A stretch of 64,000 nt of DNA from Tenericutes bacterium MZ-XQ (GTDB lineage Bacteria; Bacillota_I; Bacilli_A; Acholeplasmatales; Acholeplasmataceae). The notes beneath the pieces were generated by a model. It saw nothing but the letters and a program-made list of their open reading frames with translations. It was not told where the DNA came from and did not search any database. Shown here in pieces: positions 1-64,000 of this stretch (positions are counted from its first letter, which is position 1; every line of letters starts with the position of its first letter). The stretch lies in assembly GCA_002838205.1 (NCBI GenBank), contig CP017950.1:1-64000 (forward strand), in the 5' to 3' direction. The position numbers and the translations under genes are program-made.

Positions 1-1383
1 ATGAAAGGGTATATAAATATGAATGAATATGATCAATTATGGCAGAAAATACTAAACGACTTAGAGAATATTTTTTCAGAAGAATTATTTGTGGATGTCT
101 TCGAACCATTGAAGAAAACACATAAGTTTTCTAATGGTCAAATTTACGTCGTAGTCCCTAATGAATTTATCAAGAATAGAATCAATAAGTTTTACATTAA
201 TAAGATTAATGAACTTGCTGAAAAATACAATAAGGATAAGATTCATTTTAAATTTGTGACTGAATCAGAACTAATTCCTGAAGAAACACTCATAAGCCCT
301 GAAAGAAACTTAAATCTTAAATATAGACCAGGCAATCTCAATCGAAGTTACACTTTCGATAATTTTGTTGTTGGTAAAAGTAATAATTTTGCATTTAGAA
401 TGGCAATGAAAGTCGCTGATCAACCTGGTATGGTTGCAAATCCATTATATATCTTTGGAGATGTTGGCCTTGGAAAAACCCACTTAATGCAAGCTATTGG
501 TAATTATATCTTAGATAATGATATTCATAAAAAAATTATGTATGTAAAAGCTGACGGATTTATTGAAGATTTTGCAAATTTATTAAGAAAAGAAAAAATG
601 GATGATTTTAATCAAAAATATAGAGATATTGATGTTTTATTAGTCGATGACATCCAAATCATGGGTGGTGCAACTAAAACACAAATGGAATTTTTTAAAC
701 TCTTCGATTTTTTGTATCATCAAAATAAACAAATTGTTATTACAAGTGATAAACCAGCATCTGAATTGAAGAATATTATGTCCCGTTTAACATCTAGATT
801 TGAAGTCGGATTAACTGTTGATATTCAGGTGCCAGATTTAGAACATCGAATTGAAATTTTAAAAAGAAAATTAGCTACAGAATCATCAGATATTCACGAT
901 ATTCCTAATAATGTTTTAGAGTTCATTGCCTCATCTTTTGTAACCAATATTAGAGAGCTTGAAGGTGCTTTAAAACGTGTCTTATTTTATTGTTTAGCGA
1001 ACAACTTAGACTTATCCTTAGAATCAGTTAATGAGGCGCTTGAACCCCTCTTAAAAACGAAACGAAAGAGTAATTCTTTAAACGAAAATAATTACGATAA
1101 AATTCAAAGTATTGTAAGTGATTTTTATGGAATCACAGTTGATGATTTAATTGGTAAAAAACGTCATTTAAAATATATACTTCCAAGACATATTTCTATG
1201 TACCTTATTAAATCTAAATATAATATCCCTTATAAGACAATAGGTATGTTGTTTGGAGGTAGAGATCATTCAACAGTATTAGCCGCTTGTGAGAAAATAG
1301 AAAACGAAATAAAACAAGATTCAAGTCTTAAACTAGCAATAGAAACTATTAATAAAAAAATCGATCATTTCACACAAAATTAA
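1..1383 (+). CDS. dnaA: Chromosomal replication initiator DnaA
   Basis: DnaA binds DnaA boxes at the origin, opens the duplex and recruits the helicase. The 460-residue product has an N-terminal domain, an AAA+ core with Walker A GDVGLGKT (about residues 153-160) and Walker B LLVDDIQ, and a C-terminal DNA-binding helix-turn-helix with the signature GGRDHSTVLAACEKI. The reading frame is open from base 1. A better start may be ATG at 19, because AAAGGG at 4-9 sits at ribosome-binding distance and the protein would then begin MNEYDQLWQKIL like other DnaAs. dnaN follows, as at most Firmicutes origins. The identification is certain; only the start is open. Confidence 0.98.
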   Translation: MKGYINMNEYDQLWQKILNDLENIFSEELFVDVFEPLKKTHKFSNGQIYVVVPNEFIKNRINKFYINKINELAEKYNKDKIHFKFVTESELIPEETLISPERNLNLKYRPGNLNRSYTFDNFVVGKSNNFAFRMAMKVADQPGMVANPLYIFGDVGLGKTHLMQAIGNYILDNDIHKKIMYVKADGFIEDFANLLRKEKMDDFNQKYRDIDVLLVDDIQIMGGATKTQMEFFKLFDFLYHQNKQIVITSDKPASELKNIMSRLTSRFEVGLTVDIQVPDLEHRIEILKRKLATESSDIHDIPNNVLEFIASSFVTNIRELEGALKRVLFYCLANNLDLSLESVNEALEPLLKTKRKSNSLNENNYDKIQSIVSDFYGITVDDLIGKKRHLKYILPRHISMYLIKSKYNIPYKTIGMLFGGRDHSTVLAACEKIENEIKQDSSLKLAIETINKKIDHFTQN

Positions 1384-1385
1384 TG

Positions 1386-1459
1386 TTTATAAATTGTTGA
1401 TAATATGGTATAATAATAGCAGTGTTAAGCCTTTAATTATACTTTCCCACTTATCCACC
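1386..1459. promoter_or_regulatory. dnaA-dnaN intergenic region: dnaN promoter and one DnaA-box-like site
   Basis: A -10 TATAAT (1409-1414) is preceded by TGG (1406-1408), making an extended -10, with a weak -35 TTTATA at 1386-1391 and a 17-base spacer. TTATCCACC at 1451-1459 differs from the consensus DnaA box TTATCCACA at one base. Only this one box is evident between dnaA and dnaN, so the main box cluster of the origin probably lies upstream of dnaA, outside the window. The box lies just downstream of the predicted transcription start, so DnaA binding could affect dnaN expression; that is inference. Confidence 0.6.
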
Positions 1460-1513
1460 TTGACTAACAACAATAATTAAAGATTAAATATATAAAATAA
1501 AGGAGCTTCCGCT

Positions 1514-2644
1514 ATGATTTTTAATATCGATAGAGATGTATTATTAAATCACCTACTAACTGTACAAAAAGGATTACCTTCTAAAACACCACTTCCCATT
1601 TTATATGCTGTGAAGTTTGAAGTGAATGAAGATCATGTGATATTAACAACAAGTAATACAGATGTAGCTATTCAAGTATTAATTGATGATCAATCTATAT
1701 CAATTAAAGAAACAGGTAAAGTAGCAATACCTGGTCGTTACTTAATTGAAATTATGAGAAAAATTACATCTAAACGTGTTGAGTTTGCATTAATAGAAGA
1801 TCGTTTGATTGTTATTAAAGCTGATCGATCAGAGTTTAAACTTCGCTTGATGGATGTAGAAGACTATCCAGAAGTGGATTTCCTTGATTTAGATAATCCT
1901 ATCACATTAGATGCTCAATTATTTAAAAACATTATTAAAGAAACGAATTTTGCTACAGCACAAAGTGAAAAACGTCCAATTTTAACAGGTGTTAACTTTA
2001 AATATCGCGATAACCATCTATATTGTGTTGCAACCGACAGTTATCGATTAAGTCAAAAAAATGTCAAGTTAAGAACACATTCTAAAGAATTTGATATTGT
2101 TATTCCTAATAAGAGTCTAGATGAACTTAATAAAATTCTAGATACTTCAAATGATGATGTTGAGTTATATATTAACCCAAACAAGGTTTTATTTAAAATG
2201 AATAATACCTTATTCCAAACACGATTATTAGAAGGTACTTATCCAGATACAATGAGAATCATTCCTACAGAATTTCCAGTAAGTATCCCGTTTAACAAAG
2301 AAGAATTATTACAAGCTGTAGAACGTGTATCTTTACTATCTCCAAGAGATCGAGAAACAAACTACAATATCATTAAAATGACACTAAGAGAAGATCATAT
2401 TGTAGAAATGAGTTCAACAAATACAGAAGTTGGGGATGCACTAGAAGAAATCATCCCATCTTCAGATGTTATTGGACCAATGATTAAAATCGCTTTTAGT
2501 TCAAGATATTTAGTAGATGCACTTAAAGCTTTCTCATCAAATGAAGTCACAATTCAATTTGCTGGAGAAGTAAAACCATTCGTTATTAAAGGTAATCTAG
2601 ATCAAGATTTACTACATTTAATTTTACCAGTTCGCATCGATTAA
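1514..2644 (+). CDS. dnaN: DNA polymerase III beta subunit (sliding clamp)
   Basis: The beta clamp is a ring-shaped dimer that tethers polymerase III to DNA and also serves repair partners. The product is 376 residues, the normal family length, with three repeated clamp folds and the typical C-terminal ending LILPVRID (clamps commonly end in a P-x-R/M motif of this kind). The ATG at 1514 follows a clear AAAGGAGC ribosome-binding site at about 1498-1505. It is transcribed from its own promoter in the dnaA-dnaN gap and is closed by a terminator at 2674-2709, so it is separated from the recF-gyrB-gyrA unit downstream. Confidence 0.98.
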   Translation: MIFNIDRDVLLNHLLTVQKGLPSKTPLPILYAVKFEVNEDHVILTTSNTDVAIQVLIDDQSISIKETGKVAIPGRYLIEIMRKITSKRVEFALIEDRLIVIKADRSEFKLRLMDVEDYPEVDFLDLDNPITLDAQLFKNIIKETNFATAQSEKRPILTGVNFKYRDNHLYCVATDSYRLSQKNVKLRTHSKEFDIVIPNKSLDELNKILDTSNDDVELYINPNKVLFKMNNTLFQTRLLEGTYPDTMRIIPTEFPVSIPFNKEELLQAVERVSLLSPRDRETNYNIIKMTLREDHIVEMSSTNTEVGDALEEIIPSSDVIGPMIKIAFSSRYLVDALKAFSSNEVTIQFAGEVKPFVIKGNLDQDLLHLILPVRID

Positions 2645-2673
2645 AAAGAAAAATATAAAAAATATAAAATAAT

Positions 2674-2709
2674 AAAAAAAGCCGAAATTTCAATTTTAAG
2701 GCTTTTTTT
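2674..2709 (+). terminator. Rho-independent terminator after dnaN
   Basis: AAAAAAAGCC (2674-2683) pairs with GGCTTTTTTT (2700-2709); the loop is AT-rich. It lies 30 bases after the dnaN stop codon. Confidence 0.75.
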
Positions 2710-2779
2710 TATATAGCCATGAGATGAACATTTATGACCGTTTAAATTGTTGAAAATAGATGATTTTTTCTTTATATTA

Positions 2780-2806
2780 TGATATAATATAAAAGAATAC
2801 AGAGGG
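2780..2806 (+). promoter_or_regulatory. Promoter for the S4-recF-gyrB-gyrA operon
   Basis: An extended -10, TGATATAAT, lies at 2780-2788 with no good -35 at the expected distance. AGAGGG at 2801-2806 is the ribosome-binding site for the start at 2815. The following four genes are overlapping or closely packed up to a terminator at 8570. Confidence 0.65.
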
Positions 2807-2814
2807 ATAAAAAG

Positions 2815-3019
2815 ATGAAAAAATTTAAAATGCACACAGAATTCATAACTTTAGGTCAATTTTTAAAAGCAACTGATTACATCGGTTCAGGTGGTGAAGC
2901 GAAGTTTTTTTTATTACAACATGAAGTTTTTGTGAATCACGAAAGAAGAACTGAACGAGGTAAAAAGTTATTTCACGGAGACCAAATTATGATTTTCGAT
3001 ACTGTATATTATTTAGTTT

Positions 3020-3042
<23 letters not shown>
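2815..3042 (+). CDS. yaaA: S4-domain RNA-binding protein, YaaA type
   Basis: A 75-residue protein made almost entirely of an S4-like RNA-binding domain (ITLGQFLKATDYIGSGGEAKFFL, then VNHERRTERGKKLFHGDQI). Small S4 proteins of this kind sit between dnaN and recF in many Firmicutes and are called YaaA or RlbA; a role in ribosome assembly has been proposed for the family. The gene overlaps recF by 23 bases, so the two are probably translationally coupled. Family assignment is firm; the function in this organism is inferred. Confidence 0.92.
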
Positions 3043-5948
<2,906 letters not shown>

Positions 5949-5961
5949 GAGGATATAACAG

Positions 5962-8562
5962 ATGGAAGAAACAACAAAGACAACCGAAGGTTTAGTAAAA
6001 GAGATTAATATCTCAACCGAGATGAAATCCTCATTTTTAAACTATGCAATGAGTGTTATCGTATCACGTGCATTACCTGATATTAGAGATGGATTAAAAC
6101 CAGTTCAAAGACGTATTTTATATGCAATGAATGATTTAAATATGACAGCAACCAGTGCTCATAAAAAGTCAGCTAGAATCGTCGGTGAAGTGATTGGTAA
6201 GTATCACCCACACGGTGATTCAAGTGTTTATGATGCAATGGTTCGTATGGCGCAGCCATTCAACTATAGGATGCCTTTAATTGATGGACATGGTAACTTT
6301 GGTTCAGTTGATGGTGATGGTGCAGCAGCGATGCGTTACACCGAAGCTAGAATGAGCAAAATTGCCGGAGAGCTTGTTCAAGACTTAGAAAAAAACACAG
6401 TAGATTTTGTTGATAATTATGATGGGTCTGAAAAAGAACCTAGTGTACTTCCAGCAAGATATCCTAACCTTTTGGTCAACGGATCGACTGGGATTGCTGT
6501 TGGTATGGCAACCAATATCCCACCACATAATCTGACTGAAGTCATTGATGGCATCTTAGCTTATATGGAAAATGAAGATATTACTATTGCTGAATTAATG
6601 GAATATATCAAAGGACCAGACTTCCCTACAGGAGGCCAAATTCTAGGCCTTACTGGATTACGTCAAGCATATGAAACAGGTAAAGGTATTATTGCTGTAA
6701 GAGCAACTACAGAGATCGTTTCACATAAAAATAAAAATAGTATCATCGTTACTGAAATTCCTTATCAAGTCAATAAAACAACTTTAATTGAACGTATTGC
6801 AGAAATCGCAAAAAACAAAATTGTTGATGGAATTACTGACTTAAGAGATGAATCAAATCGTAAAGGGATGCGCATTGTTATCGAACTTAGACGCGATGTT
6901 AATCCACATGTTATGATTAATAACTTATATAAATATACACAACTTCAATCATCATTTGGTATCAATATGATTGCACTTGTTAAAGGGCAACCAATGATGG
7001 TTACACTTAAAGATGTTTTGACAAATTATGTAGAACATCAAATCGAAGTAATTCAAAGAAGAACAATTTATGATCTAGATAAAGCAGAAGCAAGAGCTCA
7101 TATTTTAGAAGGTTTATTAAAAGCTTTACACGATATCGATCACGCAATTGAAATCATCAAAAAGGCTAGTACTGGTGATGAAGCAAAAGAAGCTTTAATG
7201 TCAACTTATGAGTTATCAGAAATTCAAGCAAAAGCAATTCTTGATATGAGACTTCAAAGATTAACAGGTTTAGAAATAAATAAGATTGAATCTGAAGCTG
7301 CAGATCTCATCGTTAAAATTGATGATTTTAAAGATATTATACGTTCACATGAAAGAAAAACAGAAATCATTAAATCAGAACTAATCATGATCAAAGAAAA
7401 ATATCATAGCGATAGAATGTCAGAAATCAACCTTCATGAAGATTTAAGTATCGAAAATGAAGACTTAATTCCTGTTGAAGATGTAATCATTACGGTGACT
7501 AATAATGGTTATATTAAACGTATGAAAGTGGATCAATATAAAACTCAAAATCGTGGTGGAGTGGGTATGTCAGGTATTAAAGTTCATGACGATGATTATG
7601 TAGAACATATCCTAATGACATCAACACACGATTACCACTTATTCTTCACCAATAAAGGTAGAGTTTATAAACTTAAAGGATATCAAATTCCTGAGGGTTC
7701 TAGAACTGCTAAAGGTATGCCTATTGTTAACTTCCTAGAGTTCGATAAAGATGAGACACTAGCAAACTTCACAAATGTTAAAGACTTTGAAGATGAAAAC
7801 TCATTCTTAACCTTTGTTACAAAACGTGGTGTCGTCAAACGTACACATATTTCAGAATATCAACATATCAGAAATAACGGTATTATTGCCTTAACATTAA
7901 GAGAAAATGATGAGTTATTGTCAGTAAGACTCACTGATGGCCAAAAAGATATTGTTTTAGGCGCATCAAATGGTAAAGCCATTAGATTTGCTGAATCAGA
8001 TGTTAGAACTATGGGCCGTACTGCGTCAGGTGTTCGTGGTATGATGATTGCTGATAGTGATCAAATCGTCGGTGCCGCTATCATAGAATCAGATGAACAA
8101 GAAATACTTGTTGTTACTGAAAATGGTTATGGTAAACGTACGAATGTTGATGAATATCGTCGACAACTTAGAGGTGGTAAAGGTGTTAAAACATTAAATA
8201 TCACAGCTAAAAACGGTAAACTATCAACACTTAAAGCTGTATCTGATGAAGATGATTTAATTGTTGTATCAGATAAAGGGGTAGTCATTAGAACACATGT
8301 AGATCAAATCTCTAAAACTAAACGCGCAACACAAGGTGTAAGAGTTATTAAACTTAGACCAGATCATCATGTATCTACAGTAGCACTTGTTCCTAGACAA
8401 GAAGATGAAGAAGAGATTGAAACTGAACAAGAACAATTTGTTCAAGAAGCAATCCCAGTCGAAGAACAAAAGAAAATCGTTGAAGCAGTTGACTTAGCTC
8501 CTGAAGAAGCTGATGAAGATAAAGAAGAAACCGTTGTAAAAGACAGTTTATTTGATGAATAA
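5962..8562 (+). CDS. gyrA: DNA gyrase subunit A
   Basis: GyrA cuts and rejoins DNA in the gyrase tetramer. The 866-residue protein has the catalytic tyrosine in [11 protein letters not shown] (Y126) and a quinolone-region sequence [17 protein letters not shown] with the susceptible-type Ser and Asp retained. The C-terminal beta-pinwheel contains a GyrA box of the form QLRGGKG, which separates it from ParC. The tail after about residue 810 is very acidic (runs of Glu and Asp), as in several GyrA proteins where it tunes supercoiling. A strong terminator follows directly. Confidence 0.98.
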
Positions 8563-8569
8563 TAATAAG

Positions 8570-8597
8570 AGACTTTGTCAACCGACAAAGTCTTTTT
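8570..8597 (+). terminator. Rho-independent terminator after gyrA
   Basis: GACTTTGTC (8571-8579), loop AACC, GACAAAGTC (8584-8592), then TTTTTT. A perfect 9-bp stem that closes the origin operon. Confidence 0.93.
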
Positions 8598-8675
8598 TCT
8601 TACAAAAACGATTTCATCAATAAAAGTATTGTATAACCTAAAAAGTTGTGTTACAATTTAAATAATTTCATAAAA

Positions 8676-8808
8676 TGAACTATCAAGAAGACGGGAGAGA
8701 TATAGCTCTATGAACGTCTACCAACCGGTTTTATTACAAGGTGGTAATGCTATAAACGATGGAAATTATAGATAATATAAGGTTTCTATCGATGATAGAA
8801 GCCTTTTA
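8676..8808 (+). ncRNA. SAM-I (S-box) riboswitch with expression-platform hairpin
   Basis: The 5' leader of the methionine transporter operon carries conserved S-box parts in the right order: TATCAAGAAGACGGGAG (8681-8697), CTATGAACGTCTACCAACC ending near 8727, AAGGTGGTAATGCTATAAA (about 8739-8757), and GGAAATTATAGATAA (8761-8775). These match the kink-turn, core and closing-stem landmarks of SAM-I riboswitches. Immediately downstream GGTTTCTATC (8781-8790) pairs with GATAGAAGCC (8794-8803), followed by TTTT, a plausible SAM-dependent terminator. Known biology: SAM binding turns such operons off. The P1 helix is weak in my reading, so the fold should be checked with a covariance model. Confidence 0.85.
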
Positions 8809-8829
8809 TGTTAATAAGGAGACACATCG

Positions 8830-9813
8830 ATGATTGAATTTGTAAATATACACAAAACGTTTGAGTCAAAACAAGAATCATTTCACGCATTAAAGGATAT
8901 CAATTTAACCATCAAAGATCATGAGATATTAGGTATTGTTGGGTATAGTGGTGCTGGAAAATCCACACTCATTAGACTCATCAATGGTCTTGCTGTTGCA
9001 ACATCTGGAAAGATTATGGTTGATAAAGTATCCATCCACGATTTAAAACAGGAGGATTTAAACCGAATGCGTTATGATCTTTCTATGATTTTTCAACATT
9101 TTAATCTTGTTGGTAATCTAACCATATATGAAAATATTAAACTTGCTTTAGATATCAAAAAGTACTCAAAAGAGACTAAAGAAAAAAGAATTGATGAAGT
9201 CTTAGCGTTAGTAGGTCTACTCGATAAAAAACATAGATATCCTAAAGCTTTATCGGGTGGAGAAAAACAAAGAGTTGGTATCGCAAGAGCAATCGCAAAT
9301 CACCCTAAATATTTACTATGTGATGAAGCAACTTCTGCACTTGATCAAAAGACAGCTTATGAGATTGTAGAACTCTCAAAAGATATACACAATAAAACCG
9401 GACTAAACATTATTTTTATATCTCATCAAATTGAGATTGTAAAGGATTTATGTGACAGAGTTGTTGTTATGGATAGGGGACAAATCATAGAAGATCAGCC
9501 GACAAAATCATTGTTTATTAACCCAAAAGAAGAAACCACAAAAAAATTAATTAAACAAGTTATTGATGAGCCGATTCACTTAAAAGACAAGCATTATTTT
9601 GAACTTATATATGCTCATGATAATGTTGATGATCGAATTTTAAGTCATATGGTAAAAACATTCAACGTAGATGTAAATATTGTCTATGCAAAGACATTAT
9701 CCATAAAAAATGATTTGATTGGTTATCTATATATTGAACTTAATGGATCTCAAACTAAAGATGCAATTAACTATCTAAAATCAAAAAATATAGAGGTGAA
9801 ACGGTATGCTTAG
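8830..9813 (+). CDS. metN: Methionine ABC transporter ATP-binding protein
   Basis: The ATPase of a MetNIQ importer, which sits on the inner face of the membrane and powers uptake of methionine. Of 327 residues, the first about 240 form an ABC ATPase: Walker A GYSGAGKST (38-46), signature LSGGEKQR, Walker B YLLCDEATSALD and the switch histidine in FISHQ. The C-terminal about 80 residues match the NIL regulatory domain of MetN, which binds methionine and inhibits transport. It lies behind a SAM-I riboswitch, which makes methionine the expected substrate. The 3' end overlaps metI by 8 bases. Confidence 0.94.
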   Translation: MIEFVNIHKTFESKQESFHALKDINLTIKDHEILGIVGYSGAGKSTLIRLINGLAVATSGKIMVDKVSIHDLKQEDLNRMRYDLSMIFQHFNLVGNLTIYENIKLALDIKKYSKETKEKRIDEVLALVGLLDKKHRYPKALSGGEKQRVGIARAIANHPKYLLCDEATSALDQKTAYEIVELSKDIHNKTGLNIIFISHQIEIVKDLCDRVVVMDRGQIIEDQPTKSLFINPKEETTKKLIKQVIDEPIHLKDKHYFELIYAHDNVDDRILSHMVKTFNVDVNIVYAKTLSIKNDLIGYLYIELNGSQTKDAINYLKSKNIEVKRYA

Positions 9814-10471
9814 TGAAAGTGAAATTAGACAATATGTCGATGCATTATACGAAACGGTTTACATCGTTGGGATTACTGGAATCTTTGTGTTGGTATTTGG
9901 CTTAAGCGTAGGATTTATATTGTTCGTAACACAAAATCCTCACATGACTAAACAAACTAAAACAATGAAGTTGATACATCGAGTGATTGCGACCATCAAT
10001 GATGCTGCAAGATCAATACCTTTCATCATATTACTTATTATGCTAATACCAATGACAAGACTCTTAGTTGGAACTATGTTAGGACCAAAAGCTGCATTAC
10101 CGGCACTGATTATAAGCGCTACTCCATTTTTTGCAAGAGTTGTTCATTTAGCACTATTTGAGGTTTCTAATGATACAATAGAAGCAGTAAGGTCTATGGG
10201 AGCATCATTTAAACACCTTGTGTATGTGATTTTTAAAGAAGCTCTTCCGGCATTAGTATCTGGGTATACTTTAACACTAGTAACACTGATTGGATTTATG
10301 TCTGCAGCAGCAGTCATCGGTGCTGGTGGACTTGCATTTTTGGCATACGAATATGGCAAGTTTGGTAACAATTATACACTTATGTATTTATCCATATTTA
10401 CCATACTGTTATTCGTATTTATTATTCAAATATTAGGAGATAAAATCTCTAGAAAATTAGACCATAAATAG
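9806..10471 (+). CDS. metI: Methionine ABC transporter permease
   Basis: A 221-residue permease with five or so hydrophobic segments, a normal MetI length. The cytoplasmic EAA-type coupling loop is visible as EAVRSMGASFKHLVYVIFKEALPALVSG, the site where the permease docks on the ATPase. It starts inside the end of metN and is followed after 11 bases by the lipoprotein gene, completing a metN-metI-metQ operon controlled by the SAM-I leader. Confidence 0.94.
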   Translation: MLSESEIRQYVDALYETVYIVGITGIFVLVFGLSVGFILFVTQNPHMTKQTKTMKLIHRVIATINDAARSIPFIILLIMLIPMTRLLVGTMLGPKAALPALIISATPFFARVVHLALFEVSNDTIEAVRSMGASFKHLVYVIFKEALPALVSGYTLTLVTLIGFMSAAAVIGAGGLAFLAYEYGKFGNNYTLMYLSIFTILLFVFIIQILGDKISRKLDHK

Positions 10472-10482
10472 GAGACAAAAAC

Positions 10483-11298
10483 ATGAAAAAAATATTTATA
10501 TTAGGAACATTATTTTTTACACTAATTACACTTTTTGGATGTTCATCAAGTGATGATACAGAAATTGAAGTAATCGCCACACAATTACCGCATGCGGAGA
10601 TTCTAGAATTTGCTAGACCTATTCTAGAAGAAAAAGGATATACATTAAAGATTACGACAACATCAGATTATTATTTTCCAAATCCAGCGATTGCAGCTAA
10701 AGATGCAGACGCAAATTATTTCCAACATATCCCATTCTTAGATTTATATAATGAAAATAACCCAGACTTTCAGTTAGTGGTAGCTGCTAGAGTTCACATT
10801 GAACCGATTGGACTATACGCAAATGAGTATGAGTCACTGGCTGAGATTCCAAATGGTGCAGAAGTATTACTTTCAAATTCTATCTCAGATCATGGACGCG
10901 CCTTAAACTTACTTGCTTCAGCAGGATTAATTACCCTTAAAAACGGCGTGGATATCACCGCTTCAAATTTTAATATCAGTGAAGCTATCGAAACTAATCC
11001 TAAAAATTTAGTTTTTAGAACAGATGTAGCACCAGATTTTATGATATCTGCTTATCAAAATGAAGAAGCTGATTTATATATTATCAACTCCAACTATGTC
11101 TTAGAAGGTGGGTTAGATCCACTCACAGATTCCATCTTCATTGAAGCAACTGATAACAATCCATATGTTAATGTCGTTGCAGTTAGAGAAGATAGATTAG
11201 AAGATCCAAAGATATTAGCATTAGTTGAAGTTTTAGAATCAGAAGCAGTAAAAGCATTCATCTTAGAAACATATGGTGGAGCGGTTATTCCTTCATAA
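10483..11298 (+). CDS. metQ: Methionine-binding lipoprotein MetQ (NlpA family)
   Basis: The substrate-binding part of the methionine importer, anchored outside the membrane by lipid. The signal peptide ends in a lipobox LFGC with the lipidated cysteine at residue 20. The body is an NlpA/MetQ fold: ATQLPHAEILEFARPILEEKGY, DANYFQHIPFLD, and the late segment YVNVVAVREDRLEDPKI are typical of the family. The length is 271 residues, as usual. A terminator starts at the stop codon. Assignment to methionine rests on the operon order and the riboswitch. Confidence 0.93.
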   Translation: MKKIFILGTLFFTLITLFGCSSSDDTEIEVIATQLPHAEILEFARPILEEKGYTLKITTTSDYYFPNPAIAAKDADANYFQHIPFLDLYNENNPDFQLVVAARVHIEPIGLYANEYESLAEIPNGAEVLLSNSISDHGRALNLLASAGLITLKNGVDITASNFNISEAIETNPKNLVFRTDVAPDFMISAYQNEEADLYIINSNYVLEGGLDPLTDSIFIEATDNNPYVNVVAVREDRLEDPKILALVEVLESEAVKAFILETYGGAVIPS

Positions 11299-11316
11299 GC
11301 CCTTTTGGGCTTTTTC
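11297..11316 (+). terminator. Rho-independent terminator of metNIQ
   Basis: AAGCCC (11297-11302), loop TTTT, GGGCTT (11307-11312), then a T-rich tract. Confidence 0.85.
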
Positions 11317-11388
11317 TTTTTACCATAGTTTAATATGCTTTTGAAATAGTGTATAATAGTAATTAGCAATTCGGAATTAGGTGACTAT

Positions 11389-13512
11389 ATGAAATCTATC
11401 AATTTAAAAATCCAATATTTGATATTTATATTAGTGTTTATATTTTTAAACATTATCAATACATATTTTTTAACAATAAGAGAGCTCAATAGATATATTG
11501 AGCCTTTTACCCATACATTTATTGGCGAAATCAATCAATTTTTTGGGAATTTTGCTGTTTTATTTTTACTGTTTGTCATCGTAACTTTAATTTTTAAAAA
11601 AGCCAAAACAAGAATTAAAACATTAATATATATATCGCTCGTTTTAAACTTTTTGATCTATACATTTGGTGTGTTTAATCTATTTTATGGTACAGCTTTT
11701 TCAAGAGATGCTATTGTTATGCTAAAAAACCCAGCAGACGGTTTTGCTTTTGGCATTGTGTTAGAGACACTGTTAGAACTTATTACATATTATAGGATTG
11801 TTGTGTTTTTACCAACGATAACATTATTCATTTTGTTTTTAATATCATCAAGAGATCGATTAGCTGAACTTACATTTAAAAACAATATTAAAAAAGTAAT
11901 GATTGCATTAATTGCATTGATTTCAATTTTTTTCGTTTCCCTAAACAATTATTTCAATATGAAAGCTATAGATGCTCCTGTTGAATCGATGACATCAACA
12001 TATGCGATTCAAAATTTAGGTGTATATCCATATTACTTAGGACAACTTATGGGTGTTGAATTTGATACAGATTATGAAGAAATATTAAATATAAATAATG
12101 ATGATGATTTATTTGAAGCCTTCGATGCTTACAATAAAAATAAGGCATCGTATATTAATTTTTTCGATGGAAATACTTATAGTAATCGTTTAATGATTGA
12201 AGATGCAGTAAGCAATTTATATGTTGATCCAGAACTTTCAACAAGCTCAGATCTCACAGGCATTTTCAAAGACAAAAATTTGGTTTTGATTCACTTAGAA
12301 TCAATGAATCAGTTCTTATTAGATCATCCAGAGATTAGAGCTTTTATGCCTTTTATGGATGCAATCTTTGAAGAAAGTTTTGTTTTTAATAATTTCTACA
12401 ATAATGTAGGTATGGGTGTAAGCTCAGACGGCGAATTAGCTGTACTTACAGGGCTCAACCCTTCCGGAGATGAAACACTTTACTGGGAGTATAATAAAAC
12501 ACCTTATGAACTAACATCATTGGTCAAATACTTTAATCAAGCAAATTACTATACAGAAGCTATCCACGGTGATAAACAAACATTTTATAACCGGGATGTT
12601 ATTTATCCAGAGTTCTATGGATTTGATGCTTTTTATGCAATTGAAGACTTTATTGAAGATGGTTATGTGATTGAAGAGGGATATCTATTTGATGAAAACG
12701 AAGGACTTGTGCATCATTCTCCATGGATTAGTGATTTTCATTTAGCTGATTTCACATACGAATTAGGAAAAAATCTAGAAACAACACAGGAACCATACTT
12801 CTTATTCCCTATCACTATGATGGGACACACACCATATGACTATGATCCTTATGGTGGCCTTAGAGAAGATCAATTTCCTGAGTTTGCTGATTTGATTCAA
12901 AATATTACATTAAGATATATAAATTACAGTAAATATTATAATGATATCATTCAAAGATTTTTCATGGATGAACATGGTAATGATCAGACACTTGATGATT
13001 CAGTTTATGTTTTTTACAGTGATCACGGATCGGGTATAAAAAATGGGGATCTATCAATTTTGTTCGATAAAAATCTTGATCCTATGGAAGAAAGAAAGAT
13101 GCTTCAACAAGTCACAGCGTTTATATATGCTCCAAGTAATGACACATATGTGACTTATGGTGATTATACGATTAGAAAAGGGTTAATTACGGGAGAGCAG
13201 GATTTAGTACGTTCTCAAATTGATTTATATAGAACAATCATAGAGTTATTTGACCTTCCAGCACAAAATGATATGTATTTTGGTGTGCACGGGATGAGCG
13301 TTGAACCCACATATGCTTTAGATAATAGGTTGACTGATGTCGCTTTAGATCAGTATTTCTTCTCACTTAGAAATAGAAATCGCATTTATCCTAATCATGA
13401 AGTAGTATCTGATGAAGTATATAATTATATTTTAAGATACAAGCTCCTAAGTGATTTTTTATTATCTAAAAGTGATTTACAAAAAATATTAAATGAGATG
13501 AATCATGCATAA
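11389..13512 (+). CDS. LtaS-like membrane phosphoglycerol transferase
   Basis: A 707-residue protein with about five N-terminal membrane segments (residues 8-190) and an extracellular sulfatase-fold domain. Family landmarks are LVLIHLES (E304, metal ligand), the nucleophile region GVSSDGEL (343-350) and FYSDHGSG (metal-binding Asp-His). In S. aureus LtaS the nucleophile is Thr in GKTSDSE; here the aligned residue is Ser345 (AGC at 12421). Known members move glycerol-phosphate from phosphatidylglycerol to glycolipid or to lipoteichoic acid. Acholeplasma makes glycerophosphoryl-glucolipids rather than a wall, so a primase-like role on a glucolipid is my inference. The gene overlaps the next by 8 bases. 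A sulfatase or other phosphotransferase role is not excluded. Confidence 0.85.
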   Translation: MKSINLKIQYLIFILVFIFLNIINTYFLTIRELNRYIEPFTHTFIGEINQFFGNFAVLFLLFVIVTLIFKKAKTRIKTLIYISLVLNFLIYTFGVFNLFYGTAFSRDAIVMLKNPADGFAFGIVLETLLELITYYRIVVFLPTITLFILFLISSRDRLAELTFKNNIKKVMIALIALISIFFVSLNNYFNMKAIDAPVESMTSTYAIQNLGVYPYYLGQLMGVEFDTDYEEILNINNDDDLFEAFDAYNKNKASYINFFDGNTYSNRLMIEDAVSNLYVDPELSTSSDLTGIFKDKNLVLIHLESMNQFLLDHPEIRAFMPFMDAIFEESFVFNNFYNNVGMGVSSDGELAVLTGLNPSGDETLYWEYNKTPYELTSLVKYFNQANYYTEAIHGDKQTFYNRDVIYPEFYGFDAFYAIEDFIEDGYVIEEGYLFDENEGLVHHSPWISDFHLADFTYELGKNLETTQEPYFLFPITMMGHTPYDYDPYGGLREDQFPEFADLIQNITLRYINYSKYYNDIIQRFFMDEHGNDQTLDDSVYVFYSDHGSGIKNGDLSILFDKNLDPMEERKMLQQVTAFIYAPSNDTYVTYGDYTIRKGLITGEQDLVRSQIDLYRTIIELFDLPAQNDMYFGVHGMSVEPTYALDNRLTDVALDQYFFSLRNRNRIYPNHEVVSDEVYNYILRYKLLSDFLLSKSDLQKILNEMNHA

Positions 13513-14161
13513 GAAGCACATGATCAAGCAATTACACTCAACATTTTATGTTGCTGTTGGATTTGCATTATTCACATTTATTTTTGGAATGATTTTAGCA
13601 AACGGATTAGTCGTCTTCTTATCTTGGAATATTGCTTTAGCAATCATTGTCTATGGGCTAAGTTATATATCCTTAAATCTTTATATAAAAAAAGCATATC
13701 GACATTTATCATGGATAGGTATAGGTTTATGGGTTATATTTTTTCCAAATAGTTTTTATATCATCACTGATACCATTCATTTTCAAAACTATGATTTTTT
13801 CCAGGTATATCCCAATATATATCAATTAGAGATTTATGACTGGTACGTGTTCTTTATCGTAACGATTGCGATGATGATAGGTATCAAATTAGGATTATTA
13901 TCTATTTCAAACATTAAAAAAATAATACCCCAAAAATATATGAAGTATGAAGCTATAGGGCTAATCATGTTGTTCTTCTTAGCAAGTATCGCTATATATC
14001 TAGGTAGATTTATTCGATTAAATTCATGGAACATATTTGATCTTTCATCTATATTTTCTGGAATATTTAATCATTTTGAATTCTTCACGATATTTGTCAT
14101 TTTATTTACAATAATCCACGGAGTCATCTATATTTTGTTTAAAGAAAAGGAGATTGAATAA
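13505..14161 (+). CDS. DUF1361-family membrane protein
   Basis: 218 residues with about six hydrophobic segments. The stretch WVIFFPNSFYIITDTIHF matches the signature of DUF1361 proteins (FFPNAPYILTDLIHL-like). The biochemical function of this family is unknown. It overlaps the LtaS-like gene by 8 bases, so the two are probably made together, which suggests a role in the same envelope step; that is inference only. Its stop codon lies inside the terminator hairpin. Confidence 0.85.
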   Translation: MHKKHMIKQLHSTFYVAVGFALFTFIFGMILANGLVVFLSWNIALAIIVYGLSYISLNLYIKKAYRHLSWIGIGLWVIFFPNSFYIITDTIHFQNYDFFQVYPNIYQLEIYDWYVFFIVTIAMMIGIKLGLLSISNIKKIIPQKYMKYEAIGLIMLFFLASIAIYLGRFIRLNSWNIFDLSSIFSGIFNHFEFFTIFVILFTIIHGVIYILFKEKEIE

Positions 14162-14180
14162 AATCAATCTCCTATATTTT
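14148..14180. terminator. Bidirectional terminator between convergent genes
   Basis: AGGAGATTGA (14148-14157), loop ATAAAA, TCAATCTCCT (14164-14173): a perfect 10-bp stem. T-rich sequence follows on the plus strand, and uppP ends from the other side at 14180, so the hairpin can serve both genes. Confidence 0.8.
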
Positions 14181-14980
14181 TAAATAAAGTGAAGTACCAA
14201 AGATATACCACCAACAATTAGACAATAAATCGCAAAATAAATTAAGTTTTTAACCTTTACATATTTATAGAAAATGCGTACAGATAATAAACTGAAAATA
14301 AAACTCATGATAAATGCTAAACTATATCCAATCACATGGATGGATTCGCTTGCATGTAGAGCTTCGTAAAACCCGAGTAACATGACTGGGACCGAGACTA
14401 AAATATAGCTAAGAAATGAGAATTTTAAAACTTTTTTCAACTCAATCTTTTGAATGAGACCACCACTCATCGTAATCCCACTTCTTGATATTCCAGGGAA
14501 TATCGCAAACATTTGAAATGAACCGATAATTAAAGCATTCTTCCATGATATATCTTTTTTCCATTCGATATCTCTTACCATGTAAACGTAGAACAATAAA
14601 CCAGATGTCACAACTAATGCAAATCCTACAGACAGTAAGTCTTCTGGAAGCATATCTTTAAACAATAAACCAAAGATGCCAATAGGAATCACGGCAATGA
14701 TTAATTTGACCACATATTCAAAATCTTGTTTATAGTTTTCTTCTTTTTTAAATAAGAATTTAAACGTACCGACGATTAAGTCTTTAATATCTTTTCTAAA
14801 AAACAATAGCAATGCCAGAAATGATCCTGTATTTGTTATCATTAAAAAAATGGTTAAGTTTGTAAGATCAATATCAAGCAAATGACTAAATAACGTTAAA
14901 TGACCACTACTTGATACAGGGAAAATTTCTGTTATGCCTTGAATAATGCCTAATATTATGTATTTAATAATATCTATCAT
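14180..14980 (-). CDS. uppP: Undecaprenyl-diphosphatase UppP/BacA
   Basis: UppP removes one phosphate from undecaprenyl diphosphate so that the lipid carrier can be reused. The 266-residue multi-pass protein carries both family motifs: QGITEIFPVSSSGHL near the N-terminus and FPGISRSGITMSGG in the middle (the SRS and catalytic regions). In walled bacteria the carrier serves peptidoglycan and teichoic acids. No such pathway is visible here, so the carrier presumably serves lipoglycan or other surface glycans. It diverges from the DUF368/PopT gene 83 bases away. Confidence 0.95.
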   Translation of the reverse strand: MIDIIKYIILGIIQGITEIFPVSSSGHLTLFSHLLDIDLTNLTIFLMITNTGSFLALLLFFRKDIKDLIVGTFKFLFKKEENYKQDFEYVVKLIIAVIPIGIFGLLFKDMLPEDLLSVGFALVVTSGLLFYVYMVRDIEWKKDISWKNALIIGSFQMFAIFPGISRSGITMSGGLIQKIELKKVLKFSFLSYILVSVPVMLLGFYEALHASESIHVIGYSLAFIMSFIFSLLSVRIFYKYVKVKNLIYFAIYCLIVGGISLVLHFI

Positions 14981-15063
14981 GTTATCACCAAACTTATTAT
15001 AGCATAGATGAAAGTGAAAAAATATGTTAAAATAATATCAATCATCAGACATAAGGAGCATAT

Positions 15064-15957
15064 ATGAAACAACTTGTAAAAATCATTAAAGGTAGCCTCG
15101 TTGGTATGGGAAGTATTCTTCCTGGCATCTCAGGTTCTATGGTTGCAGCTATTTTAAAAATATATCAATATCTCATAGATGCATTAAACGATTTTCTCAA
15201 AAAACCAATCAAATCCATCTTATCAGTATGGGAATATATCATAGGTGTCATTTTAGGTTTTATCATTGGATTTGTATTTATAGATTTATTTTATGACATC
15301 GCCCCAATCCCAATTACATTCTTATTCATTGGATTCATCTTAGGCGCAATACCATCTCTAATTAAAGAAGTTAAATTAAAATCATATAAATGGCATCATT
15401 ACTTAACATTCATCATCGCAATTTTAGCAATGATTGGTTTTATTTTCATCAAGGAATCAGAAAATAATCCTGATAGTTTATTTTATTACGTTTCTGTATT
15501 TTTTGTAGGTGTTATCTATGCAGTCGCTTTAATTATTCCTGGGCTTAGCGGGTCAACAATGCTTATGGCATTTGGATATTTTCAATTATTAATCAATTTA
15601 GTTGATGATATAGCAAAGGCGTTTGTTACCCTTAATTTTACAGAAATCGCATCACAACTACCGATGTTATTCTTACTCATATTGGGAGCACTTATTGGGT
15701 TGATTCTTGTAGGAAAACTCATGCATTATTTATTACATCATTTTAAAACACATTTCTATCTAGCGGTATTAGGTATTGTCGTTATATCGCCATTTAATAT
15801 TTTGTTTACACTTCAAGAAAATACAACAGCTAATGTATTTCAAGCAAATTTTTGGAGTTATTTTATAGGTGCGCTATTATTTATTATAGGTATTTTAATT
15901 ACATTCAGTTTATCAAATAAAAAAGAAGAGCCAAAAGGAGAGATCATTCATGATTAG
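15064..15957 (+). CDS. popT: DUF368 membrane protein, PopT-type polyprenyl-phosphate transporter
   Basis: 297 residues, about eight to ten membrane segments. Two inverted-repeat-like motifs characteristic of DUF368 are visible: GSILPGISGSMVAAIL (about residues 17-32) and ALIIPGLSGSTMLMAFG (about 156-172). DUF368 proteins (PopT) were shown in other bacteria to return undecaprenyl phosphate across the membrane. Placement back to back with uppP supports a shared job in carrier recycling. The gene overlaps galU by 8 bases, linking it to UDP-glucose supply. The symbol is given by family, not by direct proof. Confidence 0.85.
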   Translation: MKQLVKIIKGSLVGMGSILPGISGSMVAAILKIYQYLIDALNDFLKKPIKSILSVWEYIIGVILGFIIGFVFIDLFYDIAPIPITFLFIGFILGAIPSLIKEVKLKSYKWHHYLTFIIAILAMIGFIFIKESENNPDSLFYYVSVFFVGVIYAVALIIPGLSGSTMLMAFGYFQLLINLVDDIAKAFVTLNFTEIASQLPMLFLLILGALIGLILVGKLMHYLLHHFKTHFYLAVLGIVVISPFNILFTLQENTTANVFQANFWSYFIGALLFIIGILITFSLSNKKEEPKGEIIHD

Positions 15958-16822
15958 AAAAGCAGTGATTCCAGCAGCGGGGTATGGCACAAGATTTTTA
16001 CCAATTACAAAAGCATTACCAAAAGAATTGTTACCGATTATAGATAGACCAACGATTGAATATATTGTTGATGAAGCGATTAAATCGGGTATTACCGACA
16101 TTTTACTTATTGTAAGTAGTAATAAAAATGCAATCATTGATTATTTTGATTACAACATAGAATTAGAAACAATTCTTTTATCGAAGCAAAAAGAAGAAGA
16201 GTATCATTTAGTTCGAAATATTGCTAAGGGTGCCAACCTTCACTTCATTAGACAAAAAGAACAACTCGGTTTAGGGCACGCTGTTCTACAAGCAGAAGCT
16301 TTTATTGGCAATGAACCATTTGCAGTTCTTTTAGGTGATGATATGTATGTTACAGAAGGCACTCCAGCCATTAAACAGATGATGGATGCATTTGAAAAAA
16401 CAAATCAATCGATTTTAGGCACGATGGAAGTTGCATATGAAGACACTTATAAATACGGTATTTGTACGCCTAAAGAAGAGAAAAAAGGACCACTTGTTGA
16501 ATTAAAAGACGTAGTGGAAAAACCAGATATAGAAGTTGCACCATCAAGATCAGCAATCGGTGGTAGATATATTCTTACTCCAACTATTTTTGAATACTTA
16601 AAAAACCAACAAAAAGGTAAAGGTAACGAAATTCAATTAACAGATGCAATCCTTAGACTTATGAAAAAAGAAAAAGTTTATGCATACGATATAGATGCAA
16701 AGCGTTATGATGTTGGAAATAAACTAGATTATGTTGAAGCTATCTTAGATTTTGGATTGCAAAAAGATGAATTAAAAGAAGGATTAAAAGCTTTAATCAA
16801 AGAAAAAGCAAAACACTTATAA
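15950..16822 (+). CDS. galU: UTP-glucose-1-phosphate uridylyltransferase
   Basis: GalU makes UDP-glucose from UTP and glucose 1-phosphate. The nucleotide-binding signature AVIPAAGYGTRFLPITKALPKELLPI opens the 290-residue protein, and LGDDMYVTE holds the metal-binding aspartates. UDP-glucose is the donor for the mono- and diglucosyl-diacylglycerols of Acholeplasma membranes (known biology), so its position behind uppP/popT and near an LtaS-like gene fits an envelope lipid cluster. It overlaps the upstream gene by 8 bases. Confidence 0.96.
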   Translation: MIRKAVIPAAGYGTRFLPITKALPKELLPIIDRPTIEYIVDEAIKSGITDILLIVSSNKNAIIDYFDYNIELETILLSKQKEEEYHLVRNIAKGANLHFIRQKEQLGLGHAVLQAEAFIGNEPFAVLLGDDMYVTEGTPAIKQMMDAFEKTNQSILGTMEVAYEDTYKYGICTPKEEKKGPLVELKDVVEKPDIEVAPSRSAIGGRYILTPTIFEYLKNQQKGKGNEIQLTDAILRLMKKEKVYAYDIDAKRYDVGNKLDYVEAILDFGLQKDELKEGLKALIKEKAKHL

Positions 16823-16827
16823 TTCAC

Positions 16828-16856
16828 TTTACATTTTTGCAGTTAAACTCTATAAT
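16828..16856 (+). promoter_or_regulatory. Promoter for the T-box/serS transcript
   Basis: -35 TTTACA (16828-16833), 17-base spacer, -10 TATAAT (16851-16856). The T-box leader begins about ten bases downstream. Confidence 0.85.
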
Positions 16857-16867
16857 ATAAGTAACAC

Positions 16868-17075
16868 GTAAGAAAGACTAGTAGTATCTGATTTGTTTTA
16901 AAGAGAGAACACGTTGGTGAGAGTGTTTAAACAAACGTATATGAATCTACTTTCCTAGTGATGCTAATCACATCCGTAAATCTGCGTTAAAGATTAAGTT
17001 AAAGTGCTAGGGTAACCTAGAACTAAGGTGGTACCGCGAACTTTCGTCCTTAGACATCATGTCTGAGGACTTTTT
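16868..17075 (+). ncRNA. T-box riboswitch upstream of serS
   Basis: The leader contains the T-box core AAGGTGGTACCGCG (17025-17038), which reads the acceptor end of uncharged tRNA. Stem I is closed by GAAAG (16872-16876) with CTTTC (16950-16954) and has an upper helix TTTGTTT/AAACAAA. The codon TCT (16946-16948), just 5' of CTTTC and followed by A, is at the specifier position and reads serine, in agreement with the gene. The terminator stem GTCCTTAGAC (17046-17055) with GTCTGAGGAC (17061-17070) and TTTTT follows. Known mechanism: uncharged tRNA-Ser favours the antiterminator and raises serS expression. Confidence 0.93.
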
Positions 17076-17096
17076 ATTTTAAAGGAGGATATTAAA

Positions 17097-18374
17097 ATGT
17101 TAGATTTAAAATTTGTTACAGAAAACATCGATAAGGTTATAGAAAACTTATCTAAAAGACAAGGGGATTTTAGTTATTTAAAAGAACTAGAAGCCTTGCA
17201 AGAACAAAGAAAGCATATCATCGTTGATGTTGAATCAAAAAAAGCTTTAAGAAATGAATCTTCTAAAAAGATAGGAGAACTCAAAAGAAATAAACAAGAT
17301 GCAACACATATCTTAGAACAAGTTAAAGACTTAGGCGATGAAATCAAAGTCATGGATGATAAACTTAAAGAAATCGAAGAAAAAATCTTCGATATTTTAG
17401 CAATCACACCAAACTTACTTCATGAATCAGTGCCTTTTGGTGAAGATGAAACAAAAAATGTTGAAATCAGAAAAGTTGGCGAACCTAAATCATATGACTT
17501 TGAAGTCAAAGATCATGTAGAACTCGGTGAGAAACTCGGTATTCTAGATTTTGAAAGAGCTGCTAAAATTACAGGCACTCGATTTGTTGTCGATAAGGGT
17601 TTAGGCGCTAGACTCGAAAGATCTCTTATTCAGTTCATGATGGATATGCATAGTTTAAACCATGGATATGAAGAAGTTATTCCACCGTTTATTGTTAATG
17701 ATAAAAGTATGTATGCCACGGGGCAGTTTCCTAAATTCAAAGAGGATAGTTTTAAACTGGAGTTAAAGGATCAAAATTACTACTTAAACCCAACTGCTGA
17801 AGTACCAACCATAAACCTATATCGTGATGAAATTATCGATGGTGATTTATTGCCTATTAAATACTGTAGCTATACAACTGCATTTAGATCTGAAGCAGGA
17901 TCTGCAGGAAGAGACACGAAAGGTATTTTAAGACAACACCAGTTCAATAAAGTTGAACTTATTAAGTTTACTACACCTGAATCATCATATGATGAACTAG
18001 AGCGTATGTTAATCAATTCTGAAGAAGTACTCAAACAGTTAGAATTACCTTATAGAGTCGTTTCTTTATGTAGTGGAGATATGGGCTTTGGTATGGCAAA
18101 AACATATGATTTAGAAGTTTGGTTACCAGGACAAAATAAATATCGTGAAATCGGATCTATCTCTAATGCAGAAGATTTTCAAGCTAGACGTGCTAATATT
18201 AGATTTAAACGTACAAAAGATAGTAAAACTGAATACGTACATACTTTAAATGGATCTGGTTTAGCAGTAGGCAGAACCATGATTGCGATTATTGAAAATT
18301 ATCAAAATAAAGATGGATCAATTACTGTTCCTAAAGCACTAGTCCCATATATGAAGGTTAATGTTATTAAATAA
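17097..18374 (+). CDS. serS: Seryl-tRNA synthetase
   Basis: Charges tRNA-Ser with serine. The 425-residue class II enzyme has the long N-terminal coiled-coil arm that grips the tRNA (about residues 25-105, rich in Lys and Glu), motif 2 [21 protein letters not shown] and motif 3 [19 protein letters not shown]. The start follows a strong AAAGGAGG site at 17081-17088. Expression is under the T-box leader directly upstream. Confidence 0.98.
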
Positions 18375-18462
18375 CATAATTTCACATTAAAAAAACATAG
18401 ACATCACATAGTGTTTTGTTATACTATAGGTACTTCATTTTTCTCTTTATTTATAGACTCTA

Positions 18463-18494
18463 TGTTATAATAAGTGTGCAAACGCACACTTATT
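18463..18494 (+). promoter_or_regulatory. Two-component operon promoter with overlapping perfect inverted repeat
   Basis: An extended -10, TGTTATAAT (18463-18471), is overlapped by an 11-bp perfect inverted repeat: AATAAGTGTGC (18469-18479), AAAC, GCACACTTATT (18484-18494). The repeat ends about ten bases before the ribosome-binding site of the response regulator gene. It could be an operator, a stabilising 5' hairpin or a weak terminator; its overlap with the -10 favours an operator, perhaps for the regulator itself. Confidence 0.6.
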
Positions 18495-18517
18495 TTACTA
18501 TATAGGAGGGTGCTCAT

Positions 18518-19174
18518 ATGAAAATCTATTATGTTGAAGACGAACAAGATTTAGCTGGTATTATCAAAAAATATTTAATGAGAGAAGGATTTGACGTCAC
18601 TGTTTTTTTTGATGGTGAATCTGCAATGGAACATATTCATGATGATGTTGATTTATGGATTTTAGATATCATGCTTACTGGTGATGTGAGTGGATACGAT
18701 ATCATTAAAGCACTTAAGGCAAATGAATCTGATGCAGCGGTTATTTTTACGTCTGCCAGAGACCAAGATTTAGATAAGATTATGGGATTAGAGCTAGGGA
18801 GTGACGATTATTTAGCTAAACCTTATTCTCCAAGAGAACTCATATTAAGAGTTAAGGCTGTACTCAAAAGACAAAGTCACTTTCAAGTATCAGAAATTAT
18901 TCACTATGATCAATATGAGATTAATATTACAAAAAGAGAAATAAAAGCAAATGATGGAATGATTGATCTTACAAATAAAGAGTTTGAATTACTATCTTTT
19001 TTCATCAAAAATCCGAATAAAGCTTTTTCTAGAGAAGAAATATTAAAGCACGTTTGGGGAGATAATTACTACGGTAGTGACCGTGTTGTTGATGATCTTC
19101 TTAGACGCTTAAGACATAAGATGCCTGAATTAAAGATTGAAACGATCTACGGATATGGATATCGCTTATTATGA
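18518..19174 (+). CDS. OmpR-family response regulator
   Basis: 218 residues: a receiver domain with the acidic pocket EDE (7-9), phospho-acceptor Asp50 in LWILDIML, and the conserved Lys in YLAKPYSPRELI, followed by a winged-helix DNA-binding domain ending VWGDNYYGSDRVVDDLLRRLRHKM. It is followed with a 4-base overlap by the partner sensor kinase. Targets cannot be told from sequence; a palindrome at its own promoter is a candidate autoregulatory site. Confidence 0.95.
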   Translation: MKIYYVEDEQDLAGIIKKYLMREGFDVTVFFDGESAMEHIHDDVDLWILDIMLTGDVSGYDIIKALKANESDAAVIFTSARDQDLDKIMGLELGSDDYLAKPYSPRELILRVKAVLKRQSHFQVSEIIHYDQYEINITKREIKANDGMIDLTNKEFELLSFFIKNPNKAFSREEILKHVWGDNYYGSDRVVDDLLRRLRHKMPELKIETIYGYGYRLL

Positions 19175-20451
19175 GAAAATTTAAAAAACTGAAATTATCG
19201 ACACAAATTAATCTTATTTTTACGATTGTAACTGTGCTGACTAGTTTCGTTTTTTTGTTTGCAGTCACACAAGTCATAAGAGAATCAAGAGTACAACAGA
19301 ACAAGGATCAACTTAATGCCTATTTCAATGAAATCATTCAAATGGCACCATTATCAAGACCAACAAATAATAGATACAACGGATATGTTGTTTATCAAAA
19401 CGGAAGATTGCTTTATGCTTCGAGTAATTTTAGCGACGTGTTAGACGATCAATATACGACAAGTAGACTTTATCAAATGTTTAGTGTAAGACCAGGTTTT
19501 GAAGCTGAAGATATTGAAGATGATAAAACATATTATTTTAGATTTCAAAGAAGATCTGATTCAGACTTTGTCATCGTGTTTACTGGAGATGACTATTTAT
19601 CTGTTACAAATACAAGATTTTCAGCTGTCGTATTAGTGAGTTTGGTTGCAATCATACTTCTAGGTAATATAACCATACTTATGTGGTCTAGAATTACAGT
19701 TGATCGTGTTAAACACCTTGAAGGTGAAGTCGCACTACTTACAAAAAACAATTATAAAGTACCTATTAAAATGGGTGGAGATGACGAAATCACTGATTTG
19801 GCAAGAACAATTGAAAAGATGAGACGTGAGATCGAGCTTAATGAAAATATCAAGCAAGAAATGCTCCAAAATATATCTCATGATTTTAAAACACCAATTG
19901 CTGTTATTAGATCTTATGCAGAAGCTATTTCTGATGGCATATCTGATCCTAAAGAAGCAAAGATCGTCATCAAACAAGCAGATATATTAAATCAAAAAGT
20001 TAAACAACTGCTAGAGCTTAATAAGTTAGAGTATTTAAAAGATCCGTCTACATTTGAGACGATTAGAATAAAGGATTTAATTAAAAACATCATAAATCAA
20101 CAAAAATATAGGACACAGATAAAAATAAAAACAGAGTTAGATGACTCAACATATTTTGCAACCAAAGAAAATCTATTAACTGTATTTAGTAATATTTTAG
20201 ATAATGCACTTAGATATGCTAAAAAAGAAATAAAGATTACGTTAAATAATAAAAAACTCACCTTCTATAACGATGGTGAGCCAATAAGTGATAAATTTAT
20301 AGAACAATTATTCAAGCCATACGAAAAAGGCAGCAAAGGCCAATTTGGTTTAGGGATGAGTATTGTTCAAAAGACTTGTGAACATTTCAATTTACAGTTA
20401 TCTGTTAAAAATGTTAATCCAGGTGTTGAGTTTACGATAGAGCCTCTATAA
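19171..20451 (+). CDS. Sensor histidine kinase
   Basis: 426 residues with two membrane segments (about 15-37 and 150-172) enclosing an extracellular sensing region of roughly 110 residues, a HAMP-like linker, the dimerisation box ISHDFKTPI with phospho-acceptor His237, and a HATPase domain with N box NILDNALRYA and GLGMSIVQK. It overlaps the response regulator by 4 bases (ATGA). The stimulus is unknown. Its end overlaps the convergent HIT gene by 20 bases, so the two transcripts are antisense to each other there. Confidence 0.95.
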   Translation: MRKFKKLKLSTQINLIFTIVTVLTSFVFLFAVTQVIRESRVQQNKDQLNAYFNEIIQMAPLSRPTNNRYNGYVVYQNGRLLYASSNFSDVLDDQYTTSRLYQMFSVRPGFEAEDIEDDKTYYFRFQRRSDSDFVIVFTGDDYLSVTNTRFSAVVLVSLVAIILLGNITILMWSRITVDRVKHLEGEVALLTKNNYKVPIKMGGDDEITDLARTIEKMRREIELNENIKQEMLQNISHDFKTPIAVIRSYAEAISDGISDPKEAKIVIKQADILNQKVKQLLELNKLEYLKDPSTFETIRIKDLIKNIINQQKYRTQIKIKTELDDSTYFATKENLLTVFSNILDNALRYAKKEIKITLNNKKLTFYNDGEPISDKFIEQLFKPYEKGSKGQFGLGMSIVQKTCEHFNLQLSVKNVNPGVEFTIEPL

Positions 20452-20848
20452 TTTGGAGTGCTCTTTTTTTATACATTTCTTTTGATGTTTCATTCATGTG
20501 GTTTGTAAACTTAAATGAAACATCTGACAAATCGAATCTTGGAATGACATGGAAGTGGAAATGAAATACGGTTTGACCAGCAACTTCACCATTATTACTT
20601 AAGATGTTTAATCCTTTTAATGGGAAAGCTTCCTTACATGCATTAGCTATTTTTTTTGTAATTAAAATTGTATGAGCTAACAAATCATCGGGTACTTCAA
20701 AAATGTTTTCATACGCTTTTTTAGGTACAACAAGCGTATGCCCCTCAGTCGCTTGTGATATATCTAAAAACGATATCACTAAATCATCTTCATAAACGAT
20801 ATGAGCTGGGATTTCTCTGGCAATAATTTTTTCAAATATTGTCGACAT
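20432..20848 (-). CDS. HIT-family nucleotide hydrolase
   Basis: 138 residues with the histidine triad HFHFHVIPR and the N-terminal signature IPAHIVYEDDLVISFLDI. HIT/HinT proteins cleave nucleoside phosphoramidates and adenylates such as aminoacyl-AMP by-products. It runs convergent to the histidine kinase with a 20-base 3' overlap, so any termination of either gene must occur inside the other. Confidence 0.93.
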   Translation of the reverse strand: MSTIFEKIIAREIPAHIVYEDDLVISFLDISQATEGHTLVVPKKAYENIFEVPDDLLAHTILITKKIANACKEAFPLKGLNILSNNGEVAGQTVFHFHFHVIPRFDLSDVSFKFTNHMNETSKEMYKKRALQIIEALS

Positions 20849-20888
20849 AAATACACCTCTTTCTTGGCTTTATTCTATCATAATTTCG

Positions 20889-20935
20889 TTGAAAAACATA
20901 TCAAAAAATGATATAATCATTTCGTATGTAGGAGG
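20889..20935 (+). promoter_or_regulatory. pduL promoter
   Basis: -35 TTGAAA (20889-20894), 17-base spacer, -10 TATAAT (20912-20917) with a TG at 20909-20910, followed by GGAGGA ahead of the ATG at 20944. Among the best-formed promoters in the window. Confidence 0.85.
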
Positions 20936-20943
20936 AATAGAAT

Positions 20944-21534
20944 ATGAAAAAAATACCAGTAGGAATATCTGGTCGTCATCTCCATGTAACACAAGAACAT
21001 TTAGAAACACTATTTGGTAAAGGTTACGAGTTGACACCGATGAAAGATTTAAGTCAACCAGGACAATACGCTGCAAACGAAAAAGTAGACGTAATGAGTC
21101 CACAAGGTAAACTTTTATCAGGTGTACGCATCTTAGGTCCGGTGCGCCCAGCATCACAAGTAGAGATTTCAAGAAGTGACGCTTTAAGATTTAAATTTGA
21201 AGCACCAGTAAGATCATCTGGTGATGTAGTAGGTTCAGGACCATGCACATTAATTGGTCCAAAAGGACAAGTTGAGTTAAGCGAAGGTGTAATCATTGCA
21301 GATCGCCATATCCATTTTTCAGATGAAGAAGCGAAACAATTTGGTGTAACAAATGGACAAGTTGTAAGTTTAAAAGTTAACGGTGTTAAAGCAGGTATCT
21401 TAGATAATGTTTTATGTCGTGTAAGTCCGAAATATGCATTAGATTGCCATTTAGATACAGATGATGGTAGTGCGTTTATGTTAGTGACTGGTGATGAAGT
21501 CGAACTAGTTAAGTCATACACAATCAATGAATAA
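20944..21534 (+). CDS. pduL: PduL-type phosphate acyltransferase
   Basis: 196 residues. PduL proteins exchange phosphate and CoA on acetyl or propionyl groups; in cells lacking Pta they can act as phosphotransacetylase on the way from pyruvate to acetate and ATP. Landmarks are VGISGRHLHVTQEHLETLFG near the N-terminus and ADRHIHFSDEEAKQFG in the middle, which supply the zinc-binding histidines. No microcompartment genes are nearby, so a housekeeping fermentation role is inferred. It has its own strong promoter and terminator. Confidence 0.92.
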   Translation: MKKIPVGISGRHLHVTQEHLETLFGKGYELTPMKDLSQPGQYAANEKVDVMSPQGKLLSGVRILGPVRPASQVEISRSDALRFKFEAPVRSSGDVVGSGPCTLIGPKGQVELSEGVIIADRHIHFSDEEAKQFGVTNGQVVSLKVNGVKAGILDNVLCRVSPKYALDCHLDTDDGSAFMLVTGDEVELVKSYTINE

Positions 21535-21554
21535 GCACCTTTAGGTGCTTTTTT
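21533..21554 (+). terminator. pduL terminator
   Basis: AAGCACCT (21533-21540), loop TT, AGGTGCTT (21543-21550), then TTTT. Perfect 8-bp stem. Confidence 0.9.
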
Positions 21555-21575
21555 ACCATAAGCAACCGGTAAAGA

Positions 21576-21581
21576 TGTCAA
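21576..21581 (-). promoter_or_regulatory. Outward-facing -35 element at the right end of the IS110 element
   Basis: TTGACA on the minus strand, pointing out of the element downstream of the transposase gene. It has no -10 in place, but would acquire one from the left end (TATAAT at 23139-23134, minus strand) in a circular form. Confidence 0.5.
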
Positions 21582-21679
21582 GCACTAAAAATTAAAAAAA
21601 CGAGTAAAATTTAATAAAAAGCATCATTTAAAGACATGCTTAAAAAAGTAAAAGTTATAAGAATTAATCTAATTAAGTT

Positions 21680-22906
21680 TTACTTATAAAGTCTATTGGT
21701 ACTCAACAAACCATAGATAAGACGAATAAGTTTTCTAGCAGTTAAGGCGAGTGCACGTTTGTGTTGATGAGTCGTGACTTCATCATATTTCTTATGATAA
21801 AAATCACGATACTCAGGTATATGAATTCTAGCCATGTTGGCTGCTTGGATTAAAAAGTAGCGCAAATATTTATTTCCAGTTTTAGTCATGTAAGTCTCAT
21901 CAGCGGTGAATTTCCCGGATTGATTTTTACGCCAGGTAATACCTGCATATTTAGCAAGTGCATCATTGGATTCAAACTGACTAATATCAACAATCTCAGC
22001 TAAGATACCGGCTGCATAAACTTTACCAATACCAGGTATAGACGTTAAGATTTGATAGTGATCATGATTAAACCCAGCGACTTGTCGCAAAATGGCTTTA
22101 TCAATATCTTTCATTTCATGTTCATAACATTTAATGACATTTATGGATGAGGCGAGAGCTGTATTAATAGGATCATAAGAAACTTTATCAAGACGATAAG
22201 AATCTCTAGCAGCTTTTTGGATCTTAGCAGCGATATCAAGTGAATTATCAAAGCGATTTTTACTTGATTTAGCAACAAAGTCAGATAAATCTTCTAAAGA
22301 TGAATCGATAATATCATCAATGGTTTTATAATCTAATAAGAGATCAACAGCAGTTGATCCAAAGTTATTAGAAAATATAGTTTCAAAGTTAGAAAACTTT
22401 ATAAACACGTTATTAAGGGCATAAACCTTCTCATTGGATAGTTTTTCAGCAATATGAAGTCTATGCCTTGTGAGTCTTTCTAAAGCAAGTCTTTGACCAC
22501 CTTTAAAGGGAGTTAACTCATCGGTTCTTCCAACTCTAGCAATATCAGCTAAGATGTAAGCATCTTTAGGATCAGTTTTATCCATATCAGCAAAACTTTT
22601 TCTATAATTTTTAGAAATTTTAGGATTGATGAGATAAACTTTGATATCGAAAACACTCAAAAACTTAGAAGCTGATAAGTAGGTCGCAAGATGACCGGAG
22701 TAAACACCAGTTGACTCTAAGATGACAATGACTTTAGAGAGATGATGTTTATCAAGAAGTTTTAAAATATGCGTTTCAATTAAGTTCGCACCATCTTGGG
22801 TATTAGGAATATTGACAGATAAAAGTTTATCACGATTAAAGTTAAGTGCATAAACGTGATTGGACAGTTTAGCAACGTCAATACCAACACATAAAGTATG
22901 ATTCAA
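21680..22906 (-). CDS. IS110-family DEDD transposase
   Basis: About 408 residues. IS110 transposases recombine DNA as guided by a bridge RNA. The N-terminal RuvC-like domain has CVGIDVAK, ILESTGVY and KTDPKDA (D, E, D, D catalytic set); the C-terminal Transposase_20 domain has LTSIPGIGKVYAAGILAEI and NQSG with the presumed serine nucleophile, then TGNKYLRYFLIQAANMARI. The frame is open to a TTG at 22924, but I prefer TTG at 22906, which has GAAGGTG at proper spacing. All catalytic motifs are intact, so it may be active. Confidence 0.95.
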   Translation of the reverse strand: MNHTLCVGIDVAKLSNHVYALNFNRDKLLSVNIPNTQDGANLIETHILKLLDKHHLSKVIVILESTGVYSGHLATYLSASKFLSVFDIKVYLINPKISKNYRKSFADMDKTDPKDAYILADIARVGRTDELTPFKGGQRLALERLTRHRLHIAEKLSNEKVYALNNVFIKFSNFETIFSNNFGSTAVDLLLDYKTIDDIIDSSLEDLSDFVAKSSKNRFDNSLDIAAKIQKAARDSYRLDKVSYDPINTALASSINVIKCYEHEMKDIDKAILRQVAGFNHDHYQILTSIPGIGKVYAAGILAEIVDISQFESNDALAKYAGITWRKNQSGKFTADETYMTKTGNKYLRYFLIQAANMARIHIPEYRDFYHKKYDEVTTHQHKRALALTARKLIRLIYGLLSTNRLYK

Positions 22907-22942
22907 AAGAACACCTTCTTTCAAGGGAAAATAGATATAAGA

Positions 22943-23127
22943 GAAGTCCTAGCCTTGAAAGACAACTGCAGCCTCGCCAATAAGAAACCACCGTTAGACA
23001 TAGAAGTTGAGTGAAATCTAACGGGTAACAACAACCGGTTAGCAGATAAGCCAATCAAGCAGGTTTGCACGCTTAAATAGCACCATGATGTGCAAGGAGT
23101 GGAAGCAGATTCTTCTGGTTACATCTT
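22943..23127 (-). ncRNA. Predicted IS110 bridge RNA
   Basis: The non-coding leader of the transposase, read on the minus strand, starts about seven bases after a TATAAT (23139-23134). It contains a stem-loop TTGCAC/GTGCAA (23065-23070 with 23090-23095, 19-base loop), a middle part with AACCGGTT, and a second stem-loop CCGTTAGA/TCTAACGG (22991-22998 with 23017-23024, 18-base loop). The 3' part contains CTAGGACTTC in DNA plus sense (23143-23152) mirrored at 22943-22952. The length of about 185 nt and two large-loop hairpins resemble the known IS621 bridge RNA (177 nt). Position and structure are seen; function is inferred from the family. Confidence 0.6.
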
Positions 23128-23168
23128 GATTTAATTATAACACTAGGACTTCAAACTTATAAATAATG

Positions 23169-23207
23169 ATATGTAGTAAGGTATCAACCTAAATCTACAC
23201 TACATAT
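23169..23207. repeat. 9-bp inverted repeat in the HD-hydrolase leader
   Basis: ATATGTAGT (23169-23177) is repeated inverted as ACTACATAT (23199-23207) with 21 bases between. It lies directly ahead of the GAGGAGGG ribosome-binding site at 23212-23219. It could be an operator or RNA hairpin for the downstream operon; nothing more can be said. Confidence 0.45.
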
Positions 23208-23222
23208 TATACGAGGAGGGTT

Positions 23223-24428
23223 ATGGTGAAACGATTAGAAAAACAACTTGTATTAAAAGATCCCATCTATGGATATATCCATGTTGATTATGATTTTATC
23301 AAAAAATTGATTGACTCAAATCTATTTCAAAGATTAAGAAGGATAAGACAACTTAGCGGTGTGCAAATGGTTTTTCATGGTGCAGAACACTCTAGGTTTT
23401 CACATAGTTTAGGTGTCTATGAGTTGGCAAATAGGTTTTCTTCAGTTAAAGCATTAAAAGAGATTTTAGATGAGAGAACAAAGCTCATCTTTTTAGCTGC
23501 GGCTTTACTCCACGATGTTGGCCATGGGGCATATTCACATGCATTTGAGGATGTATTTCATGTGAATCATGAAAAAATAGGAGCACGAATGGTAACAAAT
23601 CGCTATGAGATCAGAGATATATTGAAAACGATTGATGATCATTTTCCAGCAGATGTCGCAAGTGTGATTTTAAAACAGGGTAAGTTTCCTTTAATCGAAC
23701 AACTCATATCAAGTCAGCTAGATGTCGATCGATTAGATTATTTAGAAAGAGATGCTTATTTCACAGGAACCGCTTATGGACATGTTGATTTAGATCGCAT
23801 CATGAGAGTTTTAGATGTAAAAGATGGAAAAATCGTTTTTCATGTATCTGGAATTCACGCAATTGAAAATTATTTAATTAGTAGATATCATATGTACTGG
23901 CAAGTTTATTACCATCCTGTTTCTAGATCTTATGAAACGATTTTAGAAAAGATTTATCACCGAGTTAAAGATTTATGTGTTCAAGGGTTTGAGTTTAATG
24001 CAGATGTAGAAGCATTGAAGAGAATCATTGAAAATCCAGAAGATTTAGAAAGTTACATTAGAATAGACGATTTTTATATGAATGGTTTAATCTCAAGTTT
24101 TACAAGATCAAAAGATCAAATTTTAAAAACTTTAGCTGATGATTTTTTAAATCGTCATATATGGAAATATTTAGCTGATGATATCACTACAGAAAGACAA
24201 ATCAAAGCGATTGAAGAAAAATATGGTGAAGATAAAAAGTATTTTACTGCATATCGAACTGTTTCTAATTTTGCATACCAAGACGATACGATGCATTTTG
24301 GAGAAGAGATTTGCATACTACTTAAAGATGGAACTTTATCAACATTAAAGGAACAGTCAAAACTTATCAAAGGTTTAGTTTTAACAGGAGTAAAAGAAGA
24401 CCCAAAATTCTTCTATAGAAATATATGA
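23223..24428 (+). CDS. HD-domain phosphohydrolase, YwfO type
   Basis: 401 residues. The HD metal site is clear: HSRFSHSLGVYELA, LLHDVGHGAYSHAFE and SSQLDVDRLDYLERDAYFTG. This arrangement matches the YwfO/dGTPase-like branch of HD hydrolases, some of which cleave dNTPs. The substrate here is unknown. A strong GAGGAGGG site precedes the start; GTG at 23226 is an alternative. The stop overlaps the RNase M5 gene by 4 bases, making an HD-rnmV-rsmA-ispE operon. Confidence 0.9.
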   Translation: MVKRLEKQLVLKDPIYGYIHVDYDFIKKLIDSNLFQRLRRIRQLSGVQMVFHGAEHSRFSHSLGVYELANRFSSVKALKEILDERTKLIFLAAALLHDVGHGAYSHAFEDVFHVNHEKIGARMVTNRYEIRDILKTIDDHFPADVASVILKQGKFPLIEQLISSQLDVDRLDYLERDAYFTGTAYGHVDLDRIMRVLDVKDGKIVFHVSGIHAIENYLISRYHMYWQVYYHPVSRSYETILEKIYHRVKDLCVQGFEFNADVEALKRIIENPEDLESYIRIDDFYMNGLISSFTRSKDQILKTLADDFLNRHIWKYLADDITTERQIKAIEEKYGEDKKYFTAYRTVSNFAYQDDTMHFGEEICILLKDGTLSTLKEQSKLIKGLVLTGVKEDPKFFYRNI

Positions 24429-24997
24429 GACCTAAAGTATATGTAGTAGAAGGAAAAAACGATTATTCAAAACTAAAACAATTCTACCCTGATATGTTTA
24501 TACTAACAACAAATGGTTCTGAAATATCGGATGCTACTTTGGATGCATTGATCAAACTTGATGAGACACACGATATTATTCTTTTTTTAGATCCAGATTA
24601 TCCAGGAAAAAGAATCAGGGATCATTTATCTTCTAAATTAAAGCATGTTTACCATGCATTTATCGAAAAAGATAAAGCACACAGTAAAAACTATAAAAAA
24701 CTAGGTGTAGAACATGCAAATAAAGTTGATATTGAAAAAGCTTTAGAAAAAATATATAAATCAAACGATGATCAACAAACAGATATTGATATAAATTTTT
24801 TATATGATGTTAAGCTGATTGCTCATAAAGATAGTAAAAACTTAAGAGAACAATTATCAAAAGCCTTACATCTAGGACACGTTAATGGTAAAACACTTAT
24901 GTACAGATTGAAAGCTTTTGGTCTACTCAAAAGAGATGTATGCGAGGTTATTTCATGCAACACCAAGCCAAAAAAAGATATGGACAAAACTTTTTAA
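24425..24997 (+). CDS. rnmV: Ribonuclease M5
   Basis: RNase M5 performs the final maturation of 5S rRNA in Firmicutes. The 190-residue protein has an N-terminal TOPRIM domain with the catalytic Glu in VVEGKND and the acidic pair in LFLDPDYPGKRIRDHL, followed by a C-terminal RNA/L18-recognition region. It overlaps both neighbours; rnmV next to rsmA is a conserved Firmicutes pairing, so rRNA maturation and rRNA methylation are made together. Confidence 0.95.
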   Translation: MRPKVYVVEGKNDYSKLKQFYPDMFILTTNGSEISDATLDALIKLDETHDIILFLDPDYPGKRIRDHLSSKLKHVYHAFIEKDKAHSKNYKKLGVEHANKVDIEKALEKIYKSNDDQQTDIDINFLYDVKLIAHKDSKNLREQLSKALHLGHVNGKTLMYRLKAFGLLKRDVCEVISCNTKPKKDMDKTF

Positions 24998-25743
24998 GAG
25001 ATAAAAATCTATTAAAGAAAATTGTAAACCAATCACATATTAAAGATAAAGATGTTATAGAAGTTGGTCCAGGACAAGGAGCTTTGACTTCTTTTTTGGC
25101 TGAACAAGCCCATCGTTTGACTTGTTTTGAAATTGATAAATCATTAAAACCAATTTTAGATCCAATTGAACAAGCATATGAAAACTTAGATATTGTATAC
25201 GCTGATTTTATGGAACAAGATCTAAAGGCTTATGGAGATGAACTACACGTAGTCGCAAACGTACCTTATTATATTACAACCCCGATTATTTTTAAACTTC
25301 TAGAAACAGAAGAAATCAAAACCGCATCACTTATGATTCAAAAAGAGGTTTGTGATAGACTTGTTGCTACACCTGGGACAAAAGCTTATAATCACTTATC
25401 AGTTGTCATTAATTATTTTGCGAAAGTGTATAAAATGATGGATGTTAAAAGACATATGTTCGTTCCAAAACCAAATGTAGATAGCGCAGTTATTCGAATT
25501 GAAAAAAGAGATGAACCACTTTTAAAACCTGAAGAAGAAAAGATTTTTTTAGATATTGTAAAAACTGCATTTAAACAAAAACGAAAGACACTTGTTAATA
25601 ATTGGTTTGAAGCCTATCAAATTCCTAAAGAAGACCTACAGTCTTTTTTAGAAAAAAATGACTTAGATATCAATATTCGCGCTGAAAAAATCACCATAAA
25701 TGAATTTTTAGATATCGCAAGGATGTGGCCTTATGATTTATGA
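24955..25743 (+). CDS. rsmA: 16S rRNA dimethyladenosine transferase
   Basis: RsmA (KsgA) dimethylates two adjacent adenines near the 3' end of 16S rRNA, a late check on 30S assembly. Landmarks are KRYGQNFL at the N-terminus, the SAM-binding VIEVGPGQGALT and the catalytic NVPYYITTPI. The frame is open from an ATG at 24940, but ATG at 24955 (protein beginning MQHQAKKRYGQNFL) is preferred: GCGAGG lies at ribosome-binding distance. It overlaps rnmV by about 43 bases and ispE by 11. Confidence 0.96.
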   Translation: MQHQAKKRYGQNFLRDKNLLKKIVNQSHIKDKDVIEVGPGQGALTSFLAEQAHRLTCFEIDKSLKPILDPIEQAYENLDIVYADFMEQDLKAYGDELHVVANVPYYITTPIIFKLLETEEIKTASLMIQKEVCDRLVATPGTKAYNHLSVVINYFAKVYKMMDVKRHMFVPKPNVDSAVIRIEKRDEPLLKPEEEKIFLDIVKTAFKQKRKTLVNNWFEAYQIPKEDLQSFLEKNDLDINIRAEKITINEFLDIARMWPYDL

Positions 25744-26554
25744 AAAAGCACATGCAAAAATTAATCTTGTTTTAGATGTCAATCGAAAAAGAGAAGATGG
25801 TTATCATGATTTAAAAATGATAATGATACCCATAGATCTTCATGATGAACTCACATTTAAAAAACATCCTGAAATCCAGTTATCAAGTGATATTGAAATC
25901 AAAGATAACGCAATCATAAAAACAGCGTGTTTTATAAAAGATAAGTACCAAGTTAAAGATGGTGTACACATCACACTGAAAAAAAGGATTCCTATTGGTG
26001 CAGGACTTGCAGGTGGCTCAGCAGATATAGCAGCAACCATCAGAGGGCTTAATCAGTTATGGAATCTTAATTTGGAAAACAAAGAATTGGAAGAGATTGC
26101 CCTTTCTTTAGGTTCTGACACATTATTTTGTCTTTATGAAAGACCAGCTTATGTTTATGGTAGAGGAGAACATATAGAGTTCTTGGAATCCCCAATGATT
26201 CAAAATGTATATTTATTTTGTCCAGACATTCATGTTTCAACAGCACAAGTTTTTAAGCATCACGTGATTGAAGCACATCAATCTAGATTTGATCAGTTAT
26301 TAGATCTATATAAATCTAAATCTTGGCCAACCTTCTATCAATCACTATATAACGACTTATTAAAAACTACATTCATGTGTTATCCAGAGTTAAAAAGCAT
26401 TTATCAAGACTTAAAAGAAGTAGATGAACATATCATGATGAGTGGTAGCGGTTCTACCTTCTTTATGGTGAATTCAAATCTAAATATACCCAAAATGGTT
26501 AAAAAAGCCCAAAAAATGGGGGTTAAATTAATCAAAACAAGCATAAAAACGTAA
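25733..26554 (+). CDS. ispE: 4-diphosphocytidyl-2-C-methyl-D-erythritol kinase
   Basis: IspE is the GHMP kinase of the MEP isoprenoid pathway. The 273-residue protein has the N-terminal AKINLVLDVNRKREDGYHDLKMIM, the ATP-binding PIGAGLAGGSADIAATIRGL and the C-terminal MMSGSGSTFF. The IspD and IspF steps are supplied by a fused gene at 40138. Most mycoplasmas lack this pathway, so its presence again fits Acholeplasma. The gene overlaps rsmA by 11 bases, as in many Firmicutes. Confidence 0.96.
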   Translation: MIYEKAHAKINLVLDVNRKREDGYHDLKMIMIPIDLHDELTFKKHPEIQLSSDIEIKDNAIIKTACFIKDKYQVKDGVHITLKKRIPIGAGLAGGSADIAATIRGLNQLWNLNLENKELEEIALSLGSDTLFCLYERPAYVYGRGEHIEFLESPMIQNVYLFCPDIHVSTAQVFKHHVIEAHQSRFDQLLDLYKSKSWPTFYQSLYNDLLKTTFMCYPELKSIYQDLKEVDEHIMMSGSGSTFFMVNSNLNIPKMVKKAQKMGVKLIKTSIKT

Positions 26555-26560
26555 AAAAAC

Positions 26561-26620
26561 TTTATATCAATGATTGATTGTGCTATAATTTAGGTATAAA
26601 ATATAGCGTCTTGGAGGGCA
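26561..26620 (+). promoter_or_regulatory. spoVG promoter and ribosome-binding site
   Basis: -35 TTTATA (26561-26566), 17-base spacer, extended -10 TGCTATAAT (26581-26589), then TTGGAGGG (26611-26618) just before the ATG at 26623. The promoter covers the earlier in-frame ATG at 26578, which rules that start out. Confidence 0.85.
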
Positions 26621-26622
26621 CA

Positions 26623-26895
26623 ATGAAAATTACAGATGTTAGAGTTAAAGCAGTTCAAAGCGAAAGTAGATTAAGAGGAGTAGCAACAATTACTTTTGAT
26701 GAAAGTTTTGTTGTGCATGACATTAGAATCATCGAAGGTGAGAATGGTTTGTTTGTCGCTATGCCAAGTAAAAAGACTCCAAACGGAACTTTTAGAGACA
26801 TCGCACACCCAATCCACGGTGAAATGAGAAAACTCATCGAAGATGCCATTGTTCAAGCTTATAATGAGTTATTAGAAAGCGGACAAGAAGAATAG
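26623..26895 (+). CDS. spoVG: SpoVG-family regulator
   Basis: A 90-residue protein, the normal SpoVG length, beginning MKITDVRVKAV and containing the family core FVVHDIRIIEGENGLFVAMPSKKTPNGTFRDIAHPI. SpoVG proteins bind nucleic acids and influence expression broadly; the sporulation name comes from Bacillus and does not imply sporulation here. The start at 26623 is set by the strong ribosome-binding site and by the promoter upstream. Confidence 0.95.
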   Translation: MKITDVRVKAVQSESRLRGVATITFDESFVVHDIRIIEGENGLFVAMPSKKTPNGTFRDIAHPIHGEMRKLIEDAIVQAYNELLESGQEE

Positions 26896-26909
26896 CATGT
26901 TTAAATGAC

Positions 26910-26942
26910 AAATACACTTTAGTTAATAAGGTGTATTTTTTT
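26910..26942 (+). terminator. spoVG terminator
   Basis: AAATACACTT (26910-26919) pairs with AGGTGTATTT (26929-26938, one G-U), followed by more Ts. Confidence 0.8.
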
Positions 26943-27027
26943 GTATGCACACACTGAAAAGATGACTTCAAAGTTTATTTCACATTTCACAGCAAAATAA
27001 ACTCTTTTTTACTTTTAATAAAAACAA

Positions 27028-27057
27028 AAAAACTCAGTTGATCAATACTGAGTTTTT
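27028..27057 (-). terminator. Heliorhodopsin gene terminator
   Basis: AAAAACTCAGT (27028-27038) with ACTGAGTTTTT (27047-27057), an 11-bp stem flanked by A/T runs on both strands. It serves the minus-strand gene ending at 27101 and can also stop stray plus-strand transcripts. Confidence 0.8.
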
Positions 27058-27100
27058 AAAATTTACAATCAAAATATTATTATATGATAATCTAGTGGGA

Positions 27101-27934
27101 TTAAGGTTGGAATGCACCAAATAATACTAACCAGGTTAAGATTGTCTTAGCAACTAATGATAAAACGATATATCCACGTTCACCATATAAGTAATTCTTA
27201 AACTTACCAATACCCTTATATTGAAGATACATGTTGACTGGGAATGTGTTAAATGCTAAGAAGTAAGTAACTAAAATAGCCCATACAAATCCTGGAACAG
27301 CATCTAAGTTTGGATTAACACCAATATAGAACACGATTGCTAACCATGGCGCAATACCAATAACAGAACCGAAGATAAATGGTAACCAGTTAGTCTTCTT
27401 TTCAGTTTTGTTTTCGCCGCTGTTTAGTAATTCCATATCTAAACCGAATAAGTTCATAGCAGCATTAGCTAAAGCAATTAAAACGAACACTGCGATATCT
27501 CTTACACCAAATAATGATGAAATTAAAACAATCATTAAAGATGAACTTATCGCATATTCATACCATCTAAGTTTGTTAATGCCTTTTTTAAGATCACTGA
27601 CATATTTATCTTTATAAGGGAATGCGATAATGAAATGAAAAATACCAGAGATCAGTAAGAAACTTGCTGTTAATGGTAAGAATGGTAATTCAAACAATGT
27701 GTCCGTTGGTGTTAGTACTAAACCTTGACCTTGAACGAACTCTAGATAATTTCCAATAACTGGAATGGTGAATGATTGTGTTCCACTACCATCTAAGTTA
27801 GGATAAATTAAAAAAGCAAATAACATCATGAGCACACCTTGCGCTAAGTGCACTGATCCCATGATTTTGTTAAAACGAATTAAACTAGGGAATGATAACT
27901 TATCATTCATTGTTTTTGCAGAATCCATAATCAA
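27101..27934 (-). CDS. Heliorhodopsin (retinal-binding seven-helix photoreceptor)
   Basis: 277 residues, seven predicted membrane helices. The last helix reads YIVLSLVAKTILTWLVLFG, with Lys263 at the retinal Schiff-base position. RWYEY (123-127) supplies the conserved Arg and the counterion Glu126, spaced three apart as in the model heliorhodopsin 48C12 (Arg104/Glu107). His29 (GSVHLAQG) and His100 (GIFHFIIAF) match the two internal histidines of the family. Heliorhodopsins differ from type 1 rhodopsins by inverted topology and a long photocycle; their role is debated. RBS AAAGGAG is at 27936-27943 on the minus strand. It diverges from a MATE gene. No retinal-making gene is visible in the window. 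It is not a permease: no transporter motif is present. Confidence 0.88.
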   Translation of the reverse strand: MIMDSAKTMNDKLSFPSLIRFNKIMGSVHLAQGVLMMLFAFLIYPNLDGSGTQSFTIPVIGNYLEFVQGQGLVLTPTDTLFELPFLPLTASFLLISGIFHFIIAFPYKDKYVSDLKKGINKLRWYEYAISSSLMIVLISSLFGVRDIAVFVLIALANAAMNLFGLDMELLNSGENKTEKKTNWLPFIFGSVIGIAPWLAIVFYIGVNPNLDAVPGFVWAILVTYFLAFNTFPVNMYLQYKGIGKFKNYLYGERGYIVLSLVAKTILTWLVLFGAFQP

Positions 27935-27964
27935 ACTCCTTTTATTTATTGATTTGCCTAAATA

Positions 27965-27991
27965 TTATCACAGTTTATATTTTTTATCAAC
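27965..27991 (-). promoter_or_regulatory. Candidate heliorhodopsin promoter
   Basis: On the minus strand TTGATA (27991-27986) and GATAAT (27970-27965) are separated by 15 bases, shorter than ideal. Nothing better is seen between the gene and its divergent neighbour. Confidence 0.4.
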
Positions 27992-28059
27992 AAATTAGAA
28001 TTTTGAAGGAACTAAACAATTTGCCAAATTAGAAGATGAAACCGTTTTATAGATTTTAA

Positions 28060-28108
28060 TTGATTTTTTTAAATAAATTAATGATATAATACATTGGAAA
28101 TTAGGTGT
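28060..28108 (+). promoter_or_regulatory. MATE gene promoter
   Basis: TTGATT (28060-28065), 19-base spacer, extended -10 TGATATAAT (28082-28090). The ribosome-binding site TTAGGTGT lies at 28101-28108. The start at 28115 therefore fits better than the in-frame ATG at 28094. Confidence 0.65.
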
Positions 28109-28114
28109 TATAAT

Positions 28115-29443
28115 ATGAAAAAATTAGAAAAAAATATATATAAATTGTCATGGCCTATATTTATTGAACTGCTCTTTTTTACTTTACTTGGAACAGTAGA
28201 TACCATTATGTTATCAAATTACTCGGATACGGCTGTTGGTAGTGTGGGGATTGCAAATAGGATATTGTTTTTGTTTGCAATTGTTGTCAATGTTTTGGCT
28301 TTAGGTATTGGTGTCGTTGCAGCCCAGTACTTAGGTGCGAATCAAGAACAAAAAGCGAAAGATACAGTTGTTACTGGAGTTTTAGGTAATTTTGTTCTAG
28401 GTGTAATCCTTTCTCTTGTTGTAATGTTTTTTGGAAGAAGTTTTATACATATGATTGGTACAGATGAAGTATTTATAGAAGATGCATCAACATATATTAA
28501 AATCGTTGGATTTTCTTTATTGTTTGTATCTATTCGTGTAGGACTATCTAACGCTTTTAGAAGCTTCAGCCATCCAAAAGTTGTTATGATGATTATGGGT
28601 GTCGGTAACTTAGTTAATGTTGTAGTTAATGCTGTACTTATATATGGTTTATTTGGTGCTCCTTCTTTAGGTGTTCAAGGTGCAGCTATCGGAACTCTCG
28701 TTGCAAGAATCGTCATGGTGTTATTACTCATTTATTTTGCATATAAATTATTAAAAATAAAACTTCACAAGTTGAGATTTCACATCATTCAACTTAGAAA
28801 AATATTATATGTAGGTATACCTGGAGCAACCGAAAATGTTCTTTACAATATAGCTCAAGTACTCATATTATTTTTTATTAATCAAATTAGTCCAGAAGCA
28901 GTTATTGCACAATCATATATCATGCTCATCTTATCGTATGTATTTATTTTTAGTTTTGCACTGGCGAGTGGTAACTCAATTATTGTGGGTTACTACATCG
29001 GTGAAAGAGAGTATGATATTGCATTTAAACATACGTTTAAAACCACAAGAGTTGCATATGTATTAATTTTTGTTATTGTAGGGGCTGTTAACTTGTTAGC
29101 TTATCCTATGATTGCTTTATTAACAGATGACCCGGTTATTACTGAGATGGTAAGAAAAGTACTATATTTTGCAATTTTTATTGAGTTAGGACGTGCACTA
29201 AACATGATATTTATTGCTGCATTACGCTCAGCTGGAGATACGATTTTCCCAGTGATCATGGCTGCCATATCGATGTTTGGATTTGCAGTATTATTTACAT
29301 ATATATTAGCAATCCGATTAGAAATGGGCATTTTGGGTGTTTTTATTGCATTATCCATGGATGAGATATTTAGGGGGCTGTCAATGGTCTTTAGGTGGTA
29401 TCAAAGAAAGTGGATGCGCATTGAACTTATTGAAGCGGCTTAA
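28115..29443 (+). CDS. MATE-family efflux transporter
   Basis: About 442 residues with twelve hydrophobic segments in two similar halves, the MatE layout. The N-terminal half has WPIFIELLFFTLLGTVDTIMLSNYSD and the second half IPGATENVLYNIAQVLILFFINQ, both characteristic. MATE proteins export drugs and metabolites using Na+ or H+ gradients. The substrate cannot be told. It is divergent from the heliorhodopsin gene, with 180 bases between them; shared regulation is possible but unproven. Confidence 0.93.
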   Translation: MKKLEKNIYKLSWPIFIELLFFTLLGTVDTIMLSNYSDTAVGSVGIANRILFLFAIVVNVLALGIGVVAAQYLGANQEQKAKDTVVTGVLGNFVLGVILSLVVMFFGRSFIHMIGTDEVFIEDASTYIKIVGFSLLFVSIRVGLSNAFRSFSHPKVVMMIMGVGNLVNVVVNAVLIYGLFGAPSLGVQGAAIGTLVARIVMVLLLIYFAYKLLKIKLHKLRFHIIQLRKILYVGIPGATENVLYNIAQVLILFFINQISPEAVIAQSYIMLILSYVFIFSFALASGNSIIVGYYIGEREYDIAFKHTFKTTRVAYVLIFVIVGAVNLLAYPMIALLTDDPVITEMVRKVLYFAIFIELGRALNMIFIAALRSAGDTIFPVIMAAISMFGFAVLFTYILAIRLEMGILGVFIALSMDEIFRGLSMVFRWYQRKWMRIELIEAA

Positions 29444-29456
29444 AAAAAGTATATAG

Positions 29457-29480
29457 AGTCACTCTACATGAGTGGCTTTT
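29457..29480 (+). terminator. MATE gene terminator
   Basis: AGTCACTC (29457-29464) with GAGTGGCT (29470-29477, one G-U), then TTT. Confidence 0.75.
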
Positions 29481-29603
29481 CGTTTGTATAAATATAAACA
29501 GAAGTTAACTGTAAATTTTATTGATTTTATTGATGAAATCACTAAAAATATCACTATAAATCATGTATAATAGAGATGAGAATAACGAAGAGGTGCGAAT
29601 CAG

Positions 29604-30584
29604 ATGTCTATTGTTTATGGAAAAAAGATTAAATTGTTTGCGTTGAGCTCTAACAGAAAGTTAGCAGAAGAAATTTCAAAAACATCAGGAATAGAAATAT
29701 CCAATGTGGATGTTGTGAAATTTGCTGATGGTGAAATATCAGTTAATATTGAAGAAAGTGTTAGAGGGCATCATGTTTTTGTTGTCCAATCAACATCAGC
29801 TCCAGCAAATGAGCATTTAATGGAATTGTTAATTTTTACAGATGCACTAAAAAGAGCATCAGCTAAGTCAGTAACTGTCATTATGCCTTACTATGGTTAT
29901 TCAAGACAAGATAGAAAATCAAAATCAAGACAGCCTATTACAGCTAAACTTGTAGCAGATATGCTTCAAACAGCCGGTATTAGTCGAGTAATCTCAATTG
30001 ATTTGCATGCAGCACAAATTCAAGGATTCTTTGATAAACCTATTGATAATTTTCCTGCCACACCACTTCTTGCAGATTATTTTTTAAATGAAAAGAAATT
30101 AGAAGACGTCATTGTTGTATCACCAGACCATGGTGGTGTGACAAGAGCAAGAATATTTGCTAATATTTTTCAAGCACCATTAGCGATTATAGATAAGAGA
30201 CGACCTGAGCCTAATAAAGCAGAAGTTCAAAATATTATTGGTAAAGTCAAAGGGAAAACAGCAATTATGGTAGATGACATTATTGATACCGCAGGGACAT
30301 TAGTTGCTGGCGCACAAGCTTTGCTTGATGCAGGTGCTAAAGAAGTATATGCATGTGCAACACATGCAGTGTTTTCTGCAGATGCTAGTGACAGAATCGA
30401 TAAATCTGTTTTAAAAGAAGTTGTTGTTACTGATACAATCCAACTTAGAGACGATTGTTGTTCAAGAAAGATTAAACAATTATCTATTGGACCACTTCTT
30501 GGACAAGCTATATTACATATTGTTAATGATGAACCAATTAGTCAAATATTTGATCGAATAACACATAAGGATGATAATGAGTGA
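29604..30584 (+). CDS. prs: Ribose-phosphate pyrophosphokinase
   Basis: Makes PRPP from ribose 5-phosphate and ATP, the precursor for nucleotides. The 326-residue product has FADGEISVNIEESVRGHHVFVVQS, the PYYGYSRQDRK flexible loop and the PRPP-binding signature TAIMVDDIIDTAGTL. RBS GAGGTG precedes the ATG. The stop overlaps the GTG start of pth (GTGA), the conserved Firmicutes order prs-pth-mfd. Confidence 0.97.
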   Translation: MSIVYGKKIKLFALSSNRKLAEEISKTSGIEISNVDVVKFADGEISVNIEESVRGHHVFVVQSTSAPANEHLMELLIFTDALKRASAKSVTVIMPYYGYSRQDRKSKSRQPITAKLVADMLQTAGISRVISIDLHAAQIQGFFDKPIDNFPATPLLADYFLNEKKLEDVIVVSPDHGGVTRARIFANIFQAPLAIIDKRRPEPNKAEVQNIIGKVKGKTAIMVDDIIDTAGTLVAGAQALLDAGAKEVYACATHAVFSADASDRIDKSVLKEVVVTDTIQLRDDCCSRKIKQLSIGPLLGQAILHIVNDEPISQIFDRITHKDDNE

Positions 30585-31150
30585 AATTAATTGTAGGTTT
30601 AGGAAATCCTGGGAGTAAATATCATAATACCAGACATAATGTTGGATATATGATTTTAGATGAATTCGCAAAAAAACATCACCTATCATTTAAACTAGAT
30701 ACAAAGTTTAATGGGGAAATTACTACTCTAAATAAAGGATCTGAAAAAATTATATATTTAAAACCAACAACTTACATGAATCTTTCAGGTGAAGCCATCA
30801 TTAAAGTCATGAAATATTATGATATTGATTTAGATGATGTATTAGTTTTTGTAGATGATATTAATCTCGATGTTGGTCGTCTTCGTTTAAGAGCTTTAGG
30901 TGGTCATGGCGGACATAACGGATTAAGAAACATTATTGGACTATGTCATTCCGACGAGTTTAAGCGTGTTAGGGTTGGCGTAGGTTTGAATTCAAAGCTA
31001 CCACTTGATCATTATGTTTTAAGTCAATTCTCAAAAGAGGATATGATTACCATATCCATAGCGATTGATAAATCCATACAGATTATCGAACAATTTATTG
31101 ATGGTGTATCATTTATAGATATCATGACAACATTTAACACCCAAACATAG
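30581..31150 (+). CDS. pth: Peptidyl-tRNA hydrolase
   Basis: Frees tRNA from stalled peptidyl-tRNA. The 189-residue protein begins MKLIVGLGNPGSKYHNTRHNVG, with the catalytic His19, and has KPTTYMNLSGEAI and GGHGGHNGLRNI. It starts at GTG, overlapping the prs stop by 4 bases. A terminator hairpin follows the stop, with mfd beginning immediately after it. Confidence 0.97.
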   Translation: MKLIVGLGNPGSKYHNTRHNVGYMILDEFAKKHHLSFKLDTKFNGEITTLNKGSEKIIYLKPTTYMNLSGEAIIKVMKYYDIDLDDVLVFVDDINLDVGRLRLRALGGHGGHNGLRNIIGLCHSDEFKRVRVGVGLNSKLPLDHYVLSQFSKEDMITISIAIDKSIQIIEQFIDGVSFIDIMTTFNTQT

Positions 31151-31165
31151 GTTTGGGTTTTTTTC
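31139..31165 (+). terminator. Hairpin between pth and mfd
   Basis: ACCCAAAC (31139-31146), loop ATAG, GTTTGGGT (31151-31158), then a T run. It lies across the pth stop codon; mfd may depend on read-through. Confidence 0.8.
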
Positions 31166-31178
31166 TCACGGAGGGCAC

Positions 31179-34100
31179 ATGATTGATTTATTAAAACTTG
31201 ATGATGAACTTTTAAAAGAACTTAATAAGAAGAATAAAACGGTTTATTTAAAATCTTCTACAGATGTCTATAATTGCTATTTAATTTCAAAAAGATATCA
31301 GGAAGAAAAAGAAACCATTTTTGTCGTTACAGCAAATCTTTATGAGGCACAAAAATATTATGATACTTTATCAAATATTAATGACCCTGATGATGTTTTA
31401 TTTTACCCAGCAGATGAAACATTAACATCAATGATGGCATTAGGATCTCCTGAGTTTAAGAGTGAAAGATTGTATACATTAAAACAATTGATGACAGATG
31501 ATTCTTTTATTGTTGTAACAACAATGCAAGGTATGAGTCAAAGACAGTTAAAACCTCAAGATTATGAAAACTCAGTAAAACATATCTATAAAGATCATAC
31601 ATATGATCTCAAAGATTTAACGCAGTTTTTGGTTTATAGCGGTTATCAGCATTCATTTACCGTTGAAAAACCAGGTGAGTTTTCTTTAAGGGGGAATATT
31701 CTAGATGTGTTTCCTTTAAATACAGAACATCCGTATCGACTAGACTTTTTTGATGATTTGTTAGAACAAATTAAAATATTTAAGGTTGAAGATCAAAGAA
31801 GTTTTGCAGAAACAAAACACATTGAGATTGCACCTATCCACGAACTATTTTTTACAGATCAAATGAAAGATAATGCAATAAAAAAAATCACCAAACATTT
31901 TGAGAAATTTGATCTTTCAGAAAGAGAACAAGAAAAACTCAATTTAGATATCGAACACATCGATTTAAGACAAAAACTTGATGGTTTAAGTTTATATATT
32001 CCGTTTTTTAATGAGACAGAAACAACGATCATTGATTTTTCTAAAACACATGAAATCTATATGATTGATGTTCATAAAATGGAAGTCAATCAAGAACACA
32101 TTAAAGATGACTTAGATACATATGCAATCACTATGAACGGAAGAGCATTTTTATCAATCAAGTATAGATTAGACTTAAAAGATATACTAAAACATAGACA
32201 CATCGAAATTGATAATTACGGATTTAATAACGATAAAGGGCATGATTTAAATGTGTCAGAAGTCAATAACTATCAATCAAATCTACAATTGTTTTATTCG
32301 GATATGATTGATTTAGTTGGCAAGTATTCAATTTACTTGTGTGTAAAAACAACACATTATCTTGAAGAATTAAAATCGTTTTTGATTCAAAAAAACATAC
32401 CTTTTGAAAGACAAATCGGTTCTGAAAGACTTGTATACGTGATTGATGTTTCAAGTCATGGATCATTCATATCACACAATGAAAAGATTATGGTAATCGA
32501 TGAATCAGAACTTTTTAACTATAAAGTTAGAAAAGCAATTAGATATAGAAGTGTGCTTACACAATCCACAAAAATTAGACATGTCGATGATCTTACTGTT
32601 GGTGATTATGTAGTCCATTACGATTACGGAATCGGACAATATGTTGGATTAAAAACCATGGAACTGAGCTCAGAAAAAAGAGACTATCTGCATATTGTAT
32701 ATGCAAATGAAGAAGCATTATATGTACCTATGGATCAAATTGATATGGTCTTAAAGTATAGTAGCTATGAGGGACATAAACCGAAATTATCTAAATTAGG
32801 TGGAAAAACTTGGAGTAAGACTAAAGCAAGTGTTAGAATGCGTATTAAAGATTTAAGTGATCGTCTAATTAAGTTATATGCAACAAGAGATCATGCAGTT
32901 GGACATCAGTTTTCAAAAGATAATGAAATGATGGAATCATTCGAAAGAGATTTTAAATACGAAACAACAAAAGACCAACATAAAGCCATTATCGAGACAA
33001 AGCATGATATGGAACAACCTCGTCCAATGGATCGTTTGATCTGTGGAGATGTCGGTTTTGGTAAGACTGAAGTTGCACTACGCGCAGCATTTAAAGCAGT
33101 CTTAAATCAGAAGCAAGTTTTATATTTAGTACCTACAACTGTATTAGCTAGACAACATTACTATACGTTTAAAGAGAGATTTGATAAATATGGTGCGAAT
33201 GTCGCATTATTAAGCCGTTTTGTCACTCAAAAACAACAATCACAAATTATTGATAAATTAGCGAAGGGATATGTCGATGTTGTGATAGGAACACACCGAT
33301 TATTATCCGGAGATGTGAAATATAAAGATCTTGGTTTACTGATTATAGATGAGGAACAAAGATTCGGAGTTGAGCATAAAGAAAAGATTAGAGAGATCAA
33401 AAACAATGTTGATACACTAACACTTTCAGCAACTCCAATTCCTAGAACTTTACAAATGTCACTCATGGGACTAAAAGATCTATCCATGATAGAAACCCCA
33501 CCATTAAACCGTTATCCGGTTCAGACATATGTCGTTGAAAGACAAGATGCGCTCATCAAAGAAGCAATCACAAGAGAGATCGCTAGAGGTGGACAAGTCT
33601 TTTATTTATTCAATCAAGTCAAAGGAATAGAGGGTATGGTCAAGAGATTACAAAAACTCATTCCTAGTGCGAAAATTAATTATGCTCATGGTAAAATGAG
33701 TAGAGAAGGATTAGAAAGTGTCATATCGGATTTCATCGATCACCAGTTTGATATACTCGTATCCACTACAATTATCGAAACAGGTGTTGATATTCCTAAT
33801 ACAAACACTTTGATTATCCATGATGCAGATAAATTAGGGTTGTCTCAACTTTATCAAATTAGAGGAAGAGTCGGTCGTTCTGATAGAATCGCTTATGCAT
33901 ATCTCTTATACGAACCACACAAAAATATTAACGATGAAGCTCAAAAAAGATTATCTGCAATCGAAGACTTTACCGAACTTGGAAGTGGTTATAAAATTGC
34001 ACTCAGAGATTTATCCATTAGAGGTGCTGGGGATATTTTAGGAGCAGAACAATCTGGGTTTATTGACAGTGTTGGTATTGAACTTTATATGAAGCTATTG

Positions 34101-34595
34101 GAAGAAGCTGTGACAGGTGAATCATTAGATAAACCTAAATCTACTCAAATTGATGAAGTTTATGCGCCGAGACATGTTGATCCAGAATATATTTCTCAAG
34201 ATAGTGCACGTATTGAAATTCATAAGCGTATCAGTGAACTTAATTCAATTGAGGATGTTGAAGATTTGAAACTTGAACTTACAGATCGATTCGGTGATTT
34301 AGACGCAGACTTACTTTTATATATGTATGAGAAACTATATAAAAAACTATCATCAAAAATTGGTGCACATAAAACGATTGTTGATCTTTATCAAACAACA
34401 TTGGTACTAACGATGGAAGCTTCTCAAAAGATTGATGGTAAAAAACTCTTCGAAAAAGCAGAAAACTTTAAACAAGCTAAAGTTAGATTGAGTTATTTAA
34501 AAGGACATGTTCATATACAACTTATTACAAAAAATTTGAAACAACATTGGTTATATGTTTTTGATCAATTCTTAGAATCTTACATATATCAATAA
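31179..34595 (+). CDS. mfd: Transcription-repair coupling factor Mfd
   Basis: Mfd removes RNA polymerase stalled at DNA damage and recruits UvrA. The 1138-residue product has the UvrB-like N-terminal module, a CarD-type RNA-polymerase-interacting domain (DDLTVGDYVVHYDYGIGQYVGL), an SF2 translocase with Walker A CGDVGFGKTE, DEEQRFGV and the TRG-type GRVGRSDRIAYAYLLY, and a C-terminal TRCF domain. RBS GGAGGG precedes the ATG. The original aminotransferase start lies 24 bases downstream, so that gene probably belonged to this operon. Confidence 0.97.
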   Translation: MIDLLKLDDELLKELNKKNKTVYLKSSTDVYNCYLISKRYQEEKETIFVVTANLYEAQKYYDTLSNINDPDDVLFYPADETLTSMMALGSPEFKSERLYTLKQLMTDDSFIVVTTMQGMSQRQLKPQDYENSVKHIYKDHTYDLKDLTQFLVYSGYQHSFTVEKPGEFSLRGNILDVFPLNTEHPYRLDFFDDLLEQIKIFKVEDQRSFAETKHIEIAPIHELFFTDQMKDNAIKKITKHFEKFDLSEREQEKLNLDIEHIDLRQKLDGLSLYIPFFNETETTIIDFSKTHEIYMIDVHKMEVNQEHIKDDLDTYAITMNGRAFLSIKYRLDLKDILKHRHIEIDNYGFNNDKGHDLNVSEVNNYQSNLQLFYSDMIDLVGKYSIYLCVKTTHYLEELKSFLIQKNIPFERQIGSERLVYVIDVSSHGSFISHNEKIMVIDESELFNYKVRKAIRYRSVLTQSTKIRHVDDLTVGDYVVHYDYGIGQYVGLKTMELSSEKRDYLHIVYANEEALYVPMDQIDMVLKYSSYEGHKPKLSKLGGKTWSKTKASVRMRIKDLSDRLIKLYATRDHAVGHQFSKDNEMMESFERDFKYETTKDQHKAIIETKHDMEQPRPMDRLICGDVGFGKTEVALRAAFKAVLNQKQVLYLVPTTVLARQHYYTFKERFDKYGANVALLSRFVTQKQQSQIIDKLAKGYVDVVIGTHRLLSGDVKYKDLGLLIIDEEQRFGVEHKEKIREIKNNVDTLTLSATPIPRTLQMSLMGLKDLSMIETPPLNRYPVQTYVVERQDALIKEAITREIARGGQVFYLFNQVKGIEGMVKRLQKLIPSAKINYAHGKMSREGLESVISDFIDHQFDILVSTTIIETGVDIPNTNTLIIHDADKLGLSQLYQIRGRVGRSDRIAYAYLLYEPHKNINDEAQKRLSAIEDFTELGSGYKIALRDLSIRGAGDILGAEQSGFIDSVGIELYMKLLEEAVTGESLDKPKSTQIDEVYAPRHVDPEYISQDSARIEIHKRISELNSIEDVEDLKLELTDRFGDLDADLLLYMYEKLYKKLSSKIGAHKTIVDLYQTTLVLTMEASQKIDGKKLFEKAENFKQAKVRLSYLKGHVHIQLITKNLKQHWLYVFDQFLESYIYQ

Positions 34596-34618
34596 AAAAA
34601 TATAAGAGGTGAATTAGG

Positions 34619-34672
34619 ATGGCAATTGATATTTTACAAATATCTAGAGACGCTTTAGAGCATCAAAAAAAA
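34619..34672 (+). pseudogene. 5' fragment of aminotransferase gene split by IS1595-like element
   Basis: ATG at 34619 follows AGAGGTG and encodes MAIDILQISRDALEHQKK, 18 codons, up to the insertion point. Removing the element and one copy of the 9-base duplication joins these codons in frame to DPSVINASIGMFF of the downstream gene, giving a 391-residue aminotransferase of normal length. In the present sequence the frame runs on into the element for 32 codons and stops at 34769-34771. The fragment alone can have no enzymatic activity. Confidence 0.93.
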
Positions 34673-34673
34673 G
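34665..34673. repeat. Target-site duplication, left copy
   Basis: AAAAAAAAG at 34665-34673 is repeated at 35847-35855, each copy touching a terminal inverted repeat. The A-rich target makes the exact length (8 or 9) slightly uncertain; 9 fits both sides. Confidence 0.88.
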
Positions 34674-34773
34674 CTGACGTTTGGTGCATAGTGTTGTTAA
34701 ATTTTTCTGATAAATCATTAACAAGGGCGAATATTAAACTTTTTATTTTGAGTGGAATTTTCCAAAACTAAAA

Positions 34774-34782
34774 TGTTATAAT
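34774..34782 (+). promoter_or_regulatory. Transposase promoter (extended -10)
   Basis: TGTTATAAT at 34774-34782. Transcription would start near 34789, exactly where the structured leader begins. Confidence 0.65.
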
Positions 34783-34788
34783 GAACGT

Positions 34789-34892
34789 GCCAAACAAATA
34801 AACTAAGGAACCGCAAAAGCGAGTATTTTACCCTGGTTTGTTTGGCGACTTTCCTTAGTTGGGTGAAATACTCGCTTTTGTGGTCTAAGGAG
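34789..34892 (+). promoter_or_regulatory. Transposase leader with three interleaved inverted modules
   Basis: Six segments occur in the order A B C A' B' C'. A is GCCAAACAAA (34789-34798) and A' TTTGTTTGGC (34837-34846). B is AACTAAGGAA (34801-34810) and B' TTCCTTAGTT (34851-34860). C (34811-34833) and C' (34861-34883) form a 23-bp stem in which the only two non-Watson-Crick positions are G-U pairs. The order prevents simple nesting, so the pairs compete or form pseudoknots. The ribosome-binding site CTAAGGAG (34885-34892) repeats the core of B and can pair with B'. A translation or folding switch for the transposase is inferred. Confidence 0.75.
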
Positions 34893-34896
34893 TATT

Positions 34897-35823
34897 ATGC
34901 CCAAGTTCAAAATATGTTCACTTTGTGGTACAGTTAATTCTACAATCAAGCATGGTCGTACTAAGAATGGTAAACCGAGATTTAAGTGTAAATCTTGTAT
35001 GGGAACTTTTATACAAGACGAATCTACAACAAGTTACTTAAATAATAGTGATTACATCTTCAAAAGATTTATTGGATTTATGATTGATGATGTAACTTTA
35101 GAAGTAATCGCAAGAAACCTAAGCATTGATATAAAGACAGCTTTATATTATCGATACCTTATCTTCGAATCTTTAAGAGATTACCAAGATGAGGTATTTT
35201 TGAATGGAACTATTCTAGTAGATGAGACTTTCGTCAGAATAAGTGATAAAAGATATAAACTGGTTAGACGTGATGGTAAGGGGATTAGAGGGATTTCATT
35301 TAATCATCTTTGCGTGATTACTTTGATAAGTTTAGAAGGAATAACTATAGCTAAAGTGTCATCAAGAGGAAACGCTTCACCAAAAAAGTTTATTGATTTA
35401 TGTACAAAAAACATTGGAGAAGTGACTAAATTTATCCATGATGGATCGGTAATACAGAAACAATTTATGCGTCAATTTAGTGTCCCTAATTATGATGCAC
35501 GCAGAGAATGTGATGGAAAATACAATACACTTTTAGTAGATTCATTACATAGCAATATAAAAAGATACTTATTCAAGCACGCAGGATATCGTCTAAAAAA
35601 TCTACAACATTACATGAATTTTTTCGTTTATAGATATAATCATACGCCTAAATCAAAACACATTAACAGTCGTCAAATTATTGAAAGCAGGAATTCTATG
35701 ATTGATGATTTATACAGAAGAGTTAAAAAGATAAAAAAGAGAATCACTTATAGAAATTTCCAAAGTGATCCTGGAATTACGGATGTACTAGAATCAGTGA
35801 GTAGTGATTATTATGAAAAATAA
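34897..35823 (+). CDS. IS1595-like transposase
   Basis: 308 residues. An N-terminal zinc ribbon (CSLCG then CKSCMG) and helix-turn-helix region are followed by a DDE-type catalytic domain: VDETFV, FIHDGS and a late LHSNIKRYL that matches the Asn-Lys signature of the IS1595 group. The frame is intact. Start ATG 34897 follows CTAAGGAG. The gene runs into the right terminal repeat, and its last 20 bases overlap the new reading frame into the aminotransferase. Assignment to IS1595 rather than a related zinc-ribbon family is likely but was not verified by database search. Confidence 0.85.
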   Translation: MPKFKICSLCGTVNSTIKHGRTKNGKPRFKCKSCMGTFIQDESTTSYLNNSDYIFKRFIGFMIDDVTLEVIARNLSIDIKTALYYRYLIFESLRDYQDEVFLNGTILVDETFVRISDKRYKLVRRDGKGIRGISFNHLCVITLISLEGITIAKVSSRGNASPKKFIDLCTKNIGEVTKFIHDGSVIQKQFMRQFSVPNYDARRECDGKYNTLLVDSLHSNIKRYLFKHAGYRLKNLQHYMNFFVYRYNHTPKSKHINSRQIIESRNSMIDDLYRRVKKIKKRITYRNFQSDPGITDVLESVSSDYYEK

Positions 35824-36976
35824 CAACACTATGCACCAAACGTCAGAAAAAAAAGACCCAAGTGTAATCAACGCATCTATCGGTATGTTTTTTGATGAAG
35901 AGAGAAAAATCAGTGGTATGCCCGCAGTATCTAAAGCATTAAGAGAACTACCGGATATGAGTGTTATGCCTTATCCAGCAGTTGATGGGGGAAAAGTTTT
36001 TAAGGACAACGTCATTTCGTGGGCTTTTGGTAAATACGAAGAACGGATCCGTAAAGAAATGTTTGTTGATGCATGTGCGACACCGGGAGGCAGTGGAGCA
36101 ATCGCATCTACATTTTCTGTTTATGCAAAACCAAATGATTATATTTTTGTGTCTAACATTAGATGGCAATATGACAGATTTGCAGACAGAGCACATGTTA
36201 GATTATTCGAACACAACATGTTTAAAGATGATGGTTTTGATCTAGAAAGTTTTGATGAATCATTAGGAAGACTTTGCAATATGCAAAAACAAGTGATTGT
36301 CATCGTCAATGATCCATGTCACAATCCAACGGGTTATACCCTAACTCATTATGAATTTAAACGAGTGATTGACATATTAAACAAGTATGATCAAAATGAC
36401 ATTGTTTTCTTATATGATGTTGCTTATTTAGAATACACAAGTGAAGAAGACAATCGTATCAAGATGCTAGAATTACTTACTTTGAAAGAACATGTTATGA
36501 CCGTTTTAGCGTTTAGCGGTTCAAAAACTTTTGGTGTCTACGGATTAAGATTAGGTGCCGCAATCGGATTAAGCAAAAACAAAAAACATATTGATCATTT
36601 CAGACCTAGATTTGTTAATGAAGCAAGAGGATCCTGGTCAGCTACACCAACTATATCAATTGAGTTACTAAACCATTTCTCTATAAAAGAAAACTACGAT
36701 GTTTTTTCTAAAGATTTAACAAAGATTAAAGAAATTGTTCAAAAAAGAAGTGAGTCTTTTATCTCACAAGCAAAAGCAATCGGACTTAAAACATATCCGT
36801 TTACATCAGGGTTTTATGTTATCGTTTTAACTGATCATCCAATGGATGTTTATGAAAAACTTGCAAAAGCTGGTATTTATGTAGTTCCAATGGAAAAAGG
36901 AATAAGAATAGCTCTATGTAGCATATCACTAAAAGATATTGAGGGACTACCACAACGTATTCAAGCATTTTTATAA
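35804..36976 (+). CDS. PLP-dependent class I/II aminotransferase, 5' end replaced by IS sequence
   Basis: 373 codons of native sequence begin with GAC at 35855 (DPSVINASIGMFF) and continue to the stop at 36976. The PLP-lysine region FSGSKTFGVYGLRLG, NDPCHNPTGYTL and the C-terminal GIRIALCSIS are typical of aspartate/aromatic-type aminotransferases. The first 18 native codons lie upstream of the inserted element. The element's right end supplies an in-frame GTG (35804) or ATG (35813 or 35831), so a product with a new short N-terminus could still be made, by coupling to the transposase stop at 35821-35823. No good ribosome-binding site is present. Whether the enzyme is expressed or active is open; the amino acid substrate is unknown. 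Confidence 0.88.
   Translation: MIIMKNNNTMHQTSEKKDPSVINASIGMFFDEERKISGMPAVSKALRELPDMSVMPYPAVDGGKVFKDNVISWAFGKYEERIRKEMFVDACATPGGSGAIASTFSVYAKPNDYIFVSNIRWQYDRFADRAHVRLFEHNMFKDDGFDLESFDESLGRLCNMQKQVIVIVNDPCHNPTGYTLTHYEFKRVIDILNKYDQNDIVFLYDVAYLEYTSEEDNRIKMLELLTLKEHVMTVLAFSGSKTFGVYGLRLGAAIGLSKNKKHIDHFRPRFVNEARGSWSATPTISIELLNHFSIKENYDVFSKDLTKIKEIVQKRSESFISQAKAIGLKTYPFTSGFYVIVLTDHPMDVYEKLAKAGIYVVPMEKGIRIALCSISLKDIEGLPQRIQAFL
35847..35855. repeat. Target-site duplication, right copy
   Basis: AAAAAAAAG, matching the left copy, directly after the right terminal inverted repeat. Confidence 0.88.
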
Positions 36977-36986
36977 ATTAAAGTAT

Positions 36987-37030
36987 AAAGCTAATGGTAT
37001 GATTTCATCTTTTATATCATTAGCTTTTTT
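36987..37030 (+). terminator. Terminator after aminotransferase
   Basis: AAAGCTAATGGTAT (36987-37000) pairs with ATATCATTAGCTTT (37014-37027), one G-U, then Ts. Confidence 0.85.
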
Positions 37031-37059
37031 CATCAACGGTTTAAATATTTCAAGATGTA

Positions 37060-37084
37060 AACACAATGATAATTGTGTTATAAT
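37060..37084 (+). promoter_or_regulatory. cdaA promoter with palindromic operator candidate
   Basis: AACACAAT (37060-37067), GATA, ATTGTGTT (37072-37079): a perfect 8-bp inverted repeat whose right arm overlaps the extended -10 TGTTATAAT (37076-37084). A protein bound here would block RNA polymerase. Confidence 0.65.
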
Positions 37085-37111
37085 GAAGTTAACAAAAAAG
37101 GAGCTGATACA

Positions 37112-37858
37112 ATGATTTTTGGCCAACCCATATGGAAATTTGTCATCGATGTTTACATTGTATGGATTTTAGTATATTTCCTATTAAAATTTTTAATTAA
37201 CAATAAAAAAATATTTAGTATTTCTCTATCGGTTCTTTTTGTCTATATCATTTATTATTTAACAAATTTAGGTGAAATCATGGCTAGCTCAACACTTCTA
37301 CTTTATGTGGTTGAATGGGTTCCAGTGATTATCATCATTGTGATGGCCCCGGATATCAGAAGAGCACTTGAAATTGTGTGGAAAAATGAGCGTGTTAGAG
37401 AAGATTTTGAGATGGGTTCTGAAAGAACAAAACAACACATCATTGATGCTGTCATGGTTTTAGCCTCTCAAAAAATTGGAGCTCTCATTACAATTGAAAA
37501 ACATAACACTTTAGACCAATATGCTGAACGAGCTATTATGATGAACAGTGATGTTTCTAAAGAGGTGTTAATTAATATTTTCACACCGAACACACCACTT
37601 CATGATGGAGCAGTTATTGTTAGGGGAGACCAAATCTTATGTGCAGGTGCATATTTTGTTTTATCAGATAATCAAAATTACGATAAAACAATGGGTTCAA
37701 GACATCGCGCAGGTTTAGGAATCAGTGAAATCACAGATAGTTTAACGATATTAGTATCAGAGGAAACTGGAAATATATCAGTAGCAATTGAGGGTATTTT
37801 GCTTAAAATGAATGATCGCGAAAAACTATTAGAATACCTCAATATGTTCATGAAGTAG
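37112..37858 (+). CDS. cdaA: Diadenylate cyclase CdaA
   Basis: CdaA condenses two ATP to c-di-AMP, the second messenger for potassium and osmotic control. 248 residues: three N-terminal membrane segments (about 8-30, 36-52, 60-80), a coiled-coil link and the DAC domain with the catalytic TPLHDGAVIV (DGA at 165-167) and GSRHRAGLG (RHR 197-199). The start at 37112 follows AAAGGAGCTG; the upstream in-frame ATG at 37073 lies inside the promoter. Firmicutes usually have cdaR next; here a 55-residue membrane protein follows instead. Confidence 0.96.
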   Translation: MIFGQPIWKFVIDVYIVWILVYFLLKFLINNKKIFSISLSVLFVYIIYYLTNLGEIMASSTLLLYVVEWVPVIIIIVMAPDIRRALEIVWKNERVREDFEMGSERTKQHIIDAVMVLASQKIGALITIEKHNTLDQYAERAIMMNSDVSKEVLINIFTPNTPLHDGAVIVRGDQILCAGAYFVLSDNQNYDKTMGSRHRAGLGISEITDSLTILVSEETGNISVAIEGILLKMNDREKLLEYLNMFMK

Positions 37859-37867
37859 GAGGTTCAA

Positions 37868-38035
37868 ATGAAAAAAATATTAGAATTTTTTATCGAACCA
37901 TTTAAAGTCATCTCAAGAAGAAGTATATCTGAAAATGTTAGTAAGTATTTTAATAGACATAAAGTATTATACGCATTCGTATCGCTAGCAATTGCGGTAT
38001 TGATTGTTTTATTTATGTATTCAGGCGGTATTTAA
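37868..38035 (+). CDS. Small single-span membrane protein in the cdaA operon
   Basis: A 55-residue frame, 9 bases after cdaA, with AGGAGGTT just upstream of the ATG. The first about 33 residues are basic (FKVISRRSISENVSKYFNRHKV), and residues 34-51 form one hydrophobic segment ending YSGGI. Gene position and ribosome-binding site make it very likely real. It has no family I recognise. It takes the place that cdaR, the CdaA regulator, has in other Firmicutes, so a role as a CdaA partner is an attractive but untested guess. Confidence 0.75.
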   Translation: MKKILEFFIEPFKVISRRSISENVSKYFNRHKVLYAFVSLAIAVLIVLFMYSGGI

Positions 38036-38036
38036 T

Positions 38037-39617
38037 ATGTTATTGCAACACCCAATTTATCCACTCATTATATCTATTTTCACCTTAGTGCTTGTCATTA
38101 TGCAAAGTATTCAAAGTGAGAAGGTATTAAAAAACAGATTAATCATTTCGTTTTTAAACATCACCATCACAGTGATGGTTTTTGTTGTATATCATTCAAT
38201 CATTTTAGAAAACCAACTTTATGAAGAAATCTATATTGTCTATAACTTTTACATCTACTTTATATTCTTAGTGGTTTTATATTTTGCATTTAAGACTTCA
38301 ACTCTAAAGGCAAATCACTATCAGTTGTTTGTTAAGTCAATTAAAAACAGTAGATGGAATGCATATTATGTCGTTGATAAAAAAGAAAGAATAAAAGATA
38401 TTTCTCAAAGTTTACTTCAGGAACTTGGTATGGATAAAGAAGATTTAATAGGTAAAAAACTATTTTCGATTTTTAATAAAACCATCAGATTTACAAAACT
38501 TAATGGATTAGATATTAATAATAGACAACTTGAAAACTTCTATTTAAACTATAGAGAAACTGCTAAGCCTAACGATCAAGAAGTTCAAGAATTACAGTTT
38601 TTAAATGAATCGGGACAACCGGTTTTATTACACTTAGTCATGCAGCCCGTGTTCTCTCTTGGTAAATACAAAGGTAGAATATGTGTTGGCGAAAAGAAGA
38701 CAGATTTTGATTTATTAGCTGTTGAAAAAGAACTTAACGAAAGAAATACTGAATTAGAAAGCATTAGACATAAGTTTATTGCAACGCTAGAACTAAGTGA
38801 AGAAGGCTTGTTTTATATTGATCTTGATGAGCGCACCATTTGGGCATCTGACAGTTTAGTTAAAACTCTAAACCTTCCAAGCAATTTACTAGACTTGACA
38901 GATTTTAGAAGATTAATTGAAGCTGAAGATTTAAAGAAGTATTTGGCTATATTAGGCGATTTAACAATCAATAAAACTCAATACCAGACATCATATAGAA
39001 TCAAAGTCAATGGGCGTTATGTTTGGTTTAGAGAAAAAGGGAAGCGTTTGTTTGAAGATACACATAGTGCAATCATCATGGGTACACTCAATCCGATGCA
39101 AACCAAACATTTTCAATCTAGTCATATCGATGTTCTTGATTTACTTAAAGATAAAAATGAGTTTATTGCACACATGCATCAACTCTTTAATGATAATAGA
39201 TATTTCCAACTCGTCGTCTTTAGACTTCAAAATATCCCAAAGATTAATGAAGATCACGGTAGAGAAGTTGGGAATATGCTCATGGCCGAATACATCAAAA
39301 AAATGAAGTCATCGTTTATTTCTGAATCTGGTGATTTGTTTAGAATCACCGGAATAGAGTTTGCGATGACAATTACTGACCCAAGAAAAATGGAAGTTCT
39401 TTCTAATGGCATTAAGTCGAATCCAACATTCTTAAATCTTAACATGCAATATGGGTCTATATCCGAAACACTTGAAGTGTTCTCAGGTATTGCCATAGGT
39501 GGTAGTGATGCACATGATGAACACCAATTGTATCAAGCAGCATACCAAGCTTTAAAAATATCTTTAAACCCACAATTCTCGTCTCATGGCTGTTATTATA
39601 AGGACATTGTTTCATGA
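38037..39617 (+). CDS. Membrane PAS protein with degenerate GGDEF domain
   Basis: 526 residues from ATG 38037, which overlaps the end of the small membrane gene's TAATATG junction. Three hydrophobic segments (about residues 8-90) are followed by two PAS-like regions (about 100-215, and 250-350 with YIDLDERTIWASDSLV) and a C-terminal region resembling a GGDEF fold in which the active-site loop reads RITGIEFAM instead of GGDEF. Such a domain should not make c-di-GMP; it may bind a nucleotide or protein. Co-transcription with cdaA suggests a link to c-di-AMP signalling. It overlaps the MTHFS gene by 4 bases. Confidence 0.75.
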   Translation: MLLQHPIYPLIISIFTLVLVIMQSIQSEKVLKNRLIISFLNITITVMVFVVYHSIILENQLYEEIYIVYNFYIYFIFLVVLYFAFKTSTLKANHYQLFVKSIKNSRWNAYYVVDKKERIKDISQSLLQELGMDKEDLIGKKLFSIFNKTIRFTKLNGLDINNRQLENFYLNYRETAKPNDQEVQELQFLNESGQPVLLHLVMQPVFSLGKYKGRICVGEKKTDFDLLAVEKELNERNTELESIRHKFIATLELSEEGLFYIDLDERTIWASDSLVKTLNLPSNLLDLTDFRRLIEAEDLKKYLAILGDLTINKTQYQTSYRIKVNGRYVWFREKGKRLFEDTHSAIIMGTLNPMQTKHFQSSHIDVLDLLKDKNEFIAHMHQLFNDNRYFQLVVFRLQNIPKINEDHGREVGNMLMAEYIKKMKSSFISESGDLFRITGIEFAMTITDPRKMEVLSNGIKSNPTFLNLNMQYGSISETLEVFSGIAIGGSDAHDEHQLYQAAYQALKISLNPQFSSHGCYYKDIVS

Positions 39618-40141
39618 CAAAAGATGAGATTAGAAGACTCATGATAGATTTAAGATTAAAGCAAACACCTAAAGAAAAGAAGCAAAGAGATCAGGATTTG
39701 TTAAATCAAATTAGAAATCATCCTTATTACAATGAAGCCCAAACAGTTACAATATTTTATCCGATGAAAGGCGAAATCGGATTATTAGATTTATTAAAGG
39801 ATGATAAAACATTCCTATTCCCTAGAGTTCATGGTGAGCAAATGGACTTTTATCCATATCATAAGTTTATGGTATTTCATAAAAGTGCTTTTGGTGTGAT
39901 GGAACCTAGCATTCAAGAAGATAAACATGAGGGTGACTATGACTTAGTTATCGTTCCAGCACTTGCAATTTCTAAAGAAAAAGATAGAATAGGTTATGGC
40001 AAAGGTTTTTACGATCGATTTATTTTAAACCATAATGTTAAACATACACTTGGAGTCATCTATGATTTTCAAGAATTAGATCACATTGATGTTTCATCAT
40101 TTGATCAAAAATTAGATGATTACCTAAAGGGGTCTTTATGA
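39614..40141 (+). CDS. 5-formyltetrahydrofolate cyclo-ligase
   Basis: Converts 5-formyl-THF to 5,10-methenyl-THF. 175 residues; the family signature GYGKGFYDRF is present near residue 135, along with the N-terminal KDEIRRLMIDLRLKQTP and PRVHGEQMDFY. It overlaps both neighbours by 4 bases, so it is tightly coupled to the PAS protein gene and to ispDF. Confidence 0.94.
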   Translation: MTKDEIRRLMIDLRLKQTPKEKKQRDQDLLNQIRNHPYYNEAQTVTIFYPMKGEIGLLDLLKDDKTFLFPRVHGEQMDFYPYHKFMVFHKSAFGVMEPSIQEDKHEGDYDLVIVPALAISKEKDRIGYGKGFYDRFILNHNVKHTLGVIYDFQELDHIDVSSFDQKLDDYLKGSL

Positions 40142-41259
40142 ATACAGCATTAATAGTTGCTGCTGGTACAGGCAGCAGATCGCAACTCAAAGAATCAAAG
40201 ATTTTATACAAAATAAATAATAAACCCATTTTCATGTACAGTATTGAAGCATTCCAATCCTTAGGCTATCACATTTGTTTAGTCGTATCAAAGGGGGATC
40301 TTAGCGAAATCATGGATTATGTGGATCCTACAGTCAAAGTTGTCATTGGCGGAAAAACAAGAAGTGAGAGTGTTCAAAAAGGACTCAAAGAAGTAACCAC
40401 ACCTTATGTATTCATCCACGATGCAGCTAGACCTTTGATTACAACCAAAGCAATCACAGAGGTTGAGAAAGCTTTGCAAATGCATGATGCAGTAGTTTTA
40501 TGTGAACCAGTGATATCAGCTTTAAAATATTATGAAAAAAATACGTTAAAAACAGTGGATCGTCAAAAACATATTATGACGCAAACACCACAAGCGTTTT
40601 TAACAGAGAAAATAAGATATGCTTATATTAGAAATGAAGAAGCATTTGATGATGACATTAGCTTATATCAAGCGTTTTATCCAGATATGAATGTCCATGT
40701 GATTATGAATGATGAACCAAATCCTAAATTAACATATCCAATTGATTTTGAACAAACAAAAATATTATTAGAAGGTGAAGCAGATATGCGAGTTGGTCAT
40801 AGTTTTGATCTTCATCAATTGAAAACGGGTAGAAAACTCATCCTTGGTGGCATCGAGATCGAGCATGAAAAAGGACTTGATGGACATAGCGATGCAGATG
40901 TATTATTACATGCAATTGCTGAATCCATATTGGGTGCACTTGCGTTAGGTGATCTTGGAAAACATTTCCCAGATACCGATGAAACTTATAAAGACATGTC
41001 ATCGATGGATATATTAAAACAGGTTTATCAAAAAATGAAGAGCATGGGATATAAAGTAAACAATATAGATGCAACTATTTATGCACAAAAACCTAAGTTA
41101 GCACCGTATATTGAGCACATGAGAACTAACATATCAAAAACGATTGATATAGATATGAAAGACATAAGCATTAAAGCAACTACATATGAAAAAATGGATG
41201 CCATTGGGCAAGAAAAAGCAATGGCAGCTGAGTCAGTAGTACTTTTAAAGAAGGGGTAA
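40138..41259 (+). CDS. ispDF: Bifunctional IspD-IspF (MEP pathway fusion)
   Basis: 373 residues joining two enzymes of isoprenoid synthesis. Residues 1-about 218 are IspD (CDP-methylerythritol synthesis), with ALIVAAGTGSRSQLKESKILY, VIGGKTRSESVQKGL and FIHDAARPLI. From about 220 is IspF (MECDP synthase): MRVGHSFDLHQLKTGRKLILGG with the zinc ligands Asp and His, GLDGHSDADVLLHAI and the ending GQEKAMAAESVVLL. The IspE step lies far away at 25.7 kb. IspDF fusions are best known from alpha- and epsilon-proteobacteria, so one in a mollicute is noteworthy. Confidence 0.96.
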   Translation: MNTALIVAAGTGSRSQLKESKILYKINNKPIFMYSIEAFQSLGYHICLVVSKGDLSEIMDYVDPTVKVVIGGKTRSESVQKGLKEVTTPYVFIHDAARPLITTKAITEVEKALQMHDAVVLCEPVISALKYYEKNTLKTVDRQKHIMTQTPQAFLTEKIRYAYIRNEEAFDDDISLYQAFYPDMNVHVIMNDEPNPKLTYPIDFEQTKILLEGEADMRVGHSFDLHQLKTGRKLILGGIEIEHEKGLDGHSDADVLLHAIAESILGALALGDLGKHFPDTDETYKDMSSMDILKQVYQKMKSMGYKVNNIDATIYAQKPKLAPYIEHMRTNISKTIDIDMKDISIKATTYEKMDAIGQEKAMAAESVVLLKKG

Positions 41260-41262
41260 TTT

Positions 41263-41538
41263 ATGATTATAGAAACAGATTTTGGGAATTTCGAGTTAAT
41301 CAAAGACTATAGAGAAGCTTTTGATCTACAATTGTTCATAGAAAAATATGTGGATGTTGCATTTGATAGATATACGTATCTTGTAGGAGATATGTCTTCT
41401 GAAAAACTTAGAATTAAAGGATTTAATTCAGATCCTAAAAGTCCAAATGGGTTTAAAAGAATACCGGATTATTTAAGCGAATCTTGTAATTTTAATTGTG
41501 GATACTATATTTTAAAACGCATAAAAAATAATGATTAA
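41263..41538 (+). CDS. YutD-family protein (DUF1027)
   Basis: 91 residues; the pattern YREAFDLQLFIEKYVDVAFDRYTYLVGDMSSEKLRIKGF then YLSESCNFNCGYYILKR is that of the YutD family, conserved in Firmicutes without a settled function. The gene starts 3 bases after ispDF with AAGGGG as ribosome-binding site inside the ispDF end. Confidence 0.85.
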   Translation: MIIETDFGNFELIKDYREAFDLQLFIEKYVDVAFDRYTYLVGDMSSEKLRIKGFNSDPKSPNGFKRIPDYLSESCNFNCGYYILKRIKNND

Positions 41539-41600
41539 TATATCATTTGAAAGTTAAAACTTATTGTTATATACTTATAGTGTAAAAAGAGGTGAAAAAT

Positions 41601-41831
41601 ATGGATGAAACAACAAAACAAGTTCACGAATTAATTCATAAAGTAAGACCGTACTTACAGCGTGATGGTGGAGACATTGAAATCATAAACGTTGAAGATG
41701 GCATTGTATATGTAAAAATGATGGGTGCATGCGATGGGTGTGTCGCACTTGATGTCACATTAAAACAAGGTATTGAAACTATGTTATTAGAAAATGTGCC
41801 TGGAATTATTGCAGTTGTTACTGTTGATTAA
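41601..41831 (+). CDS. NifU-like iron-sulfur carrier (Nfu domain)
   Basis: 76 residues comprising a single NifU C-terminal domain: LQRDGGDIEIINVEDGIVYVKMMGACDGCVALDVTLKQGIE, with the cluster-binding CDGC. These proteins carry and deliver Fe-S clusters. ATG 41601 is chosen over the in-frame GTG at 41592 because that GTG is part of the AAAGAGGTG ribosome-binding site. Confidence 0.92.
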   Translation: MDETTKQVHELIHKVRPYLQRDGGDIEIINVEDGIVYVKMMGACDGCVALDVTLKQGIETMLLENVPGIIAVVTVD

Positions 41832-41837
41832 CATATA

Positions 41838-41860
41838 GGCGGTCTTTTGACCGTCTTTTT
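41838..41860 (+). terminator. Terminator after nfu
   Basis: GGCGGTC (41838-41844), TTTT, GACCGTC (41849-41855), then TTTTT; one G-U pair. Confidence 0.8.
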
Positions 41861-41891
41861 CATTAAACTAATTAAAAACGGAGATGATGTA

Positions 41892-42737
41892 ATGAGAAAA
41901 GTTGGATTGGTAGTTGACTCTACATTTGGATTAGAAGAAAAATTCGTAAAAACAGAAAATATTATTGTAGTTCCTTTAAAGGTGATGATTGATAACCAGG
42001 AATATGTTGATGGGAAGATAGATCCTGAGATTGTTGTCAAAGCGATGCAAGACAAAAAACAAGTTAAGACATCGCAACCTTCACCAGATTTGTTTAAAGC
42101 TGCATATGAAAAACAGTTAGAGACATATGATGAAGTACTTTGTTTAACTTTATCCAAAACATTAAGTGGAACAATCAATAGTGCGAATTTAGCTAAAACG
42201 ATACTCGAACATCCAAAAGTGGTTGTTGTAGATACTGAATCTACAATCAATGGTTCAGGATATTTAGCTGAAAAAATAGTTGCATATTTAAATGAAGGTC
42301 ATACAGCTAGTGAAGCAGTAAGTTATTTAGACCAATTAAAAGATCAAGGTTCGCTCATATTTACTGTTGATAATTTACAAACGCTGCATCTAAACGGAAG
42401 ACTAGGTAAAATGTCAGCTTTTATTGGTAACATCTTAAAAATCAAACCAATTTTAAGATTCAAACGTGGCATTTTAGATGTAGAGCATAAAGTAAGAAGT
42501 TTCAATAACGTTATTCTTTATTTAAAAAAACAAGTTGAAACGATGTTAGAATTTGGTAAAGATGTCGTTGTTAGAATTGCTTATGTAGATAGAGCTACAG
42601 AAGCTAAAGAACTTGAACATGAGCTCTTTCAATTAGGTGAAAAAGTCCATGTTAAGTTAACGGGGATTATTTCACCCGTCATATCAGCGCATGTTGGTCT
42701 TGGTGGATTAGGTATTTATTTATCTTATGAAGAGTAG
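41892..42737 (+). CDS. DegV-family fatty-acid-binding protein
   Basis: 281 residues. DegV proteins (FakB) bind a fatty acid and present it to the kinase FakA for phosphorylation and membrane lipid synthesis. The family pattern is clear: VGLVVDSTFGLEEKF, TSQPSPDLF, LTLSKTLSGTINSANLA and DNLQTLHLNGRLGKMSAFIGNILKIKPIL. Acholeplasma takes up exogenous fatty acids readily (known biology), which agrees with such a role. The start at 41892 follows GGAGATG. Confidence 0.92.
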   Translation: MRKVGLVVDSTFGLEEKFVKTENIIVVPLKVMIDNQEYVDGKIDPEIVVKAMQDKKQVKTSQPSPDLFKAAYEKQLETYDEVLCLTLSKTLSGTINSANLAKTILEHPKVVVVDTESTINGSGYLAEKIVAYLNEGHTASEAVSYLDQLKDQGSLIFTVDNLQTLHLNGRLGKMSAFIGNILKIKPILRFKRGILDVEHKVRSFNNVILYLKKQVETMLEFGKDVVVRIAYVDRATEAKELEHELFQLGEKVHVKLTGIISPVISAHVGLGGLGIYLSYEE

Positions 42738-42770
42738 ACTCAAGATGAGTCTATTTCTTTAGGTGAGCAT

Positions 42771-43490
42771 ATGAGAAAATTAGTCAATATATTGAAAAAA
42801 ATAGTATTAATAGGGGCAGCAATTTTCATTGTTGTTTTTATAGGCTTATGGATTTACTCAATGGACTCATATGATCCATTAGAAGAAATGTATCAAACGA
42901 TAGAAGATATGGTTTCTCCGTATGAAAGAATAGAAGATTTCGATGAAATTAAATACAAAGTCAATCAACCAACAAAACATATATTAATTATTCCTGGTGG
43001 AAAAGTTGAACCAGAAAGTTACGAATATCTAGCAACTTTATTAGCAATGAATAGTCATGATGTTACGATTGTAAAACCACTATTTAATTTAGCAATTTTA
43101 ACGCCAAATTATTTTGATAGATTTCTATCAAGTTCTATTGATAATGTTGTGATCGGACATTCTTTAGGCGGCACTGTTGGATCGATGATTAGTAGCACAA
43201 ATACATTAGTATCTCATGTCGTATTTCTTGCCAGTTATCCAATACAAGATGTAAGTAATAAAAAGGTTTTAGTAATCACTGCAGAAAATGATCTGATTCT
43301 AGATGAATCAAAAATCGAAGATAATCATGCATATCTTCCAGAAAACTATAGAAATATAACAATAGCTGGAGGAAATCACGCTCAATTTGGATGGTACGGA
43401 GAGCAAAAGGGTGATGGACAAGCGACTATCAGCGCAAAGACACAACAAGACACCATCATCACAGAAATCATTTCATTTATGAACACATAA
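42771..43490 (+). CDS. Membrane-anchored alpha/beta hydrolase
   Basis: 239 residues: one N-terminal membrane anchor (about 8-29) then an alpha/beta hydrolase domain, with the nucleophile elbow GHSLGG (Ser near residue 127), an acid around VITAENDLI and the catalytic His in AGGNHAQFGWYG. The last part matches hydrolases of the DUF3887/chlorophyllase-like kind. The active site would face outside if the anchor is a signal anchor. The substrate is unknown. Confidence 0.85.
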   Translation: MRKLVNILKKIVLIGAAIFIVVFIGLWIYSMDSYDPLEEMYQTIEDMVSPYERIEDFDEIKYKVNQPTKHILIIPGGKVEPESYEYLATLLAMNSHDVTIVKPLFNLAILTPNYFDRFLSSSIDNVVIGHSLGGTVGSMISSTNTLVSHVVFLASYPIQDVSNKKVLVITAENDLILDESKIEDNHAYLPENYRNITIAGGNHAQFGWYGEQKGDGQATISAKTQQDTIITEIISFMNT

Positions 43491-43548
43491 TATAAAAACA
43501 CTTCCATAATGAATATTTTTGCGTAATGATTAAAAAAAATATGAAATA

Positions 43549-43557
43549 TGATATAAT
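43549..43557 (+). promoter_or_regulatory. Promoter for S1 protein/pgi/tsa operon
   Basis: Extended -10 TGATATAAT. The run of genes from 43576 to 47696 has no terminator in between. Confidence 0.65.
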
Positions 43558-43575
43558 GACAACGAGGTTTTTGAT

Positions 43576-43899
43576 ATGAAAATAAATGATGTTATCGTCT
43601 GTAAAATCACAGGCATACAGCCTTACGGAGTATTTGTTTCATACGATGATTATGTTGGTTTAATTCATATCTCTGAAATATCTGATCAATATGTACAATC
43701 CATAGAAGACATGTTGTGTGTTGGAGATGAAATTGAAGCATCAGTTTTAGAAATCGATAATGAGCAAAAACGTTTAAAACTCAGTTATAAAAAGGCTAAT
43801 CCTATTCATCCAAGAATACAAAAAATGGTAAAAATTACAATCGGATTCCAATCACTATACAAAGCGTTACCGTTTTGGATAGAAAAAACAAAGAAATAG
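43576..43899 (+). CDS. S1-domain RNA-binding protein
   Basis: 107 residues with one S1 domain at the N-terminus ([34 protein letters not shown], then [23 protein letters not shown]) and a short basic tail. Similar small S1 proteins (YugI/general stress protein 13) bind ribosomes or RNA in Firmicutes. It ends 11 bases before pgi. Confidence 0.9.
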
Positions 43900-43910
43900 A
43901 GGTGTTATAT

Positions 43911-45215
43911 ATGGCACATGTAGATATCGTGCTTAATGATGCACGCTCATTTTTGAGCGAGCAACCAGAACAATTACAAGAAAAAGTTAATGAGATTCAT
44001 AAAATGATTCACAACAAAACAGGTTTAGGAAATGAATTTTTAGGGTGGTTAGACCTCCCTTCAAATTACGATAAGGATGAGTTCAAACGCGTTTTAGAAG
44101 CTGCAGAACGCATTAGAGAAACAAGTGAAGTTTTAGTCGTCATCGGTATTGGTGGATCTTATTTAGGTGCTAAAGCTGGCCTTGAGTTTTTAAAAGTTCC
44201 ATTTGAAGAAAAGACCCTAGAAATCGTTTTTGCAGGACATCATATGTCAGGAAGTTATTTAAAACATTTAACCAATTACTTAAAAGATAAATCATTTAGT
44301 ATCAATGTGATTTCAAAATCAGGAACAACTACAGAACCTGCGATTGCGTTTAGAGTATTAAAAGATTTACTCATTGAAAAAGTGGGAGAAGCAGAAGCTA
44401 AAACAAGAATTTACGCAACTACTGATAAACAAAGAGGTGCTTTATATACATTAAGTAAAGCTGAAGGATATGAAATGTTTATTATTCCTGATGATGTTGG
44501 TGGAAGATTTAGTGTACTTACACCTGTTGGGTTATTGCCACTCGCTGCAGACGGTTTAGATGTTAAATCGATGCTTAAAGGCGCAAAAGATGCAGAGATA
44601 AGATTTTCGAATCCTAAATTAGAAGAAAACGAAGCTTATTTATACGCTGTAACACGTTATTTATTATATAAACAAGGCTATAAAATTGAAATGCTTGTTG
44701 GCTATGAACCAAACCTACTTTTCTTAAATGAATGGTGGAAACAATTATATGGTGAATCAGAAGGAAAAGATCATAAGGGCTTATTTGTAGCAAGCGCTGG
44801 TTTTTCTACTGACCTCCATTCTCTTGGGCAATACATTCAAGATGGCGAACGTCATTTATTTGAAACAGTCATCCAAGTAGAAAATACAAATGATGATACA
44901 ATCATTCCAGAGACAAATGATGATTTAGACCAGCTCAATTATTTAGCAGGTAAAACATTATCATATGTGAATAAACAAGCTTTAAAAGGTACCATGATGG
45001 CTCATAAGGATGGATTGGTACCAAATATGTTATTATCTATCCCATCTTTTGATAGTTATACATTTGGATATCTTGTTTATTTCTTTGAAAAAGCTTGCGC
45101 AATGAGCGCGTATTTGATTGATGTAAATCCATTCAACCAACCAGGTGTTGAAGACTATAAGAAAAATATGTTTGCATTATTAGGTAAAAAAGGGTACGAA
45201 CACATCTTAAAATAG
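43911..45215 (+). CDS. pgi: Glucose-6-phosphate isomerase
   Basis: Interconverts glucose 6-phosphate and fructose 6-phosphate in glycolysis. 434 residues, the short Firmicutes type. Signatures are [51 protein letters not shown] and the C-terminal [23 protein letters not shown] 43911 follows AGAGGTG; an in-frame ATG at 43875 lies inside the preceding gene and is unlikely. Confidence 0.97.
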
Positions 45216-45222
45216 GAGTTAT

Positions 45223-45681
45223 ATGAAGAAAAAATATTCAAATTCAGCAGAAGAAACACAAAATTTAGGATATGAAATAGGTCTATTACTAAAAGATGAA
45301 CCTCATGTTGTTATCTTACTAGATGGAGATTTGGGTTCAGGGAAGACCACATTAACTCAAGGGATTGCTAAGGGCTTAGGCATCGACCAAGTCGTTAACA
45401 GTCCTACTTTTACCATTTTAAAGAAATATATATCTAAAGATAGAAAACATACTTTGTATCACTTAGATTTATATAGGTTAACTGATGTTGGTTCTGACTT
45501 TGATTTAGAAGAATACATCGATGGACAAGGACTCGTTGTTGTTGAATGGCCATTTCAAGTTGAGGATTTATTACCATCCGATTACTTAATCATCAGAATA
45601 AGAAAAACTGGAGACCATATGAGAGAGTTCACGCTTGAGTGTGTTGGTTATCCATGTAGAAGAGCGGTGGAATACGTATGA
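45223..45681 (+). CDS. tsaE: tRNA t6A synthesis ATPase TsaE
   Basis: 152 residues. TsaE is the ATPase that keeps the TsaB-TsaD complex turning over in the synthesis of N6-threonylcarbamoyl-adenosine at position 37 of ANN-decoding tRNAs. Walker A LLDGDLGSGKTTLTQGIAKGLG and VNSPTFTILKKY are family signatures. It begins an unbroken tsaE-tsaB-rimI-tsaD run with overlapping ends. Confidence 0.95.
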   Translation: MKKKYSNSAEETQNLGYEIGLLLKDEPHVVILLDGDLGSGKTTLTQGIAKGLGIDQVVNSPTFTILKKYISKDRKHTLYHLDLYRLTDVGSDFDLEEYIDGQGLVVVEWPFQVEDLLPSDYLIIRIRKTGDHMREFTLECVGYPCRRAVEYV

Positions 45682-46280
45682 AAAGAAGATTAATGTTTGA
45701 TGTTTCTACAAACGTTATGTTTGTTGGATTTACAAAAGATTATATGTTAACTGATTTTAGTATACGTATTGCTAAAAGAGATCATGCTAAATATTTAGTT
45801 GATCGCATCGATCAAGTCTTAAGAAGAAATCGAGTAACACTAGATCACTTAGATGAAATCATTATTGGTATTGGACCAGGTAGTTATACAGGATTAAGGA
45901 TTGCAGTGATGGTTGGTAAGATGTTGGCGTGGACGAAAAATATTCCTTTAAGAACAGTGAGTAGCTTATTTTTCATGACATCTGGTTATGAAGAAAGAGT
46001 AGCTGCATTGATTGATGCTAGACGAGGGTTTGTTTTTTCAATGGTTCATGATCAAAAAAATATATTACTAGAAGATGGTTATAGAGATTTAAAAGATTTA
46101 GCAAGCAACGATATCTATAGATCTGCAAAAACCGTTTTTATTGATGATAGAAGTTTTTTAGTATCACCCAAATACATTATTGAAAAAAGTGTTTTAGTAG
46201 AAAACATTCATGATTTAGTACCAAATTATTTAAGAAAGACTGAAGCTGAGAGTAAACATGATCAGAAAAGCGATACCTAA
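45678..46280 (+). CDS. tsaB: tRNA t6A synthesis protein TsaB
   Basis: 200 residues with an ASKHA-type fold: MKRRLMFDVSTNVMFVGF and DEIIIGIGPGSYTGLRIAVMVGKMLAW, characteristic of TsaB, the non-catalytic partner of TsaD. It overlaps tsaE by 4 bases and rimI by 23 bases. Confidence 0.94.
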   Translation: MKRRLMFDVSTNVMFVGFTKDYMLTDFSIRIAKRDHAKYLVDRIDQVLRRNRVTLDHLDEIIIGIGPGSYTGLRIAVMVGKMLAWTKNIPLRTVSSLFFMTSGYEERVAALIDARRGFVFSMVHDQKNILLEDGYRDLKDLASNDIYRSAKTVFIDDRSFLVSPKYIIEKSVLVENIHDLVPNYLRKTEAESKHDQKSDT

Positions 46281-46692
46281 CGACATATTTCACATGGTTA
46301 GGTTAGAAAAAAGTGCATTTAAAACAACTCTTGGAGAAAAGTTTTTGCTTCAAGAGTTAAAGGATAATCCTTTTAGTTTTTATTATGTCTATGAACTGAA
46401 TAAAACAGTGATAGGCTATATTGGGTTTAGAGTTTATGACGATCAAGCAGAAATGATGAATTTTGTTGTAAACTCAGATCATCAAGATGAAGGTTATGGG
46501 ACTCAATTACTAACATATTGTTTGAATGAGTTAGAAAAAAAACATGTTAAAACGATTACTCTTGAAGTCAGAAAAAGTAATAAAAAGGCTCAACATGTTT
46601 ATGAAAAAATGGGATTTAAACTGTCTCATATTAGAAAAAAATATTATGAAAATGAAGACGGATTCGTTTTAGTAAAAGAGGTGAGTGTGTGA
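46258..46692 (+). CDS. rimI: GNAT acetyltransferase, RimI type
   Basis: 144 residues with a GNAT core: [21 protein letters not shown], the acetyl-CoA loop [11 protein letters not shown] and [18 protein letters not shown]. RimI acetylates the N-terminus of a ribosomal protein in E. coli, and rimI genes commonly lie between tsaB and tsaD as here. The true substrate is not shown by sequence. Confidence 0.9.
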
Positions 46693-47696
46693 ACATATTA
46701 GCAGTTGAAAGCAGTTGTGATGAAACCAGTGTTGCGGTCGTTAAAGATGGCAAAGAAGTTTTAAGTCACATTGTTTTATCACAAATTGATATTCATCAAG
46801 TTTTTGGTGGCGTTGTCCCTGAAATCGCATCTAGAAATCATGTGGTTCATATGACAAGAGTTTTTGAACAAGCAATTAAAGACTCAAAACTATCTATTGA
46901 AGATATCGATTTAGTTGCGGTTACTGAAGGACCAGGTTTAATTGGAAGTTTATTGGTTGGTATTAATGCTGCAACTGCATTTGCATTTGCACATGGCAAA
47001 AAGATTATTGGTGTTAATCATTTGATTGGTCATATATATGCATCAAATATTGAACATGAAATAAAGTTTCCAGCACTTGCATTACTTGTAAGTGGCGGGC
47101 ATACAGAACTTTTGTATATCAAAGATCACATGGATATCAAAATGCTAGGTACAACTTTAGATGATGCAGTTGGTGAGGCATATGATAAAGTAGGAAGAAC
47201 CTTAGGGCTTCCTTATCCTGGTGGACCAGTCATTGATACGCTTTCAAAGCTAGGAAAAGATACATATGACCTACCTAGACCGTATATGGAACAACACGGA
47301 TTTAATTTTAGTTTCTCAGGATTAAAGAGTGCTGTGATTAACTTAGTGCATAACGAAACGCAAAGAGGAAATGAAATTAGAACAAATGATATGTGTGCGT
47401 CTTTTCAAGCATCTGTGATTGATGTCTTAGTTGCCAAAACCAAAAAGGCTATAGAATCTTATGATGTAAAGCAACTCATCGTAGCTGGTGGGGTTGCAGC
47501 AAATAAAGGGTTAAGGGAAGCTTTGAATAAACATATTAATCACTTAGAAATCCTTATTCCAAGTTCTGAGTACTGTACAGATAATGCCGCAATGATTGGT
47601 GTTGCTGCATACTTTAAGTTTTTAAAAGAAGGGGCACATCCGAATTATTTATTAGGTGGTGTTTCAACGATTCCTTTTGAAATGATGGAAGATTAA
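46689..47696 (+). CDS. tsaD: tRNA N6-adenosine threonylcarbamoyltransferase
   Basis: TsaD transfers the threonylcarbamoyl group to tRNA A37. 335 residues: [16 protein letters not shown] at the start, the metal-binding histidines in [21 protein letters not shown] and [15 protein letters not shown]. It starts with GTG, overlapping rimI by 4 bases. A terminator follows 3 bases after the stop codon. Confidence 0.97.
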
Positions 47697-47699
47697 ATG

Positions 47700-47731
47700 A
47701 GTTCACGATGCGTCGTGGACTTTTCTTTTTT
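47700..47731 (+). terminator. Terminator of the pgi-tsa operon
   Basis: AGTTCACGA (47700-47708), TGCG, TCGTGGACT (47713-47721, one G-U), then a T-rich run. Confidence 0.85.
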
Positions 47732-47755
47732 ATAAGAGGGGTCAAAAGCTCATTA

Positions 47756-47764
47756 TGTTATAAT
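47756..47764 (+). promoter_or_regulatory. GH3 lipoprotein promoter (extended -10)
   Basis: TGTTATAAT. It overlaps the in-frame ATG at 47763, so translation must begin at the next candidate, ATG 47793, preceded by AAAGAGGTC. Confidence 0.65.
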
Positions 47765-47792
47765 GAGGAGGAAGAAAAGAAAAGAGGTCGCT

Positions 47793-49640
47793 ATGAAAAA
47801 ATTACTAATCACTTTATTAATTATAGTATTTCTGGTGGGTTGTGAAAATACAGATCAAACACCAACAGATCCATGCGATATTGATCCGAATGGTGAAACA
47901 TGTGATCAATTACCAAACGAACCAACGATTGAAGAACAAGTTACGGAAATCCTTTTTGATATGAGTTTAGATGAAAAAATTGGACAAATGATTCAAGCTG
48001 AGCGCTCAAGTGTAACTCCAAGTGATGTTAGTACTTATTACATAGGTTCTATTTTAAGTGGGGGTGGTAGTCATCCTAATCAGTTTAATGATAGTGCTGA
48101 TGTATGGTATCAAATGGTTTATGACTATCAGTATGCTGCCGTAAACAGCGGTGCCAACATTCCTTTAATTTATGGAACTGATGCAATTCACGGGCATAAC
48201 AATTTATACGGTGCAACTATTTTTCCACACAACATAGGTCTTGGCGCGGCAAATGATCCTGATTTGGTTTACAATATATCAAAAGCGACTGCGCGCGAAT
48301 TATTAACAACAGGAATCCCCTGGAATTTTGCACCTGCATTAAGCATCGTTCAAAACATTGGATGGGGCAGAAGTTATGAAGGTTATAGTGAAAACCCTGA
48401 AATTTTTGAATCACTTACACAAAGTGCAATTAAAGGATATGAAGAACATGGTGTAAGTGCAACAGCCAAACATTATCTTGCGGATGGAGCAACCATCAAT
48501 GGTATCGATCAAGGAGATGTGAATTTAACTGAACAACAACTTAGAGATACACACCTTCTACCATACATAGAAGCTATTGAAGCTGGTGTGGATACAGTTA
48601 TGATCTCGTATAGTAGTATTTTGGGTGTTAAAATGCATGAACAAAGATATTGGATTCAAGATATTTTAAAAGATGAGTTAGGATTTGAAGGGTTTGTCGT
48701 TAGTGATTGGAATGCAATTCAACAATTAAGTGGATCTTACGAAGAACAAGTTGCAAAAAGCATCAATGCAGGTATAGATATGCTTATGGAACCATATACA
48801 TGGAGAGATGCAATCAACGCAATTAAATACAATGTAAATGCAAACATAATTTCCATGGATAGAATTAATGATGCAGTTTCAAGAATTATCAAGGTTAAAC
48901 TTGAAAGAGGTTTATTTGATGATCCATTTATAAGAGAGGAAACGTCTGTCTTATATAGTGAAGAACATCGAAATCTAGCAAGAGAAGCTGTTAGAAAAAG
49001 TCTAGTACTACTTAAAAATGAGAATAATTCTTTACCATTAGATAAAAATGAAAACATTTATCTAACAGGTGCTGCTAGTGATCATGTAGGCTATATGTCC
49101 GGTGGATGGACAACATTTTGGCAAGGAAACATGAATGCTGATATCGGAGTAGGAACATCAATAAAGGATGCCGTGTCTCATGTTTTAGCCACAGAAGGTG
49201 GACATCTAGTCAACAATATGAATGATGCAAATACAGTTGTGGTTGTATTATCTGAAGTACCTTATTCAGAAGGTGCAGGAGATAATCAAGTATTAACGCT
49301 AACTGGTGGAAAAGCGGATGCTTCTAATGTTAACGCACTGTTTGTTGCACAACAAGCGCATGAAGAAGGTAAAAATGTTGTGGGGATTTTGGTTAGTGGA
49401 AGACCGCTTTTATTAGAAAATTACTTACAATACTTTGATAGTTTTATAGCAGCTTGGTTACCAGGCAGTGAAGGTGGACTGGGTATAGCAGATGTCATTT
49501 TCGGTGATTATGATTTTGTAGGTAAATTAGCATATACATGGCCAAAATCGATTGCGTATGTTGGATATAATAGTAACCGAAATGATTATGATGAAGACTT
49601 GGTAGAGTTTCCTTACGGATATGGATTAACCTATGCATAA
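47793..49640 (+). CDS. GH3 beta-glucosidase-like lipoprotein
   Basis: 615 residues. A lipoprotein signal MKKLLITLLIIVFLVGC with lipidated Cys17 and an Asp/Pro-rich linker lead into a two-domain family 3 glycoside hydrolase. Visible are IYGTDAIHGHNNLYGATIFPHNIGLGA, AKHYLADG, the nucleophile Asp305 in GFVVSDWNAIQQ, and a second domain from about residue 400 ending FPYGYGLTYA. The enzyme sits on the outer face of the membrane and probably releases glucose from oligosaccharides or glucosides in the medium. It has its own promoter and terminator. Confidence 0.94.
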   Translation: MKKLLITLLIIVFLVGCENTDQTPTDPCDIDPNGETCDQLPNEPTIEEQVTEILFDMSLDEKIGQMIQAERSSVTPSDVSTYYIGSILSGGGSHPNQFNDSADVWYQMVYDYQYAAVNSGANIPLIYGTDAIHGHNNLYGATIFPHNIGLGAANDPDLVYNISKATARELLTTGIPWNFAPALSIVQNIGWGRSYEGYSENPEIFESLTQSAIKGYEEHGVSATAKHYLADGATINGIDQGDVNLTEQQLRDTHLLPYIEAIEAGVDTVMISYSSILGVKMHEQRYWIQDILKDELGFEGFVVSDWNAIQQLSGSYEEQVAKSINAGIDMLMEPYTWRDAINAIKYNVNANIISMDRINDAVSRIIKVKLERGLFDDPFIREETSVLYSEEHRNLAREAVRKSLVLLKNENNSLPLDKNENIYLTGAASDHVGYMSGGWTTFWQGNMNADIGVGTSIKDAVSHVLATEGGHLVNNMNDANTVVVVLSEVPYSEGAGDNQVLTLTGGKADASNVNALFVAQQAHEEGKNVVGILVSGRPLLLENYLQYFDSFIAAWLPGSEGGLGIADVIFGDYDFVGKLAYTWPKSIAYVGYNSNRNDYDEDLVEFPYGYGLTYA

Positions 49641-49698
49641 AAAGACTTACTTTATTTCTTCTTGAAGTAGAGTAAGCGATACTATACTAACTTATTAG

Positions 49699-49750
49699 AA
49701 GGGACGATTAATGATTATATGTAATCATGTCATCAGGAGTCCCTTTTTTA
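49699..49750. terminator. Two-part terminator hairpin after the GH3 gene
   Basis: AAGGGAC (49699-49705) pairs with GTCCCTT (49739-49745), enclosing a perfect inner hairpin ATGATTA (49711-49717)/TAATCAT (49722-49728). TTTTTT follows. It also lies directly at the end of the convergent small membrane gene. Confidence 0.8.
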
Positions 49751-49752
49751 TT

Positions 49753-50010
49753 TTACTTTTTGTTTTTCACATACAAGTATACTAGTCCAGCAAGGTAAGA
49801 TATAAGTAGGGGAAGAAATAACATAAGTAAATAGTCATCAAAGTTCCAGTTAGAAGTAATCTCAAAATCTAAAAATAATGAAACCATGATGAAACATAAA
49901 AAGGCAAATTGATGAAAAAAATGATAGTTTTTATAAGAGTTCATTTTTTTCATGAGTAATATGCCAATGAGTATAGGCAATGCAAAATAAATCAGAGTTG
50001 GAATAACCAT
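49753..50010 (-). CDS. Small membrane protein of unknown function
   Basis: 85 residues with three hydrophobic segments (about 3-18, 32-47, 58-80) and short charged loops, ending in VKNKK. AAAGGAG lies upstream of the ATG on the minus strand, so the gene is probably translated. I recognise no family. It is followed by the flavodoxin-like gene upstream on the same strand with a gap of 65 bases. Confidence 0.65.
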   Translation of the reverse strand: MVIPTLIYFALPILIGILLMKKMNSYKNYHFFHQFAFLCFIMVSLFLDFEITSNWNFDDYLLMLFLPLLISYLAGLVYLYVKNKK

Positions 50011-50075
50011 GTTTTAGTCTCCTTTTGTGTTAAGTCTATCCTGAAAGATGTGATAATGCTAACAGCATTGCTGTA

Positions 50076-50510
50076 TTAGTTATGATATAAATCGATCATT
50101 TCTTTAATGACTTGTTCTTTATTTCCTCTAGACCAATTGATAGATGTTTTATATCTTACTTCTCCACCACGAGACTTAATTACTTTTTTCATCTGTTTTA
50201 ATGTTTGATTTCCACCCATCCAAGCAAATGGAAAGAAGTGAGTAATATATATATCTATGAGCTTACCTTCAAGATTTTGAACTTGATTCAAATAAGCAAC
50301 CATTACTCTGCTCAATTGAAATCCATGAACGGGAGATGCAAAAACAATGTAATCATAAGCATCAAGTTCTGGAGCGTAAATCAGTTTTGGATCACTAATG
50401 TTTGGATTATCAGATTCAGCCATAATCTTCAACATATCAAAACCAATAAATCTTTTGGCAACCATTTCAGTGTTGCCTGTTTTAGAATAATATACAACTG
50501 CTTTTCTCAT
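50076..50510 (-). CDS. Flavodoxin-like protein
   Basis: 144 residues with the FMN phosphate-binding loop YYSKTGNTEMVAKRF at the N-terminus and VFASPVHGF as the second loop. This is the flavodoxin/flavodoxin-oxidoreductase (menaquinone-dependent protoporphyrinogen oxidase-like) fold. It would carry electrons with FMN; the partner is unknown. AAGGATG upstream of the ATG is a modest ribosome-binding site. Confidence 0.85.
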   Translation of the reverse strand: MRKAVVYYSKTGNTEMVAKRFIGFDMLKIMAESDNPNISDPKLIYAPELDAYDYIVFASPVHGFQLSRVMVAYLNQVQNLEGKLIDIYITHFFPFAWMGGNQTLKQMKKVIKSRGGEVRYKTSINWSRGNKEQVIKEMIDLYHN

Positions 50511-50571
50511 ACAGGTATCACATCCTTATGTTTTAATGTAACTCTATCATATTTTTTCTAAATATAAAAGA

Positions 50572-50580
50572 TGGTATAAT
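50572..50580 (+). promoter_or_regulatory. Promoter (extended -10) for the glycosyltransferase-like gene
   Basis: TGGTATAAT, 34 bases before the ATG at 50614. Confidence 0.6.
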
Positions 50581-50613
50581 AAATTATCATATGAAGTGTG
50601 AAGGGATAAGTAT

Positions 50614-51420
50614 ATGAATATTGGGTTTTATATTAAAAACATAGAAGAAGTTGAAAAAGCTAAACTGCTCATTTCATCTATCCAGAGACATATAAAGCAT
50701 TCAAAAATCTATGCTATAACTAAAGATGAAATTCATTTAGATGGCTGCCAAATGATATATGCAGATATTTTCGAACATAACACTTTGTATTTTGTAGATA
50801 AACTACAAGCTGCCTCGATATTCGAATCACATGTTTTTGCACCTTATTTATGGATTGATATAGATACCATTTTTTTAAAACCAATGAAAGATATCTGTAA
50901 AGAGAAAGCAGCGATTTGTCTAAACCCTGTAGATATTAAAAATATAGGCATAAATGAAAATCAAAAAATGTCAGACCTATGGTTAAAAACTATAGAATAT
51001 CTAGAACTTAAATCTATGAGTCATACAGTAAAAACCAAAATCTCAAAAGAATCCATTTGGCCTTATTATAATATAGGTATGGTTTACGTGAATGTCCATC
51101 GCTTTTTATTTCGGCAATCATATCAAAAAATCATCGAACTATCACAAAATGAAAACATAAACAAACTGATTTTCTCAAAACCATTAAATCAAATATTTTA
51201 TCATCAATTGGTCTTCTCTGTAATCGTAGAAAAACTCTACCATCAAGAAATATCAGAACTTAGTCCATATGTGAATTACCCCCTGCATCTCATGGAAAAA
51301 GACTCACATAAACCGAACCCAAATGATTTGATATCTATTAGATATGATACATTCTTTAAGCAGCATGAAGTACCTGATTTTCTTCAAAATATTGTAAATA
51401 TTAACAAAAAATCTCTATAG
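50614..51420 (+). CDS. Putative glycosyltransferase (GT-A fold)
   Basis: 268 residues. The best clue is PYLWIDIDTIFLKPM near residue 88, a DxD motif after hydrophobic residues as found in metal-dependent GT-A transferases such as GT8/GT32. YYNIGMVYVNVHRF further on resembles the segment after the acceptor site in such enzymes. No signal peptide or membrane span is seen, so it would act in the cytoplasm. Family and substrate cannot be named with confidence. Poorly conserved accessory genes flank it. Confidence 0.55.
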   Translation: MNIGFYIKNIEEVEKAKLLISSIQRHIKHSKIYAITKDEIHLDGCQMIYADIFEHNTLYFVDKLQAASIFESHVFAPYLWIDIDTIFLKPMKDICKEKAAICLNPVDIKNIGINENQKMSDLWLKTIEYLELKSMSHTVKTKISKESIWPYYNIGMVYVNVHRFLFRQSYQKIIELSQNENINKLIFSKPLNQIFYHQLVFSVIVEKLYHQEISELSPYVNYPLHLMEKDSHKPNPNDLISIRYDTFFKQHEVPDFLQNIVNINKKSL

Positions 51421-51495
51421 TGTAGAATATAAAGCAACGATATTGTGTTTTTAAGTTAAATGTAATAATATATAGACAAACAAAGAGGTGAGAGT

Positions 51496-53163
51496 ATGAA
51501 GTTTTTATTTAAAGTCATTGTTTTACCGATATTATCGATTGTAGCCATACCATTAATTACATTAGCCATACTATATAAAAGTGTTGAAATACCCGTTGAA
51601 GATTTCACTTCAGATGGAGACACTGTTGTATTAGCTGATATGATTACAGAAGAGATGGATGCATTTTTAGAAAATAATGATAGTGAATCGGTGATTACTT
51701 TAGGGGTTGCACAAAAAGAAGCTAACCTATTGTTAAAAGAAACATTCTTATCGATGAATTCTAAATTTTTAGATGAGAACGCTACTGATGATGAAAAAAA
51801 CTATGTTTTAAAAGAAGATATGTATGGATACCAAGGAACTTGGGTTAATTTTGATGAAGATATTGTAGAAATTGAATCAGGTATTCATATATTTGTTGCA
51901 AACTTCACATATAAAACAAGATTATTAATCACCTTCAAATTAGAAGCTGATACAGAAGAGATTGTTTTAACTTTAGATAAGTTAACCATAGGGAATTTAC
52001 CGCTCGCTTGGGCATTTGGTGCTGCAGATTGGGCAGTTACTCAAATCACTGGAAATGATTTAGAAGAAACGATCAATGATCAATTAAATGGTGTTGCGAC
52101 ATTTAATCCAACAACTAGGGAAATTAGGGTTGAAGTTCAAACGCTCGTTGATTCACAGTTTCAAGATGATCCACAACAAGCGGCATTAATTAATTCACTC
52201 ATGGCGTTTGTAGATGAAAATGAATTATTCGAAATTGGATTTACTGATGGTAGTTTTGATGCATCTCTAGCTTTAGGTAAAACTAAAGATGCAACACCTC
52301 CATTTGAACTTGATGCAGCAGATAGAATAATGACTGAAGCGGATTTAACAGCAATGCTTGAATCTAAAGCAACTTCACTTATTTTGTCAACATTATCTAC
52401 AACAACAAACCCGTATATCGAATTTGGTGAGTTAACTTTAAATAAAGTATTAGACTATATGCTAAAAGATCAACAAGTATCTCCTGGTGTACTACAAGAA
52501 GTAGTCATGTTTGAAAATTATGTGATGAAAGCCTATGTCCCATATGTGAGTATGACGGATACTGAGTTTGTAGTCAATATTCCACTCAATATATCATCGA
52601 TTGCAGAGCCAACTCATCAATTTCAAACAATTATTAAAATTGATGCAACTCCTACAATTTCAGGTAGTGATTTAGTCATTACTTTAAATGAGTTAACAGC
52701 TGGTGAAGTTTCAGTAACCAATGAGCATCTTCCCAATATAGTGACTTTACTAGGAGACACCAACTTAATCGTTGATGGAAACATAGTTATTCAAAATTTT
52801 GATCAACAAATGAATCAAGCTGGTATGTCTATTGAAAGCGTTGAAGTCACAAACAGCAAACTTAGAATGTATGTTGTATTAAGCGATTCAATTCCACTTG
52901 GAGACATTCAAGATGCTATCGAAGGTGTATTAGGTGGTATCAGTGATAATCCTGAAGTCCCAGCTGAAGTTAACGATGCCATTGATGACGTATTAAATAG
53001 TATAACTGACCCACAAGGTGATCCAGAACAGGCAGTTGAAGACTTTATGGAAACTTTTGAAGGGTTAAGTGAAGAAGATCAACAAGCTGTTTATGATGCT
53101 TTACAAGAAGAGTTCCAAAATAGCGAATATTCACTTGAAGATATTTTAGGACTTGTACCATAA
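51496..53163 (+). CDS. Large anchored surface protein of unknown function
   Basis: 555 residues: one N-terminal hydrophobic anchor (about 5-28), then a long hydrophilic, acidic, Thr/Asp-rich extracellular part without cysteines. Two similar stretches seem to occur (around residues 130-180 and 340-395: beta-rich text such as VEIESGIHIFVANFTYKTRLLITFKLEAD and FVVNIPLNISSIAEPTHQFQTIIKIDA), suggesting a repeated beta domain. The C-terminal 60 residues are helical and strongly acidic. I recognise no family. RBS AGAGGTGAG and a terminator downstream indicate a real, single-gene unit. Confidence 0.75.
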   Translation: MKFLFKVIVLPILSIVAIPLITLAILYKSVEIPVEDFTSDGDTVVLADMITEEMDAFLENNDSESVITLGVAQKEANLLLKETFLSMNSKFLDENATDDEKNYVLKEDMYGYQGTWVNFDEDIVEIESGIHIFVANFTYKTRLLITFKLEADTEEIVLTLDKLTIGNLPLAWAFGAADWAVTQITGNDLEETINDQLNGVATFNPTTREIRVEVQTLVDSQFQDDPQQAALINSLMAFVDENELFEIGFTDGSFDASLALGKTKDATPPFELDAADRIMTEADLTAMLESKATSLILSTLSTTTNPYIEFGELTLNKVLDYMLKDQQVSPGVLQEVVMFENYVMKAYVPYVSMTDTEFVVNIPLNISSIAEPTHQFQTIIKIDATPTISGSDLVITLNELTAGEVSVTNEHLPNIVTLLGDTNLIVDGNIVIQNFDQQMNQAGMSIESVEVTNSKLRMYVVLSDSIPLGDIQDAIEGVLGGISDNPEVPAEVNDAIDDVLNSITDPQGDPEQAVEDFMETFEGLSEEDQQAVYDALQEEFQNSEYSLEDILGLVP

Positions 53164-53184
53164 GATATCATTTGAAAATGAACA

Positions 53185-53214
53185 AAGTCTAGTCAATGTT
53201 GATTAGACTTTTTT
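53185..53214 (+). terminator. Terminator of the surface-protein gene
   Basis: AAGTCTAGTCA (53185-53195), ATGT, TGATTAGACTT (53200-53210, one G-U), then TTTT. Confidence 0.88.
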
Positions 53215-53308
53215 ATTTAATAGGAATTTCTATTTAAATCTTTTATCATATTTATAAAAATGGTAAAATAGAAGTGTAGAAAACATTTGAAGAAAGGGGG
53301 GCGCTTAT

Positions 53309-54577
53309 ATGAGCTATAAAGCCATAAAAACGAAGTTATATTTAAGTCAAAATGAGAAAAAATTCTTACTTTTTCTAATGCATGAAGCCAAGCATTTATA
53401 CAATCAAGCCTTGTATCATGTTAGACAACATTATTTTGAATATGGAACATATTTAAGCTATGTTGATAATTACAAATTATTAAAAGATAGCATCCATTAT
53501 AGAACCTTATCAACATCGTTGGGACAGTCAGTTATAAAAAAAGTTGATGAAGCCATGAAAGCTTTTTTTGGATCGATGAGATCAAAGAAAAGTAAAAAAG
53601 TAAAACTACCTAGATACTTAAAAAAAGATGGCTTTTTCTCACTTGTTGATCGAATGGTCTATAAACCAAATGATCATGAGTATATACTGCCTAGAGGACA
53701 TTTTATTAAAAAGATATCTAAAGACTTTGAAGATATATCCAAACAGTTATCCAAACATGCATTATCATTATTAGAAATTGAAACATTATCATTAAAGATA
53801 GACACACCTAAATGTATATCAAACAAACGAATTAAAGAAATCACCATCAAAGAAAAATATGATGGCAAGTACATCGAAGTGATACATGTTTATGAAGATG
53901 ATGATGTAACCAATGAGCATAACACTAAAAAAGAAGTGATGGGGATTGACTTTGGATATAATAACTTAGCCATGTGTGCAGTAACGAGTGGGCATCATCT
54001 ATTAGTCGACGGGTTGAGATTAAAAAGTATGAATCAAAGATATTGGAAACGTATATCAAAGCTAGCTTCTTTAAGAGAAAACCAACATGTACTTACAAAA
54101 AGAATGATTTCATTGATGGAAAAAAGAAACCATCAAATGTCTTATGGGATATATAAAGCAGCTAAATTGATTATTGAACATGCTAAAAAAGAACATGTAA
54201 AAGAAATCATCATCGGATATAATGAAGGGTTTAAAGATGCGAAAACAAGTAAGAAAAATAATCAGTGGTTTAAATCAATCCCAATCGCACGATTAAGAGA
54301 TAGAATCATATCTTTAGCAGAAGCTAACGATATCTCATATCAAGTAATGAACGAGTCTTACACGTCAGTCGCATCTTTTATTGATCAAGATGCATTTAAT
54401 CAAAAAGAGTTTTCTGGTAGAAGAATCAAAAGAGGACTTTATGAAAGTAAAAAAGGCATTTTAATTAATGCAGATTTAAATGCCTCATTAAATATGATTA
54501 GAAAATGTAAGCCTGATGCCTTAGGGACAGGGTTTAGAGGTTGGAACACGCCTAAACGGACTTACCTATTTGGGTAA
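53309..54577 (+). CDS. tnpB: TnpB-like RNA-guided nuclease (IS605/IS1341 group)
   Basis: 422 residues with the RuvC catalytic set: Asp214 in MGIDFGYNN, Glu306 in IIIGYNEGFK and Asp389 in NADLNASLN. The region between that in many TnpBs holds a CxxC zinc finger here reads ESYTSVASFID...GRRIKRGLYESKKG without cysteines, a known cysteine-free variant. TnpB proteins cut DNA guided by an RNA made from the element's right end and help transposons persist. No tnpA is adjacent, so this is a stand-alone copy. RBS AAAGGGGGG precedes the start. Catalytic residues are intact. Confidence 0.92.
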   Translation: MSYKAIKTKLYLSQNEKKFLLFLMHEAKHLYNQALYHVRQHYFEYGTYLSYVDNYKLLKDSIHYRTLSTSLGQSVIKKVDEAMKAFFGSMRSKKSKKVKLPRYLKKDGFFSLVDRMVYKPNDHEYILPRGHFIKKISKDFEDISKQLSKHALSLLEIETLSLKIDTPKCISNKRIKEITIKEKYDGKYIEVIHVYEDDDVTNEHNTKKEVMGIDFGYNNLAMCAVTSGHHLLVDGLRLKSMNQRYWKRISKLASLRENQHVLTKRMISLMEKRNHQMSYGIYKAAKLIIEHAKKEHVKEIIIGYNEGFKDAKTSKKNNQWFKSIPIARLRDRIISLAEANDISYQVMNESYTSVASFIDQDAFNQKEFSGRRIKRGLYESKKGILINADLNASLNMIRKCKPDALGTGFRGWNTPKRTYLFG

Positions 54578-54620
54578 GAATCGTTTTAAAGGAGTAATTT
54601 TAAAATTACTTTTGTTCTAT
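54480..54620 (+). ncRNA. Possible omega RNA region at the tnpB 3' end
   Basis: In this family the guide RNA overlaps the end of tnpB and the right end of the element. Here CTTACC (54561-54566) pairs with GGTAAG (54573-54578) across the stop codon, extended by AACG/TCGTT with a bulge, and a perfect 18-base palindrome follows at 54593-54610. The right boundary, and so the guide segment, cannot be set from one copy. The range given is approximate. Confidence 0.35.
54593..54610. repeat. Perfect 18-base palindrome downstream of tnpB
   Basis: AGTAATTTTAAAATTACT. It could be part of the element end or a weak terminator (TTTG follows). Between it and the glnS promoter at 54722 I see only AT-rich sequence without a gene. 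Confidence 0.6.
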
Positions 54621-54721
54621 TTTAGAGATCTTTAAAGATATGAATCTCAGAAAGTAACTTTAAGATTTAATTAGTCTTCATTTTATAGCTATGAAACCAA
54701 GAAAAAATAAACAATTATAAC

Positions 54722-54750
54722 TTGAGATTTATATGATATTATCATATAAT
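54722..54750 (+). promoter_or_regulatory. glnS promoter
   Basis: -35 TTGAGA (54722-54727), 17-base spacer, -10 TATAAT (54745-54750). No T-box or other leader structure is seen before the ATG at 54775, unlike serS. Confidence 0.75.
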
Positions 54751-54774
54751 AAAGAGGACTTGAGGTGAGTTAAT

Positions 54775-56406
54775 ATGGAAAATCATTCAAATTTTATTAA
54801 AACCATAATTGAAACAGATTTAGCAAATAAAAAACATGACGAAATCGTCACAAGATTTCCACCAGAACCAAATGGACAACTACACATCGGACACGCAAGA
54901 GCAATCGTGATCGATTTTGAGAGTGCTATTGCCTTTGGCGGGTATACAAATCTTCGTTTTGACGATACGAATCCTGTAAAAGAAGATGATTCTTATGTGC
55001 AAGCAATCATTAAAGATATTAGATGGTTGGGTTACGAGCCTAAAAATATTTTTTATGCATCTGACTATTTCGATGAAATGTATGATAGAGCAATTCTTTT
55101 AATCAAAAAAGGATTAGCTTATGTCGATCATCAAACCCCAGAAGAAATTCAAAAGACAAGAGGCGATGTCAATACACCTGGTATCGAGTCCCCTTATCGA
55201 AACCGTTCAATTGAAGAAAATTTAAAACTTTTCGATGATATGAAAAACGGCAAATTTAAAGAAGGCGAATGTGTCTTAAGAGCTAAAATTGATATGGCAT
55301 CTCCAAACATGAACATGAGAGATCCTGTCATTTATCGTATTGTTTATGCACATCATCATAATACAAAAGATAAATGGTGTATATATCCAATGTATGATTA
55401 TGCACATCCATTAGAAGATGCGATTGAAGGTATTACACACTCATTATGTTCGCTAGAGTTTGAAGATCATCGTCCACTTTATGACTGGTTTGTTAAAGAA
55501 ACTGAAATGCCGAAAATTCCAAGACAAATCGAATTTGGTCGTTTGAATATTGAAAATACAGTACTCAGCAAGAGATTCTTAAGAGCGATTGTTGAAGATG
55601 GAAGAGTTATCGGTTGGGATGATCCAAGAATGCCAACCATTGCTGGTATGCGCCGTCGCGGCTACACACCAGATGCTATCAAGAGATTTATTATATCAAC
55701 TGGACTATCAAAAGTTAATTCAACTGTATCTACGGATATGTTAGAAGCAACAGTTAGAGATGATCTTCAAGATAAAGCCTATCGGGCAATGGCTGTCATC
55801 CATCCACTTAAAGTGACTATAACAAACTATCCAGAAAATGAAATCGAGTACTTAGATGTTGAATATCATCCGGATCATGAAGACATGGGCAGAAGACATA
55901 TCCCTTTTTCAAGACATATCTATATTGAACAAGATGACTTTGTTTTAGAGAAACCAAATAAAAAATATAAAAGACTAGCATTAAATGTTGAAGTGAGATT
56001 GTTTCATGCATATTTCATTAAAGCCTACGATGTGAAATATAATGAGCAAGGTGAAATTGTTGAAGTGCTAGCGACATATGATCAAGAAACAAAATCTGGT
56101 TCTGGATTTAACGAAAGAAAACCAAATGGAACGATTCATTTCGTAGAAGCAACTAAAGCAGTTCCTGCGACGTTTAACTTCTTTGAACCACTGATTAACG
56201 AAGATACTTCATTGCCGCTTTTAGAACGTTTTAACGACAATTCATGGCATATTAAAAAAGGCTATGTAGAAGCAGCTTTAAAAGATACAAAACCGCAAGA
56301 TAGATATCAATTTGTAAGAAACGGATATTTCAATGTTGATGATGATTCTACATCTGGAAATCTTATATTCAATGAAATTGTTCCGTTAAAGAGCAGTTAT
56401 AAATAG
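54775..56406 (+). CDS. glnS: Glutaminyl-tRNA synthetase
   Basis: 543 residues, class I. The HIGH motif is [16 protein letters not shown] and the KMSKS-type loop is VLSKRFL. The text [28 protein letters not shown] and [36 protein letters not shown] separates GlnRS from bacterial GluRS. The C-terminal beta-barrel anticodon domain is complete. Most Firmicutes and mycoplasmas make Gln-tRNA with GatCAB instead, so a GlnRS here hints at acquisition by transfer or an unusual retention. Own promoter. Confidence 0.95.
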
Positions 56407-56420
56407 AAAGTTGGTGAGCC

Positions 56421-58499
56421 ATGAACTGGCTAGCAACCCTAAATGAATCTCAATTAAAAGCGGTGATCCACCCGAGTGGACCGCTTTTTGTTGTTGCAGG
56501 AGCAGGGACAGGAAAGACAAGAACATTAACAGCAAGAATAGCATATTTAATCATGGAAGGTGTCGATCCAAAAAGAATTTTGGCAGTCACATTCACCAAT
56601 AAAGCAGCACGAGAAATGAAACAGAGAGTCATCGATATGACTGGTCCTCATGCAATGAATGTATGGTTATATACATTTCACGCATTTGGACTTCAAATCT
56701 TAAGAAGACATATTCAAGAACTCCCATATGGATATAAACCGTCATTCACTGTTATAGATGAAGAAGATGGAAGAAAAATCGTTAGTGATGTCATTAAGTC
56801 ATTAGGCTTTGATATAAAGATGTTTTCTGTTAAGGCACTCAAAGGATTGATTTCACTTTTTAAATGTGAACGCATGGAAGAGTTTGAACGATCAGATGAG
56901 GAAAAAATATATAAAGGATATCAGACCTATTTAAGAGAAAATCAATTGGTTGATTTTGATGATCTTTTAATATATACACACGAACTCCTTGATAGTTATC
57001 CGCACATTCAAGCGAAATACCAAACAGCATTTGAGCATGTTTTAGTAGACGAGTTTCAAGATACCGACCTCATACAATATAAGATTTTAAAGATCTTAGG
57101 AGCTCTTCATAAAAATGTTTTTGTTGTAGGTGATCCTGATCAATCCATTTATGGATTTAGAGGTGCTAACTACAACAATAGTAAATATTTTATGAAAGAT
57201 TTTAATGCTGAGGAAGTTATATTAGATAAGAATTATCGATCAACAAACTACATTCTTCAAGCTGCAAACAAACTTATTGCAAACAATTTTAATCGTCCTT
57301 CACAGAAAAACCTTGAGTCTGATTTAGGTTTAGGTAATCCAATCATCTACCACACAGCACAATCTGATTATCAGGAAACGTTTTATGTCATAAACGAGAT
57401 TAATAAACTTAGACAACAAGGCTATTCCTATGATGACATTGCGATTTTATATCGAAACAATGCATTATCAAGATTGTTTGAAGATGCGATGATTAAAGAA
57501 GGTATTCCATATATTATTTATGGAGGTATTTCCTTTTACGAGAGAAAAGAGATCAAAGATGCGCTTGCTTATATAAGGCTCATCAATGATTTTAATCAGG
57601 ATTTTTATTTTAAAAGAATAGTCAATGTACCGAAAAGATCTATAGGTCTTAAAAGCATACAAGTCTTAGAAGAAAAAGCTCAATCTTTGGGCATTTCTAT
57701 GTTTGATGCGATTGATTATGTTGATTTAAGACCACAGGCTAAGTCATCTCTTCTTGAGTTTAAAAAGATGATTATTGAAACGAAAGAAGCATTTGATGGC
57801 ATGGAAGATTTATATCAAATTATGCCCATCCTTATGGAAAAAACAGGATATATGGCGATGCTAAAAGCTGAAGATACTGAAATATCAGAAGATCGAATAG
57901 ATAACTTAAAAGAACTGCAATCAGTATTTACAAGAGGCGATGTCTATTACGAAGGTACTTTTTATGAAAAGCTAAATCAGCAACTTGATCAAATCGCACT
58001 TTATACAGATCAAGACCAAGATGTAGATGAAGAAGATCATGTAAAACTTGCGACTTATCATCAAGTTAAAGGATTAGAGTTTAAGGCAGTATTTATGGTT
58101 GTTTTAGAAGATGGTATATTTCCATCTGACAGGGCACTCATGAGTACCTATGAGCTTGAAGAAGAGCGCCGTGTCGCTTATGTAGGCATTACAAGAGCAA
58201 AAGAAAAACTTTATATGACGCATTCAGAAAGACGCATGGTTTATGGTCAAATCAGATTAGGATATCCTTCGAGATTTATTAAAGAATCTAGATTATCAGC
58301 TCCAGAAAGTAAACCAACGATTATATATGATCGTGAAAGTCATATTCTGAAGACTGGTGATCATGTTGAACATCAAGTGTTTGGTAGAGGTGTTGTCGTT
58401 TCTGTCGAAGGTGAAATTGCAAAAATCGCGTTTGCGATGCCACATGGTATCAAGCAAATTCTAGAAAGTCACCCATCGATAAAAAAAGTTAAAAAGTAA
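56421..58499 (+). CDS. pcrA: PcrA/UvrD-type DNA helicase
   Basis: 692 residues, superfamily 1A helicase. Q motif LNESQLKAVIHPSGPLFVVAGAGTGKTR with Walker A, then TFTNKAAREMKQR, VDEFQDTD, GDPDQSIYGFRGA, LDKNYRST, the late YHQVKGLEFKAVF and VAYVGITRAKEKLY. A C-terminal Tudor-like piece (GDHVEHQVFGRGVVVSVEGE) that contacts RNA polymerase in PcrA is present. It unwinds DNA in repair and replication. It lies 14 bases after glnS, so the two are probably co-transcribed. Confidence 0.95.
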   Translation: MNWLATLNESQLKAVIHPSGPLFVVAGAGTGKTRTLTARIAYLIMEGVDPKRILAVTFTNKAAREMKQRVIDMTGPHAMNVWLYTFHAFGLQILRRHIQELPYGYKPSFTVIDEEDGRKIVSDVIKSLGFDIKMFSVKALKGLISLFKCERMEEFERSDEEKIYKGYQTYLRENQLVDFDDLLIYTHELLDSYPHIQAKYQTAFEHVLVDEFQDTDLIQYKILKILGALHKNVFVVGDPDQSIYGFRGANYNNSKYFMKDFNAEEVILDKNYRSTNYILQAANKLIANNFNRPSQKNLESDLGLGNPIIYHTAQSDYQETFYVINEINKLRQQGYSYDDIAILYRNNALSRLFEDAMIKEGIPYIIYGGISFYERKEIKDALAYIRLINDFNQDFYFKRIVNVPKRSIGLKSIQVLEEKAQSLGISMFDAIDYVDLRPQAKSSLLEFKKMIIETKEAFDGMEDLYQIMPILMEKTGYMAMLKAEDTEISEDRIDNLKELQSVFTRGDVYYEGTFYEKLNQQLDQIALYTDQDQDVDEEDHVKLATYHQVKGLEFKAVFMVVLEDGIFPSDRALMSTYELEEERRVAYVGITRAKEKLYMTHSERRMVYGQIRLGYPSRFIKESRLSAPESKPTIIYDRESHILKTGDHVEHQVFGRGVVVSVEGEIAKIAFAMPHGIKQILESHPSIKKVKK

Positions 58500-58539
58500 T
58501 TTAGTCACTGAACTCATACCATGAGTTGAGGTGATAGAT

Positions 58540-59814
58540 ATGATATTAAATGATATGCAAAAAGAAGTCGTTTATTCAAATGAGCGATTTCTTTTTTTGT
58601 TAGCAGGTGCTGGTAGTGGAAAGACAAGGGTTATTATCGAAAGAATTAAACATCTTATAAGCACAGGTGTTTCATCAAATCAAATTCTGGGACTAACATT
58701 TACCCATAAAGCTGCTAAAGAGATGCAAGATAGAATCGGAAATAAAGATGTAAGACTTCAAACATTCCACCAATTTGCATTACAAAGTCTAAAACATAAT
58801 ATGAATTATCCATATCATTTATTTAAAGAAGAGGAGTCTCATTTTTCTAAGGAGCACCTGCTTTCTATAACGAAACATAAAAACAGTTATTTTAAAACAA
58901 AGAAGCCTAAAATATATGATGCTTATGAAAACTATCTTAGAAAATACAATTTAAAAGACTTCGATGACTTGCTTATCGATTTTTATAAACTTATAAAACA
59001 ACAACCTTCCGTATGTTTATATCAATATATTTTTGTTGATGAGTTTCAAGATACGAATTTACTTCAGTATATGATTTTAAAGAGACTTATTCACAAAAAA
59101 ACACATATGCTTTGTGTTGGAGATCCTGATCAAAGTATCTATCAATTTAGAGGAGCACAATCAAAAATTATTAATGAATACATCAGAGATTATAACGCCA
59201 AAGTCATGAAACTAACTATTAATTATAGGTCAAATGCTACAATTATAGAACATGCAAATCGCCTTATTAAGAGAAATTACAGAACATTGAAGAAGGATTT
59301 AGTTCCATATAATGAGTCTACACAAAACATAAAAAGTTATTTATTTATGCAACTTGAAGATGAAACCCATGCAATTATCAAATGGATTAAAGATTTTATC
59401 AAAGAAGGAATCAAACCACACGAAATTGCTATACTTTTTAGACAACATCACAGAAGCTATGATTTAGTCAACAACTTAAAAACTGAAGGAGTCAATTTTT
59501 ATCAACAATCGGACCATCATTTAGACGATTGTATTCAACTATTAACCGTCCACCAAGCCAAAGGTTTAGAGTTTGATGTTGTTATTATTTTAGGTCTTGA
59601 GTCACATCATTTTCCATCAGCACATACACATCAAAAAGAGTTATTGGATGAGGAAAGAAGACTCATGTTTGTAGCAATGACAAGAGCAAAAAAGCATCTT
59701 ATTTTCACACATGTTAAATATAATGCATATATGCAAAGACAAAAGCCAAGTTTGTTTATTAGAGAAGCAGGAGTAAAATCAAAAATATACAAGCAGGAAG
59801 AAACGAAGGAATGA
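58540..59814 (+). CDS. Short second UvrD-like helicase
   Basis: 424 residues from ATG 58540 (the in-frame GTG at 58531 is part of the GAGGTG ribosome-binding site). All SF1A motifs occur: AGAGSGKTR, TFTHKAAKEM, VDEFQDTN, GDPDQSIYQFRGA, LTINYRSN, VHQAKGLEFDVVI and VAMTRAKKHLI. It is about 270 residues shorter than the PcrA upstream and lacks most of the 2B subdomain and the Tudor-like tail. Spacing and order suggest an old tandem duplication that was trimmed. Function likely overlaps but may differ, since 2B regulates unwinding in this family. Confidence 0.88.
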   Translation: MILNDMQKEVVYSNERFLFLLAGAGSGKTRVIIERIKHLISTGVSSNQILGLTFTHKAAKEMQDRIGNKDVRLQTFHQFALQSLKHNMNYPYHLFKEEESHFSKEHLLSITKHKNSYFKTKKPKIYDAYENYLRKYNLKDFDDLLIDFYKLIKQQPSVCLYQYIFVDEFQDTNLLQYMILKRLIHKKTHMLCVGDPDQSIYQFRGAQSKIINEYIRDYNAKVMKLTINYRSNATIIEHANRLIKRNYRTLKKDLVPYNESTQNIKSYLFMQLEDETHAIIKWIKDFIKEGIKPHEIAILFRQHHRSYDLVNNLKTEGVNFYQQSDHHLDDCIQLLTVHQAKGLEFDVVIILGLESHHFPSAHTHQKELLDEERRLMFVAMTRAKKHLIFTHVKYNAYMQRQKPSLFIREAGVKSKIYKQEETKE

Positions 59815-59867
59815 CTTTAATAGAAGATATAATCTTCTAGGATAAAAAATCACAAGGTTTAACACAT

Positions 59868-59894
59868 TTGAAATCACTTAATTAATGTTATAAT
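59868..59894 (+). promoter_or_regulatory. ligA promoter
   Basis: TTGAAA (59868-59873), 15-base spacer, extended -10 TGTTATAAT (59886-59894). RBS GGGTGATG precedes the ATG at 59914. Confidence 0.65.
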
Positions 59895-59913
59895 ATGATT
59901 GGGTGATGACTAG

Positions 59914-64000
<4,087 letters not shown>

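What the first reader, a model, noticed from the sequence alone, without database searches (positions are those of the whole stretch)
27101..27934. Heliorhodopsin in a wall-less mollicute-like genome
A seven-helix protein carries the heliorhodopsin hallmarks: Schiff-base Lys263 in helix 7 (LSLVAKTILTW), Arg123/Glu126 with the same spacing as Arg104/Glu107 in 48C12, and both internal histidines (His29, His100). A light sensor in a fermentative, wall-less organism, often found as a surface or host saprophyte, is unexpected. MEP-pathway genes in the window show isoprenoid supply, and Acholeplasma is known to make carotenoids, but no carotenoid-cleaving enzyme is visible here. The gene may sense light, act with scavenged retinal, or have a retinal-independent role.
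Basis: partly seen in the sequence, partly recalled or inferred. Interest (0 to 1): 0.85.

Follow-up and report, generated by a model that had tools for sequence, protein, structure and literature searches.

The report
Heliorhodopsin in a wall-less bacterium
A wall-less, Acholeplasma-type bacterium carries a complete and selectively maintained gene for a heliorhodopsin, a light-sensing protein, although no known enzyme for making its retinal pigment was found; in its relatives this gene sits in a conserved light-protection cluster beside a DNA-repair photolyase and a tocopherol-cyclase-like protein that the literature searched does not link to heliorhodopsins.

Summary
ORF 27101-27928 (minus strand, ATG start) is a true heliorhodopsin (HeR): Pfam E=5e-85, NCBIfam equivalog above cut-off, predicted fold matching solved HeRs (TM 0.87-0.94), and Schiff-base Lys261, Arg121/Glu124, His27 and His98 invariant in 105 HeRs. 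It evolves under strong purifying selection (dN/dS 0.03).

It is not an isolated oddity. The host's family is Acholeplasmataceae, and 36 of 160 genomes of the order carry a clear HeR. In 26 distinct genomes HeR is followed, 25-71 nt downstream on the same strand, by a PF14249 tocopherol-cyclase-like gene. A class II photolyase is usually divergent to it, sometimes with carotenoid and phytol-kinase-like genes. The window's genome keeps the photolyase and tocopherol-cyclase-like genes side by side at 2.01 Mb but has lost the HeR between them. It carries instead a foreign-clade HeR between spoVG and a MATE gene.

No phytoene synthase or RPE65-type oxygenase was found here (controls positive), nor Blh (no positive control), so retinal must be scavenged or made by an unknown route. 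Best reading: a horizontally acquired, retinal-binding light sensor that replaced the ancestral one and works in photoprotection and photorepair. HeR-photolyase pairing is known; the HeR-tocopherol-cyclase pairing appears undescribed.

The parts
27101..27928 (-).
   Evidence: Pfam PF18761 E=4.6e-85; NCBIfam NF038020; AF2 fold match to 6is6/6su3
27146..27148 (-). Codon of the Schiff-base lysine K261 (SLVAK, helix 7; S257/K261 is the SxxxK motif)
   Evidence: Invariant in 105 of 105 HeRs; aligned with the SLVAK lysine of TaHeR
27557..27568 (-). Codons R121 to E124 (RWYE): equivalents of the Arg/Glu counter-ion pair of 48C12 and TaHeR
   Evidence: Invariant in 105 of 105; E124 aligns with the residue changed in the TaHeR E108D entry 7clj
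27936..27940 (-). Ribosome-binding site AGGAG, 7 nt before the ATG
   Evidence: Sequence
27962..27990 (-). Promoter-like site TTGATA-17-TAATAT with TG before the second hexamer
   Evidence: Consensus scan; sites no commoner than in shuffles (10 found, 8.3 expected), so weak
27028..27057 (-). Intrinsic terminator-like hairpin after the HeR stop, which would make HeR a single-gene transcript
   Evidence: 1 found, 0.3 expected in shuffles
26896..28114 (.). Segment between spoVG and the MATE gene that holds HeR; sisters G022, G024 and G025 have no HeR here
   Evidence: Empty-site comparison, L158-L160; present in G023
28115..29443 (+). MATE-family transporter, divergent to HeR; neighbour of HeR in G000 and G023 only, so not evidence of shared function
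   Evidence: ORF list; synteny. The MATE name is from sequence reading; no profile was run

Best explanation
The gene encodes a genuine retinal-binding heliorhodopsin that serves as a light sensor or regulatory rhodopsin in a member of the Acholeplasmataceae. In many relatives the HeR lies in a light-protection cassette with a class II CPD photolyase, a tocopherol-cyclase-like protein (PF14249) and, in some genomes, carotenoid and phytol-kinase-like genes. In the window's lineage the cassette HeR was lost and replaced by a horizontally acquired HeR of another clade, inserted as a self-contained gene between spoVG and a MATE gene. It most likely works as shown for Trichococcus HeR: light absorbed by retinal changes the shape of the protein and, by contact, raises the activity of the photolyase or other photoprotective enzymes, here encoded at 2.01 Mb. 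The chromophore would be scavenged or made by an unknown route. Shown: identity, intact pocket residues, purifying selection, the relatives' cassette, the replacement pattern, no match for known carotenoid or retinal genes. Inferred: retinal binding in the cell, contact with photolyase, the role of the tocopherol-cyclase-like protein.
For: Family and fold and invariant pocket residues. dN/dS 0.028 between the HeRs of G000 and G023. Cassette in relatives: HeR then PF14249 with a 25-71 nt gap on the same strand in 26 distinct genomes, class II photolyase (TIGR00591) divergent. HeR x PF14249 co-occurrence in the family: 29 of 33 HeR genomes against 4 of 55 others, odds ratio 92, p=8e-15. Own photolyase and PF14249 gene side by side without HeR (L060). 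The own PF14249 gene groups with the HeR-adjacent ones of its genus (98% SH-aLRT), while the own HeR falls in a different clade (100/99) whose nearest member outside the genus is a 'Candidatus Izimaplasma' MAG. Empty insertion site in three sisters. All four family genomes with a free-standing clade-A HeR and PF14249 lack the cassette HeR, against 25 of 29 others that have it (p=0.002). Trichococcus HeR with class II photolyase in one operon and improved repair: PMC9769723.
Against: In this genome HeR is not linked to the photolyase. No retinal source was found, so the protein might be colourless in the cell. Photolyase regulation rests on one published case in another genus. The co-occurrence and replacement p-values are not corrected for shared ancestry; the replacement pattern stands for about two independent events.
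Confidence: 0.55

Rival explanations
1. HeR is functionally paired with the tocopherol-cyclase-like protein: that protein processes or carries the chromophore (scavenged carotenoid or retinoid), or is itself a prenyl-lipid enzyme under HeR's light control, and the photolyase is only a co-regulated neighbour.
For: It is HeR's most constant neighbour, same strand with a 25-71 nt gap in 26 distinct genomes, also in Bacilli and one Clostridia MAG. It is retained in genomes without phytoene synthase, this one included. Its model (pLDDT 93) resembles enzymes on hydrophobic substrates: Fsa2, Phm7, kievitone hydratase, AttH.
Against: In family f4 the same gene lies beside crtI-PSY-phytol-kinase-like-DUF92 with no HeR next to it (L164, L167, L172, L173), so it has a role without HeR. 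No substrate is known. Five HeR genomes of the order have no PF14249 match.
Confidence: 0.25
2. The protein works without retinal, as an apo-opsin or by binding another ligand.
For: No known carotenoid or retinal gene found in this genome, nor phytoene synthase in any of its four sister genomes; no Blh over cut-off in 160 genomes of the order or in 50 other HeR-bearing genomes.
Against: Lys261 and all other residues checked are invariant in 105 HeRs. Aurantimicrobium minutum forms functional rhodopsin without known retinal genes (PMC7734400), so missing genes do not prove missing retinal. The Blh model rang in no control.
Confidence: 0.12
3. A recently acquired gene with no stable role (a selfish or transient passenger).
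For: Horizontal clade, insertion at an otherwise empty site, broken HeR copies in other genomes of the order (G003, G006, G148).
Against: dN/dS 0.028 with dS 0.72 between G000 and G023: long-lasting purifying selection in this lineage.
Confidence: 0.05

Closest known systems
Heliorhodopsins 48C12 and TaHeR (PDB 6su3/6uh3 and 6is6/7u55)
   Same: Fold (TM 0.87-0.94), Schiff-base lysine, Arg/Glu pair, internal histidines
   Different: About 38% identity; host is a wall-less member of the Acholeplasmataceae; no known retinal-forming gene found in the genome
Trichococcus flocculiformis HeR with class II CPD photolyase (PMC9769723)
   Same: HeR associated with a class II photolyase (TIGR00591-type) in the family cassette
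   Different: Here the cassette also has a PF14249 gene and sometimes crtI, PSY and DUF92; in the window's genome HeR lies far from the photolyase
Znf-HeRs of Thermoplasmatales beside carotenoid and photolyase genes (PMC8612252)
   Same: Neighbourhood theme: carotenoid synthesis plus photolyase
   Different: No zinc ribbon (only PF18761 matched); bacterial; a PF14249 partner is not mentioned there
[quoted passage not shown]
   Same: Photolyase and DUF2177 genes occur near HeR in relatives
   Different: A tocopherol-cyclase-like partner is not among the ten groups
Tocopherol cyclase family PF14249 and the AttH/kievitone hydratase/Fsa2 fold (the partner gene, not the window gene)
   Same: Pfam match in all 25 tested; all-beta double-barrel fold
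   Different: Substrate unknown; no other tocopherol-pathway gene was seen in the cassette beyond phytol-kinase-like and DUF92 genes

Membership tests
Heliorhodopsin (PF18761 / NF038020) | Profile match above the curated cut-off | tested here: met
   285 bits against 26.7; 264 against 100
Heliorhodopsin (PF18761 / NF038020) | SxxxK in helix 7 with the Schiff-base lysine | tested here: met
   S257/K261 in model helix 246-272, invariant in 105
Heliorhodopsin (PF18761 / NF038020) | Arg/Glu pair and two internal histidines | tested here: met
   R121, E124, H27, H98 invariant
Heliorhodopsin (PF18761 / NF038020) | Seven helices and HeR fold | tested here: met
   Seven long helices with strands between the first two; TM 0.87-0.94 to HeR structures
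Heliorhodopsin (PF18761 / NF038020) | Inverted topology (N terminus inside) | not tested
   Expected from homology only
Heliorhodopsin (PF18761 / NF038020) | Binds retinal and has a photocycle | not testable with these tools
   Needs purified protein; the retinal pocket was judged by conserved residues and fold, not by distances in the model
Type-1 microbial rhodopsin | Closest fold and sequence among type-1 rhodopsins | tested here: not met
   Type-1 structures score TM about 0.5-0.6 against 0.8-0.9 for HeRs; no type-1 Pfam match
HeR-class II photolyase operon as in Trichococcus | HeR and photolyase in one locus | tested here: not met
   Not met in the window genome (27 kb against 2.01 Mb); HeR lies next to a divergent photolyase in sisters G022, G024 and G025
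Tocopherol cyclase PF14249 (partner gene of the cassette) | Profile match above the curated cut-off | tested here: met
   81 bits against 26.6 for the own gene; 25 of 25 relatives match at E<=0.01
Tocopherol cyclase PF14249 (partner gene of the cassette) | Cyclises a prenyl-quinol to a chromanol | not testable with these tools
   Substrate unknown

The most novel reading that the evidence does not exclude
HeR and the tocopherol-cyclase-like protein form an undescribed two-gene functional unit in bacteria without known retinal synthesis: the double-barrel protein either supplies or converts a scavenged carotenoid or retinoid for HeR, or is a membrane-antioxidant enzyme switched by HeR in light. 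The unit is embedded in a photorepair/carotenoid cassette of wall-less bacteria, and this genome is a natural replacement experiment in which a foreign HeR took over from the lost cassette HeR.
Probability: 0.25. Interest if true: 0.8.

Novelty: new member of a known kind. Interest (0 to 1): 0.55.

Why it matters
What heliorhodopsins do, and where HeR-bearing bacteria without known retinal genes get their pigment, are open questions. This lineage makes both testable: a small wall-less genome, HeR kept under strong selection without known pigment genes, relatives with HeR next to a photolyase and a tocopherol-cyclase-like gene, and an apparent replacement of one HeR by another that argues for a needed function. 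In the held papers I found none that mentions heliorhodopsin with tocopherol cyclase or with Tenericutes.

Tried and rejected
Blh absence is therefore weaker than PSY and RPE65 absence. MATE gene as HeR partner: rejected, the pairing occurs only in G000 and G023. Shared regulatory motif between the HeR promoter and the photolyase/PF14249 promoter: upstream sequences were printed and looked at by eye only; nothing obvious. Host species: Mariniplasma was guessed and looked up but could not be tested; only the family is supported. PDB sequence relatives of the PF14249 protein: none significant. Phytol-kinase-like naming of the 220-aa cassette protein rests on a sub-threshold PF01148 match. The model's coordinates were not open to me, so pocket distances around K261 were not measured.

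Full report
Observation. The ORF at 27101-27928 (minus) is a heliorhodopsin. Pfam PF18761 gives 285 bits (cut-off 26.7), NCBIfam NF038020 264 bits (cut-off 100), and the best sequence relatives of known structure are all HeRs. The AlphaFold2 model from 28 family members (pLDDT 86.2) superposes on HeR crystal structures with TM (target) 0.87-0.94 and on type-1 rhodopsins with about 0.6. The gene has a terminator-like hairpin and a weak promoter-like match, so it looks self-contained.

Host. The window is the start of a single 2.157 Mb contig, 99.98% complete. Genome G025 of the same genus is base-for-base identical, over its 16,199-base contig, to the record 'uncultured Acholeplasmataceae bacterium isolate OKU6', so the family is Acholeplasmataceae, described as peptidoglycan-deficient (PMC10868615). 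I did not test for cell-wall genes.

Distribution. Of 160 genomes of the order, 41 gave a PF18761 match at E<=0.001 and 39 passed the cut-off; I count 36 with a clear HeR (two of them interrupted by a frame change or stop), three that are broken remnants and two sub-threshold matches. HeR in this group is therefore common, not a single odd transfer. HeRs are published as restricted to monoderms, Firmicutes included (PMC8612252).

The cassette. Comparing neighbourhoods of up to 20 kb shows a recurring arrangement: HeR followed on the same strand, after 25-71 nt, by a 320-aa protein of Pfam PF14249 (tocopherol cyclase) in 26 distinct genomes, with a class II CPD photolyase (TIGR00591-type) divergent. 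In some genomes phytoene desaturase (TIGR02734), phytoene synthase (PF00494), a 220-aa phytol-kinase-like protein (sub-threshold PF01148) and DUF92 (PF01940) lie between. From my own knowledge, DUF92 is the family of plant VTE6, phytyl-phosphate kinase. HeR and PF14249 co-occur in the family with odds ratio 92 (p=8e-15, not corrected for ancestry). In family f4 the PF14249 gene sits beside crtI-PSY-kinase-DUF92 without HeR. In Erysipelotrichaceae and related MAGs HeR lies near phytol-kinase-like, DUF92 and crtI genes, in L104 and L110 with PSY as well, and in L110 next to an ABC1-type kinase. So the isoprenoid and photoprotection theme recurs outside this order.

What happened in the window's lineage. 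Sisters G022, G024 and G025 hold a clade-B HeR between photolyase and PF14249 gene and no HeR at the window site after spoVG. G000 and G023 hold photolyase and PF14249 side by side (L060, L161) with only about 220 bp between, and a clade-A HeR at the spoVG site. The PF14249 gene of G000 and G023 stays within its genus (98% SH-aLRT), while their HeR belongs to a 22-member clade (100/99) whose nearest member outside the genus is a 'Candidatus Izimaplasma' MAG. G034 and G045 show the same state, apparently independently: cassette HeR gone, clade-A HeR elsewhere. Overall 0 of 4 genomes with a free-standing clade-A HeR keep a cassette HeR, against 25 of 29 others (p=0.002, about two events). With dN/dS 0.028 between G000 and G023, this reads as replacement of one HeR by another under continuing need.

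Chromophore. The genome gave no match for phytoene synthase (7 controls positive), RPE65-type oxygenase (2 controls positive) or Blh (no positive control). None of the five genomes of the genus has phytoene synthase, yet all have HeR. Blh was not found over cut-off in 160 genomes of the order, 392 of the phylum or 50 other HeR-bearing genomes, but the model rang in no control. Functional rhodopsin without known retinal genes has been shown in Aurantimicrobium (PMC7734400), so this does not make the HeR non-functional; scavenging or an unknown route is inferred.

Mechanism. The nearest tested precedent is Trichococcus HeR, in one operon with a class II photolyase, with which it interacts and whose repair it improves (PMC9769723). 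The family cassette has the same pair, and the window's genome keeps a class II photolyase at 2.01 Mb. I therefore favour a light-sensing, protein-regulating role in photorepair and photoprotection. The tocopherol-cyclase-like partner is a confident all-beta model (pLDDT 93.3) whose fold relatives are enzymes on hydrophobic compounds (Fsa2, Phm7, kievitone hydratase, AttH; TM about 0.5-0.6). It may make or carry a membrane-protecting isoprenoid or HeR's chromophore; this is open.

Novelty. The gene is a new member of a known family. Photolyase and carotenoid neighbours of HeR are published (PMC9769723, PMC8612252, PMC11109279). The tocopherol-cyclase-like partner is not among the published neighbour groups I could read, and no held paper has both terms; supplementary tables could not be read, so it may be listed there.

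Noticed in passing
G000:C1:2011788-2014341 (L060:10088-12641): Class II photolyase and tocopherol-cyclase-like gene, divergent, with the HeR of sister species missing between them; a transposase-like ORF lies just beyond the photolyase.
   Followed up: yes
window 34897-35823: Transposase-like ORF interrupting synteny with G023, clustered by sequence with the transposase-like ORF beside the photolyase in L060; a mobile element that may be active in this genome.
   Followed up: partly
L110 9962-12114: In an Erysipelotrichia MAG, HeR is followed by an ABC1-family kinase (PF03109) amid crtI, PSY, phytol-kinase-like and DUF92 genes. From my own knowledge, plant ABC1K kinases act on tocopherol cyclase in plastoglobules, a parallel worth a look.
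   Followed up: partly
L062, L063, L064, L065, L057, L069: A third, divergent HeR clade (42-46% identity to the window's); in G025, G029, G034, G044, G082 and G083 it is present beside another HeR in the same genome.
   Followed up: partly
L068, L070, L071: Broken HeR remnants with internal stops in G148, G006 and G003, showing repeated loss in the order.
   Followed up: no
NZ_CP141705.1 4149-4922: A HeR (50% identity) on a 10.5-kb Lactococcus petauri plasmid, a possible vehicle for HeR transfer.
   Followed up: no
L164, L167, L172, L173: Tocopherol-cyclase-like gene divergent to crtI-PSY-phytol-kinase-like-DUF92 without HeR or photolyase in family f4: a separate conserved prenyl-lipid unit.
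   Followed up: partly
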